A program made the translations under genes and the position numbers. Shown piece by piece: positions 1-64,000 of a DNA stretch of 64,000 nucleotides (its first letter is position 1; each line of letters starts with the position of its first letter). The notes beneath the pieces are model-generated. The model saw nothing but the letters and a program-made list of their open reading frames with translations. It made no database searches and had not been told where the DNA came from. The DNA is taken from assembly GCA_947172415.1 (NCBI GenBank), contig OX359196.1, positions 560,501-624,500 on the forward strand, written 5' to 3'. This DNA is from Chondrosia reniformis (lineage: Eukaryota > Porifera > Demospongiae > Chondrillida > Chondrillidae).

Positions 1-3000
1 TATCAGGTCTCTACTTTGATATGGTGTGTCAGGTGAGACTTGGGTTTGACCAATGTGACAGAAACAGTGTCATTAAACAGGGACTGTCCAGTGTGTGTGT
101 GTGTGTGTGCCAGCACAAAGGACCCAGGGGGTGTGGTGACAGGATGGTGTTGATGGTGGAGGGTCATGTTGTGAGGTTCGCTAGGCTGGCACTCGCCACC
201 ACACGAAGCTTCCGAGTTGGCTGTCTCTTCCTGCAACCTTGTGGCCCTACGTGGACACACACACACCTGTCCTGTTGAAATGCTGCCATTACACGGCCAC
301 GCTTGTCCAGTGTGTGTGTGTGTGGTGTGTGGTGTGTGGTGTGTGTGTGTGGTGTGTGTGTGTGTGGTGTGGTGTGTGTGTGTGGTGTGTGTGTGTGGTG
401 TGTGTGTGTGTGTGTTAGGTTCATTTTATATTGCTTGCCGTGTCACAGGTGGTGTCCGTGTGTGTTGTTCCTGCGAAGGAATATGGAGTGGTGAAGGTCT
501 GGGATGGCACTAAACCTAATCTGTGAGTCGGGTATAGCGTGCATGTATACATACAACTCAGGTATAGAGTTTATCACACTGAATTTTACGTAATTGGTTT
601 ACGCGATAATGCGTTTCCCGTGCGTGTCCTATAAAACGGAAAAGTCTCCCATGCTCCGAAGATTCGTACAGTTGCAGAAATTTCCAAGATTATGTCTTTC
701 AAGGCTGTTCAGGTAGAGGGTGCCTTAGATAGGTATCTAACACTGGACCAGAAGGGGAGCATTATCGCTACGTATGTATGGATAGACGGGAGCGGCGAGT
801 GCTTGCGCGCAAAGTCTAGAACTTTGAATCGGCTACCAAAAGACCCGAAAGAGCTGCCTATTTGGAACTTTGACGGATCCAGCACTGGCCAGGCGGCGGG
901 ACACGACTCTGACGTTCTATTAACTGCAGTTGCGATCTTCAAGGATCCATTTCTTCGTGGAGATAACATTCTTGTGTTGTGCGAGTGCTCCACTCCTGAT
1001 GGCACACCAGTGGCCTCTAATCATCGGAGGACATGCGTAGAAAGAATGGAAAAGGTCAAAGAGCACGAACCTTGGTTTGGGATTGAACAAGAGTATTCCC
1101 TATTGGACCCTATTGATGACTATCCTTATGGTTGGCCCAAAAACGGTTTCCCCGCCCCCCAGGGGCCCTACTACTGTGCTGTTGGAGCAGACAGGATATT
1201 TGGAAGAAGTGTGGTTGAAGCACATTACCGAGCTTGTCTCTTTGCTGGTATCCAAGTGGCAGGTACCAATGCTGAAGTCATGCCAGGACAGGTCAGTTTG
1301 TGTGTGTATGAAATTGTGATGAAGAAGTCAAAAATCATTTTTCTTTAATTAGTGGGAGTACCAGGTGGGTCCATGTACTGGTATTGAGATGGGAGACCAG
1401 CTGTGGATGTCAAGATACATTCTTCATCGTGTGTGTGAAGATTTTGGTGTAAAAGCCACTTTGGATCCCAAACCAGTTCCAGGAGATTGGAATGGGGCCG
1501 GTGCACACTGTAACTATAGCACTAAAAAGATGCGTGAAGAGGGAGGTATGAAAGTAATTAATGAGGCAATTGAGGAGCTCTCTAAGCATCATCAGGAGCA
1601 CATCAAGCTTTACGACCCCAAAAGTGGCCAAGATAACAAGAGGAGGTTGACCGGAGCTCATGAAACTGCTCACATTGATGAGTTTCGTCACGGAGTGGCC
1701 GATAGAGGAGCAAGTATTCGTATTCCGAGGCCTGTGGCCCTGGTGGGAAAGGGTTATCTTGAAGACAGACGTCCATCCAGTAACTGTGATCCATACTTGG
1801 TAACTGAAGCTTTAGTGCGGTCAACCATCCTGAAAGATTGGAAGAGATAGATGTGTTTTTGTAGTTCTACTCATTACAGAACAAATATTTAACATTTTTT
1901 ATATCCAAGTCTGTTACTCACTGTATTATAATTGTTATTTTTTAAGTAGACAATCCAAACTTGTTTGATTTGTATACCAAGCAAGCAGTTTCATGCACTT
2001 AAGGGCACTTGAGTATATTACAATATTGTAGTAAGGACCACAGCGGATATTACTTAGTGAGCACTTATATATGAAATAGGTAAGTGGCTTGGAATGTCAG
2101 CACCAATTATTTGAAGTCCTTGTGTATCCTGATCTTTTAAAAGAGAAATTTAAATAAAATGATTTAGAAATATGAAGTCGCTGTCATCATTCCTTTGTCC
2201 AATCATGCAAGATCACTTCATTGCAGTTATGTAATAGTTGAAAGGAGTTGCATCATGGCTCATATAGTTGCGGCCTGGTGCTGTTATAATGTATAGCAAT
2301 TGTGTCATTTCTTTATGAAGATTAAAGTCATGCTCAAACCACAAGTATGTGCATGTATATATTCAACATTGTAGTCTTTGCTTACCTTTTCACAAACTTT
2401 CTTTTATGTAACTTCCAAAAGTTACAATTAACACTGAATCCTTGCAAGCTCCAAATACATCAAGGGTTATGAAGATACTTAGAAATTACATGAAATCCTT
2501 CTCCTAGTATACTAAAAACTTATCTGCTTATAATATATGCAGGAAGGTCAAAGAAGCTGAAAGATATGGAACTCTAACACAGTAAGAACTAATTATAATT
2601 GTAACAGGGGATATCCAATTGATAAGGTCTTAATGTAGTCAGACTAGTTGAAGAATATTTATGTAGCAGGCAACCTAAAGCCAATTTTCTAACTGCATGT
2701 GTATATATACTGGATACAATGTGTACAATATACAGTACATACTGAGGCATTCCAAAGTGATTAGTCTACAGTAACTAACTGTAATGGGTGGAATGAGCTA
2801 TAATGGGCGGAATGGATGTCCACTTAATGGCAAGTAGAGTCTAATGATTGACATAGGGTCTATATTTGTATTGATAAGTAATAATATCATTCAAATATGA
2901 TGATTAGTACTGTTAATGATATAATGTGCCCACGTACATGCTATGAAGATGATTATACAGGACACACACCCTCTCTCTCTCTCTCTTTCCAGATCAGATC

Positions 3001-6000
3001 AAGTTTTGGAAGAGGTTGTTTATGATTATTTAGTTGATGTTATTCTCTACAATCAACACTCCAATGTTTGTAACTCAATTTTAGTGAGTCACTCCTTCCA
3101 TCTTTAAGATGTATATAACAACCTATACCAGTTTATTACTAGCAATTGGTATCTACAAATACTCATTACTTCTTGTTAATGTGAGGTACATGTAACTAAT
3201 TGTATGTTATGCTTTGAATATCTTGGGTTTATTGCTTGAAAGCTTATATTAGTCTTGATAAGTGAAAACGGTATTAATTCATATGTACTGTAACCTCTAA
3301 ATAGGCAATTAAATAAAATCCATCTGTATCTATACCTGGTCTGTGAAGTTAACTGCCTGAGTAACATACATATACTGTATAGCGGGAAATTTTGGATCAG
3401 TGCAAATTTTCGTATATTTCATATGATGGCTCGCCATACGAAAATAAATACTACGAAAATTTTTGCATTCGAAATTTTAATCACATCAAATTTTGAACAC
3501 GGGCAATATCCCACGTGGTATGTCGATAGAGCGATGGCGTTGTACCGGTACTTCCAGCCAAAAAATGTGAAAGTGAAAATTAATTCTGAAGGCCTTACAG
3601 CCATTGATACAAAAATTTGCACCTTCCAAAATTTCCCACTATACAGTACCTGATAGTGACTGGTAATACAATATTTAGATTCTGTATACTTAGAATTCTT
3701 CATGATATCTGATTAAATTGTTGGTAGCTCGGTGAAGGTTTTCTATCCTTTCACTCACTCCATCACAGCCGGGTGAGTATATCAGATTGAGTAATACACA
3801 TGCTGCGTGCTACCAAACTGGCGGAGGTGACACTGAAGTAGTTGACCTTTGCATTCACAGAGGAGGATCGCATCACGGGAGTGGTGCTGCCATCCTTTCA
3901 ATCAGCAATCCTGATGTCATTACGCTCAAAGAGTAAGTACCTTTACCCAAGGAGCTGTCACTGTATAAATGTAGCACATTATATGAACAGATCATATTGA
4001 TATGTATGCATGTATCCTTTATATAGTGCTAAATGGGGCAGCCCTTAAATAATAATAATAATAATAATAAAAATAATATATGATTATTTTGGTTGAGCAT
4101 TAGCAACACTAGTCTTCAATGCTATTATTATGGACCGTAACAAGTGCTCATTTCATATTATGTGATTGTGTCAGAGATATTCCGTTAGACATTTTGTATT
4201 CTTATTTCCTCCGCTGCATTAGGAGATTAAAGGAGGTCTTGGATGAGCGAAGGGATATGTTGTGTGAAGAAGATGACAAACAAATGAGACCTTTACAGAG
4301 CTCTCTCACAAGTCAGTGGCTATGGTACATGAGAAGGTGTTAAGTGTCACTCAATGTTCTCCTCTGTAGCTTGTATGTTGGCTCTGAAACTGTCCACAAT
4401 AGCTGAAGTGAAAGCATCTGAAAAGGTACGTAAAGTATTGCATAATATTGTGACATGACCAGTAGTACAACCTAGGGGCAGATCTAGAGTTGTAGAGGGG
4501 CGGGGCTGCTATTTGGTTCTCTAAGTAGAAAGGGATAAAATTAGTGGTACAGAAGATCCCCAGACTCATACTAAGATGGGATGCTCCAGCAGATAATTGT
4601 AACCATTAAATCCACCAATCCAACCAGTAAACCAGGTATGCTATATATTAAACCAATTCCCCGGGATCCTTAACATACTGTGTATATTTGATTGCTTATT
4701 CCTTTTGTAGTACATTTGTATGTCATATAGAGGAATGTATGCATTTCATTGCTGTGTACGTACTGTAGATTCCGTTTATGTACAAGATGAGGGTCAAATT
4801 TCAGAGATTTGATGCTCCCAATATTGAGAGTCTCATCAAGCTTGTCTGCTCAAACTGTCTTAAAAGGTAATGATTCATCACATAAACCTAATGAATTCCA
4901 TTGGATTGATTAATATTGTCCTACACCAATATATTAAAATTCTTCTCTTTCGGTGTCCCCAGTGACTTTAAACTCAAGTCCAGTGATGTATCTTCAGAGT
5001 CAACTTGTGTGTCTCAAGCAGAGAGCACTTCAGTGACAGCAGAACAGTCCTTCACAGATGAAGATGTCTGTCCAGAATGTCTCAAAAATGGAAGAAATAG
5101 TATGCACTAGAGTTACATCTTCATTTCTCAGGATTCCCTCCTTATGTGTGCTGTAGTAGCCCATACTGTGCAGCCTGTACTGTGCAGCTTGTACTGTATA
5201 GCCTGTACTGTATAGCCTGTACTGTGCAGCCTGTACTGTGCAGCCTGTACTGTGCAGCTTGTACTGTGCAGCCTGTACTGTATAGCCTGTACTGTGTAGC
5301 CTGTACTGTGTAACCTGTACTGTGTAGCCTGTACTGTGTAGCCTGTACTGTGTAGCCTGTACTGTGTAGCCTGTACTGTATAGCCTGTACTGTATAGCCT
5401 GTACTGTATAGCCTGTACTGTATAGCCCGTACTGTATAGCCTGTACTGTATAGTCCGTACTGTATAGCCTGTATTGTGTAGCCTGTACTGTAATACCTGT
5501 ATTGTGTAGCCTGTACTGTTCAAGTGTTTTTCCTCATGTGTTTCAGGTCAACTCAAGTACCGTTACAGGATGATTATGGAAGTATCTGATGTAACTGATA
5601 TGTTACAAATTGTAGTGGCGGATGATCCAGCTGTAAGTACATCTCATTTCCTACTTTGTGGTTTGTAAGTATTATTGAGCACTGTACAGTAGGGCCATCG
5701 TTAATGAGTATTCTTTGACATTATATACACTTTTGACTGGATTATATAATCTGATTGTTCAATTAGATTGTCCATGTACATGTGTAATCTGTTATAGGAG
5801 GAGTTTCTGCCAGGACTACCTCCAGCTAATCTATACACAGAGCAAGCTGCTGGAAAGTTGCTCTCTGAGAGGTTGAGCCAAATGACAGCTGGTGAGAGCC
5901 TCTTTGAGTCACCTACGTCTCTCTCCAGAAGACCATATTTGGAGTGTTGTGTTAGGAAATACTACCTACAGAATACAGCCTATGGGAAGAAGCACGGACT

Positions 6001-6037
6001 GGTGGATTACAGATTGGAATTGACAGTTTTAGAATAA
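1..6037 (+). CDS. POT1: POT1 telomere end-binding protein, 5' end outside the window
   Basis: Shelterin subunit that binds single-stranded telomeric DNA in the nucleus. Exons read: up to 32 (from about 7), 449-522, 2993-3083, 3728-about 3776, about 3827-3932, 4223-4311, 4370-4425, 4769-4866, 4963-5099, 5547-5632 and 5798-6037 (TAA). The first exons match the end of OB2 (YFDMVCQ, then KVWDGT, then VILYNQH). Later ones match the C-terminal OB3 with inserted Holliday-junction-resolvase-like domain. That part has two CxxC pairs (CSNC in the exon ending 4866, CPEC in the exon ending 5099), as in the zinc site of vertebrate POT1, and an EEFLPG loop. OB1 must lie left of the window. The junction between 3772 and 3861 is unresolved: the frame changes and a 50-base intron 3777-3826 is my best guess. 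GS1 sits in the 523-2992 intron. An early 14-base minisatellite fills the 5100-5546 intron. Family assignment is firm; exact ends of two exons are not. Confidence 0.88.
81..417. repeat. GT-rich microsatellite runs in a POT1 intron
   Basis: Two (GT)n stretches, at about 92-109 and 309-416. The second is interrupted by GG to give GTGTGGTGTGTGG patterns. They lie in the POT1 intron 33-448. Open frames across them are repeat artefacts. Confidence 0.9.
630..636 (+). promoter_or_regulatory. TATA box of GS1
   Basis: TATAAAA, 56 bases upstream of the GS1 start codon, in a short stretch without other coding signal. The spacing leaves room for a roughly 25-30 base 5' UTR. It supports GS1 having its own promoter inside the POT1 intron rather than depending on POT1 transcription. 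Confidence 0.5.
692..1850 (+). CDS. GLUL: Glutamine synthetase 1, cytosolic, nested in a POT1 intron
   Basis: Joins ammonia to glutamate with ATP to make glutamine. Exons 692-1291 and 1353-1850 (phase 0, 61-base intron gtcagt...ag) give 365 aa, close to the usual 373 aa of animal type-II/III GS. Visible motifs: WNFDGSST (58-65), FGIEQEY, the catalytic NAEVMPGQ at the exon junction (193-200) continuing as [19 protein letters not shown] and [11 protein letters not shown] near the C-terminus. The upstream frame closes at a TAA at 632-634, so there is no targeting presequence and the enzyme should be cytosolic. A TATAAAA lies at 630-636, about 56 bases before the ATG. The gene lies wholly inside the POT1 intron 523-2992 on the same strand. 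It differs from GS2 in two dense patches of exon 1 and is protein-identical to it in exon 2. Confidence 0.95.
1851..2992. other. Rest of the POT1 intron downstream of GS1
   Basis: AT-rich, no coding signal. It contains the GS1 3' region, with an AATAAA at 2153-2158, and a short (CT)n run at 2971-2987 that serves as the polypyrimidine tract before the POT1 exon at 2993. Confidence 0.6.
2153..2158 (+). terminator. Candidate polyadenylation signal of GS1
   Basis: AATAAA about 300 bases after the GS1 stop codon and about 835 bases before the next POT1 exon. It is the first canonical signal downstream of the stop. Confidence 0.45.
3373..3648. mobile_element. MITE-like element with 42-base terminal inverted repeats
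   Basis: The left end, from TACTGTATAGCGGGAAATT (3373-3415), and the right end (3607-3648) are imperfect reverse complements over about 42 bases. About 190 bases of non-coding DNA lie between. No transposase frame is present. It lies in the POT1 intron between exons 2993-3083 and 3728. Size, inverted ends and lack of coding suggest a non-autonomous DNA transposon. Confidence 0.6.
5150..5522. repeat. 14-base minisatellite in a POT1 intron
   Basis: About 26 tandem copies of a unit like AGCCTGTACTGTGT or AGCCTGTACTGTAT, filling most of intron 5100-5546. The 131-aa open frame on the minus strand is a by-product of the repeat. Confidence 0.95.
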
Positions 6038-6406
6038 TTCTGTGTACTTATATAGCTGTATGTATTACAAAACTCTAAATTTACGAAAACGTGATCAACA
6101 CATACGCCTAACAAGGAATGCTTTTTAAAAATTAAAGGCGCTAGATCGCCTGATTGACGATCTTACTGATGACTGACTGACTGATTGACGGAGCGAATCA
6201 CATTTCCCTGCAAATTCTTGCGGGGCAATTAGAAGCAACACGTGAAAGAGCATGTGGTTAGGTGAACTACGAACTAAAGTCGGCCGGCGTTCTTGTTACA
6301 CTTGAACAAATGCTCTTGGATATCCAGGCTCTTTACCAGGTGTAAAGTGCAGAAAGTTGTCCCAAGATTTCGTTCGGTTTATACAGTTGCAGAAATTTCC
6401 AAGATT
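6038..6406. other. POT1-GS2 intergenic DNA and GS2 upstream region
   Basis: Contains the POT1 3' UTR and a short GATT-rich stretch (6140-6190, repeated gactgactgattgac). The 25 bases just before the GS2 start are identical to those before GS1 (tacagttgcagaaatttcc and on), so the duplicated block starts upstream of the ATG. No TATA box is clear. Confidence 0.5.
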
Positions 6407-7566
6407 ATGTCTTTCAAGGCTGTTCAGGTAGAGGGTGCCTTAGATAGGTATCTAACACTGGACCAGCAGGGGAGCATTATCGCTACGTATGTATGGATAG
6501 ACGGGAGCGGCGAGTGCTTGCGCGCAAAGTCTAGAACTTTGAATCAGCTACCAAAAGACCCGAAAGAGCTGCCTATTTGGACCTTTGACGGATCCAGCAC
6601 TGGACAGGCCTCAGTACACGATTCTGAGGTTCTATTAACTGCAGTTGCAATCTTCAAGGATCCATTTCTTCGTGGAGATAACATTCTTGTGTTGTGCGAG
6701 TGCTCCACTCCTGATGGTACACCAGTGGCCTCTAATCATCGGAGGACATGCGTTGAAAGAATGGAAAAGGTCAAAGAGCACGAACCTTGGTTTGGGATTG
6801 AACAAGAGTACTTGCTATTGGACCCTATTGATGACTATCCTTATGGTTGGCCCAAAAACGGTTTCCCCGCCCCCCAGGGGCCCTACTACTGTGCTGTTGG
6901 AGCAGACAGGATATTTGGAAGAAGTGTGGTTGAAGCACATTACCGAGCTTGTCTCTTTGCTGGTATCAAAGTTGACGGCATAAATGCTGAGGGTATGCCT
7001 GGACAAGTCAGTTTGTGTGTGTATGAAATTGTGATGAAGAAGTGAAAAAATCATTTTTCTTTAATTAGTGGGAGTACCAGGTGGGTCCATGTACTGGTAT
7101 TGAGATGGGAGACCAGCTGTGGATGTCAAGATACATTCTTCATCGTGTGTGTGAAGATTTTGGTGTAAAAGCCACTTTGGATCCCAAACCAGTTCCAGGA
7201 GATTGGAATGGGGCCGGTGCACACTGTAACTATAGCACTAAAAAGATGCGTGAAGAGGGAGGTATGAAAGTAATTAATGAGGCAATTGAGGAGCTCTCTA
7301 AGCATCATCAGGAGCACATCAAGCTTTATGACCCCAAAAGTGGCCAGGATAACAAGAGGAGGTTGACCGGAGCTCATGAAACTGCTCACATTGATGAGTT
7401 TCGTCACGGAGTGGCCGATAGAGGAGCAAGTATTCGTATTCCGAGGCCTGTGGCCCTGGTGGGAAAGGGTTATCTTGAAGACAGACGTCCATCCAGTAAC
7501 TGTGATCCATACTTGGTAACTGAAGCTTTAGTGCGGTCAACCATCCTGAAAGATTGGAAGAGATAG
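6407..7566 (+). CDS. Glutamine synthetase 2, recent tandem copy with altered active-site flank
   Basis: Exons 6407-7006 and 7069-7566, intron 62 bases, 365 aa. Exon 2 encodes the same protein as GS1 with two silent differences seen, and the introns differ by one or two bases. Exon 1 carries dense changes in two patches: around 6600-6632 (GQASVHDSE instead of GQAAGHDSD) and 6966-7006. The second patch changes 188-196 from QVAGTNAEV to KVDGINAEG, beside the catalytic glutamate, which is kept. N59 of the WNFDGSST loop is T. The upstream frame stays open for about 43 codons but has no ATG, only a TTG, so I start at 6407. It could be a working isoform, a specialised one or an early pseudogene. There is no stop or frameshift. 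Confidence 0.9.
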
Positions 7567-7645
7567 ATGTGCTTTATCAAAGAACATTTTAGCATTTTAA
7601 TTGCTCACTTTATTAATATTATTCATTTGGTAATTTTACATTTCT

Positions 7646-7745
7646 ACTGGAAGAAACATGGATTGGATTGGATGGACAGTTTTAGAATAAGAATAAAGTC
7701 TTTGTACTTTTGCATGTATAGCTGTACTTTGTATTTCAAATGTTA
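7646..7745 (+). pseudogene. Relic of the POT1 3' end behind GS2
   Basis: Downstream of GS2, bases 7650-7690 (gaagaaacatgg, then gacagttttagaataa) align with the last codons and stop of POT1 at 5986-6037 (gaagaagcacgg, then gacagttttagaataa). There is a gap of about 9-10 bases. Similarity continues into the 3' UTR (tgtactt, tatagctgta). It is read as what remains of a second POT1 tail copied together with GS. An AATAAA at 7692-7697 may now serve GS2. Confidence 0.6.
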
Positions 7746-7835
7746 TGCTTCAATTAGAAGCCTTATACGAAGACATAGAAGGCCTAGGGTACAAATATTA
7801 ATGCTTCACACTTCATTGCATGCAAGTGCGACAAG

Positions 7836-10521
7836 ATGGCCGGTATTCTGAGTAGGCTTAGCAGAGGATTCGTTGGAGTAAGCTTAAGGAGAGTTAGACC
7901 GTCAATCTGCGTGGGTGCTGCTGCGAGGAAATATTCATGGCGCCTTCCTCCGGTAGAGGGCGCTTATATGAAGTACATCAACCTCGACCAGAAGGGCAAG
8001 ATTATAGCAACTTACGTCTGGATTGACGGGACTGGAGAGAACGTGCGCAGTAAGGCTAGAACGCTAGACTCCCTTCCCCAGTCAGTGGACGCTCTTCCTC
8101 TGTGGAACTTCGATGGGTCCAGCACGGGTCAGGCCATTGGGAAGAACTCTGACATTATCATGAAGCCAGTTGCCATTTACAGGGATCCCTTTCTGGGGGG
8201 AGATAACATTCTAGTCCTCACAGATTGCTACAAGCCTGATGGTAGTCCGGCCGATTCCAATCATCGCAATTCCTGTAAGGAGGTCATGGATAAAGTGGCG
8301 TCGCACGATCCGTGGTTTGGGATAGAGCAGGAATACAACATGCTCGACCCACTGGACGACTACCCATACGGTTTTCAGAAAGGCGCCTTTCCGGGACCTC
8401 AGGGACCCTACTACTGTGCGGCCGGGGCGGACAGGATATTTGGGAGGAGTGTTTGCGATGCGCATTTTAAAGCTTGTCTCTTTGCTGAACTAGAAATCAC
8501 GGGTACCAACGCTGAAGTCATGCCAGGGCAGGCGAGTGGTGCCGTGTGTTTATGTCTTATTCCATTGAATTCCAGGGTGCAGGACCTTGGTTGTGTGTAT
8601 GTTTGAATAGGTAACATCAACATGTTTGCGAATGTGAAGCGCTCTTATAACAACGATTTTAAAAATCTATGTAGTAGTCTAAATTGTTGAGTTAGTCCTC
8701 GTGTTTGGGGTGTGAAAGATGGATGGAGTGAAAAGGGGTCAAGGCAGTGGTTAGATTTTCCAAGGGGGGTCTTTTATGAAAGAAAAAAATACCCCATTTG
8801 TACCTCAAACCGTGTATAGTGCATGTATCAGAGAGTACGGTAGTACTCTCTAAGTAGGAATGGCCGGAAAAAAAAATGGCCGCCCTATCCAATGTATTAG
8901 CAATCAACACCTCATAAATCGCCAACGAAGCGATTTTCGGTTATATTCGGTTATTTGCAGCGATTAATGCACGCTTTCCTAAATGCCAAAACATGTTTCG
9001 ACGCTCTACACGCTGTATAGCGTTCAAAAAGCGGCTAACTAGGAATAGACCCACTTCCAAAATTCATTTTTTCTTCTTCTTCTTCTTTTATTGAATAGAC
9101 TAGCGCTAATATGCGAACTTATGCGGGCACGTACTAGTTATAAATCGTCATAAATATTTCGGAGCTAGGGAATAGACAGCCCTAAATCTGAATGCGCTCT
9201 ACAATAAGCATGTTAATTGTGAAGAGCGAAAATTGTGGTCTTCTCGGACGCCATTTTTTAATTAAGAGATCATGGTTTTCGGCATATTTCTCTTGTCTAA
9301 GACGTTATTTTGAGATCTTCGCCAAGAAAACTTTCAAATCAATTTAAAACTAGTAATATTAAGAGGAAAAAAGGGGGAATACAAGTAAATAAAAAGCATT
9401 TACAAAAATGAAGTTAGAAGTAGGAATGGTAGTGTTCACTAATACATCTGCAAAAAGTATCGAAACAAGACACTGATTATATGATAAGGCTAATCATACA
9501 GAAGTTGCATATATACTGAAATTTAAGTAAATTAACCATACACTTCTGTGTTTGGGCGCACCATTCCTACTTAAGGTTAGTGCGCCCAAACACAGAAGTG
9601 TATGGTTAATTTACTTAAATTTCAGTATATATGCAACTTCTGTATGATTAGCCTTATCATATAATCAGTGTCTTGTTTCGATACTTTTTGCAGATGTATT
9701 AGTGAACACTACCATTCCTACTTCTAACATCATTTTTGTAAATGCTTTTTATTTACTTGTAGCTATTTTGTCTATTAATTGCCATGTGCAACTGAGACAT
9801 CTTTAACTTATCAACTGTAATTTGTATTACTGAAGGAACTTTTACTGCCATGGCAATATTGGGTAACTAATAAAGAGTGATAGGTCTAGCTGTCACTGTA
9901 TCATATTTGATCCTGTCAAGAGAAAGACAAAGACTTTGTCTTTTCCTATCTTAATCTTCTGTGAATCTGTGATCTTCATATATGATTGAATATATTGTGC
10001 ATTTTGTTGCTCCTTCTTTGCAGTGGGAATATCAGATTGGTCCTTCCAAAGGTATTTCAATGGGCGACCAAATATGGATCTCAAGGTACATTCTTCATCG
10101 TGTGGCAGAAGACTTTGCCATCAAGATCACCCTTGACCCAAAGTGCATGCCCGGAGACTGGAACGGAGCAGGGGCGCACTGCAACTTTAGCACCAAGGAG
10201 ATGAGAGAGGAAGGCGGTATAAAGTACATCAATGAAGCCATCGATCAGTTGGCCAAGTACCACAAGGAGCACATAAGGTGGTACGATCCCAATGGAGGAG
10301 AGGACAATAAGAGGAGGTTGACTGGTCTCCACGAAACAGCCCATATTGATGACTTCTCAAGTGGCGTAGCTCACCGCGGAGCTTCTGTGCGCATCACTCG
10401 TCTCGTAGAGAAGGCCGGCAAGGGTTACCTCGAGGACAGGAGGCCATCCAGCAACATGGACCCATATCGGGTGACAGAAGCCATGGTGCGTTCCATTGTC
10501 TTGAAGGATTGGAATATATAA
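7836..10521 (+). CDS. Glutamine synthetase 3, mitochondrial, with a GC-AG intron
   Basis: Exons 7836-8531 and 10024-10521, 397 aa. Residues 1-34 (beginning [14 protein letters not shown]) are rich in Arg, Ser and Ala with no acidic residue, a typical matrix-targeting presequence. GS motifs follow: [23 protein letters not shown] joined to WEYQ, NGAGAH and EDRRPSSN. The intron (8532-10023) starts GCGAGT after CAG and ends TTTGCAG. The only in-frame GT alternative, after 8543, would insert four residues into the catalytic motif. The intron carries the palindrome at 9381-9760. Divergence from GS1/GS2 shows an older duplication, and targeting suggests ammonia capture in mitochondria. Confidence 0.93.
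9381..9760. mobile_element. 380-base near-perfect palindrome (foldback element) in the GS3 intron
   Basis: Arms 9381-9561 and 9580-9760 are reverse complements over about 181 bases with one mismatch seen (9412) and an 18-base loop. Positions pair exactly around 9570.5. Each arm is one copy of a roughly 200-base unit that also occurs alone at 54719-54922 and is bordered by AAGTAGGAATGGT. It would form a long hairpin in the GS3 pre-mRNA. No protein is encoded. Confidence 0.9.
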
Positions 10522-10740
10522 AGTTAAAAGAAGAAATGCTGTAGATGATTAGGAACAATACTAGTTTACAGATCTATTTTGCTTTATTACAAAATTAAAA
10601 TAGACATTTTGGATAGTCTATCGTTTATACTATTAGAAGCTGTAATTTTTCATCGGTATACGCCTATGTGTACGTATGACGTAATTGGGGATTCCCCCTC
10701 AGCAGGGAAAATGGCTCGATGCTGATGACAGTGCACGAAT

Positions 10741-13700
10741 ATGGAGAGGCTTATTCCGATTATAAATCGTCTTCAAGATGTCTTTAATACTGTCGGACAG
10801 GGAGCAGACGTCATTCAACTGCCACAAATAGTCGTAATTGGAACTCAAGTGCGTCTTCCTCTAATATAATTTAGTTTAGCTATACATACATACAGGAGTA
10901 GTTTTCCGATCATAATTTGAAAAGAGCGTTTGAAAACTAGTGATTCTTCTTTGTCCGTCTCTCAGTCTAGCGGAAAGAGCTCTGTGCTCGAAAATTTGGT
11001 CGGCAAAGATTTTCTTCCGAGAGGTAAGTGGAGAAGTGTGTGAGGGCGTCTCTCTCTTGACCTCTGACCTCTGACCTCCTGCTTCTTAGGTACCGGCATA
11101 GTCACGCGGTGTCCTTTGGTCCTACAACTTGTGCATACTACTGAAGAGTCGACTGGAGAATGTAGGTAAAGTTGTATGTGCCTATCTGTCAGGGTAGCAG
11201 TGTTAGTTCAATGATAGATACGGCTTTATCTGTTAGTGTGGGGATGGGCGGAGTTCCAGCACCAGGAGAGAAAGCGCTATGAAGATCTTACTGAGGTCAG
11301 GGAGGAGATTAGAATGGAGACGGAGAAGATTGCCGGGGCAAACAAGGGAATCAGTACAGAAGCCATTAGACTTCGGATCCATTCTTCTCATGTTCTAGAT
11401 CTCACACTTGTGGATCTTCCGGGAATCACTAAAGTACTAACCATCCATCTGTCTACCCATCCATCCATCCATCCATCCACCCATCCACCCACTCACCCAT
11501 CCACCCACTCACCCATCCACCCACTCACCCATCCACCCACTCACCCATCCATCCATCCATACACCCATCCACCCACTCACCCATCCATCTATCCATCCAT
11601 CCATCCATCCGTCCATTCATCCATCCACCCACCCACCCATCTGTCTGAGGCGCTTCCTTTCACTAGGTCCCTGTTGGAGAACAGCCAGAAGATATTGAGC
11701 AACAGACGTATAGTCTTTGTAGAAAGTATATTAAAAATCCCAACTCAATAATACTTGCAGTCACGCCGGCCAACATAGATATTGCAACATCAGAAGCTCT
11801 AAAATTGGCCAAATCTGTGGATCCACAAGGAGACAGAACTTTGGCGGTGTGCACCAAACTTGATCTGATGGACCGGGGAACCGATGCACATGACATCCTG
11901 GAGGGGAAGGGTGAGTGGATCTTCTAAGTGTCTGACCTAATCATCTTCAGTATAACATTTTGAACAGAATTATCATAAATATAATTCTTTTCATAAGTGG
12001 TCAAATAACAGAGAATATGATGCTCTAATTAATAGTATTTTCTAAAAACACTTAGAGATTTGGGTGAAGATGTACATCTTCTTGTCTTGTTCTTCTTGTT
12101 TTATTGATCACTTTGTCTCTGTTAGTGATACCGGTGAAGTTGGGTATAATTGGTGTCATCAACAGAAGTCAGGAGGACATTCAGAACAAAAAGGTGATGT
12201 CCAGTATACGTAGGATGAGGAGGAGGGGGAGGAAGAGGAGGGAGGGAGAGGGAGGAGAGGGGGAGAGGGGGAGAGGGAGGAGAGGAGGGTAGCCTGTACT
12301 GGTTATTCACTGTATCTTTCCTGTCCCTTCAGTCCATTGAGGAGGCGCTCAAGTTTGAAGGCAGTTTCTTGAAGAAGAGATATCCACTGTTAGCTGTGAA
12401 GAGTGGTACTCCGTATCTCGGATTGAAACTAAATAAAGTAAGTTTACAACACAAGTTGGTTATCTGGGTAAGATTCCTGACCTCATTCCTTAGAATCAAA
12501 TAACAATTTGGTTTAGTCTCTTTACAATGTAGAAATTCAGTCTAAAAATATACTGTAGTTTCCCAAAGGGATCCATTGCATGTGGGAGTTGTAAAACCAT
12601 TCAACTACATGCTCAATTTGTTTGTAAGAATTCAAAATATGTCCCGGTTGATCACATTACGGTATTCACTGTTCCTCCCCAGCTATGTATATATGTATGT
12701 ATGTGTAGTTGTTAATGAGTCACATTAGAAGATGTCTACCAGATTTGAGGGCTAGAGTTAATTCAATGATAAACAAACATGAAATGGTTTTGAATCAGCT
12801 AGGACAGCCCATCACAAACAGAGTAAGTGCAATGCATTATATAATGAGGATATTGTCTAGCTACAGCGCCTGTAATGTCACTGGATGGTTGTCCTATGAA
12901 CTATACGTAGGGTAGCGCTCTGCTTCAAGTCCTCACTGGCTTTGCGACTGAGTATGTGTCTACCATTGAAGGAACGTCTAAAGACATAGAAACAGATCGT
13001 TTGTAAGATTGCTGTCTGTCCATATTAATATCTATCCACCCACCCATCCATCCATCCACCCACCCATCCATCCATCCATCCACCCATCCACCCATCCATC
13101 CACCCATCCACCCATCCACCCATCCACCCATCCACCCATCCACCATCCATCCACCCATCCATCCATCCACCCATCCATCCGTCCATCCATCCACCCATCC
13201 ATCTACCCATCTACCCATCCACCCATCCACCCATCCATCTACCCATCCACCCATCCACCCATCCACCCATCCACCCATCAACCCATCCACCCATCAACCC
13301 ATCCTTCACTGTCTCGTAGATCCGGAGGTGCTAGAATATGTTACATATTTCATGATTTATTCAAAAAGACAGTAGCCAAAGTTGAGCCTCTTCAAGGACT
13401 AAGCAAAGATGACGTAACCCATGCCATCACAAATGCAATGGTGAGTGAAACTCTAGCACTGCTTAATTGGAGGATATCCCCCTAAATTCTTCAGGGGGGA
13501 GCTGACCCTTGACCTTTGTCCTTGCTGACACATATAGGGACCAAGGCCAGCTCTCTTTGTTCCCGAGATGGCCTTTGAACTTCTGGTAAAGAGGCAGATT
13601 CGCCTTCTTCTCTCTCCAAGTTTACAGTGTGCAGAGAAAGTTTATGAAGAAATGAAGAGAGTTATGCAGTACTGTGTCCAGCACGTATGTATTACTGGGG

Positions 13701-15562
13701 CCCCTTCTTAGCTTACATCATCAATGTGTACTTGTGTATAAGCACTAGTGTCATCAGTGACAGGTCTTGTTTGAGCAGATGATAAAGGCAGCCATTTGCT
13801 TATACATATCTCTATCTCTAAGCTCTCTTCAGGTTTAGTTCCCCTATAGGCTCTTTTACAGAATAGGCATATAGCATGTAGGAAAATGGTATCTTAGATT
13901 TTTCATATATATTATTTATCCCTGATATTAGGCTAGAAACGTAAAAGTTGAGATATTGACCTTCTTGTGAATAGTAAACATTTGTTTATTTTAGTTGAAG
14001 GAGTTTCAGAGATTTCCCTCTCTGAAGGAGGAGATTGTGAGAGTTGTGTCAAACTTCATCAAGCAGAGACTACCCGTAGCTAATTCTATGGTTAGTACTG
14101 TATTCCTATGTGGACAGCACTTTTTAGGATTGAAATGGTTGTGTTTATGTTATCTTGCAGGTAGAGGATCTTATCCAGATCGAGCTAGCTTACATTAATA
14201 CCAATCATCCAGATTTCATTGGAGGGAAGCATGCAGCTTATGAATCTATTCTAGCATTCAAGGTGAGCTGATCCAAGCAGTAGTTGTGAGAAATTCCCTT
14301 CGTAATTTATATTATAGTACGTAAAGCACCTGTCAGTGATTACTTTCTTTTCATGAACAGCATCAACAAATCAGGGAAGAAACATCAAAGGCAAAGTTAG
14401 AGGTACCTTGACATTATAAATAATTTCACAAAGTATTTCATTGTTAAACAATTCCAAATACAAAGGTGGCCACAATTAGAGAAGAAGAAGCGACAGCCAA
14501 AGAGGAGGCAGCGGTGCACCGTGAAGGTCAGAGCAGGGGGTGGTCGTGGTGGCCCAAGAGAGAGAAGAGCTTCCATGACTCGTCCAACGTGGATGATCCA
14601 CCAACACCTCAAGATACTGAGGTATGTACATACATTGTATCTGCTGATCCAGTGCCACATGTTGCATCAGGATCAAACTGTGGTCATTTGTGCAAGTGTA
14701 GGTTGACAATAGCGGAGACAGCTTGTATGTGACACAGGAAGTGGATTGCCAGTTGATTGGTTAGTCATCAGCATGTGACTTCAAAGGAGATGTTGGGAGC
14801 CCCCAGTCTTCTCTTTCCTTAGAAAACCTAATTAGCTCGTATTTTGTTATTGTCAGAAAGACTATCCAAGATGCGTGAGTGCTGCTTTTAAAAATGCATC
14901 CTTATTTAAAGAGAAGTCAGATGCATGTGGACAATGTTTTAATTGCAATCCTTTTACCTTCAATGGCTGCAGTGTACCAAAAGCTATCATGCACTGTTTA
15001 GTGAATTTTGTCAAGGAGAACTTACAGAGTGAACTTGTTAGATTGTTATATAAGGTACTGTATTGCTACTACATTGGTGACATTATCAGACACCGATGAC
15101 TACCACTACATTGGTGATATACTGATGTCTGTTATGATTTATACTTTAATATCTTGTTGCCTTAGAATGAGGTGATGGATCAACTGATGACTGAATCTCC
15201 AGAAATCTTCAGGAGAAGAAAGGAAACAGCGGAAATGTTAGAGGTACAGTACGTAAGATCACTTTATTAAGAGTTAAGATGATCTCCTGTCTCCTATATA
15301 TACTGTATATGCATGTACAGTTTTAAATGTTAGAGGTAAAAACACTTTATTAACTCCATCAGTACTGTGCTCCTTCCAAGTACTTGGCTTCTGGATAATT
15401 AGATAAATTATTATTCTTTAGCTAAACATATGTATGTGTGCATATCTCAAGTATTGAGTGAGTAGTTGAGTAGTGTTTGCGTATCTATTTCTACAGGCTC
15501 TTCAAAAGGCCAATGACATACTGAGTGAAATTAGGGATATAGGAATGGATGAATTCTTCTAA
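10741..15562 (+). CDS. DNM1L: Dynamin-related fission GTPase (DRP1 / DNM1L)
   Basis: Large GTPase that assembles around mitochondria and peroxisomes and drives fission. Exons: 10741-10848, 10966-11023, 11090-11161, 11237-11433, 11667-11910, 12126-12193, 12333-12437, 12709-12822, 12911-13002, 13320-13440, 13538-13684, 13995-14090, 14161-14262, 14361-14402, 14466-14621, 14702-14759, 14823-14874, 14973-15054, 15166-15243, 15497-15562. Phases close and give 685 aa (human isoforms about 700-736). P-loop GTQSSGKSS 34-42, DLPG 139-142, TKLD 208-211. The middle domain has [10 protein letters not shown] and [13 protein letters not shown]. The GTPase effector domain ends [13 protein letters not shown] charged variable domain (about 509-590) contains [10 protein letters not shown]. 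The start matches the family ([16 protein letters not shown]). Introns 11434-11666 and 13003-13319 are filled with CCAT/CCAC repeats. Confidence 0.95.
11444..11640. repeat. CCATCCAC-type tetranucleotide repeat in a DNM1L intron
   Basis: Tandem CATC/CACC tetranucleotides filling the intron between exons 4 and 5. A similar array lies in the intron before exon 10 (13027-13305). Confidence 0.9.
12212..12292. repeat. Purine-rich GGAGAG repeat in a DNM1L intron
   Basis: An 80-base AGGAGG/GGAGAG run in the intron between exons 6 and 7. Confidence 0.85.
13027..13305. repeat. CCATCCAC-type tetranucleotide repeat in a DNM1L intron
   Basis: About 280 bases of (CCAT/CCAC)n between exons 9 and 10. Open frames on both strands across it ([16 protein letters not shown]) are artefacts. 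Confidence 0.9.
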
Positions 15563-16629
15563 TAGTGTTAATTTTAATATGCACATAATATATTATTATT
15601 ATTATTACGAGAACTCCTCTTATGCATGCACATGTAATAGATTGCAATTGTGAACAGTATGAATTGCTATGTCATCATGACGGTATTAGTTTGTGTGTTT
15701 CCCATCCATCCCTTTGTCAATTCCACTGAAGGTCTCCAGGCTGAAACGTCCCCAAGAATGTTTGTTTTGCGCTACTTCAGGAAGCTCATTAACTAATTAT
15801 ATAATACAGTACTTTATACTTATCTACAAACTATAGCATATACTGCTAAACATTATCCACACTGGAGGAGTAGACTATTTACTACATGTGGACTGTATAA
15901 AGTTTTCATATACTTAAATATGATCTGTAATTAATGTAATGAACTGTATGTAAACTAGCTATAGCTAGCTTCATACCATCTGTGATTGCAACTTGCTACA
16001 TTATTTCTTTTCCAGCGTCATTCTTCCACTGGAGTGCACAGCTGCAAGCATTACACCATCAATGTACCTTAGATACGGCAATCATCAATGTATATACCTT
16101 AGATACGGCAATCATCAATGTATATACCTTAGATACGGCAATCATTAATATACCTTAGATACGGCAATCATTAATATACCTTAGATACGGCAATCATTAA
16201 TATACCTTAGATACGGCAATCATCAATGTACCTTAGATACGGCAATCATCAATGTACCTTAGATACGGCAATCATCAATGTATATACCTTAGATACGGCA
16301 ATCATCAATGTATATACCTTAGATATGGCAATCATTAATGTACCTTAGATACGGCAATAATTGAACAACTACACATACATTTTACACTGAGATTTCCCTA
16401 GGAATATCTAAGCAATAAGGTCAGCTAAGTTGGCGGTTGTTAACAATCTTTCTCTTTCACTCTTCAGATGACTCGTAAGATGTCAAAGTGAATGTGCTAC
16501 AAATAGTATAAAATACATATTAACATACATACGTACATATAACAATCAGACCCTCCCCATGTCACTATATGAAGGATATACAATATAAAATATACAATAC
16601 CTTATGATTATGAATGCCTGTGTCTTGTG
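15563..16629. other. Convergent intergenic DNA between DNM1L and UPF2
   Basis: Holds the 3' ends of both genes, no coding signal, and a tandem repeat at 16052-16365. The fragment at 15718-15760 (ctccaggctgaaacgtcccc) resembles a word seen again at 40861 and may be a small dispersed-repeat remnant. Confidence 0.6.
16052..16365. repeat. 24-30 base minisatellite between DNM1L and UPF2
   Basis: About 11 copies of units based on CCTTAGATACGGCAATCATC, with variable TGTATATA linkers, so unit length alternates between about 24 and 30 bases. Confidence 0.9.
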
Positions 16630-19600
16630 TCAATATCTCTGCTGCCTTGGAACACTGCCACGCCCTCCCTGGCCAGAACCAGGATTGTTGATACGCCCTC
16701 CCTGGCCAGAACCAGGATTGTTGATACGCCCTCCCTGGCCAGAACCAGGATTGTTGATACGCCCTCCTTGGCCAGTACCAGGATTGTTGACACGCCCTCC
16801 CTGTACAGAATCGGGATTGTTGACACGCCCTCCCTGTACTGAACCAGGATTACTGCCACGTCCTCCCTGTACTGAACCAGGATTGCTGCCACGCCCTCCC
16901 TGTACTGAACCAGGATTGCTGGCACGCCCTCCCTGGATATAAATACCTTTCCTGGTAGAGCTGCTATATCCTGCCCCCTGGTCTGATTTGAATGTTTGAG
17001 GTCGTGTGTCTTGCGACCTCACACTTGTCTGAGCAGTGCCAATTAAACTGGCTAAAGGGTAGAAAGAGGTAAGTGCACATCACTACCTTGACCAATCACA
17101 CAAGCATTCATCATCACTATGACTACAGGGGTGTGGTTATCATCCCCTCCCACCTCACTCTTGCCACGCCTACCTAAATATTCCTCTTCCTGCCTCTGTT
17201 CCTGTTCCAGAACAAGTCTCTTCATCTCCTGTCGTTCTGCCTCCAGAGCCTAAACACAACAGATCAATCAAGCAAATCCACAATCATTGTACATATATAG
17301 TTAGGGACAATTAGAAGATAAATATGTCTCCTTCTCTTTTACAAGAAAGAAAGAAAATAGAAAATCAGTGACTCAGTGAAGAAGAGAAGTTGAAGAAGAA
17401 ACTCTTGTATCTTCATCCAAAGCTCTCACTAGATTTAGTTCCCTATAGGCCTTTAAAGTAGAAGTAGCATATTGAAAATGGTGTACTATATAATGTGATT
17501 CAATCTGAATCAACTAGGTTTCATAGGTTGAGTAGTTAATGGTGAGAACTTGTGCGTGTGATATCAAGTTATAACTCTGTGTGTCAGATAAACCCACTTC
17601 TTGTGTTCCCTTTAGACTCATTGCCAACCTGTTATCTGAAGGAATCAAGATCTCCTTCATCTAGAGGAGGAAGGAACAGGAGTACACTACATTACCAGTC
17701 AGAGGGACCACAACCATCTAGCTCCCCAAACACAGATTAGGGAAGCATTCTACTCAACAAACGGTAATTAATTCAGGCAGTTTGGCAGAAAGAAGAATCG
17801 AAAAAACTGCATCTCTAGACGCTCCCAAAGTCGAAAGATGAACCTTTACAAAGATACTCAGGATCTGTTCCTGTTACTGAAGAGTATAGCAGAATTAATC
17901 CTTATCAACCATGTACAGTTGCCGTATAGTGAAGAAGCCATGATTCAGACTAAATAGGCAGACTTTAGAGGTTTAGGATTATGGTTGTTTCAGTGCTCGA
18001 GGAAAAGTTATTCCCAATATTTGCATACTTGTTGTTTGTGTCCCTTCTTCGTGAGCAAGGTGAATGTGACCTCATTTGTATCTGCTTCTTCTTGAGACGT
18101 CTGAGGTCTTCCACTTCTTGTTCTCATGGGTACTGCAGCGTCCAACACAGGAACACGTGAGCTCTCAACATGACGAGACTACCAATCATTAAATGCAAAA
18201 GAGATTATTACTAATTAAATGCAAAAGATATTATTAATAATTAAATGCAAAAGAGATTATTACTAATTAAATGCAAAAGAGATTAATACGGTCATTAATA
18301 TAATTATTGTAACAATTATTATACTGTTAAATTAGGACTAATAGGAAAAAAAAAACAATAATAATAATAAAATTAATAGTCAATACTAATTAAATAAAAA
18401 GTGTGTATCTTCCAAAGAAGATTAATTATGTAAAAGGAATATAGTTTAGTTGAGTAAAATTCACTGAAATGCATCACTGGAAATCATTAGTTGCATTGTG
18501 TGGTAGATGTGAGGAAATTGACATCATACAAACACATACGTATACAAGTTCAAAGTGTAAAATACATATTCTTACCTGAGCACTCTCTGCCATGACCTTC
18601 TCAAATGCTGATAACAACTCTTCATCTTCCTTGCAGGGAATGTGTTTGGGAGCACCTATGACAGCCTCCTCATCTTCATCAGAGTCAACTGAGCTCTGTG
18701 TGTCATCTTCTTCAGAAAGTTCAGTCTCTACTTCTTCTTCACTTTCATCCTCCTGATGAAGGGGGTGTGGAGGACGGTGGAGAAGGGTGTGGAGGAGGGT
18801 GGAGAGGGGTGTGGAGGAGGGTGGAGAGGGGTGTGGAGGAGGGTGGAGAGGGGTGTGGAGGAGGGTGGAGAGGGGTGTGGAGGAGGGTGGAGAGGGGTGT
18901 GGAGGAGGGTGGAGAGGGGTGTGGAGGACGGTGGAGAGGGGTGTGGAGGAGGGTGGAGAGGGGTGTGGAGGAGGGTGGAGAGGGGTGTGGAGGAGGGTGG
19001 AGAGGGGTGTGGAGGAGGGTGGAGAGGGGTGTGGAGGAGGGTGGAGAGGGGTGTGGAGGAGGGTGGAGAGGGGTGTGGAGGAGGGTGGAGAGGGGTGTGG
19101 AGAAGGGTGGGGAACAGAGTGGAGAGGGTGTGGAGGGTGGAGAGGGGTGTGGAGGGTGGAGAGGGTTCAGTTTAACTAACTTGCATTACTCTACTCTTGT
19201 TAAGACAGCTGCCCTCTGCTTCATCAACATCATCCTCATCGTCTCCCTGATACAGATCCTGTTCATTTGAGGAGGTTTGGTCTGTACACAACAACACACA
19301 AACATGTTTGTCAACAAGCTAGCAGTGCATGGCTATGAATTGAGGAGCCAACTTGGAGTGAACTTGGTTTTGAACTGTTTTTCAAGCTCCAGAGCGGCCT
19401 CATAAGCTTCTTGTGGTGTGGAGAAGAGTATCAGTTTTGGCCTCAGTCCTTCCAACAGATCAGACACTGCATTGTGAATCTCCAGGGGAACTGGCTGTCT
19501 TTTCTTGAACAAATAACACTAAATGGATGGATGGATGGTGGTTGGATGGATGGATGGATGGATGAATGGATGGTGGTTGGATGGATGGATGGATGGATGG

Positions 19601-22600
19601 ATGGATGGATGGATGGATGGTTGGATGGATGGATGGATGGATGGATGGATGGATAAATTGACAAACTGGTGGAATATTAGGTGAGTCTTAATACGTTAAC
19701 ATAAACTTACTTGAAAGAAAACTAAAAAATTGTCTAGCTTTTTCTTGTTGCTCCCGTGATCAAAGTACGGTCCACAAGAGTCGAGTAGCACACAAATCAG
19801 TCTCACTCTGAAGTAGGAATCCGGCAGGTCTAGGTAGGAGGGGGAGCCATCGGGGTTCCATCCGAAGGAGAGCAGAGAGTAGAGAGTTCGAAAGATGACC
19901 TGGGACTCCACCAGTTGATAGATGTACATTTCTCCCAAGAACTTGATCATGCTGACTCTCCGTTGGTTCAGTTTGGGCCAGTTCAACTCCATACCAATTC
20001 TGATGTCCTCCAGTGTAGCATCAACCACCTGTATGACAGCCTCCATCTGGTGGGCAGCCAACCCCGCGAGGATATTGGCTACAGATTGGATGTTGTTGAA
20101 CTTCACGTTCCATACTCCAGTCAGAATCTGGACTGCATTCGTAAACACCTGCACAAGTGAGAATGGAGTGAATAAGGCAACACCTTCTGATAATGCAATG
20201 ATGTACCTCTGGGTCGTTCCATGGAAGCTTGCGAAGTAACTTGAGTATCTATGGAAACCAGAACACAACATGCAGTCTGTAAACAGGTGTAGGCCTGTGT
20301 TAGTCAACGTACCTTTTCACTTGTGACCTTATTCAAGTCTTTATACAACAACTTAATCATGTATTCCACAATTGGTGCTCGTCTGACCTTCATCACCTGA
20401 GTGAAGGAGGGAGGTTGACACTATAGAGATTACCATGGCAACAGGAAAATTACCTTAGTAGCCTCAGGAGGGTTTGCATAATATATGGCATTATCAATCA
20501 TGCTCATGTGTTGAGGGCTCAAGTGGAGAGCCTTCTTCTTACGAATCAGCATTTCCTGTGTACAGAAGATTCATGTGAGGAGCATGTGAGGAACATGTGA
20601 TCAGCATGTGAGGAGCATGTGACTGGCTCACAAGTATAGCTTTAGTCCGAGGTTGAGAATCCGGTGATCGCAGGAGATACCTGCCACAGTGCTCCAACAT
20701 TAAACAGGCCATCTCAACAGACGCTGGAGAAAAGTCTTGAACCATGAGCTAGTTATAGAAGGGAAAGAGAGGAAGGAGAGTGGAAAGGAGGGGAGAGGAG
20801 TGGAGAGGAGGGGAAGAGAGGAGAGAGGAGAGGAGAGTGGAGGGGAGGGGAGGGGAAGAGAGGAGAGTGGAGGGGAGGGGAGAGGGAGAAAGGAGGAGAG
20901 ATAAGCAGAGAGGAGAGACGAGAAGAGACAAGGACAGAGGAGAGGGGAAATGATGAACATACTAACCTGAAGGTGAAAGTGCATATAGAGATGTTGAGAT
21001 ACAAGCTCAAATTGACTTACTGTTAAGCATCGCATTGTTTCTGGTTTTGAGCAAGTTTTAAATTTTGTGCACTCAGCTAAATATCAGTGATACAGAAGAA
21101 ACCTCAGTGAAATCCTCCCCATTGCATAATGTACGATTGTCATACCTAAGAACCGGACGACTTTCAGTTTAGATTGTATGTGTACGGTAGCATCCTTCTT
21201 GTACACCTGCATAAGTCAGACATACAAGCATTACACCTTCCTCTGGAGGGGACTCCCCTAGCCACTAGCTAATGGAAGGATTAAGGAGGGGACTCCCCTA
21301 GCCACTAACTAATGGAAGGATTAAGGAGGGGACTCCCCTAGCCACTAGCTAATGGAAGGATTATGGAGGGGACTCCCCTAGCCACTAAATAATGGAAGGA
21401 TTATGGAGGGGACTCCCCTAGCCACTAAATAATGGAAGGATTAAGGAGGGGACTCCCCTAGCCACTAGCTAATGGAAGGATTATGGAGGGGACTCCCTTA
21501 GCCACTAAATAATGGAAGGATTATGGAGGGGACTCCCCTAGCCACTAAATAATGGAAGGATTATGGAGGGGACTCCCCTAGCCACTAACTAATGGAAGGA
21601 TTATGGAGGGGACTCCCCTGGCTGCTAGTTAAGTGAAAGGAGAGTCCATTTTGCTTCTGTTAAAACTTTCAGATTCAAATTTGCAGTGATACAGAATACA
21701 TAGACCTAGTATTGTCACACTTTATATATGCTTACATATATTTTGAGGTTTCTAATAAGCATGGACACCAGATCCTCTGACATGTCTGGAAGAAGAGGAT
21801 GGAGGGTTGCTATTAGACGTCCGTAGAAGGGAAGCAGGTCCATCCTGTATAAATAGTGAGTGCACAGGAAGTAGGATTACAACAGGAAGTAGGATTAAAA
21901 CAGTAAGTAGGATTAAAACAGTAAGTAGAATTACAACGGGAAGACTGCAGGTAAAGGATAAGCTGATGTATTTAACAGTTACAGCTTTTAGAGTTCTGAT
22001 GGTTGCTAGGAGACAGAGGCTGCATCAAAGGACTTACCTGTTTCTGCTGACATTGAAGAGAGTGCTAACAAACTTGTGTCTGTTTCCTTTTGTGTTGAGC
22101 TTCATACAAAACTCAGTTGCAAGCTGCAAGGAAGGAAAATTATCTGTAGTGTGGGCCGGACCCGAGGATAAAAATGGCTGACTAGCTTGAGCTCGTTAAA
22201 TATGTCAACTTTCAAAATATTCTAATATTAGTATTAAATGATTAATACTGTCCAACCTCATCCACCATCTGTTTGTTAGTGCAGTTGGGCAAGCGAAGGA
22301 GGAAGTCATCAAAGCCGATAGTGGTCGGATTACTATCTTTTCTAGTGTCCTCCATATCTAACGTAAGACAACAAAATTCTCACAAACTGATCTCAAATCA
22401 GAAGAGGTACAGAGGGGAGATAACCCAACAAACTAGGTACGTGAGTCTAATGTACATATTTAATGTCACACTTGATGGTGCACATAGATACTCAATTCCG
22501 TGGTCTACTTACAGTACATTGAAGGTCAGATTCGGCATACCTTCAAACTCGAGCTTTTCTTCGTCTTCCAAACTTAAAGGTTCTAAATCATCTACGAGAA

Positions 22601-25600
22601 TGTCTGTTTCGTCCACTTCATCACCTTTGTCATTCTTGTCACCATTTTTGTCATCTTTATCATCTTTGTCATGCTTGTCATCTTTGTCATGCTTGTCATC
22701 TTTGTCATTCTTGTCACCTTTGTCATTCTTGTCATCTTTGTCATCTTTGTCACTCTTATTGACATTTTCATCTCCACTTGATTTCTGGGTAGTGTCTTCT
22801 GACTCGGAATGAGCTGAATGTCTACCTTCAAAGAGAATCTAATAGCAAGAGAAGGTGATGAAAAGTTGGTCAAGTTGGTTTGGAACGTAAGGACTGACTG
22901 CTGGAACTAGTGTCCTCAATTCTGTAATTTCTTCATAAAACTGTCGTGCCTCCTCATCCTCCCACAAACCATAAGGATCCAGATCAGACTGCAAGAAAGA
23001 GAGGTATTCATCATTGTAAGAAGAATACTACGTACATACATACGTAGGTCTACACAAGTGGTTACCAAGGAAACATATGTGTCACACCATGGATACACTG
23101 TGGTTACCAAGGAAACATGTGTCATACCATGGATACACTGTGGTTACCAAGGAAACATGTGTCATACCATGGATACGCTGTGGTTACCACGGAAACAGGT
23201 GTCACACCATGGATACACTGTGGTTACCAAGGAAACATGTGTCACACCATGGATACACTGTGGTTACCAAGGAAACATGTGTCACACCATGGATACACTG
23301 TGGTTACCTCAGATACGGATGCTCCAATAGGAAAGTGCACATCAATAGCACCAGCTGTGGTCTGGTCCACCTCTTCCGGCTGGTCCTCTGGAAGGTCTGG
23401 CATGTCAGCATCCAGGATGTCCTATGAGAGGAACCAATTAGCAGTCCTTCTACAGGGTCTTACTCATGGGTTGCCCCAATTAACCAACTCACAGCAAGTG
23501 TTCCCATGCTTGTTAGGAGTTTCTCGTAAGCCTTCTGAGCCTGGTCATTTTCAGCAGCTCTCTCCTCTGTGATCTCTCCTTTAGTCCTTAGAAGTCTCTT
23601 ATTCTCCTTCTCTCTTTTCTGAAGGGACTTGTGTTCCGACAGAAGATACTTCTTCAGTGATTCAAAGTACTTAAGAACTTGTGCTCTAAATCCTTCCTGT
23701 CTAGCAATTGGGATGAACTGGAGGGAATGCATATTGGATAATCATGTGGTGGTCATGTGACTGTCATGTGACCATACCTCAGGTCTATTTGGCTTTATAT
23801 CATACTTCTCAAAGAGTTCACTACACACGTGACATATATGTATAAAAGGATATATGTATATATGGAATACAGAATGTATATGTTCTATATAAGGAATACA
23901 GGCTTTGTATGTTCTATATATGGAATACAGAATGTATATGTTCTATATATGGAATACAGGCTTTGTATGTTCTATATAAGGAATACAGGCTTTGTATGTT
24001 CTATATATGGAATACAGGCTTTGTATGTTCTATATATGGAATACAGAATGTATATGTTCTATATATGGAATACAGAATGTATATGTTCTATATATGTTCT
24101 ATATATGGAATACAGGCTTTGTATGTTCTATATATGGAATACAGGCTTTGTATGTTCTATATATGGAATACAGGCTTTGTATGTTCTATATATGGAATAC
24201 AGGCTTTGTATGTTCTATATATGGAATACAGGCTTTGTATGTTCTATATATGGAATACAGAATGTATATGTTCTATATATGGAATACAGAATGTATATGT
24301 TCTGTATATGTTCTATATATGGAATACAGGCTTTGTATGTTCTATATATGGAATACAGGCTTTGTATGTTCTATATAAGGAATACAGGCTTTGTATGTTC
24401 TATATATGGAATACAGGCTTTGTATGTTCTATATATGGAATACAGAATGTATATGTTCTATATATGGAATACAGAATGTATATGTTCTATATATGGAATA
24501 CAGAATGTATATGTTCTATATATGGAATACAGAATGTATATGTTCTATATATGTTCTATATATGGAATACAGGCTTTGTATGTTCTATATATGGAATACA
24601 GGCTTTGTATGTTCTATATATGGAATACAGGCTTTGTATGTTCTATATATGGAATACAGAATGTATATGTTCTATATATGGAATACAGAATGTATATGTT
24701 CTGTATATGTTCTATATATGGAATACAGGCTTTGTATGTTCTATATATGGAATACAGGCTTTGTATGTTCTATATAAGGAATACAGGCTTTGTATGTTCT
24801 ATATATGGAATACAGGCTTTGTATGTTCTATATATGGAATACAGAATGTATATGTTCTATATATGGAATACAGAATGTATATGTTCTATATATGGAATAC
24901 AGAATGTATATGTTCTATATATTACAAGGTGCATATGGTGAGCAATAGCTATACAATATACCGCTGTTTCCTGTTAAGTATTCCAGCAATCTCATCCACA
25001 CAGTGTCTACAGAAACTTGACATGACTGTCAAATATCCATGCCCTGATTCCTGAAACAACAGAAATTAGTATCAACTCACTATTACTAGAAGCACTGAAA
25101 CACATTGATGTCCAGTGCTTAACTATCAATACACCATACAGCAAGCCTTCCAAATACTACACCGAGCAGAAACTACTGCACAGTACAAGTAACAGCCGGT
25201 TCTCTTTATGTATACAAATGTGAGCTGTACACTACCTTGTCAGCAGTGAGAACATCATTCAGCATGCTGGAGAGGAGATGCAGGCCTTCTTCCTGTTTGA
25301 ATATCACTCCATAAATTACTAGTTCAGACACAAGACGTAGACCAAGACGATATTTGGTTACCATGGCAGCCTATATTTGAAGTTTAAAAATACCATACAT
25401 ATGGATATCAAAACTTCAAAAAAACTCTAAAATGTTAAAAATTGGTGGATTATTGAAACATTGATAAGTACATATACCTGAATTCATCCAAACCTCTTGC
25501 CAGGTTTAGTTCCCCTATAGGCTTTTTAATTTACATATAACAGAATAGGTATAGCAGGTATTTATGGCAGTAGGGCAATAATTTGACCTAATGCTTCAGC

Positions 25601-26402
25601 AACAAGTCCCAACTTTACCTTTTCATCCACTTTTGAGATACCGCCTGTAAACTGCTTCTGGAGAGCTCTGAGGAGAATGTCCGAGAACTCACTGTACCTC
25701 TGAACTATAAGAGAACATATATGCACTGCACACCCCACATCCGCAACCTTGATCTTTGCTTCAGCAACTGAGACAGCCTGTAAAGGAGACATTATTGAGT
25801 CAAAATAATATGGTGGTAGTTTTATAAATTATTAAATGGGAAAAAAACTCACTGCCTCCTGAATATATTTACTCAGGTTTAATCCATTAAACTCCTTACT
25901 CAGTGTCTCCCTCTGTTGCTCTGTCAGTGTCCTCTACAAAGAGGGCCTATTGCCTAAAACTACAATTATATAATGCTAAACTTGATGCCTACCAGTTTCT
26001 TGACAAAGGCAGAATTCTTCTTTATACTGCTGTCCAGCTTCTTCAATGAGTTCGAATCCACTTGTTGCCCTGGCAATAGAGAAAGGCTCACATTCACAAC
26101 CCTAACCTTATAACATTCTCTGTAAATGGCACTTCAGAAAGTTACTTTGAATCCTAACCTTTAACTTTCAAATTGGCTGTCCTTATTTCAAACTTTGTCC
26201 TCCACTTCTCTTCCAACTCTTTTAGAGCACTTTCGGCGAGTTCCTGAAACGTATATTGCGTCAACATACAGTCAACTAAGTTGGTATATTACATACCTTC
26301 TGGTCCTGTACGCTAGAAGTGGCGCATTCTGAGTTCTGTAGTAAGGAGAAAGGTAATTCTACTGACATGCATAACGCGAGGAAGACTTACATTAGCAGCC
26401 AT
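16630..26402 (-). CDS. UPF2: UPF2 nonsense-mediated decay factor
   Basis: Bridges UPF1 and UPF3 in mRNA surveillance. Exons, 5' to 3' on the minus strand: 26402-26391, 26335-26297, 26243-26159, 26069-25993, 25933-25853, 25777-25619, 25370-25236, 25050-24962, 23820-23778, 23717-23493, 23421-23308, 22988-22899, 22838-22541, 22357-22257, 22123-22038, 21844-21736, 21206-21146, 21076-21021, 20748-20632, 20555-20454, 20396-20313, 20248-20207, 20148-19711, 19503-19353, 19281-19181, 18752-18576, 18163-18029, 17660-17598, 17249-17174, 17051-16630. All phases close: 1,255 aa (human 1,272). Three MIF4G domains (about 95-350, 510-725, 725-935) show [24 protein letters not shown] and [13 protein letters not shown]. 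An acidic linker and the UPF1-binding region ([16 protein letters not shown]) follow. Exon 13 carries a Lys/Asp repeat, and the tail past residue 1,155 is a Gly/Arg/Asn repeat. The 21-codon exon at 17598 is the least certain. Confidence 0.95.
16660..16940 (-). repeat. Coding 30-base repeat: Gly-Arg-rich tail of UPF2
   Basis: About nine 10-residue units of the type [10 protein letters not shown], with variants GRVNNPG and GRINNPG, in the last UPF2 exon. DNA units are nearly identical, so the tail has expanded recently. It resembles RGG-type RNA-binding tails. Confidence 0.9.
17401..17486 (+). repeat. Dispersed repeat family A, copy in a UPF2 intron
   Basis: Contains CTCATCCAAAGCTCTC-like sequence, then TTTAGTTCCCTATAGGC and AGCATATTGAAAATGG. 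Related copies lie at 13820-13890, 25489-25560, 48075-48245, 50085-50128 (reverse) and 56776-56842 (reverse). Confidence 0.8.
18180..18300. repeat. 27-base repeat in a UPF2 intron
   Basis: Four copies of a unit ATTAAATGCAAAAGAGATT plus a TATTACTA linker. Confidence 0.85.
18760..19165. repeat. 22-base G-rich minisatellite in a UPF2 intron
   Basis: About 18 copies of GGAGAGGGGTGTGGAGGAGG followed by GT, lying in the intron between exons 25 and 26. The G-run pattern could form quadruplexes on the plus strand (non-template for UPF2: C-rich in the transcript). Confidence 0.95.
19520..19653. repeat. (ATGG)n repeat in a UPF2 intron
   Basis: Tetranucleotide array in the intron between exons 23 and 24. 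Confidence 0.9.
20760..20945. repeat. GGAGAGG-type purine repeat in a UPF2 intron
   Basis: Irregular GGAGAGGAG units fill the intron between exons 18 and 19. Confidence 0.9.
21244..21628. repeat. 40-base minisatellite in a UPF2 intron
   Basis: About 9.5 copies with strict 40-base spacing, each with GGGGACTCCCCTAGCCACTA and AATGGAAGGATTA. Each unit contains the internal palindrome GGGGACTCCCC-like core. Confidence 0.95.
21865..21942. repeat. 19-base repeat in a UPF2 intron
   Basis: Four copies of ACAGGAAGTAGGATTAAA-like units between exons 15 and 16. Confidence 0.8.
22625..22765 (-). repeat. Coding Lys/Asp repeat in UPF2 exon 13
   Basis: Nine-base DNA units (gtcatcttt/gtcattctt) encode KDDKNDK-type repeats in the acidic linker between MIF4G-1 and MIF4G-2, matching a Lys/Glu-rich linker of vertebrate UPF2. 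Confidence 0.9.
23052..23307. repeat. 40-base minisatellite in a UPF2 intron
   Basis: Six copies of TGGTTACCAAGGAAACATGT plus GTCACACCATGGATACACTG in the intron between exons 11 and 12. The last copy overlaps the donor splice site of exon 11 (gtaacc). Confidence 0.95.
23860..24922. repeat. 29-base satellite-like array in a UPF2 intron
   Basis: About 36 copies of two interspersed 29-base unit types (TGTTCTATATATGGAATACA followed by GGCTTTGTA or GAATGTATA). Blocks near 23990-24380 and 24390-24780 repeat in the same order, giving a higher-order period of roughly 400 bases. Every frame is open, producing spurious 370-380 aa frames. Confidence 0.95.
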
Positions 26403-28886
26403 TTTATTTCGGGGACTTTCCCATATTCGCTAGCGCTGTGTTGATGCACTTGTATACACATGAGCCGCGCTGTCCATTTAATGGAGTTGCAGCACTAAAT
26501 GTACATTAAAGCTGGTATGTGAACTGAGAGATAGGGAAAAGTATAAATCAAAACCACCATGCAGATCGCCACCAACCACCAAGGACACAAAAAGCTATAT
26601 GGCCACACCCCCACACATCACCCCAGTCCCCACACACCCCCACACATCACCCCAGTCCCCACACACCCCCACACACCCCCACACATCACCCCAGTCCACA
26701 TTGAAATTCACAGAGAGGAGGACATTGTCAGAAGGAAGAAAGCAGTAGCAGTTACTATGGGCTCAGCAAAAACTATTGTATAAAATCTAAATTTCTTCTT
26801 ACTACATGCTCATGAGCTTAAATATCATAGTATGGACCGTTAAATAGAAATACTGTACACACAATATACTTTTATAATTCGTAATATGTGTATGGTTCAT
26901 TTATATATGCTTATCTATATTTAAGTATACATTCAAATCAACTGAAGCTTGGGTATCAAAGTGATAATAAAATCAAATGTTACACACAAATTAAAATGAT
27001 GCATTGTAAAATGTACCTCTATATAATGTTTATTTGGCTTAGGATATATGGTGAAGAGTAAGGCAAGTCCAAATAGTCTGAATGTCTCATTGAATATTAG
27101 AGGGTGTCCATGAGGTGTGTCATAGAACATTAACTTAATTTTACAGCACCCTTAATTAGATTTGTTGCAATGGAACTGGTTGCTATGGATACTCTTCATT
27201 TGATTTTGTTGGAGATGAAACTAGGCAGTGGAAGGAGAAACGGAATGTACATTCTTACCAACCTAAATATGATACATGACTTGACTCGGACATAAGGCTT
27301 AGAGACAAACATAAAAAGCTGCAAATAATCAATAGTCTAGTTTTTGCTTAAGACTGACTTGGATGAATTAACACAGATCTATTTCAAAGAAAGGCTTAAT
27401 GTCAACATCAAATAACCTACTCCAGTTTGGTTTTTAAGTATTTTAGTAATGATTCATGAAGCACCATTTATTTGTAATAAGAGAAATATGAGCAATGCAG
27501 AGATGGCAAAGTGGTCAGGAGAGAGTATACGTTCAAGTATAAAAGGTAAATTGATTATTCAGCCATGGTTACCAGACACAAATTTATTATTTAACTTCAG
27601 ACAATCCTTATAATTGGCTATTGCTATAGATAAATTGATTTCGGAGTTAAATTGTTTTGCAAGTGATCTTAAAAAACATCCATTATTCTACAAACAGCCA
27701 TTGAGAGGAATTAGACAATAGGCTACGTAAACCCAAGTACTATAGAACTTAAGCTTAGCACAATAACAACAACAACATCACAAACAATAATTAAAAGGAA
27801 TATCCTCCTAAAGTCAGTTGCTATGGTTAACATGTACATGAACAAATACACAGTCACAGAAATTGTCATGGAAACTGCACAAAATGAAGCACAAGAAAGT
27901 TGAGCAATTTATTGGTACAGATCTCTATGATCATATTACAGGGCAAAATGGTATGTTTATAGAATCTGTATAGTTATACATCAAAACTAAACTAGTATTA
28001 GTGAGTTAGGACCAGTATTAAGAGCATGTAAGCCTCAAAGGTGGTAGAACTGTATAAGATTTGCAGTATTTCGCCAAGTACATAACAAATTAGGCAAGTC
28101 ATGCAACTTATTATAAGTGTTTAACAAATTCTAAATAGAGCTGTTGTTATATATATCAAAAGATTGCCAAAATTAGTTTGAAAGTTATATACATGCACAC
28201 AAACCTGTCATTTTACAAGATTTACATAACATGGCTGTTCAAACCGATTTTAAATCATGCAGTCATGCAAATCACTCCAATTAAAACTTTGAAAAATGTA
28301 TTATTGTATGTTTGCAGATGTTAAGAGAAACCATTATAATTACACATTCTGTAATTCCAAAAAGTTTATATTTATTCTATAAAAACTTATGTACATAAGC
28401 CTATATGAATGAACATGGCTAAGAGTATATATACTTTCTAGATTGCCTTAGACAATGTCATTAATGGCTAAACTATTCTCCATCAAGTCAGACTGTTTGA
28501 TTCCTTTTTAAAGTGTCTATACCAGTCAAAAAATTCAACCAGTCTTATACCAATACAAATCACCATAGCAACACCTAAACAACATCACCATAGTAACAGC
28601 TGTAATTAATTTCAGGCTAGTTTTTGAACAGTTAGAGTATTAACTTAGCAGGTAATTTAAGCTTGCAAATTCCATCAGCTGGACAGGACTTGTCATACAC
28701 ATACATTATGCATTGACAATTAGAAATTCGAACGATATTTTCATAATAATTTCATGTTGTGTTCAATTTAGTATCAAGTTTTACTCAATATTTGCACTTC
28801 ATGAAGTGTCTACAGTATATACAGTATTAATTTCATAAAGTGTATAGCTATATTTAGTTAAGAAATGTCAAAACTCACATTCAACT
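26403..28886. other. Intergenic DNA upstream of UPF2
   Basis: Immediately left of this is the UPF2 start. It holds a CACACCCC/CATCACCCCAGTCC tandem repeat (26590-26695) and about 2 kb of AT-rich DNA in which I see no supported exon, RNA gene or repeat family. Confidence 0.5.
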
Positions 28887-28894
28887 AGTTGTAA

Positions 28895-29136
28895 TACAAA
28901 GCTCCTCGATCAAACAAACATTGTCCATCCAGCACAATGTCTACAGCCAGGACATTCTGAAAATATTGTTGCAAGTGAATAAAGAAAGCACTTTTAGTAA
29001 TATAGAGCTGAGAGGCTAAAAGACTAATATAAGGGGCGAGTTTGAAGGAAATGAACCAATTTCAATTTTAAAAAAAACGTTATAGTAATTAACGTTTCGC
29101 ATTTAATTTGCAAACAACTTACTTGACGGCTGCCAT
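28895..29136 (-). CDS. Possible small minus-strand gene, not recognised
   Basis: Bases 28959-28891 read after an acceptor (TTTTCAG) as NVLAVDIVLDGQC and on to RGALYYN and a TAG. At 29135-29122 an ATG codes MAAVK up to a GTAAGT donor. The phases of these two pieces do not agree directly, so a middle exon or another start is needed. The look of the C-terminal exon is coding-like, but I do not recognise a family. It could be chance. Confidence 0.25.
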
Positions 29137-29537
29137 TTTAATCACTTAACCCTGGATTAAACATGATTCATAGTGTATCTCTCTTCTTCCGCAGATTGTG
29201 CATGGTGTTAATGTACATGTGATCTTGCTTCGCCTATAACGTTCAGTGTATAAATCTTTAAATGTATTGGGTAAATTGCATAAGACATTGTCTTCCTTAT
29301 GGAACTTGCGAAGTTATATATCTTACCAATTTCAGTCTTATATAATTTAGTTTAAGCTCTTTTGGAGCATACATGATTGGTATATACATTTAAGTAATTA
29401 ACTATATATACATACATATGCTATTAGTATGCAGGAGTATGTTAACGTTGACATTTATTATATATACGTGCCGTGCATGCTTTACTGAATTGACAACTGC
29501 TTCCTTAGCTTGAGGCCTCAGCAGGATACGACAAATA

Positions 29538-29545
29538 TGACGTCA
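29538..29545 (+). promoter_or_regulatory. CRE (TGACGTCA) upstream of an unidentified transcription unit
   Basis: A perfect palindromic cAMP-response element 49 bases before a TATAAAA. Together they make the best-formed promoter in the window. Confidence 0.6.
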
Positions 29546-29593
29546 CTTTAGAGCGATAGTACATCAGGGTCCGACAAACCCGCCAAATTTCCC

Positions 29594-29600
29594 TATAAAA
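29594..29600 (+). promoter_or_regulatory. TATA box of the 29.6-30.6 kb unit
   Basis: CCCTATAAAAG, a strong TATA box, predicting transcription from near 29625. GC content rises from here to about 30350. Confidence 0.6.
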
Positions 29601-29697
29601 GACCAAGAAAAGTTTCAGTGGTACGGCTTACGAGCCATCAACTCTGGAGGTCTATGCTTACGTAGATCGACGCGAAAACCGTGGTAGGAGCACGACC

Positions 29698-30023
29698 ATG
29701 GTACCATGTAGCCAAAGGGTCATCGGTGTTCGTATAGTGGGGTGGTCTCTCTATCTATGGGTTAGTGCCTGGAGATGTATCTCACTATTAATCCTGCTAG
29801 TGTGCGGGATTCTTGCTATACGACCCGTACCTGGAGGATGCGTGGGTCCAGTGCCACTACGTAGTTGGTCAGGAACCCCTGTTGTAGGCTGCAGCTTCAG
29901 GTTGGTTTGGAAAGTTATTGGATTTGTATTCAATTTTTGTATTCACTTATCAATGTAGTATTTCTTTGCAATTGTTGTTAATATTATGTATTTCAATTCT
30001 TTTCTTGTAGTTCAGTGAACTGA
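29698..30023 (+). CDS. Possible small membrane protein gene behind a CRE/TATA promoter
   Basis: An ATG with a good context (gaccATGG) at 29698 opens a frame of about 67 codons with a hydrophobic stretch (WSLYLWVSAW, then ISLLILLVCGILAI). A donor-like GTTGGT follows 29898. Splicing to an acceptor (TTTTCTTGTAG, exon from 30011) ends the frame after a few codons at TGA 30021-30023. The rest of the second exon, to an AATAAA at 30626-30631, would be 3' UTR. No homology is recognised. The unit could instead be a spliced non-coding RNA. Confidence 0.35.
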
Positions 30024-31168
30024 TGGGTCCCTACTCTAAAGCGCCTGGCCAATCCCAATGAGCTAAAGTCTGTGTACAGTGTTCCCAAGCTGTGTTGTGT
30101 GCACATGATGATTCTCATTGGTGGGAGTTTGTGGTCCGCCAGGGTCGGGCTTGTTCTGTTCGCAGCATGGCAGGGCAAGTCTAGCAACTGGTCATAGGTC
30201 GGTCAGGTACGCCGGATCGTTCCCGTGCAGCTTCTCTTACGACGCCAGTAGTGGAAGTGTCAAACAGAGTTGTAAACATTTTTTGGGGCACGAAGTACTT
30301 CCACCTCCACGTGGTGTGCCCTGGGATCATCTTTACACTCAGTAAAGTGATGCGAAGAGAAGTACTTTAGCAACAATCCAGTAACAACTCAAGCCAAGAA
30401 CAACTATGAAGAACAAGTTTAAGAACTAATCTATTGTTTGAACTGTTTTTTTTTTTCTTTAAATTTGTAAGATCGTCAAACAAAAATGATTACTTATTTA
30501 AACAATCCCAGTTTATGCTAATGATGAGATTGATAAGCATTCAGTATACTCCTGTAAATTATTGTATAACAAGTATATAGTTGGAACAGTTTTTCAGTGT
30601 GCGTTGTCAAAACGTGCAAACATGTAATAAAGTATGTGCTTGCGTAAGGAAAAAAGGAAGAAAAAACGAAAGGAGCATAAAAAGGAAGAACACAAAAAAA
30701 GAAAAAAAGAAAACTACCAAACTCTTTTAGTGGCCATCTAGAGGCACATTTATTCCATTATTAACTGTATGCATGTGACTTTTATTTATTATTTTATTCA
30801 CCTTTTGTAAATATTGTTAACACATCCCATGATGCACATACCATATATATCTGTATAGAAGCCGGGCTCAAATAGAGGAGAGACCGGGTCAAACTCCCTG
30901 GAAAGAAATAGAGGCCCAGGCCTCTATTCCGACATATTACCGTATTTATGCAGCACAGCCTCTAATTGAATAGCTCCATCCAACTAAGGTAAATAATCTA
31001 TATCTACCTTCTTCTAGACATGCTTGACACACGTAGCTTCATACCAACTGCATGCATTGCATGGGAGTAATTATTACATTTTACCTCCCAATGCGTACCA
31101 AATATTTTGAATCAATTATGTGTTTGCAAATACATATTATCTGTATAAAATGTAATGACATTGCACAA
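30024..31168. other. 3' part of the CRE/TATA unit and RBM5 3' flank
   Basis: 30024-30350 is GC-richer and probably transcribed with the preceding unit. After the AATAAA at 30626 come A-rich simple sequence (30650-30720) and the RBM5 3' UTR, with a minus-strand AATAAA at 30781-30786. Confidence 0.45.
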
Positions 31169-34100
31169 TTAATCAATAGTCTTGAAACGAGCTACAGTCA
31201 TTTTCTTGACGGCGGACATGTATGTGTCACCAACTGATAGCTCATAGTCTAATGTTTCGCTACCCAAACCGGCAGACCTTGTTCTCTTCTCAGCCTGTCA
31301 ACAACAGAGAGAGAAATAAGAAAAAAAATGGTAATTTCAGTAACAAAGTAAACTCTTCCAAAAAAATCTGAAAAATCTCAGACAAAACCACCTGTTTACA
31401 CTAATGCATACCTGAATTCTACTGTATGTATGCAATGTTATATATGCATGCGAGGAGGCATACTTCAATAGGTGCAGTTATTCCTTGATTGTTCCTTCCT
31501 AAACCTTGACCTTCTGACCATCCCATAGCCTAGTATAGATAAACATACGTATGTCAATCAATAGCCTAGTATAGATAAACATACGTATATCAATCAATAG
31601 CCTAATAAAAAATTTTCATCAAAGAAAAGCATCTTCACACAACCAACAAGATTAAAGATTTAAAACCTCAAAGATATATAAGTGAACTTATCAGTGTCTC
31701 ACTTGAAGGAGTTGACTTCCTTTGCTCTGCCCAGATCCACCCTCTTCGGTGGCCACAGGAATTTGAAGAACCTCATAGGACCTATGTATAAATACATGTG
31801 GTGATAGATAGTGTAAACCACAACCATTGTACTAGGTAAGAATTATAGTCTTAGCTACTAACTCGTCTTTATCCATTTTACTCTTTTCCTTGTCATAGTC
31901 CCTCTTCCACTTTGGGATGATCGGGTCAATCTCCCCATACTTCTCCCTCCTCTCCTTAGCTCTGTCCCGGTACTTCAACTGAAGGACACATACATCACAG
32001 TAGTAGACTTAAGACAAGTGACTATCACATACAGTAGCCGTGTATGTAGTCAGTATAGGAAGTACGTATGCGTGTACCTCTGTTGTGGAGCTAGCTACTG
32101 CTGCTAAGGAAGATGACGACGACGACATTGATAATTTTTGTAAGTTTTGCTACAATAGCAAGTAAAACTGATATCATTTCTGATTCATTCACAAAACTTG
32201 AAAGAACTACATATGCATGTACGTATGCTCACTTTATGTAAATCTGAGTGCTTCTGGTGTTTAATTAGAGTCTCCTTGGAGTTAAACTTCCTCTTGCACA
32301 ACAAACAGGCCAACTGGGTCCAATCTGTATGGGGATCCACACTAGCAACCTCACTGACTACTGTCAGGGAGGAGAGGGAGAGGGAGAGGGAGGGAGATGA
32401 AAAAGTGCTTTACTTATAGTCTCATTGCATAACCTAAACATCATTAAATCCGCACAATTCTAAACTCACTAGGGTCAGGTTCTACTGGAAGTGGGTCTTG
32501 TTCCTACAGACAGACGTACATCATAAAAATCATGAGTGTCACAAGTGAATTATAATAATCAATATCATGTCTATTTTCAACATTAAACAACAAAACATCT
32601 GAGCACACTTAGAAGAAATCCTTATTCTATTATCCAAGCACACATTTAAGTTGTACCACAGTGACTTGTGTTAGCTAAACCTACTTCACTCTGTACAATG
32701 GTTGGTGCAAACTGCGATGGACCTGAGGCAGGAGACGAGGACTGAAGGAATCCAAAGGACAGTCCCATGCCAGGCTTGACACTCTCCTGCTCCTCCACAC
32801 TCCTCTCCTCTTCACTTGTAGTAACCTGTAGCTTCTGTTTCTTCTCTTGTTTCTCTTGTTTCTTAGCCCATCTCTCCATGTCCTTCATAATCTTCTTAGC
32901 ATTGGCTGCAGACATGGAGCCTGAGGGAGCAGTGTCCTTCTTCTTGTTCTTGTTCTCCTCCGAGGACATGCCTTGGGGATCAGATTGCGCAATGGGAACA
33001 TATTTCTGGCTGGCAGCATCAAAGTAGCAATACTGTTGTGTGGTAGCATTGTAGTAATACTGAGGAGAAGGGAAAGGTCACATACGTATGTACAACTCTA
33101 CAACATATCTGATATTACGCTATGTACGTAGATAGCAGAGAGGTCAAGAAAGGTCAGAGTTCACTTACTCCTGAGTTGGGGTCATAGTACAATCCAGTTG
33201 CGGAATCGTAATAGTACCCTGAGCTGGCATCAAGTATATAAGTAGCTGGAAGCTGAACTACAGCACCTAGGAGATAGATAAGAGCTCCAGTTAAACCACA
33301 ACTATTTCTTTTGGTCTTGCCAGTTACCTGTAGCAAGTGTGACCTTTGGACCTTCAGGTGGTTGATCTGATTGGCTGTTGCTACTGCTGTTGGATCCCTT
33401 CTTCTTGTTCTCTCCTAAAAGGCACAGAAGAGGAGTTGCCATGATATAACATTCAAAGGGAGGGCACGATCTGATTGGTGGATCCTGGTCCTTTGATGTG
33501 TGTACATGTGTGAATGGTGCATGATGAGTGAGTGTGATTTGTCAGTTATTCTCAGTATCTTATCCTGATGGTGTCCAACAGAGCTGATATACGTAGAACA
33601 CACCTTTGGTATAAGCTTGACTTTGCTACATTTAAAAGGAATGGGTGGGTGGAGGGTAAACATATGGTTGCCATGACAATGATACTTTCCAAGTTATACA
33701 GGTATATGCCTCAGTACTGGGAAGAATTTCTGGGTATAAAAGGTGTCACCTGACTCCCATGTGACATTCATCAAACTTACCAAACTTAAGGCAGCCAAAT
33801 TACCTTGTAAAGCATTCAAGGAATGCACACAGGTGCCTCGTGTACGTATATAGTCAAAACACTGTACATTGTACTACGTATGTTACGTATGAGAGTCTGT
33901 CTGTTTAAGGTTTTAGTACACTTTGCATGAGGAGACAGTTGTCACATTACCTGTTGGCTGTTAAGTGCTGCAGCTGCTGCAATGGCTGCCGTGGCAACAG
34001 CACTATGGAATTTGACAAAGATGGAGAAACTGTAAAGTGTTCAGCACATACGTAAGTAGATAAGGAGTGCACAGACCTTCCTGAGGTTTTCTCTGAGGGA

Positions 34101-36683
34101 GCCTGACCTCGAGCAAAATTAGCATAGACTACATTTGACAGATTGTCAATTCTGGAATCAAACATATTTAAAATTGTACAGGCTTTACTAACCTCTCCTC
34201 CCATCAACAAAGAAAGCGGGAGTCTGCGTTCTAAGCACTTTTAACAGTTTACTTGCAATCTACCATTACACAGGAGAAGGAGAATGGGAGGTACTCGGTG
34301 AAGCTGACTGTTGAGAGCAAAGTACAGACACTCACGTCGACAGTGGATACGTCCACAAAACAGAATCCTCGTCCCATTCCAGTCATCTTATCCTTTATCA
34401 CTCGAATGTCTTGTATGGGGAGAGTCGACACTGACTGCAGTGCCAACCTGACGCTCTCCTCCGAGCTGTTGTGGTCCAGTCCCTTCAATATCAAGACTGA
34501 GCACAACGAAAGTATTACATATGTGACACATATGTAGGTGTAAATACGTACATATGCATACTGCTAACTACGTATGGTTAGGGTTATAGGTATTAGGGTT
34601 AGGGTTAGGTATGGTATACGTACGTATATTATAGAATTATATATAACACCTGTGTACGTATATATGTACATATGTACAAAAACTTTTGATTTAGGACATA
34701 AAGATGGTATTTTTGTGCATTTCCTTAAAAAGGAAAATGCTGCTTTAGATTATTCATGTGAAGCAAGCATACTTTGTGAAGGAGGGTTAGACTCTCTTTC
34801 AATGGACTGCGCTGGGTCCCTTTCCTTCTCATCTCCCAAACTTTCAGACTCTACACAAACAAATATGTGTACGTGCATGAAATGGTAAAGGAGTACGTAC
34901 GTAGGTCAACCTTATACGTCCTTAGGCGGACCATACACGCTAACTCACTTTGAGATTTGACTATATAATCACATACAATTTACGGTAATCTGTGTATCCA
35001 TGGCAACTCACCATGTCTGGAACATTCACATGTAGTACAGTACATGCTTCTAAAGTTTTTTGTATTACACTACATCAATATATCAACACACAATTATACA
35101 TATATTATACGTATGTCATGCTAGACTACATTAATATAAAAACACAATTATACATATATTATACGTATGTCATGCTAGATTGATAATCAAGCACACCTTA
35201 AAACACCTCCAACTGTCAAACCTCCCTGTTCTCCTCTCTTCTGACCTGGGCCAGCTGTAGTCAATATCCACTTGACAACCATCAATATAGAAAGCATCCT
35301 GCACCATACAAGGGTGTAACAAAGGGATGGCTAACTGACTTGCAACCGCACTGACAAACATACGTATGTACTTACTATACGTACCTATACAGCTAATCTA
35401 CGCACGAACATACAAGTTTGGAAACATAATTTTCTATTTACTTGAATTTACATACACAGTCAGTGTTACACATATGTACAAACGAGGCACTGAGGTAAGA
35501 GGAAATTCCCTAGCGTACTCACGTACATGTATGTACCTTATTTTGCTCCACCCATTTAGTGGCTTCCTCAAGTTGATAAAATTCTAGAAATGCAAAGCCC
35601 TTTGGTGTGCCACCGCGGTCTCTGATGATTCGCACTTCTCTGACCTGACCAGTCACATCGCCCAACGCAACAGTGATCTGGAAGGAGACAAAATGGGCAA
35701 CAGTGATGTACACACGTACTAGGAGAGTGAACGTAAAGAGAGCAAGCAAGATGCTATAAATAAGAAGACATTGGACACCTTTTTAAAGGTATTCAACTTT
35801 CAAGTACATAAAGACCACAGGAGCTTGAGGACTCAAAGTCATCAATAACAGTAATAAGGTACATAACTTGGGGTTTTTGCTACAATTTTGGCATACTATT
35901 ATACCAAATACTTAATAGTTGTAATAAGAGACAAAGTTACCAACAAAACACCTTAGCCCTAACGGCAAGGAGATTGGATAGGAAGGTGTGATAAGTTATA
36001 CATACATAGGTACACAAATGTACGTACATGCTTTGGAAAACAAAAATGGCTCTCTTGGATGTCCTAATTGGACTAGTCATTTTAAAAGGCAAACCACATT
36101 GCAACTCACATCAGGTTCAGTGACAGTGTTCTTGAGGTTTCTCATCATGATGACAGTACTCGGTTTCGCACTCTCCTAAACACATCATATAGACAGACAA
36201 ACAAGCTTGTTAGTCTTATCTCTGGGGGTGTTAGCATGGTATACTTGGCGGACACCAAGGGAAACCTGGCTAGGTAGATCTATAGCTCAATCTAACCCTT
36301 CTTCTTCCATCATCTCGCTCCCTGTATCGCTCTCTACTTCTACTTCTACTTCTCGATCTACTTCGACTTCGACTTCTTCGCCTTCCCATTCTACCAGAAT
36401 CTCTGTCGTAAGTTCTTCTCCCTCGCTCACCAGACCGATGCCCTTCTCTTGGAAAATAATTCCCTTGCTCTCTTTCATAGTCATTCGTTCTTGAATATCT
36501 TTCTGTAGTACGGCTTGTTCTATCGAGGTCCTCTCCCCGGGGCCATTTTTCCTGCCTGTCCCAGGGCGCTTGGCTTCGTGGGACCGTTCGTTCTACAGAA
36601 TTATCATTGTTCCAACGTGAAACTCTCCCTCTTTCCGACCTTCCTCGCCCAACCCAACTCCTTCGCTCGACTGGATCCGCCAT
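31169..36683 (-). CDS. RBM5: RBM5/RBM10-type splicing regulator
   Basis: Nuclear RNA-binding factor of the spliceosomal A complex that controls alternative splicing. Exons, 5' to 3': 36683-36297, 36175-36110, 35677-35537, 35298-about 35207, 35049-35012, 34850-34773, 34496-34336, 34192-34077, 34002-33951, 33625-33604, 33414-33328, 33266-33169, 33059-32685, 32503-32470, 32360-32233, 32149-32078, 31978-31863, 31781-31703, 31529-31464, 31294-31169. Total 777 aa (human RBM5 815). Order: Arg/Ser-rich N-terminus, RRM1 ([13 protein letters not shown]), a reduced zinc-finger region, RRM2 ([17 protein letters not shown]), OCRE repeats ([18 protein letters not shown]), Lys/Glu-rich linker, C2H2 finger (ACLLCKRKF to HQKHSDLHK), G-patch ([15 protein letters not shown]). 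The donor of exon 4 is uncertain. The order of domains is diagnostic for the RBM5/6/10 group; orthology to RBM5 rather than RBM10 is not decided. Confidence 0.93.
34576..34612 (+). repeat. Short interstitial telomere-type repeat
   Basis: GGTTAGGGTTATAGGTATTAGGGTT-like run with four TTAGGG/TTAGGT words in an RBM5 intron. Confidence 0.7.
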
Positions 36684-36738
36684 TTTCGGCACGCTTGCAC
36701 TGAAAGTAATTACGGCTCGCACGTGACTGACATTAAAA
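36684..36738. promoter_or_regulatory. 55-base divergent promoter between RBM5 and LAMTOR5
   Basis: The start codons of RBM5 (complement 36681-36683) and LAMTOR5 (36739-36741) are separated by only 55 bases. Both 5' UTRs must be very short or overlap the partner's coding sequence. No TATA box is seen. Confidence 0.65.
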
Positions 36739-37412
36739 ATGGAGGACGCAGTGGAGCAACAAATGGAAGAAATGTAACCAAAGATTAACTTTCTGTAAAC
36801 GTCTTTACGTTATTGAATCACTGCTTTCTTCTCCTCTTTCTTCTCAGAATGTCACAACCAGGTGTAGTAGGTGCCTTGTTGGTCGATAATGCGGGATTAC
36901 CAATATCGGGTGAGATTCACGAGTGCTTGTGTAATGGTGGTCCATTCCTAACTGTCACATGCACGTAGGGTTCAGAAATATCACATGGCATGAAAATGGC
37001 CGACTAATGTCACTGCGCACATTGCCTCATGGATAGGAAGCATACACTATGTGTGTGACGGACCATACTTGTGTCATTGTTCTGTGTATATCTCCTTATT
37101 TAGCCAAAGGGACTACTAAGCAAGATGGTGCAGGAATTGTTACATTGCTGTCAAAGAAATCGAAACAGCTAGGTCATGCGATTGGTCAAGGGGAGGACCC
37201 TACAATAGTCATTGAATGTGACACAGGGTTTGTTGAATACACTTATCTTTGAGATGGTACACTCATCTTTGAAGGGTAGCACTTGTCATATTTGTAGTTT
37301 TGTACCACAAGAGTATGTTCAAAGAGCTAAATGTGTCACTTCTCTTTCTTGTAGAACGTTATTGATAAGGCCGCAGAAGCTGGCAACACTGGTGATTCAA
37401 AAGAGTACATGA
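36739..37412 (+). CDS. LAMTOR5: Ragulator subunit LAMTOR5 (HBXIP)
   Basis: Roadblock-fold subunit of the lysosomal Ragulator complex, which anchors Rag GTPases and mTORC1. Exons 36739-36773, 36848-36909, 37104-37227 and 37355-37412 (TGA) give 92 aa, against 91 in human. The start MEDAVEQQMEE, then VVGALLVDNAGLPIS, the AGIVTLLSKK helix, IVIECDTG and a final LLIRPQKLATLVIQK strand follow the family along its length. An AATAAA lies at 37485-37490. The gene converges on the SH2/WW/VCA gene, whose stop is 268 bases away. Confidence 0.93.
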
Positions 37413-37484
37413 ACAGTGAATCACTCTTGGATACATTGCATAACGTTTTCTGTTAATATTATATATTTCACACAAAATTATAAG

Positions 37485-37490
37485 AATAAA
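37485..37490 (+). terminator. Polyadenylation signal of LAMTOR5
   Basis: AATAAA 73 bases after the stop codon. Confidence 0.55.
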
Positions 37491-37679
37491 AAATACTAAT
37501 TTAGGAATAGAATTGCTATTATGTGAAAATACTGTATATTTGTTTGTTTCAAAATAGCCAATTGTTAAGACAAAAATGCAAATGATGAATGACAAACAAT
37601 TTGCATACAAAACAGACATGCTGTAGTGATGTTTGTGACAAAAGGAGAAGAGATGGCTACGAGAGCGGTTATTAACTGT

Positions 37680-40600
37680 CTAGTCTTGGTCCCATTCATC
37701 ATCCCCCCATTCATCGTCGTCCTCCACCTCCTCACACTCACTATCACTGTCTTGAATGAACTGTCTGCGTTGGTCAATAGCCTGGCTCATCATGTCACCA
37801 AACCCTCCAAGGTTGGCCTTCTTCTCTCTTGGAAGTGTTCTGGTGCTCTTTAGTGACACCAGTCTAGACTGCAAGTCATTGGCTGTGAAGCTCCTTGAAG
37901 AGTGTGAGATTGCTGGACTGTTTGGCAAGCTACGGCTTAGCATGTCCTCTGGGGGAGGGGATAGGCTCGGTGGGGGGAGGCAAGGAGGTGGAGGTGGAGG
38001 AACAGGAGGTCCACCAGGTGTCGGCTGGGGTGGGGAGACTGATGGACCAGCTGGGGTGGGCTGGGGTGGGGAGACTGATGGACCAGCTGGGGTGGGCTGG
38101 GGTGGGGAGACTGATGGACCAGCTGGGGTGGGCTGGGGTGGGGAGACTGATGGACCAGCTGGGGTGGGCTGGGGTGGGGAGACTGATGGACCAGCTGGGG
38201 TGGGCTGGGGTGGGGAGACTGATGGACCACCAGGTGTCGGCTGGGGTGGCAAGACTGATGGACCGGCTGGGGCGGGCTGGGGTGGGGAGACTGATGGACC
38301 AGCTGGGGTGGGCTGGGGTGGCGAGACTGATGGACCGGCTGGGGTGGGCTGGGGTGGGGAGACTGATGGACCAGCTGGTGTTGGCTGGGATGGGGAGACT
38401 GATGGACCACCTGGTGTGGGCTGAGGTGGTGGAATGCTCCTAGTAGTGTGACTCGGAATATGTGGTACTGGCTCTGGTTCGGTGCTTTTTTCCGGCAGCG
38501 GAGGAGGACTTCTTTGTTTCTGTGCTATATGTGATACATCATTTCGACCAGCAGCCGGCCGCATGTCAGAATGATCCTGATGTCTGGAGGGAAGCTGTGG
38601 TGGGCCGTGATGATTTTCTTTTGGTTGCTCGTGATGATTGGCCTTAGAGGATGCTGGGAATTGGCTCTTTGTCAACTCAGGTCTCTGCACAGACTTACCG
38701 TGTGCATTTGCTTCAGGTGGAGGAGACTGCCTGACTGATTGATTTGGTTGTGGAAGAGGACGTGTAGCAGGGAAAGAAGGTTTTGGTTCCCCCTTCTCGG
38801 GGATGGGAGGTGGACCCTTTGCCCGTACATAAGGAGATTCCTTCTGCTTCATTGGAGGACACTCTTTAGAAGATGCACTCCTTATGGGCAAGGATTGTGA
38901 AGGTCCAGTGTCCTGGGGAATACTGGGAAGTGGCCGATTCCCTCGCTTGCTACTGTAAGGGGATTCCCCTGTAGCAACCTGGTCAGTGGCCCTAGAGTAG
39001 GGAGATTCCCGGTTCACAGACTGAGTTGAGCTTGCAGAGAAGGATTGTCCTCGCCTCTTAGGAAGAGTGGCACTCTTTGGCCTAGTTTCCTGTCCTGGTA
39101 GGGAGGGGAGAGGTCGACTATCCTTCTTGACCATAGGAGGCTCCCATTGTGTCTTCTTTGTCTCCTTGTTATAGTAATAGTATCTCTTGTGCTCTTTGTC
39201 AAAGTATCGCATCCAAGGTTCTGGAACGCCATCATCTGCAAGTGGAACACATCAAGTGACCATCATTTGACTACCATGTGATTATCATTTGACTACCATG
39301 TGATTATCATGTGACTGCCATGTGATTATCAGGTAACTATCATTTGAATACAATGTGATTATCATGTGATTATCATGTGACTACCATGTGATTATCAGGT
39401 AACTATCATTTGACTACCATGTGATTATCATGTGACTACTATGTGATTATCATGTGACTGCCATAACAACCTGCACACATGTTCGTACGTACCAACATTG
39501 TTTGGTGAAAGTGGAGCTGCTTCATTGAAAGGTATTGGATTGGTTAGGTAGATTCCTACTCCTTTTACTTTACTCTTTAACGGATGTGTGGAGTAACCCT
39601 TCAGCAGTTCGCCAAGTGATGCAAATGACTTCTTACTTATATTACAAACACCAGTTTGTGGGTTGTGTGTTATTTTAAAATTCATGATCGTTCCGTCATG
39701 TCTACAAGCAAGAAGAGATATCTTTGTAAACATGGCAATATTAGTGGGTGATAGGTTACTCTAAAGTAAGGAAGACACTTACACAACACAAATGGTTAGT
39801 TTTCCACTGGAAGTTGAACTCGGCCTTATTAGGTAAGCACCATTTTGACCGATGTATGGCTGGAAGACGGACTGGATATGTTCTCGTGCCAAGTTCATGT
39901 GAATACAGTTAACCTCGGTCTTTGTCTTATTATCCAGAAACATTTGTTCGTTGTTTGCCGGTACTACTTTCACAGATGGAACTCTTGAATTTGTTCCATC
40001 TTTTGTGGGCAGAGGTCTATTGTTGAGCGGTCCATCTCTTGCGGGTAACGGAGGTACTCCATCAGTGGGCACCCGTCCCCTTTGGAGTTGTCCGTCTCTT
40101 GTGGGTAATGGTGATTGTCCATCAGTATATAGCCGTCCTCTTGTGGGCGGGCCTCTGGAAGTGGGCGGACCTTCTTTTGTGGGTAATTGTGGCCTTCCAT
40201 TGGTGGGCTGTCCTCTTGTGGGCGGGCCTCTGGAAGTGGGCGGACCGTCTCTTGTGGGTAATGGTGGCCCTCCATTGGTGGGCTGTCCTCTTGTGGGCGG
40301 GCCTCTGGAAGTGGGCGGACCTTCTCTTGTGGGTAATGGTGGCCCTCCATTGGTGGGCTGTCCTCTTGTGGGCGGGCCTCTGGAAGTGGGCGGACCTTCT
40401 CTTGTGGGTAATGGTGGCCCTCCGTTGGTGGGCGGGCCTCTTGAAGTGGGCGGGCCTCTTGAAGTGGGCGGACCTTCTCTTGTGGGTAATGGTGGCCCTC
40501 CGTTGGTGGGCTGTCCTCTTGTGGGCGGGCCTCTGGAAGTGGGCGGACTTGTGGGTACCTCATCTAATTGAGACATCCATATAAAAGTGCAGTCAATATC

Positions 40601-41603
40601 CCTAACCCTTATATGCATATTCAACCTACATACATACTGTATGCTATATCAACCCCTTAATAATGTACTTTTGTAAATTATAAGGTTCACTGTGATTCAG
40701 TCACAATCCATCTACGTACACCTAAATAAATTAATTTAAAAATATGGTTTTCATGGCAACCAGAAAGCCATAAATGCTATTCCTATCCTTTAAAAGGATC
40801 ATCTTTTGACTTTTAGAACATTTAAAGATGCAGTTTTGTTGTCTCTTCTTGATTGTCAGACGTTTCGACCCCGAGGATCTCCTTCAGTGACTCCTCTAAA
40901 AGTCGAAAGATGATCCTTTCAAAAGATAAGTTCGACGCAGTTAGAAGAAATCCTTATTCTATTAATACTACTCCTACTCACTTTGTTTCACAAAAATTCC
41001 ATATTCACCTTTTGTGGTTTTCCAGCCATCAAATGGTTCCTTCAGAGTGACGTGCGACTCCTGCTTTATTGAGGTCTGCCTGTAATACTGAATCAGGTCA
41101 CTGACTGTGGGAAACTTGTGAGATGCATTTATAAAGTATTTCCTTGAGCTAACGTCCTCTTGGATTGGGTACTTTAATATCCTTGACTTATTCCTACATG
41201 AAATATTACAAAGAAGTGAAATCAAATTGAAATGGGAGATTAAAATGAAATTGAGGGCATAATTGTGTTTGTGTGTCGCTCCAAACTGCACACAAGACGC
41301 ATCTACCACTTACATCACACTCAGAGTCAACTTTGCATTTCCTGAATTACTAGGTCGAATAATAAACCTCCCATCTTCACTTGTGAACTTTTGTAAGATG
41401 TGGTTTGCCTGAGAGAAGGTAATTAACAAGTACACAGTTATTAGTCACAGTTTATAAGAATTTGTTTCCCCTTGTGAATGTACATACATACTTAACTACC
41501 CTCCTCCACAATTGCCCCGCCCCCTCTTTCATTGCCCCGCCCACAACAAGCCCACCTCATCCTTTGAAGCATTCTTGTAGCCAGGTATTCCATTAAATGC
41601 CAT
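37680..41603 (-). CDS. SH2-SH2-WW-proline-rich protein with a WASP-like C-terminal VCA tail
   Basis: Exons, 5' to 3': 41603-41556, 41408-41314, 41193-41009, 40563-39783, 39701-39493, 39235-37680. Phases close: 957 aa. SH2-1 about 17-105 with the phosphotyrosine arginine in FIIRPSN. Proline-rich 25-residue repeats about 115-290. SH2-2 about 315-430 with YLIRPSS. WW domain W447-W470 with YYYY before NKETKK. PPQPTPAGPSVS 12-residue repeats about 711-843. C-terminus: a helix GFGDMMSQAIDQRRQFIQ like the WASP connector, then an acidic end with W949 and W954 (EDDDEWGDDEWDQD), like Arp2/3-binding tails. A WH2-like LQSRLVSLKST lies before it but is short and atypical. WH1 and GTPase-binding domains of WASP are absent. 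Likely role: coupling phosphotyrosine signals to Arp2/3 actin assembly (inference). The ATG may not be the true start, since the frame is open a few codons upstream after an acceptor-like site. Confidence 0.85.
38020..38425 (-). repeat. Coding 36-base proline repeat in the SH2/WW/VCA gene
   Basis: About 11 near-identical units encoding QPTPAGPSVSPP. Near identity at DNA level shows recent expansion. Poly-proline runs of this kind usually bind profilin, SH3 or WW domains. Confidence 0.9.
39255..39468. repeat. CATGTGATTATCATGTGACTAC repeat in an intron of the SH2/WW/VCA gene
   Basis: Irregular 11-23 base units of ATGTGATTATC and ATTTGACTACC fill most of the intron 39236-39492. Confidence 0.85.
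40130..40555 (-). repeat. Coding 75-base proline repeat in the SH2/WW/VCA gene
   Basis: About six copies, some shortened, of a 25-residue unit containing PPTSRGPPTRGQP and GPPLPTREG, between the two SH2 domains. All three forward and reverse frames are open, giving false frames on the other strand. Confidence 0.9.
40794..40919. mobile_element. Small foldback element in an intron of the SH2/WW/VCA gene
   Basis: AAAGGATCATCTTTTGACTT (40794 onward) and its near reverse complement at 40895-40919 (AAAGTCGAAAGATGATCCTT) frame about 78 bases. A related single arm lies at 17796-17852 (AAAGTCGAAAGATGAACCTT) with shared inner sequence. Confidence 0.6.
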
Positions 41604-42930
41604 TACAGGAAACAGGAAGTCTATAAAAACAGGAAGTATAATAAATAATGACATACCTTGATCTAAATGGTTAAATGCATAAACACTCTTGTGGACTGGA
41701 GCGCTGAGACATACGTAGCATAATTATAGTGTGTATGCATATTATTGTGCTTACGGCACTAGTTAAGGTATAATAGACACGGACAATGTCCTTTGAGATA
41801 TAGTATTATTAAAGTATAGATTCAGAATTCAAAGGCATTCATTGATATTCACATATTACAGGCAGTTTCACTTTTTGTACAATTAATTTTACAGTTTGCC
41901 ACCAAAATGGAATGTATGCATTATACGTACTTCTGCAAAAATCTCATAATAATAATTCATTAGTTATGTCCACACTGAAACTAGTTCATTGGTCAGTGCA
42001 AACACAACTGTTGACAAAAGTGCAATTTGAATTGCTCTTCAATTCACCTCAAGACACACACAGATGTCAAGCAATACTAGAGTACAAGAGAGCCTAGCTA
42101 GGAGACAGCCGACACCTGAAGTGTGGAGGAGGGACTGGAATATCAGTCACTAGTTACACACAAGTAATTATTAGATACAACATACCTAAACAATACCATG
42201 GAAGCCAAACTAAACTAACAAATACTTATCCCTCCTACAAGTGTCCATAATTTAAGGGTTTCACCCAGTGTTCCAATTTCACACTTTGTTGATGAAACAA
42301 CTCTTCAAATATTTCTGTTCACCAGTTCAGGGTAACTTGATCTGTGAAACTTCTAACATAAACTTTAGGTTGTATTTGTAACTTGTAACTTCATCTGTGA
42401 AACTTCCAACAAAACCAACAACACACTTGCAACACAAACCAGAAGTTGTATTGTATTGAACAATCTAACTTGAAAGTATTTATGCTAAACTTTTCAATGA
42501 CCTTACGTACCTATGTACGTATTTATTATTTTATTGCATTGTGAAAGTTTACATGATAAAGAACTTGGGCTTGATTTCTGTAAACTTGGAAAAGTTTCCT
42601 CAGATGCTTCTAAAAGTTATTCTTGAAATAAATATTCAAGCACACACAATTTTGAGTGCCTACTGAGGGGACCAACAGTTAGTCTGTCAGTCATCTACAG
42701 TGTCTTAATAGAGTCATTATGGTTCCATAACACAACTGGTTAACATGTGAGCTGTGCATTTAGTGTAAATTCAACATGTTGATTGTTTATACATACGTAT
42801 GAACTACATAAATGAATGTGAAAATAAGCAGTATTAATGAAAGTGAGATATATCAAAACAAGAAGCCTTCAAGAAAATGGATACATTAAGACCCGTACAC
42901 ACGGCTAAAATCACTTATATAGGATGGCCT
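41604..42930. other. Upstream flank of the SH2/WW/VCA gene
   Basis: AT-rich, no coding signal that I can support. Further 5' exons of the preceding minus-strand gene may exist here but were not found. Confidence 0.4.
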
Positions 42931-42935
42931 CACAC

Positions 42936-43712
42936 ACAATCACATGTACACATTCATGTACACATTCATGTACACACATACACACATGTACACACACAAA
43001 CACATGTACACATTCATGTACACACATACACACATGTACACACACAAACACATGTACACATTCATGTACACATTCATGTACACACATACACACAGTACAC
43101 ATTCATGTACACACATATACACATGTACACATTCATGTACACATACACACATGTACACATTCATGTACACACATACACACATGTACACACACAAACACAT
43201 GTACACACACAAACACATGTACACACACAAACACATGTACACACACAAACACATGTACACACACAAACACATGTACACACACAAACACATGTACACACAC
43301 AAACACATGTACACATTCATGTACACACATACACACATGTACACACACAAACACATGTACACATTCATGTACACATTCATGTACACACATACACACAGTA
43401 CACATTCATGTACACACATATACACATGTACACATTCATGTACACACATACACACATGTACACATTCATGTACACACATACACACATGTACACACACAAA
43501 CACATGTACACACACAAACACATGTACACACACAAACACATGTACACATTCATGTACACACATACACACATGTACACACACAAACACATGTACACACACA
43601 AACACATGTACACACACAAACACATGTACACACACAAACACATGTACACACACAAACACATGTACACACACAAACACATGTACACACACAAACACATGTA
43701 CACATTCATGTA
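42936..43712. repeat. CACATGTACA minisatellite
   Basis: Tandem ACACACAAACACATGTAC and ACATTCATGTAC units over about 780 bases, with a block of about 280 bases duplicated (42940-43190 versus 43300-43550). Frames of up to 278 aa across it are artefacts. Confidence 0.95.
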
Positions 43713-44017
43713 GTAAGGGAGTTAATTGCACTATAAGGCTATGATGATAAGCAAATATTCATTGGAAAATATTACGCTAAACCAGCCAAGTTTGGTGTAA
43801 TATTTTCCAGTGATTATTTGTACATACAAAGTACATACATATTCACAACATACACACTAAGGGAGTTAATTGCACTGAGCCGGTACAAAGGCTATGTTGC
43901 TAAGTAACAGTTGCTAAGTAGTAATCACTGGGAACATACAGTACTATGCCAAGCCAGCCAAGTGACCACAGTCTAATCTTGGCTGGGGTCCCCTAGAGAC
44001 TTTTGGTCCCCTAGCCA

Positions 44018-44031
44018 AGTACACACACACA

Positions 44032-44088
<57 letters not shown>

Positions 44089-44107
44089 ACACACACACAT
44101 ACACACA

Positions 44108-44140
<33 letters not shown>
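44018..44140. repeat. (CA)n microsatellite
   Basis: Long CA run with a few CATA interruptions. Confidence 0.95.
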
Positions 44141-44142
<2 letters not shown>

Positions 44143-44699
44143 TGATGGGGTGATCATAAGCTGATCACAATGAGGTGTTTCATTATACACAAAACCAGAA
44201 GCCATAGAAAAGGAACAGATCTGGTTTCAGTGGTGACAGCGCTAGACACACCAGAGGAGGAGAGGGTAACACAGGAGAAGGCACTAGTGAGACAAAGGGG
44301 ACTCCGTAACCATGGCAACACAAGACAGCTAACTAGTTGTACAGAAGAGATGTACATTCACTTAGCAATGAAGTGAAACAGACAAGTTAGAATCAAACAA
44401 GTTAACAAAGCAAGTTTGAGACTCCATTTGACTAGAGCTGAAAGTGAAGGTTGGAATATTATATACATTATACATGTCACTATAAAAGGGCTTAATGAGA
44501 ACTTGTTACAAAGAAGAATGATATTTAATGGCCACTTTAAGTGAAACCGGATCAGAGAACTCATAAAAGCAATTAGAGGATCTAAGGACATGGGAGGCAT
44601 GAAATAACAGCTAATGGACTAAGATAAGCAAGAAGGGAGTAACACAAATATACGTAACATAACAAAGAAAATTATTGCAAAATCTTATCTACAATCAAT

Positions 44700-44795
44700 A
44701 GATACATAAGTGCGTATATACATCCACACATACATATGTGCATATATACATCCACACATACATATGTGCATATATACATCCACACATACATATGA
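44700..44795. repeat. 27-base repeat
   Basis: Three copies of CATATATACATCCACACATA plus CATATGTG. Confidence 0.85.
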
Positions 44796-44977
44796 CAGAC
44801 CTTGCATAAAAAGTAAGAGTTTCCTTTTAAAATTTTAAAATTACCCTGAGGAAGGTCCCTGAGTTTTGAGGAGAATGTAATGAAAGGGAAATAGGGAATT
44901 CTGTCAATATTCCCTGAAGCACTAAACCCTTTGAAGATAAAGTTTGTAACACTTTAAAGGATTCTCAAAGTATTAAT

Positions 44978-44982
<5 letters not shown>

Positions 44983-45068
<86 letters not shown>
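44983..45068. repeat. (CA)n microsatellite
   Basis: Uninterrupted CA run of about 86 bases. Confidence 0.95.
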
Positions 45069-45070
<2 letters not shown>

Positions 45071-45799
45071 ACACCTGTTTTTATATATATACATACCCAT
45101 AGTATTCATATAATATAATAGCAACCTGTTATATATGTACATATGTATAGGTACATTATGGCCAACTGAAATTCATTAACTGCTTCTCTGATATATTCTC
45201 ATGGCAATAACCACAAATAGAGGGGAATTCCCAGAAACAGCTGTCTGGCCCCACAGGAAGAATTTATTATCTTCAATTTTAATATTCAATATTACCTAAC
45301 CCTAAACTACTGTTCTAACTTGAATATATATTCATATCTACAGCCTAACCTGTATGTAATTATGTAACCATGTAAACCATATGTAATTATGCAAATACCT
45401 TTAATTACATAAATATTTATGTCTGTAATTAAGTGATTAATATATAGGTAAGTATATGTAATATATACAGTACCTGTATGCAGGTACATATCACCAATAT
45501 TGTATTACTTGTACAGTATACCACAATACCTCCAATCTAGACCTAACTATTTAATTAGGTAACAGATCTGAACAAACATGAAAGGGCATCTGCAGTGGAG
45601 CATAAAGATGTGAAAACCACTGTAGCAAGATTAGCACAGCGTGACTTTATCAATTAATGCCACATCTGAGAGATTGCAAATCTGCTTGTTGAACCATAGA
45701 GAGATTCATATTACAGAATGAAAGCAGTAGCTCATTATCTGATGTGATCATCAATACAGGGAAGGTTTAAAGAGAATACTAGAGTATACTGGAAACATG

Positions 45800-46000
45800 C
45801 TTGAAAGAATATATGAGAATACAGAAGTATACAGGAATATATACTATATATAGAGAATATACCTGAAAATATACTGGAAACACTAGAGAAGATACATGCA
45901 AGTATACAGAAATATACTGGAGAGTATAAGAGAATACAGGAGTATACAGAAATATACTGGAGAGTATAAGAGAATACAGGAGTATACAGAAATATACTGG
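45800..46000. repeat. 40-base AT-rich repeat beside a retrotransposon remnant
   Basis: Units of GAGAATACAGGAGTATACAG plus AAATATACTGGAGAGTATAA, resuming once at 46311-46336 after the retrotransposon fragment. The fragment therefore interrupts the array. Confidence 0.8.
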
Positions 46001-46002
46001 AG

Positions 46003-46257
46003 AGACTGTTTGGTCACATCCTCCGATTGCCCGTTGACATACCTGCCAATGTTGCCATGACAACATACTTTGAATCTAGGGGGTTACGTGGAAGGGTTGT
46101 AACACCACGAACAACACTGCCAGTGGTACTAAATAGAGATCTGAAAGAAGCAGGAATGAAACAACGCCTACAATCCAAGGAAGACTTAGAGGAGCTACGG
46201 CAAAAGGCAATAGATAGAGACTTATTCAATGAACTAGTAGATACTGTAACTAAATGA
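46003..46257 (+). pseudogene. 3' fragment of a non-LTR retrotransposon polyprotein
   Basis: Frame reading RLFGHILRLPVDIPANVA, the C-terminal motif found after reverse transcriptase in many LINE-type elements, then 70 residues to a TGA 46255-46257. A (TTA)n tail follows (46290-46310), as expected for a 5'-truncated insertion. Upstream reverse transcriptase is missing. No function is expected. Confidence 0.7.
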
Positions 46258-46339
46258 ACACAAGCGCTGACATAGTGCGAAAGTGAACTTATTATATTAT
46301 TATTATTATAAGAGAATACAGGAGTATACAGAAATACCA

Positions 46340-47490
46340 CATTACATTGGTTTCACCAGTTCCATATGACAAGTGACTTCAAAAAAACATGTTAAAAAAC
46401 ATTTGACATAAAGTGGAAAGTAAAAGTTATCAAAACAAGTGGGAAATAACAGTTCTACTAGTTTGAACAAAAGGTTTACAGAATTAACTTCTTTCTTAGC
46501 TACGTATAATAAAATAACAAAATTGGTCAGTATTACAAAGCTTCAAATATCCTTCACAATAACAGTAGATCAGCATTGCAACTCTATGTGGTTCCAAAAC
46601 CTATAATTCATTGGGGCACGTAGAATGAATTACATTAACCTTTAGAGGGAGTTATTATAGATACAAGCTTTTCTTCAACTATGACTTTTTAAAAGGAGAG
46701 AGATGGGAATATTAATTAATTCTATTTTTTAAACTTTAGCTGTTTGGTACACACATAGGTAGGTTCCCAGACATTTGAAGTCCTGTAAATGACTTGTCTC
46801 AGTCAAATATATCAATTTCTAAGGTTTACCCCTTCACCTACACTCTCTATTGTTACCATGACAAACAGGCATTTGTATTACAGTCCATTAAAATAATGGG
46901 TATTTTGAAATATAACAGAAAATGCAACAATCACCCCAGTAACAACGTTAACATAAACACAGTTGCACAGAGCACTAGTATAAAAATAACAATTTTTTAC
47001 AAAATTGCATATGTAATGGTTAAATTTGTTATTTCAGATGACCTTTCACTGCCCATTTCACCTGCTGTACAGTAGCATATGTAGATAGCTCTTGTAGACA
47101 GTACTAGTCGTTAGTCTGGTGTGAAAAGCTAGCGTGGAAAGGTAAACCAAACGAGTTTGCACAATCCAGTGTAATAGAGATGATATTATCAAGAAATCCA
47201 GCTTTTATGTACGTATAGGGTGCGTAGTTATATAATGTAAAATTGGTCACAAAAATGGCTGCAAATGCATTATCACTAATTAGAGGTTGCACCATTTTGT
47301 TCCCTCTTGTAAGCAAGCCTTTTGGATAGAAATCAGCAGTGATACCAGCAAAGTGTTGTGTACATGTTACCCTTCACACAAGAGACATTCCAATGTCAAG
47401 ACCACAGTTTACGCTATTTTATTGTACCATTTGTACCTTCTAATGAGTACATCTGCTATATATACCACATATGGCTTATCAGTTGAATAG
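46340..47490. other. Gene-free DNA
   Basis: AT-rich, no supported exon or repeat unit. Confidence 0.4.
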
Positions 47491-48076
47491 CAGGCAGTTT
47501 GTCTTGTGTAACAAGCTAGAATGGAAAAGCAATAGACAGTCTTGTGTGACAAGCTAGAATGGACAAGCAATAGACAGTCTTGTGTGACAAGCTAGAATGG
47601 ACAAGCAATAGACAGTCTTGTGTGACAAGCTAGAATGGACAAGCAATAGACAGTGTTGTGTAACAAGCTAGAATGGACAAGCAATAGACAGTCTTGTGTG
47701 ACAAGCTAGAATGGACAAGCAATAGACAGTGTTGTGTAACAAGCTAGAATGGACAAGCAATAGACAGTCTTGTGTGACAAGCTAGAATGGACAAGCAATA
47801 GACAGCATTGTGTGACAAGCTAGAATGGACAAGCAATAGACAGTATTGTGTGACAAGCTAGAATGGACAAGCAATAGACAGTCTTGTGTGACAAGCTAGA
47901 ATGGACAAGCAATAGACAGTGTTGTGTAACAAGCTAGAATGGACAAGCAATAGACAGTCTTGTGTGACAAGCTAGAATGGACAAGCAATAGACAGTCTTG
48001 TGTGACAAGCTAGAATGGACAAGCAATAGACAGTCTTGTGTGACAAGCTAGAATGGACAAGCAATAGACAGTCTTG
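47491..48076. repeat. 38-base minisatellite
   Basis: About 15 copies of GACAAGCTAGAATGGACAAG plus CAATAGACAGTCTTGTGT, very uniform, ending inside a dispersed repeat of family A. Confidence 0.95.
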
Positions 48077-48245
48077 TGTCACTGATGAAGGGTGGAATTC
48101 CCAGAAACAGCTATCTGGCCCAGTTGGAGAAGAGAAGGAGAAGAAGAAAACTCTTGTATCCTCATCCAAAGCTCTCACTAGATTTAGTTCCCTATAGGCC
48201 TAAAGTAGATCTATCTAAAGTAGATATAGCATGTTGAAAATGATG
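48075..48245 (+). repeat. Dispersed repeat family A, longest copy
   Basis: Begins GATGAAGGGTGGAATTCCCAG, followed by AACAGCTATCTGGCCC, then the CTCATCCAAAGCTCTC and TTTAGTTCCCTATAGGC blocks. The first block occurs alone at 45220-45256. Confidence 0.75.
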
Positions 48246-48459
48246 TTAAAGACTATTCATACAATGAAGTGTCAGTCAATTCAAACTAGCTCTCTACTTC
48301 TGTTCAGTGCAGGCAAAAATGCTTACAAACCATTTACTACATTTCAAATTACATGAGAACTTCTGGAACACTTGGACATGTCATGTTAACATTACACGTA
48401 ACTGTCTACAGCACAAAGAAGTACGTGAATTGTTAATATTTTAATCACAAATATTTCAA

Positions 48460-49080
48460 GCTCTCAGCTGATTATATAGGTAAACACGGGGGGGGCTCCT
48501 ACCCACACTTCGCATAAGCCCTGGGTACAGACTGGATATATACAAACACACTTTCTCTCCTCCCTGTCAACAAGAAGATGCAATCTCTGGAGTGACACAT
48601 TTCTCAGGCATACAAAAGCTCCACCCGGGAGGACTACACAGCTCAATATCAAATAATCGGACCACCCGGAGATGAATACGTCCACATAAATTAGTTGTAT
48701 AAATCGCTGACGGCTCTAAAGTGATGGTAACGCTGATTCCTTTTGATACAAGAGACGCGCCCTATCCTGCTCTACCGCGAAGTTTCCCCGATAGCTCATA
48801 CTGGGACCTCTTCTAAGCCTTGACCAGCGGACCAGCATACGAACCTGCATCCCCTAACCCAGTACACTCTCGCTCAGTCTAATATACTATGTGACACGCT
48901 TACCTTTCGGACAAAGCAGATGGAGGAGGTTTAGAACCTTCTTCTTCCTTTCTTTTATTCAAGCTGTAAATCCTCAGCTATTCTTTGAACACGCTTCGCA
49001 AGTGCCTCGACTTGGCAGGTAGTCAAAACGGAAATGACGAACAAAGTGACGTAAAGGTAATGTAAATGGGAAATTCTTTT
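48460..49080. other. GC-richer stretch, unidentified
   Basis: Composition rises compared with its flanks and several splice-like signals are present on the minus strand, such as an exon-like run ending in CCGAAAG before GTAAGC at 48905-48900. On the plus strand 48722 opens a 31-codon frame. No frame is long and no family is recognised. It may be the promoter and first exons of an unannotated gene. Confidence 0.25.
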
Positions 49081-49086
49081 TTTATT
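49081..49086 (-). terminator. Polyadenylation signal of RPL29
   Basis: AATAAA on the minus strand, 45 bases past the RPL29 stop. Confidence 0.6.
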
Positions 49087-49130
49087 TTATTTTTTCTGGA
49101 AAAACAACAAATCTTAAAGTAGTGTTACAA

Positions 49131-51988
49131 TCACGCAGTGTCCATCTCTTGTGACTTGCGATTTCTCTTGTTATGTTTCTTGGCAAATCTCATATTTCTG
49201 AGGAACTTAGGGTCAACCTTAACAAAAAGATGATTCAGCAGTAAATTTTGAAGTATATAGTACATACAGACTCTTATAAACACATAACTATGGTTACAAT
49301 ATTTTGCTGTAGCTACAAGCAGCTCACTTAAGTAGACAAATATCTGGCTTATATCATGGTTATATTATCATACCAGGGATTTGCCTCTAAAAATATCCTC
49401 CTCCCCTCTCTTGAAGAAAAGTTAAATTACCAAATTTTAAAAGCAGACCACACTGAACTATAAGTTGCCCTTCAAAACCTTCAAAATGTACTATATTGGA
49501 TTTTGTCCCCCTTGTGAAGTTTTCCAAAGGAAACCATAGAGGTTCACTGGGAAGCAGTTCAAAGCATATCTCACAGTTTAAAGGAAATGCGACTGAATTG
49601 CATGTTATAACAACTGGCCTCATCCAGCTGATGGGCAAGCTAATTGTGAAATCAGTACCATATCCTGAGGAAGGGATGAGTGTGATGTCAAACTATTTAT
49701 CATTTGATGGGAGCCATATTATTACATGACAAACACTATCTCCCTCTCCCTCTCCCTCCCTCTCTCTTTCTCAGTTATATTACAATTACAGCAATGACCA
49801 TTGCATTACCCATTGTTGTGCAACTATAGCAAACGTTCAACTGGTCACATTAAATAGTACATTAATCTGTACATTAAACAGTGTTTTAATGTCCAGAGAG
49901 CAAAGGACAGTTCAAGTGAACATTATCATTTTAACATAACTTCAAAGTTACTCTATGAACAAATTTGATTTCAGCATGTCAGTAAATATAAGTGTGTGAT
50001 ATTAATAGACAGACTACGTAGGTGCTTCATTCAAATAAAGTCACTACAACACTGAACAGGTAAAAAAGAAATGTGGATTTCTAGTAAAAAGCCTATAGGG
50101 GAACTAAATCTGAAGAGAGAGCTGATGTTTTGGTCCTCACCTGTGCTTAGCGATAAAGACTATTGTCATTGTCATTATATTGACCTACCTACCTACATAT
50201 ATACCAAGTTATATCTCTAAAGAATAAGGATCTCAAAAAAGTTGAAAGATGAACCATTTATTCCTATACGTATCTTGAGATCAAAGGCTTTACCAACCCA
50301 ATATATTACGTATCCCTAGATACTCAAAAGGATGAACTATCTAATAAAAGACAAATGTAAGGCTAAAAGATGGACATTCCATACAAGATGTTGAGACATC
50401 GAGCTTAAGATCAGCTTTTAATCTTAAAAACTCTTTCAAGATGTTTATAGTACAATAGTTTATTCTGGTGGTACCAAATATGGAAATCTTTAAGGCCAAA
50501 TACAATTCCATTCACAACTATTTCTAGTGTAACAACAAATCAGTGGTTGCTCCACTTCTCAATAGGTGAGTGTCAGATGATACCACAGAAGGTGTGCTTG
50601 CTCGCTATACACCAGCACCTCAGCTGAGAAGAATACAAGCACCACTTGATAAATTGTTTCTCAGTGTAAAATTTAGTGTTTCTTTTATAAAATATGACAC
50701 GAAGAGCAATATATGTACATGTTAGCATGTTAGCAAACATTTGAGTTGCAAATTAGTTCAATGTAATGGTTTGCTATTAAAAAATGCACTTTGACTTCTT
50801 CAGGGCTGGGGAATCCTTAATACCCCTATCTCACCTTAAATGAAATCCTGCTATTCAGCTGCTGTAAGGTTAAATGACAGCCATTCAGTACACCACTTAA
50901 GGTTGGTAAACCTTTTCAAACCAGGTTTAGCTTTAAAAATTACATGTCTGATAAGAAACTTCACGGAATGTAAAAGTTAAAGTTTTCAAATGCTGATCAT
51001 ACGTAGCACATTAATCCATAAACTACGGTTACTACTGCTGATGGTGCTAGTAAGGATTTACAGAGATGAAGCATGCAGAGCATAGGTAAATGGGCAATCA
51101 CCACGTTTAATAGATTTACTGTGGGTTTCTCACTACAAATCTGCACTCAAGTTTACTTTTGTGGCATTCACAACTTTGAAGTCACTCTTGGAAGTGATTA
51201 CAACATTTAGATCATGCAAATCTGATAATCGGATGAGACATCACTGGTGTGACATCCTGGTCATTTGTATCACATTGCATACAGTGTAAAATGAGTCACT
51301 AATATACGTAAGACTTTGGTCAACTTTAGTGATCATTCATAAACGTACGTACATATTTATCATAGCCTTTGCCCATTTAATCTGGGTATTGGAGGTCTAA
51401 TGGTTATTATATGTACATTGCTAAATATCAGTTCTGCTACAATCATGGCTTGTCATGATCAATGTTTACAATGCTGTTGGTGGCAGAAATTGACAAGTGA
51501 GAGCCATTGTTTAATTGGTATGCTCTGGCTACGGGTGGGCAGGCTGGGTTTCATTCAGAAATTTTTGTAGGGGGGGGGGCAAAAATTGACTTATTAATTT
51601 TTTTGCAAATAATGCCCCCCTCCCCCCACTCCCCTATGAATGAAACCCTGGCAGGTCACTGCTATTAGTTTAGTTTAGTTTAGTTTGTGTTCTGTATTGT
51701 GTGTTTCGACAGTAGCTTCTAAGCTAGTGACATCTCCAAGTAATATAAGACATTGACTTTCAAACAAAATGGCCAACCTACTCCTTTTAAAGATGGATAG
51801 CGATGCGTCTTTGGCCTTTTGATGCCATTTCTGTGGTTCTTGTGACCTGTAACATAAAAACGGAATATTGATACTATTATAAAAGCAAGCTTAGAGCTAA
51901 TATAATATAACAAAAGCGAGTCTCCCTCTTCAATCAAACTTAAACTCTCACCTTGGTTATGGTTCGTATGATTCTTTGACTTTGCCAT
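49131..51988 (-). CDS. RPL29: Ribosomal protein eL29 (RPL29)
   Basis: Small basic protein of the 60S subunit. Exons 51988-51952, 51846-51782 and 49217-49131 (TGA); phases close to give 62 aa. Reads MAKSKNHTNHNQ, then GHKNHRNGIKRPKTHRYPSLKG, then VDPKFLRNMRFAKKHNK, matching eL29 throughout. It stops after KSQEMDTA, so it has the short form known from yeast (59 aa) and lacks the long Lys/Ala tail of mammals. The second intron (49218-51781) is 2.56 kb, very large beside the tiny exons, and contains dispersed repeats (50085-50128) and a G-rich inverted-repeat element (51546-51652). Confidence 0.95.
49218..51781. other. Large RPL29 intron
   Basis: No protein exon seen. Ribosomal-protein introns often host snoRNAs; I looked for C/D box pairs on the minus strand and found none I would defend. 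It includes a reverse copy of family A and a short inverted-repeat element. Confidence 0.4.
51546..51652. mobile_element. Short inverted-repeat element with G/C runs
   Basis: Ends GGGTTTCATTCA and TGAATGAAACCC are exact inverted repeats; inside lie GGGGGGGGGGCAAAAATTG and a CCCCCCTCCCC partner. A related, larger sequence with the same AGAAACCCTGG end lies at about 53325-53735 in the mTERF gene. Confidence 0.6.
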
Positions 51989-52148
51989 AACTACTGACTA
52001 TATAAGTAGAAGACCTGGTTAAATATAGAGATGAAAATAGTGGATACATTCTAAAGGAAAGAAATTGAAATCGTACCTTCAAACTACACCACGTGTATAG
52101 TTTTTAAAATTCCGTATACTTTTGTATATTCAGGTCTCGTCGTTAAAA
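51989..52148. promoter_or_regulatory. 160-base divergent promoter between RPL29 and the mTERF gene
   Basis: Head-to-head start codons 160 bases apart, no TATA box seen. Both products serve translation systems, cytosolic and mitochondrial. Confidence 0.55.
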
Positions 52149-55100
52149 ATGGCCGTCGTTAGAAATTGGTCAAGCTTAAAGTTTAATTCTATATTGACGC
52201 AAGATGTAATCAGTTTGTTTCGAAGGCACCTTTTCTATCCTGCGACATGTGTAAGGTTTGCTTCCAAGAAATCTAAAAAGACAGCAGATATCACGATTGA
52301 GGTAGGGTGATCATTTAGTGCAGATATGTGCAAATTATTGCTGTAAATGCACGTTTTAATAGGATCTGGAGGATACTATAAAGGAGAACGAAAAGCTGAA
52401 GTTACGAGACAGTAAAACGGAAAAGAGGGTGCAGTTGTTTTACCGTAAAGAGGAAGGCAAGACGCGAAAGCGACCGTCAGTGACACAGCAATATAAACAC
52501 TTTGTGGAAAGCGAAGATCCGTTCTTGGAAAGCAGACAGATGCGGCAAGAAAGTATTGATTTTGCTGAAGGATTGCAAAAGAAGTTAGAAATAAAGGACC
52601 CGTTGACCGTGTTTCGCAGAGCTCAGCCATCTGTGCTTGGTACTTCGAAAGAAGAACTTGAGAAGATGTTTAAGAAGATGAGGGAAGCAGGATTTCAGAC
52701 CTCGGAGTGTACTGACATTTTGAAGGGGTTTCCCCCTGCCTTTGTGATTGACTATAATCATCTCTTTAAAGTGTGTCAAGTCCTCACCAAATACAATATC
52801 ACCTGGCAAGATTTATTAAGGAATGGTTTTGAAATCTTTTCGCTGGATCCAAATGTTGTAAGTAATAGAATAACAATAATAATTTATTATTAAAATATAG
52901 TACTTTTTGGGTCGGTTGTCCAGACCGGGCATTGCAATCGCTAACTCGCAACTATAACATTTGAACGAACTTTCACTAGAATAATGTCACCATGCATGCT
53001 CGATAACCTTTTACGATTAACAATTGCAATGTCTGTTCTGGACAACCGACCCCAAAAGTACTGTACGTATATGAGGATCACTACTGAGTAAAATGTATAT
53101 ATATATATAATAATAATAATAATTGTTTATTATTGTGACATGCCATACAAAAAACTGAAATCAGAAAAAATATGGCCCAACCAGGTTTGGTTTACAAGTC
53201 ACATAGAGTAAGATCATCATACGTAGTACTGCTGCATACTTTTAAACACTGATAATCCAGTCACCCATCTGATATATTAGGTCCCACAGGGGACTGGATT
53301 GGGAAGGTGTACAGTGTTTCCTTCAGAGTATTTAGCAAGGGGGGGAATGATGATAATAGAAATGAAGGGGGGGCAAACATATTTAGTGCACCAATGTTCA
53401 TTCTAGCACTTATATAGTGTGGAATCATCTATATGATATGATATGTTCTCCAGAAGAAATCAATTTTAGTCCTTCTAAGATTGATTTTCCTACATTCTGA
53501 GAGGTATTGTAAGGACTAGAAAACACAGAAAAATATCAATTTAGAATTATGCCTATTATATATTACAAAATGCATCCTATTATGTTTATATTACCCACTT
53601 ATAAGTATTTGCTGATTGAATGAAAGTGTTTTTTGTAGATTATGCATACATACTCCATAACATTCGAGGGGGCACAAATTTTTTAAAGGGAGAGGGGCAA
53701 ATTCTCTGCCCCCCCCCTGCAAGAAACCCTGGTGTATACGTATAAACTCACTGTCTTGGATTATATTACATATAATCATTTCATTATATTATTACAAATC
53801 CTATGTATGTACAATTATTCACTAGATTCTGATATTAAATATTGTATATTTGGTTGTGCATGTATATGTGTATAAATTGTGTATATACGTATGTTTGTGT
53901 ATTGTATATATATTGTATAAAATATCCCTTTTGCTTTAAAGAGTTTTTCCTAATTATGTGACACATACGTAATATATGACCTCTGTCAATTTATTATTGT
54001 TATTCCTTTAGAGGTTGCTAAAAAATGAATAAACTAATGAATATTTGGGTTATACTGTATGCACATAAATAAGAAATAGTTTGACCTCTGACCCCTATGT
54101 ACTTTAGTTGGAGGAGAGACTGAAAATGCTAGTGGATAATGGAATTAAAATGAAAAACCTGACTCTTATTGAAAACTGTCCCTCCATTCTCATGTTTCCC
54201 CTCAACAAGGAAACACTTGAAAAATTCAAAGTTTTGAAGGTACACCTATGTAACCAAGTGATAAGTTAACCACAACTATTTGGCATTTAATAATTTTGTC
54301 CAACGTATGTGCTGTACTGTTCACATGTCAATTGTGTACATTTATACAGTAAGGCATGCCATTACTGAATATAATCTGCCCATATTGTTTAATTCTTTTG
54401 TCTCTATAAGTTAGTGAATAATTACATATAGATATAAGTGCACTAATGATCTGAAAGACTTTCCTAATCCACTATGAATGTAATTAAGATTGAGTGAGCA
54501 CGTATTTCTGAGTATACTTTATCCACTGAATACATGTAATAGTTATACACTCCACCCCTAGGCTTTTTGCAAGCTTTTAGGCATTTACTGAGTTATCGGT
54601 GGGATATCACATTGTATAACTATAATAAGAGGCTAAAGTGCCTTTATTATAATTATACAACAAGTTGTGGAATATAATTTGCCTTGGTTGCCCCAGCAAC
54701 GGAGTGTATATGTGTATATACAAGTAAATAAAAAAACATTTACAAAAATGATGTTAGAAGTAGGAATGGTAGTGTTCACTAATACATCTGCAAAAAGTAT
54801 CGAAACAAGACACTGATTATATGATAAGGCTAATCATACAGAAGTTGCATATATACTGAAATTTAAGTAAATTAACCATACACTTCTGTGTTTGGACGCA
54901 CTAACCTTAAGTAGGAATGGTAGTAATGATGCAACCATTAAATGATAGTAGGAATCGTTATATGTATGTCATTTAAAGTATTTGAAATTGTTTAACTATT
55001 GTTGTATAGATTATTGTAGTATAGATTGTTGAAAATATGAAAAGTCATCGGAATACAAGTGACTGAACTCTTATCTTGGTTGGAGGACTGATGCCCTGTT

Positions 55101-57530
55101 AAATGGCAACCAGTGAATGCTTCTTAATCATCCAAGATGGAAAATCATAAAAGAGGATCCTGGGATCTTTGAAGAGCTGTTATGTCCTCCTTATGGGGCT
55201 CACTAGTGTGGTACACTTTGGTAGTACCCATTGGCTGGTGTTTAGTAGGACTTTGGTCTTCTAAGCATGATAAGGATTTGGTCACTCGGCTGGTTCAGTG
55301 TCAGTGTAATGATTTCAGTGATTATTCATATTTTCATTCTAGCCTTTACCTAAGTTTTGTGCAATTAATTTCTCTTTTCATGTTTTGTTACATTAGAAAA
55401 TGGGTTTCTTTACAAAGTGGCTATCAAAAGGAGCATTCCAATCCTTGGTAAGCGATTGGGTGAACTTCTTGGAAACTGTAACACTGTATGACACAGAGTG
55501 ACCATCTTACAATACTTTCAGACCATATCTATCTAGGGTAGACTGTAGCAGTTTAGCTGTAACATGTCTCCATCTAGTTGTAGACTGTCTCCATCTACCC
55601 CTCCCCTCCCTATCCCCCTTCCTCTAAGGAGTGACAGTTACTAGGTTACAGAGTGACAGTTACTAGGTTACAGAGTGACAGTTACTAGATTACGGAGTGG
55701 CAGTTACTAGGTTACGGAGTGACAGTTACCAGGTTACAGAGTGACAGTTACTAGGTTACAGAGTGGCAGTTACTAGGTTACAGAGTGACAGTTACTAGGT
55801 TACGGAGTGGCAGTTACTAGGTTACAGAGTGACAGTTACTAGGTTACAGAGTGGCAGTTACTAGGTTACAGAGTGGCAGTTACTAGGTTATGGAGTGACA
55901 GTTACTAGGTTACAGTTACTAGGTTACAGAGTGACAGTTACTAGGTTACAGAGTGGCAGTTACTAGGTTACAGAGTGGCAGTTACTAGGTTACAGAGTGA
56001 CAGTTACTAGGTTACAGAGTGACAGTTACTAGGTTACAGAGTGGCAGTTACTAGGTTACAGAGTGGCAGTTACTAGGTTACAGAGTGGCAGTTACTAGGT
56101 TACGGAGTGACAGTTACTAGGTTACTTGTGTATTCAGTTGAGTCATGCTCATGAGATTGAATTGGATGAGAATGCTCGAGATGTAGCCAAGATGCTGAAG
56201 CAGCTGGGAATCTCTCCAGACTTCATTGTCACCAAGGGACCGTCTGTTTTCAAACAAGATGGTGAGCCCCTCTCTGACACATGCAGAATAGTTATGATGT
56301 GCATGTGATATGGGCAGCCAACTTCGTCTAGCTAATCCACAGGTAATATAGCATTAGGCCAATCCTGATGCAAGAGATTATTTGTAGTAGAATAAAGATT
56401 GTTTTAGCCCTGTATGGTAGTCCAAAGAATGTTTAATCATACGTAGCTACATAAGTAGTGTCTGTACTTTTAATGATCATTATGTTTCATATTCTACAAG
56501 TATGCACTGACTAGCGGTAATGTTGAAAGGTGTGTAACTGTGAAATTGTGTGAATGGTGAATCTCTTTCACTGCAGCTGCTCATTTGAAGGAGATTATTT
56601 GCCTCCTCTCCAGTGGTCCCCTCTACCTGGAGGCCAGAGTGCTAAAGTACTTCATTATATCCTTTCCCAACTGGTTTGGTACTGTTGACCCAGTAAGTTA
56701 GACCTACATACCGTAACTGTACCATCACATTGCGCAATACTGAGAAAGACTAGACTAGCCTTTGAAAATCTAATACACCATTTTCCTACATGCTATGCCT
56801 ATTCTTTAAAAAGCCTATAGGGAACTAAACCTGGAGAGAGCTATACATAGCTGTACAATACCGAAAGAGACTAGCCTAGGCTATGATCAGCCATTTACAA
56901 GATTGTGCAATGCATTGTTTAATTACTTTACTTGTTTTTGTTGGTAGACCTTGTTAAAAAGACGTTTGATGGTTATTGACGATCTCCTGAAGGAACACTC
57001 TTCAGTGGATGCATTGTTCAATGTTGTGAGTTTCTTTGCATGCCCGCCATCTCCCTCCTCCCCACTTGTGTAATAGGTCCTCCACCTTTGGCTAGTTTCG
57101 TTATTTGTACATGTGTACGTAGTAATTTTCTTCTGTTGTTCTTTGATATACGTGTACCTCCTCTTCCTACTAATTAGTTGGCAAATTCTTTGGAATTGCT
57201 GAACCCAGCAAAAAAGGTTGAAGAAAGTATAAAATATTTAACTGATTCAGCTGGTTTTACTAAAATAGACATAGGTACATATTTGTACATCCACCCATCT
57301 ATCATCCATCCATCCATCATATCTATACACCCATCCATCCATCCATCCATCCATCCATCCATCCATCCATCCATCCACCCATCCACCCATCCACCCATCC
57401 ACCCACCCATCCACCCTACCATCCATCCACCCATCCACTGCCTTCTTATATTGCAGCCATTATAACATTGAAGAGTGTTGGATTTCTCTGTCAAGATGTT
57501 GAAGCTGAATTGAAGCCAAAGTTACAGTAA
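52149..57530 (+). CDS. Mitochondrial mTERF-family protein
   Basis: mTERF proteins bind mitochondrial nucleic acid and act in transcription or ribosome assembly. Exons 52149-52301, 52363-52857, 54108-54239, 55397-55447, 56138-56261, 56577-56692, 56948-57025, 57178-57274, 57457-57530 (TAA); phases close, 439 aa. Residues 1-45 ([27 protein letters not shown]) form a basic presequence. Helical repeats in the rest show the family pattern of a Pro after a hydrophobic run ([46 protein letters not shown]). Which mTERF (1-4) is not clear. Introns hold the foldback unit at 54719, a 22-base minisatellite and a CCAT array. The 17-codon exon at 55397 is the least sure. A polyadenylation signal is at 57842-57847. 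Confidence 0.85.
53325..53735. repeat. G/C-run element in an mTERF-gene intron
   Basis: Starts near GTTTCCTTCAGAG, contains AGCAAGGGGGGG and AAGGGGGGGCAAA, ends CCCCCCTGCAAGAAACCCTG. Resembles an internally expanded relative of the element at 51546-51652. Confidence 0.5.
54719..54922. mobile_element. Single copy of the foldback unit in an mTERF-gene intron
   Basis: Matches the left arm of the 9381-9760 palindrome almost base for base, then continues through CTAACCTTAAGTAGGAATGG as the reversed right arm does. AAGTAGGAATGGTAG occurs near both ends of the unit, at 54759 and 54909. It shows that the palindrome is built from a dispersed repeat. Confidence 0.85.
55627..56127. repeat. 22-base minisatellite in an mTERF-gene intron
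   Basis: About 23 copies of GAGTGACAGTTACTAGGTTA plus CA, with GTGGC variants. It ends 10 bases before the acceptor of exon 5. Confidence 0.95.
57285..57440. repeat. (CCAT)n repeat in an mTERF-gene intron
   Basis: Third CCAT/CCAC array in the window, in the last intron of the mTERF gene. Confidence 0.9.
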
Positions 57531-57841
57531 ATTGAGACAATAGCACTCTTTATATGCTCACTGTAATGTGTGTTAGCTTCAGTTCAATTTTACGATATTC
57601 TGTTGTTCCCTATTTGTACATAATGTATGAATATTCAAGAACCAACAAATATGTTTTTATTTTTTTGCCTTTTCCTCAATTTTTCCTCTTTTCTTTTTTT
57701 CTTTCTTAATCATCTTCCTACTGTTCCCCCTCTGGAAGTTGAGTTGTGATAACTTCTTATTCTTAGTTTTTATTTTATAATGAATACTTTTCGCCTGTAA
57801 TAGAAGATGATATTTAGTTTAGAACATTTAACTTAAGTTAT

Positions 57842-57847
57842 AATAAA
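57842..57847 (+). terminator. Polyadenylation signal of the mTERF gene
   Basis: AATAAA about 310 bases after the stop codon. Confidence 0.5.
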
Positions 57848-57849
57848 GT

Positions 57850-60130
57850 TGACAGGAATGCAACTATTATTTTTTACACAATGTAGGCTCCTCCAAAGCA
57901 TTCCAGGAGTCAATAATCAGTTCATAGTCAGTATAGGATACAGGTTGGTGGAGAAGATAATGTTTTGAATGACTTGTCATTGTTTAATGAGGTATTTGTC
58001 ATCTGGTGAGATTCGTCTGTAAAGTGCTGTGTAATATATGCACGCTATTTTAAAATCGTCAAACTCCAAACAAGTACGTACATACAGTTGAACCTGCTTA
58101 AGATAAACTCGCTTAAGATGAAATGTCAGTTAAAATGTTCTTGATCTAGTTTAAGAATGTTCGAAGGTAAGAGTGTTCCCATATCTGGTGGCGTTTTTTC
58201 AGGCAAAAACCGAAGAGCTTGCAAAGGGCCTGGGTCATGATAACTTCAGCTTTAGCAGTGGTTGGTCAATTTAAATTTCACAATAACATAATTCAAAAAG
58301 AGAAAGCAGTGCAATTTATCAAGATACATTAGACCAATGGTATTCAACAATTCTCCCATCTCTTCTAGAAGGCTTCGAAGCCAAGGATATTTTTGTTACA
58401 TTAATAACAATGTATACTTTATACTTTACGCATTTAGTATATTACAGGTATAAACATTATGATTTCTGTTAAGATGAAATTTCTGTTAAAAAGAACTTTT
58501 TAGTGGTCCCATCTAGCTAGGGTTCAACTGTAAATGTATTTGTAAATTTGTAGTAACTACGTATTAATATGTTATCTTATTTATACTGGGACGGCCACTA
58601 ACAAACATATTGGTTACTATCAAGGTGCCCAGTGAAAAAGTGAGATAATTATGAAAAAAGTGATATAGTGGTAACAAGAGATTTGACCGATTTAAAGATG
58701 AACAGAAATCAAAAGGCCCTAAAAGTGTCCATGTACAATCAAATTATTAGATGAGTGATAATACATATATAAAACAAAATAAGAAATTTTATGAGTGTTT
58801 GAATGAAGCAACTACTATATTAGGACAGTTTCAAGCTACACGTAAATTAGGATAATACTGAGTATGTATGTACGTACTTCTGCCGTTCTCATGGCAACAC
58901 CTGAGCCACCATGTGATGTGTGAAACTGTATATTATCAGTAGCTGTTTGATGCGGCTATCATGATGATAGGTCCCTGTGTATGTTTCCTTATCAGAGCAG
59001 TCTGTACATAATTGGATGAGCATCATACCTCAGAAATGGATACCTTTATATTGTTGATATAAGATGGATCATGTGAACAGACATTGACTGAGAAGTGTAT
59101 CTTTTGGTATAAACAATTAATTAATTATAATTTATATTGCAACTCCTTGCATGCAGTGTGACAAACCTGTGACAACCTTGTGACAAGAGTTGGTGCACAA
59201 ATCTTGCACCTACTTCATCCATACAAGTCATGGTAGTGTAGTTTGTTGCTCTACGTACGTATATGAGATGTTTCTTGAAGAAGATACGTATGTTCAACGA
59301 CAAGTGAATAGATTGTCAATTTAAGAGTTTAAAATAGCACAATATCTTAAAAGGAGATTCAAAGAATTGTGTTAAATGCAGATATTCTATATAGTTGTGC
59401 AAATTTTGTTTTAATTGAGATGTTGCAGCAACTTATGAAATTACTCAAAGGTTTTAACATACGCAAGTTGTCACACATGTACATAGTAAAGACATGTTAA
59501 TATAATGTTAAGGTATGGTATAATATATGAATGTACTGTATACACTATTTAAATGTGTAGTATAGTATATTGTATGTATGTAAATTTTATTATGTATATT
59601 TGTGAAGTATACGTATATGTTTTATGAAGTATAATAATATGTATGCTATATTGGCCATATGTATGTGATTAGAATTATTCATTAGAATTTATGCTATAAT
59701 TTAATAGTTGCCAAATATTATACATTAAAGGGCGGTAATTTGTTTAAATCTCTGTATCTTGTGGTGTGACTATGGTGTTTTAGCGATGGTATCTAGCATG
59801 ACAACATAGCATTGAAATGTTCTACAAGACCACAGAAGACATATCTGAGACTAATATAATTATGTCAAGATTAGATTTAGTCATTTAGAGACAAGATATA
59901 CTAATTATTGGAGCACAAATATAGGATACATACGTGTGCGTGTGTGCATGCACATTGTTAACCTGTGATAGCTTCTCCAAGTGTCTCTTTCAACTGCTGT
60001 CTAGATCTTTTGGTTCAATGCAAGAAAGTGTATATACTATAGTAGTATATAGTAGTTCTAGTAGTAGTTCTAGTCAGGTACAGTCCTCCATTTTTTTCTT
60101 AAAATCATTCTCGAGTATAATTTGATTATT
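57850..60130. other. Gene-free DNA
   Basis: AT-rich intergenic sequence. Short words recur (gttcaactgt, cagttgaacctg at 58087 and ctagggttcaactgt at 58520 are inverted, bracketing about 440 bases), but I cannot assign a gene. Confidence 0.4.
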
Positions 60131-60140
60131 TAATATCTAT

Positions 60141-60360
60141 CCCACCCCCATCCCATGGGGAGTTTGTGCCGGTCTGTTAACAGTATACAGCTCTGAACAT
60201 GGTCTGTTCTTAGTGCACTACCGGCACAAGCTCCCCATGGGATGGGGGTGGGGTGGTACCACAGCTGATCGTGCATTCCCCATGGGATGGGGGTGGGGTG
60301 GTACCACAGCTGATCGTGCATTCCCCATGGGATGGGGGTGGGGTGGGACCACAGCTGATA
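60141..60360. repeat. Inverted repeat continued by three 45-base tandem copies
   Basis: Arms 60141-60173 and 60220-60252 are reverse complements with one mismatch and a 46-base loop. From 60233 a 45-base unit (CCCCATGGGATGGGGGTGGG, GTGGTACCACAGCTGATC, GTGCATT) repeats three times. Confidence 0.85.
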
Positions 60361-60684
60361 GACACCAGGTTGGGATGGAGACGTGTGTCTACTTCGTGAG
60401 GTTCAATGTACATATATGCAAGTACTAGACTCACAGTTAACCTATATAGATATTATATGCAAGCGTTAGCAGAAATATATCCATATAAATATATGTTAGA
60501 CTATTTTGGCCTCTATATCTCATGACACATTCATTAGCAGATGTGAGTGAAAAAGTGATTTCAGGTAAATCCTTGCTTAGTGTCATAGAACTAAATATAT
60601 AATTAATGTGTGTTATTAAAATGATACTCAAACAAGGATTTATTTTCTGTCTCTCCTTGAAGTTAATTTTTAACTTCTTCCCTT

Positions 60685-61545
60685 TATGCCACTCTCTCCC
60701 TCTCTATGCCATCCTCTCCCTCTCTATGCCACCCTCTCCCTCTCTATGCCACCCTCTCCCTCTCTATGCCACCCTCTCCCTCTCTATGCCACCCTCTCCC
60801 TCTCTATGCCACCCTCTCCCTCTCTATGCCACCCTCTCCCTCTCTATGCCACCCTCTTCCTCTCTATGCCACTCTCTCCCTCTCTATGCCACTCTCTCCC
60901 TCTCTATGCCACCCTCTCCCTCTCTATGCCACCCTCTCCCTCTCTATGCCACCCTCTCCCTCTCTATGCCACCCTCTCCCTCTCTATGCCACTCTCTCCC
61001 TCTCTATGCCATCCTCTCCCTCTCTATGCCATCCTCTCCCTCTCTATGCCACCCTCTCCCTCTCTATGCCACCCTCTCCCTCTCTATGCCACCCTCTCCC
61101 TCTCTATGCCACCCTCTCCCTCTCTATGCCACCCTCTCCCTCTCTATGCCATCCTCTCCCTCTCTATGCCACCCTCTCCCTCTCTATGCCACCCTCTCCC
61201 TCTCTATGCCACCCTCTCCCTCTCTATGCCACCCTCTCCCTCTCTATGCCACCCTCTCCCTCTCTATGCCACCCTCTTCCTCTCTATGCCACCCTCTCCC
61301 TCTCTATGCCACCCTCTCCCTCTCTATGCCACCCTCTCCCTCTCTATGCCACCCTCTCCCTCTCTATGCCACCCTCTCCCTCTCTATGCCATCCTCTCCC
61401 TCTCTATGCCACCCTCTCCCTCTCTATGCCACCCTCTCCCTCTCTATGCCACCCTCTCCCTCTCTATGCCATCCTCTCCCTCTCTATGCCACCCTCTCCC
61501 TCTCTATGCCATCCTCTCCCTCTCTATGCCACTCTCTCCCTCTCA
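60685..61545. repeat. 20-base minisatellite, about 43 copies
   Basis: Unit TCTCTATGCCACCCTCTCCC with strict period 20 and rare C/T changes. Three plus frames stay open for about 300 codons as a result. Confidence 0.97.
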
Positions 61546-61549
61546 TCTC

Positions 61550-62000
61550 TCTTTCTACCCCCTAAATATACATTCATTTGAGTTAAGAAAGTCACTAAAT
61601 ATTTCCCATTGCTGATCTACTGTAAGTCTACTCAGGGTATTGATTTTCACTTATTAATTAAATTAGTTTGGCAATATAGAATATTTCTAAAGATTCTAAT
61701 AGAAGTTAGCAGCTGCTAATTGTTCCCACAAGATTCCCCAATGCCAACAAATATACACGTTATTGAAAGTCCTAATGGTGATGTCAGACATGCTTTAGTT
61801 GCAAAGTACAGGTCTTCAGAAGACCTGTTTTAGGAGAACCTATAAGAGTTGTGTACTGAGCTGTTTAAGCTAACTTGGAAGGTTTTGTTCACTGCTTGAT
61901 TGCATTTTGTGGTCACTGGCATGAGACTTAATGGCCTCCTTAATAGTTAAAGGATTTCCTTAATCCTATGTTATTAGCTGGTTCACAGCTATTGGTTGTC
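61550..62000. other. Spacer between two minisatellites
   Basis: AT-rich, no feature seen. Confidence 0.4.
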
Positions 62001-62005
62001 ACTAC

Positions 62006-63100
62006 CCCTCCCCTATCCAGCTACTCCTCCCCTATCCAGCTACCCCTCTCCTATCCAGCTACTCCTCTCCTATCCAGCTACCCCTCTCCTATCCAGCTAC
62101 CCCTCCCCTATCCAGCTACCCCTCCCCTATCCAGCTACCCCTCTCCTATCCAGCTACCCCTCTCCTATCCAGCTACCCCTCCCCTATCCAGCTACCCCTC
62201 TCCTATCCAGCTACCCCTCCCCTATCCAGCTACCCCTCTCCTATCCAGCTATCCCTCTCCTATCCAGCTACCCCTCTCCTATCCAGCTACCCCTCCCCTA
62301 TCCAGCTACCCCTCTCCTATCCAGCTACCCCTCCCCTATCCAGCTACCCCTCTCCTATCCAGCTACCCCTCTCCTATCCAGCTACCCCTCCCCTATCCAG
62401 CTACCCCTCTCCTATCCAGCTACCCCTCTCCTATCCAGCTACCCCTCTCCTATCCAGCTACCCCTCTCCTATCCAGCTACCCCTCCCCTATCCAGCTACC
62501 CCTCTCCTATCCAGCTACCCCTCCCCTATCCAGCTACCCCTCTCCTATCCAGCTACCCCTCTCCTATCCAGCTACCCCTCTCCTATCCAGCTACCCCTCT
62601 CCTATCCAGCTACCCCTCTCCTATCCAGCTACCCCTCTCCTATCCAGCTACCCCTCTCCTATCCAGCTACCCCTCTCCTATCCAGCTACCCCTCCCCTAT
62701 CCAGCTACCCCTCTCCTATCCAGCTACCCCTCTCCTATCCAGCTACTCCTCTCCTATCCAGCTACCCCTCCCATATCCAGCTACCCCTCTCCTATCCAGC
62801 TACCCCTCCCCTATCCAGCTACCCCTCTCCTATCCAGCTACCCCTCCCCTATCCAGCTACCCCTCTCCTATCCAGCTACTCCTCTCCTATCCAGCTACCC
62901 CTCCCATATCCAGCTACCCCTCTCCTATCCAGCTACCCCTCCCCTATCCAGCTACCCCTCTCCTATCCAGCTACCCCTCTCCTATCCAGCTACTCCTCTC
63001 CTATCCAGCTACCCCTCCCATATCCAGCTACCCCTCCCATATCCAGCTACCCCTCCCCTATCCAGCTACCCCTCTCCTATCCAGCTACTCCTCCCCTACA
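62006..63100. repeat. 19-base minisatellite, about 57 copies
   Basis: Unit TATCCAGCTACCCCTCTCC with T/C variants, period 19. Open frames of 378-388 aa across it are artefacts. Confidence 0.97.
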
Positions 63101-64000
63101 ATAGAGAAAGTACTGACTTTCATTTTGTATATACTCTCAGAACCACCAGAATGGACACCTAGCAATTCATGAGAGTCCTCTTATTATAAGGTATGACTGT
63201 GCTGCTGTCAGCCCCACATTATGTACCCGCAAGCATTTGCTTCCTTCTAAAGGTTTAAGTATTTTATATATTCCTAAATTACTGTTAACGGATGTGTTTC
63301 TGTGGTGACTTATCTGTGTTGTGTTAACCAGCAAAACTGCTATTGCTTGCGTAGTCTTGTAGCGATACAAACTGCTCCTATAATGTAACCTCGGAGGAGT
63401 GCTGCCTATCTGAAGATATGATTTGTAAAGCTGTTATAAGTGTTCTTTGGAACATCTGTGAGCTTTGTTAACAGTGTAATACAATGGTAAAGTGAACATC
63501 TGAAAGGCAAGTCGGAAGACGTATACAAGAGACAGTGATTTAGGAATCTGAAAAAATAAGGAAACTTGTATTGCTCATGCTGTATGTATGTACGTACTGG
63601 TGTGACTTATATGTGGATATATATCCATATTGATGCACTAATATAAATGTATAATGTACTCTATGGTAATGCTTTAATGTGTATATTTAATTTTGTCAAC
63701 TAAACGGCCACAATTTATTGCCAATTATAAGTACAAATGAAATTTAACTTACAATAAAAGGAAATGGTACCCATCGGAGACTTGAGTCTTGTTTTCATTC
63801 AAAGCATTACTATACTGCACATAATACATCAAGCGTATCACAGCTTGATCAATTAATTAACTTAAAGTAATTGAACCGTATTGAGGAAGTACATCTCTTC
63901 TCCATGTTTTAGTGGTTAAGACCTGCTGAGCCATACTGCTATTGTAGTTAGAATTGTATAACCTTCCACATTATATGCACTGTACTGTAATTCCATTGGA
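63101..64000. other. Gene-free DNA at the right edge
   Basis: AT-rich; an AATAAA at about 63753 might end a transcript but no exon is seen. Confidence 0.35.

What the first reader, a model, noticed from the sequence alone, without database searches (positions are those of the whole stretch)
37680..41603. A phosphotyrosine-reading WASP-like protein: SH2-SH2-WW-proline repeats-VCA tail
The six-exon model encodes two SH2 domains with intact arginines (FIIRPS, YLIRPS), a WW domain, two proline-rich repeat regions and a C-terminus resembling the connector helix plus acidic tail of WASP/N-WASP, with two tryptophans near the end. WASP-family proteins are normally recruited through WH1 and GTPase-binding domains, which are absent here. 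Direct coupling of tyrosine phosphorylation to Arp2/3 by one polypeptide would be a new wiring. I know of no such architecture, but I could not search.
Basis: partly seen in the sequence, partly recalled or inferred. Interest (0 to 1): 0.88.

Follow-up and report, generated by a model that had tools for sequence, protein, structure and literature searches.

The report
Sponge SH2 protein with WASP-like tail
A sponge gene model joins two phosphotyrosine-reading domains to a tail resembling the one by which WASP proteins grip the actin-branching Arp2/3 complex, but without WASP's actin-binding motif; if real, one protein would do a job usually split among several.

Summary
A six-exon minus-strand model gives 966 aa with two SH2 domains, a WW domain, two proline-rich repeat blocks and an acidic C-terminus.

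The tail is only partly as described. Its connector is WASP-like: the core from the sponge's own WASP finds it as the best of 127,864 six-frame windows (40, next 22); 10 of 3.1 billion random windows score as high, though standard searches see little. The acidic part has two tryptophans. The WH2 ("V") motif is not detectable: a profile that recovers 9 of 9 left-out own-genome WH2s scores the tail below zero, like shuffles. So it is SH2-SH2-WW-PRD-CA, not VCA.

Best reading: a phosphotyrosine-directed adaptor that brings Arp2/3 to signalling sites, actin monomers coming in trans. Phosphotyrosine and Arp2/3 binding are inferred. No relative was found, but I had no eukaryote collection to search and no RNA evidence.

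The parts
41556..41603 (-). Exon 1 (start codon; N-terminal start of SH2-1)
   Evidence: donor GAG|gtgggc is the least consensus-like of the five (my reading); an upstream exon is not excluded
41314..41408 (-). Exon 2 (SH2-1, contains FIIRPS with the pocket arginine, 41366-41349)
40982..41193 (-). Exon 3 (rest of SH2-1)
39783..40563 (-). Exon 4: 25-residue proline-rich repeats with PPLP[T/A]R motifs, then start of SH2-2 (YLIRPS at 39835-39818)
39493..39701 (-). Exon 5 (rest of SH2-2); same entry and exit phase as exon 3
37680..39235 (-). Exon 6: WW domain, three ESPY motifs, proline-rich region, 12-residue repeats, polyproline, CA tail, stop
39135..39224 (-). WW domain, residues 453-482
   Evidence: Pfam PF00397
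38823..39008 (-). Three ESPY motifs (residues 525, 539, 581), possible tyrosine phosphorylation sites
   Evidence: phosphorylation is inference
38016..38447 (-). 12-residue tandem repeats (PTPAGPSVSPPQ type; 36-bp minisatellite)
37965..38015 (-). Polyproline stretch before the tail (GGPPVPPPPPPCLPPPS)
37842..37883 (-). Short predicted helix ending in LKST, where WH2 would be; not a detectable WH2
37743..37811 (-). Connector (C) core LGGFGDMMSQAIDQRRQFIQDSD, WASP-like, residues 924-946
37683..37742 (-). Acidic (A) tail with two tryptophans (DDDEWGDDEWDQD), residues 947-966

Best explanation
The gene encodes a phosphotyrosine-directed adaptor that carries a WASP-type Arp2/3-binding CA tail. The two SH2 domains dock on tyrosine-phosphorylated receptors, adhesion proteins or scaffolds; the CA tail (connector helix plus acidic, Trp-bearing end) holds Arp2/3 there. 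Because the WH2 motif is missing, actin monomers would have to come in trans, by profilin-actin on the polyproline stretch or by WASP, WAVE or a WIP-like protein gathered through the proline motifs, much as CA-bearing fungal myosins work with a separate WH2 protein (recalled). The WW domain and the many PPLPxR motifs may hold the protein closed until the SH2 domains are occupied, or recruit SH3 proteins. Shown: domain order in the gene model, pocket arginines, WASP-like C core, acidic Trp tail, no detectable WH2, no second copy of the tail found in the genome. Inferred: one transcript, phosphotyrosine binding, Arp2/3 binding, trans supply of actin, WW lock.
For: Splice model and phases; spliced SH2 and WW matches although no single exon in the window scores for SH2; the SH2s match SHP2, Syk, PLC-gamma, RASA1 and other chains in the PDB. 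The own-genome WASP C core finds the site first of 127,864 windows, 40 against 22 for the next, and 0 of 20,000 shuffles of the site reach 40; yardstick own WASP vs N-WASP is 44; random DNA reaches 40 in 10 of 3,107,160,000 windows. The N-WASP core ranks the site 2nd, own WAVE-type core b 2nd, the L020 core 4th. A G, R, I, S and D of the connector and EDDDxW of the acid end are shared by all three aligned tails. AF2 on the tail alone gives a helix over the connector (tail residues 44-64). Exon 6 has no ATG before residue 457, just past the WW domain's first Trp, so it needs an upstream exon. The own genome has pieces of an ordinary WASP gene and nine WH2 matches, seven over Pfam's cut-off, that could supply WH2 in trans.
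Against: No expression evidence was available. The own WASP tail as a whole-genome query returned only itself, and phmmer of the tail against the PDB gave N-WASP only at E=3, behind two unrelated chains, so the tail homology is weak by standard search. At the random rate about 0.8 windows of the whole genome would score 40 by chance. Own WAVE-type core a does not rank the site in its top four. Aligned with eight own-genome SH2s, both SH2s lack the usual betaD His (Lys and Asn instead) and the leading Trp, and SH2-1 has Lys for the alphaA Arg, so phosphotyrosine binding may be weak. No WH2. No ortholog seen.
Confidence: 0.55

Rival explanations
1. An SH2/WW/proline-rich signalling adaptor whose acidic C-terminus does not bind Arp2/3; the likeness to CA is fortuitous or a decayed relic.
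For: Weak by standard searches: N-WASP at E=3, no hit from the own WASP tail genome-wide; six queries were tried and five; scaled to the whole genome about 0.8 random windows would reach the same score (from the rate).
Against: The match lies where a C region must lie, between polyproline and a Trp-bearing acidic end, in register with conserved R, I and SD, and is far above every other window for the own WASP core.
Confidence: 0.22
2. A full nucleation-promoting factor: the short helix plus LKST before the connector is a shortened but working WH2, so the protein activates Arp2/3 by itself.
For: AF2 predicts a helix (tail 19-31) running into LKST, in the WH2 position; LKST is the only L-[KR]-[KRS]-[VTA] in the protein.
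Against: The own-genome WH2 profiles give the tail -1.1 to -1.6 bits in the seven of nine leave-one-out runs that report it; with all nine, 529 of 1000 shuffles score as high; 9 of 9 left-out WH2s are recovered. The published WH2 pattern (PMC3298513, passages), loosened in spacing, has no match in the protein.
Confidence: 0.12
3. Two genes: an SH2 gene (exons 1-3) and a second gene starting in exon 4, or SH2 exons that end by read-through after exon 5; the fusion is a prediction artefact.
For: Exon 4 has an upstream in-frame ATG giving MSQLDEVPTSPP; exon 5 read-through stops after about 20 codons; a minisatellite fills most of the exon 5/6 intron; no RNA seen.
Against: All joins are GT-AG with matching phase; exon 6 has no ATG before residue 457, inside the WW domain; exons 3 and 5 have the same phases and the two SH2s resemble each other (20 of 86 identical), as after an internal duplication. 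The SH2-2/WW/CA part holds even if exons 1-3 are a separate gene.
Confidence: 0.11

Closest known systems
WASP / N-WASP
   Same: WASP-type connector core and acidic Trp end after polyproline
   Different: No WH1 or PBD match, no WH2; two SH2 and a WW instead. The sponge also has, on contig C4:134495-137617, WH1, a sub-threshold PBD match, WH2 and a CA tail in that order on one strand, read as its ordinary WASP; I did not splice that gene.
Fungal coronins and class-1 myosins with added CA domains (PMC3298513, passage)
   Same: A CA region added to a protein outside the WASP family
   Different: Targeting is by beta-propeller or motor domains (recalled), not SH2; lineage and origin differ.
Nck-WIP-N-WASP pathway (PMC9333988, passages)
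   Same: Phosphotyrosine to SH2 to Arp2/3 logic
   Different: There the SH2 (Nck) and the Arp2/3 activator (N-WASP) are separate proteins.
WHIMP (PMC7112243, passages)
   Same: An unorthodox nucleation-promoting factor tied to tyrosine-kinase signalling
   Different: Has a WCA and some WAVE-like N-terminal sequence; the term SH2 does not occur in the held main text.
SH2 proteins SHP2, Syk, PLC-gamma, RASA1 (two SH2s each); also GADS, Grb2 and SH2B1
   Same: Solved SH2 relatives by sequence
   Different: The tandem ones carry catalytic or GAP domains and the adaptors carry SH3 or PH domains (recalled); the two SH2s here are about 255 residues apart, separated by proline repeats.

Membership tests
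WASP family (WCA nucleation-promoting factors) | WH2 motif | tested here: not met
   Pfam none at E<=10; own-genome WH2 profile negative, with 9 of 9 left-out controls found
WASP family (WCA nucleation-promoting factors) | Connector helix | tested here: met
   (sequence level only; weak)
WASP family (WCA nucleation-promoting factors) | Acidic tail with Trp near the end | tested here: met
WASP family (WCA nucleation-promoting factors) | Polyproline region before the tail | tested here: met
WASP subfamily | WH1 and GBD | tested here: not met
   no Pfam WH1 or PBD match at E<=10
WASP family (WCA nucleation-promoting factors) | Arp2/3 activation in vitro | not testable with these tools
   needs pyrene-actin assay
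CA-domain Arp2/3 binders (as fungal coronin, class-1 myosin) | C and A without WH2 on an unrelated targeting protein | tested here: met
   (sequence level)
CA-domain Arp2/3 binders (as fungal coronin, class-1 myosin) | Binds Arp2/3 | not testable with these tools
   needs pull-down
SH2 phosphotyrosine adaptors | SH2 profile match and betaB5 arginine | tested here: met
   (both domains)
SH2 phosphotyrosine adaptors | alphaA Arg and betaD His of the pocket | tested here: inconclusive
   SH2-1 Lys and Lys; SH2-2 Arg and Asn; role of these residues recalled

The most novel reading that the evidence does not exclude
A single polypeptide couples tyrosine phosphorylation directly to Arp2/3, replacing the SH2-adaptor/WASP relay, with a WW-PPLP intramolecular lock that phosphotyrosine binding releases; it would be an animal example of a CA tail grafted on an SH2 adaptor, made in a sponge that also keeps an ordinary WASP.
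Probability: 0.28. Interest if true: 0.8.

Novelty: new variant of a known kind. Interest (0 to 1): 0.62.

Why it matters
In the animal pathways I know, phosphotyrosine reading (Nck, Grb2) and Arp2/3 binding (WASP, WAVE) are split between proteins. A natural fusion would show that the relay can be collapsed, would be a ready-made module for testing what recruitment alone does to Arp2/3 without a WH2, and would show that early-branching animals wired tyrosine kinases to actin in ways not kept in model species.

Tried and rejected
Protein-database searches with three regions of the model (residues 360-500, 870-966, 1-120) gave 127, 42 and 23 word-sharing candidates and no hit; one scan of prokaryote genome contigs gave 26 pattern matches, none confirmed. 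These collections hold few or no eukaryotes as far as I could tell (inference), so absence says little. Rfam gave no match at gathering scores in the window. Paper searches aimed at the architecture gave 0, 2, 0, 3 and 0 papers; of these five papers I read passages of one (PMC3507883), which describe no such protein, and saw only the listing of the other four. Most subscription papers on SH2 inventories are not held, so I cannot say the architecture is unpublished.

The idea of a canonical VCA was rejected on the WH2 test. An earlier run of the WH2 profile did not report the real tail at all, while reporting 729 of 2000 shuffles. A WAVE-type origin of the connector was less favoured: three lengths of the own WASP core put the site first (40 vs 22, 37 vs 27, 27 vs 23) and three short WAVE-type cores did not list it in their top six; longer WAVE-type cores ranked it not in the top four (a), 2nd (b) and 4th (L020).

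The bacterial promoter/terminator scan is not informative for an animal genome and is not used.

Full report
Where it is. The window is C8:560501-624500 of a 117,379,552-base, 15-contig genome. The seven contig lengths I saw (10,409,357; 9,415,654; 8,954,400; 8,804,818; 8,125,224; 7,702,672; 7,633,987) agree with chromosomes 1, 3, 4, 5, 8, 9 and 11 of Chondrosia reniformis (chromosome 4: 8.95 against 8.96 Mb, the others to the table's precision), in a paper of which I read passages (PMC12181767).

The gene model. On the minus strand six exons join at five GT-AG introns with matching phases into 966 codons plus stop. SH2 is found twice and WW once after splicing, whereas the exon-by-exon genome scan for SH2 lists 82 places at E<=0.001 and none in this window. 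That the splices create both SH2 matches is good evidence for the joins within each SH2. Exons 3 and 5 both run from phase 2 to phase 1, and the two SH2s are 20 of 86 identical. Exon 6 has no ATG before residue 457, just past the first Trp of the WW domain, so it must be joined to something upstream. The weakest links are exon 3 to 4 (exon 4 has its own possible ATG) and the absence of RNA evidence.

The SH2 domains. Solved relatives by sequence include SHP2, Syk, PLC-gamma, RASA1 and Grb2-type adaptors (the best 60 of 103 and 60 of 61 matches are listed). Both have the FLVR-type arginine. Aligned with eight SH2s of the same genome (the eight best of the 82 places), both lack the leading Trp; the betaD His is Lys in SH2-1 and Asn in SH2-2 (Asn also in L008), and the alphaA Arg is Lys in SH2-1 and Arg in SH2-2. 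The naming of these pocket positions is recalled. Binding is plausible, not assured.

Middle parts. Between the SH2s lie 25-residue repeats with PPLP[T/A]R; the protein has nine PxxPx[RK] motifs and six PPLP. PPLP is a ligand type of some WW domains and PxxPxR of SH3 domains (recalled), so an internal WW-PPLP contact is possible. After the WW domain come three ESPY motifs, then 12-residue repeats from a 36-bp minisatellite, then polyproline.

The tail, C and A. The own-genome WASP tail lies next to a WH2 match, downstream of a WH1 match, and was read from L016; it matches N-WASP (WASL) chains in the PDB at 7e-6 to 7e-5. Its 23-residue C core, slid without gaps over all six frames of the window, puts 37743-37811 first of 127,864 windows at 40 against 22 for the next, and 0 of 20,000 shuffles of the site reach 40; own WASP against N-WASP is 44. 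In random DNA with the window's dinucleotide make-up 10 of 3,107,160,000 windows reach 40, so about 0.0004 are expected in the window, but about 0.8 in the whole genome: the position before the acidic end is part of the argument. Other cores: N-WASP ranks the site 2nd (22 against 23), own WAVE-type core b 2nd (25 against 27), L020 4th (21, level with the 3rd), own WAVE-type core a not in the top four. The names WAVE-type a and b (L014, L015) rest on their tails alone. Results against: phmmer of the tail in the PDB gives N-WASP at E=3 behind two unrelated chains, and the own WASP tail as a genome-wide query finds only itself. AF2 of the tail alone, mean pLDDT 66, places helices at tail residues 19-31 and 44-64, the second over the connector.

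The tail, V. Pfam WH2 does not appear, and the whole-genome WH2 search at E<=10 lists nine places, seven over Pfam's cut-off, none in the window. A profile of these nine, each left out in turn, finds the left-out one 9 of 9 times at 7.2 to 30.6 bits; the model tail scores -1.1 to -1.6 in the seven of nine runs that report it, and with all nine 529 of 1000 shuffles score at least as high. There is a predicted helix and an LKST where WH2 would be, which may be a relic.

What it does. In N-WASP V binds actin monomers and C and A bind Arp2/3; one paper says that C is indispensable for activation while A gives affinity (PMC5609757, passages). A CA tail without V should bind Arp2/3 and need actin from elsewhere. 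The published precedents are fungal coronins and class-1 myosins with added CA (PMC3298513, passage); that class-1 myosins use a separate verprolin for WH2 is recalled. The sponge has two loci whose WH2 reads like WIP/verprolin (L012, L013, label recalled). I therefore think most likely that SH2 docking on phosphotyrosine concentrates Arp2/3, with monomers supplied by profilin or by partners. The familiar route is phosphotyrosine, Nck SH2, WIP, N-WASP, Arp2/3 (PMC9333988, passages).

Novelty. By the definition in PMC7112243 (passages) WASP-family members have a WCA domain, so this is not one. It is a new combination within the known kind 'targeting protein plus CA'. In the own genome the tail query finds only itself; for the SH2-2+WW query the best match outside this locus is 26% identical at 8.7e-5, in another SH2 region. 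Paper searches showed me no description, but four of the five papers listed were not opened and the library lacks most subscription journals.

Noticed in passing
L027 (C1:434100-444045), ORFs 2242-2532 and 6800-8557, plus strand: Another unusual own-genome candidate: an exon-sized ORF matching the N-terminus of WAVE1 (2.4e-8 in the PDB) some 4 kb upstream of a 586-aa ORF with a WH2 below Pfam's cut-off, a WAVE-type connector and a short PEWED end. Whether the two ORFs are one gene was not tested.
   Followed up: partly
C9:1355353-1360658 (L008 for part): Two groups of three SH2 matches, each group with one common open-frame length (395 and 355 aa). The 355-aa frame was read and holds all three; the other was not read. 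An uncommon multi-SH2 layout.
   Followed up: partly
window 39251-39475: An 11-bp minisatellite fills most of the 257-bp intron between the SH2-2 and WW exons.
   Followed up: no
window 635-1850, 6278-7566, 7788-10521, + strand: Three tandem glutamine-synthetase-like genes (Pfam match for one ORF; the others by similar ORFs).
   Followed up: partly
window 19699-20316, - strand: MIF4G-domain ORF (2.1e-26).
   Followed up: no
window 36852-37455, + strand: A small gene reading like LAMTOR5/HBXIP (label recalled, not searched) lies tail to tail with the SH2-CA gene.
   Followed up: no
window 42900-43740, 60600-61600, 61950-63170: Long simple-repeat stretches that stay open in several frames; the ORFs there are probably not genes.
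   Followed up: no
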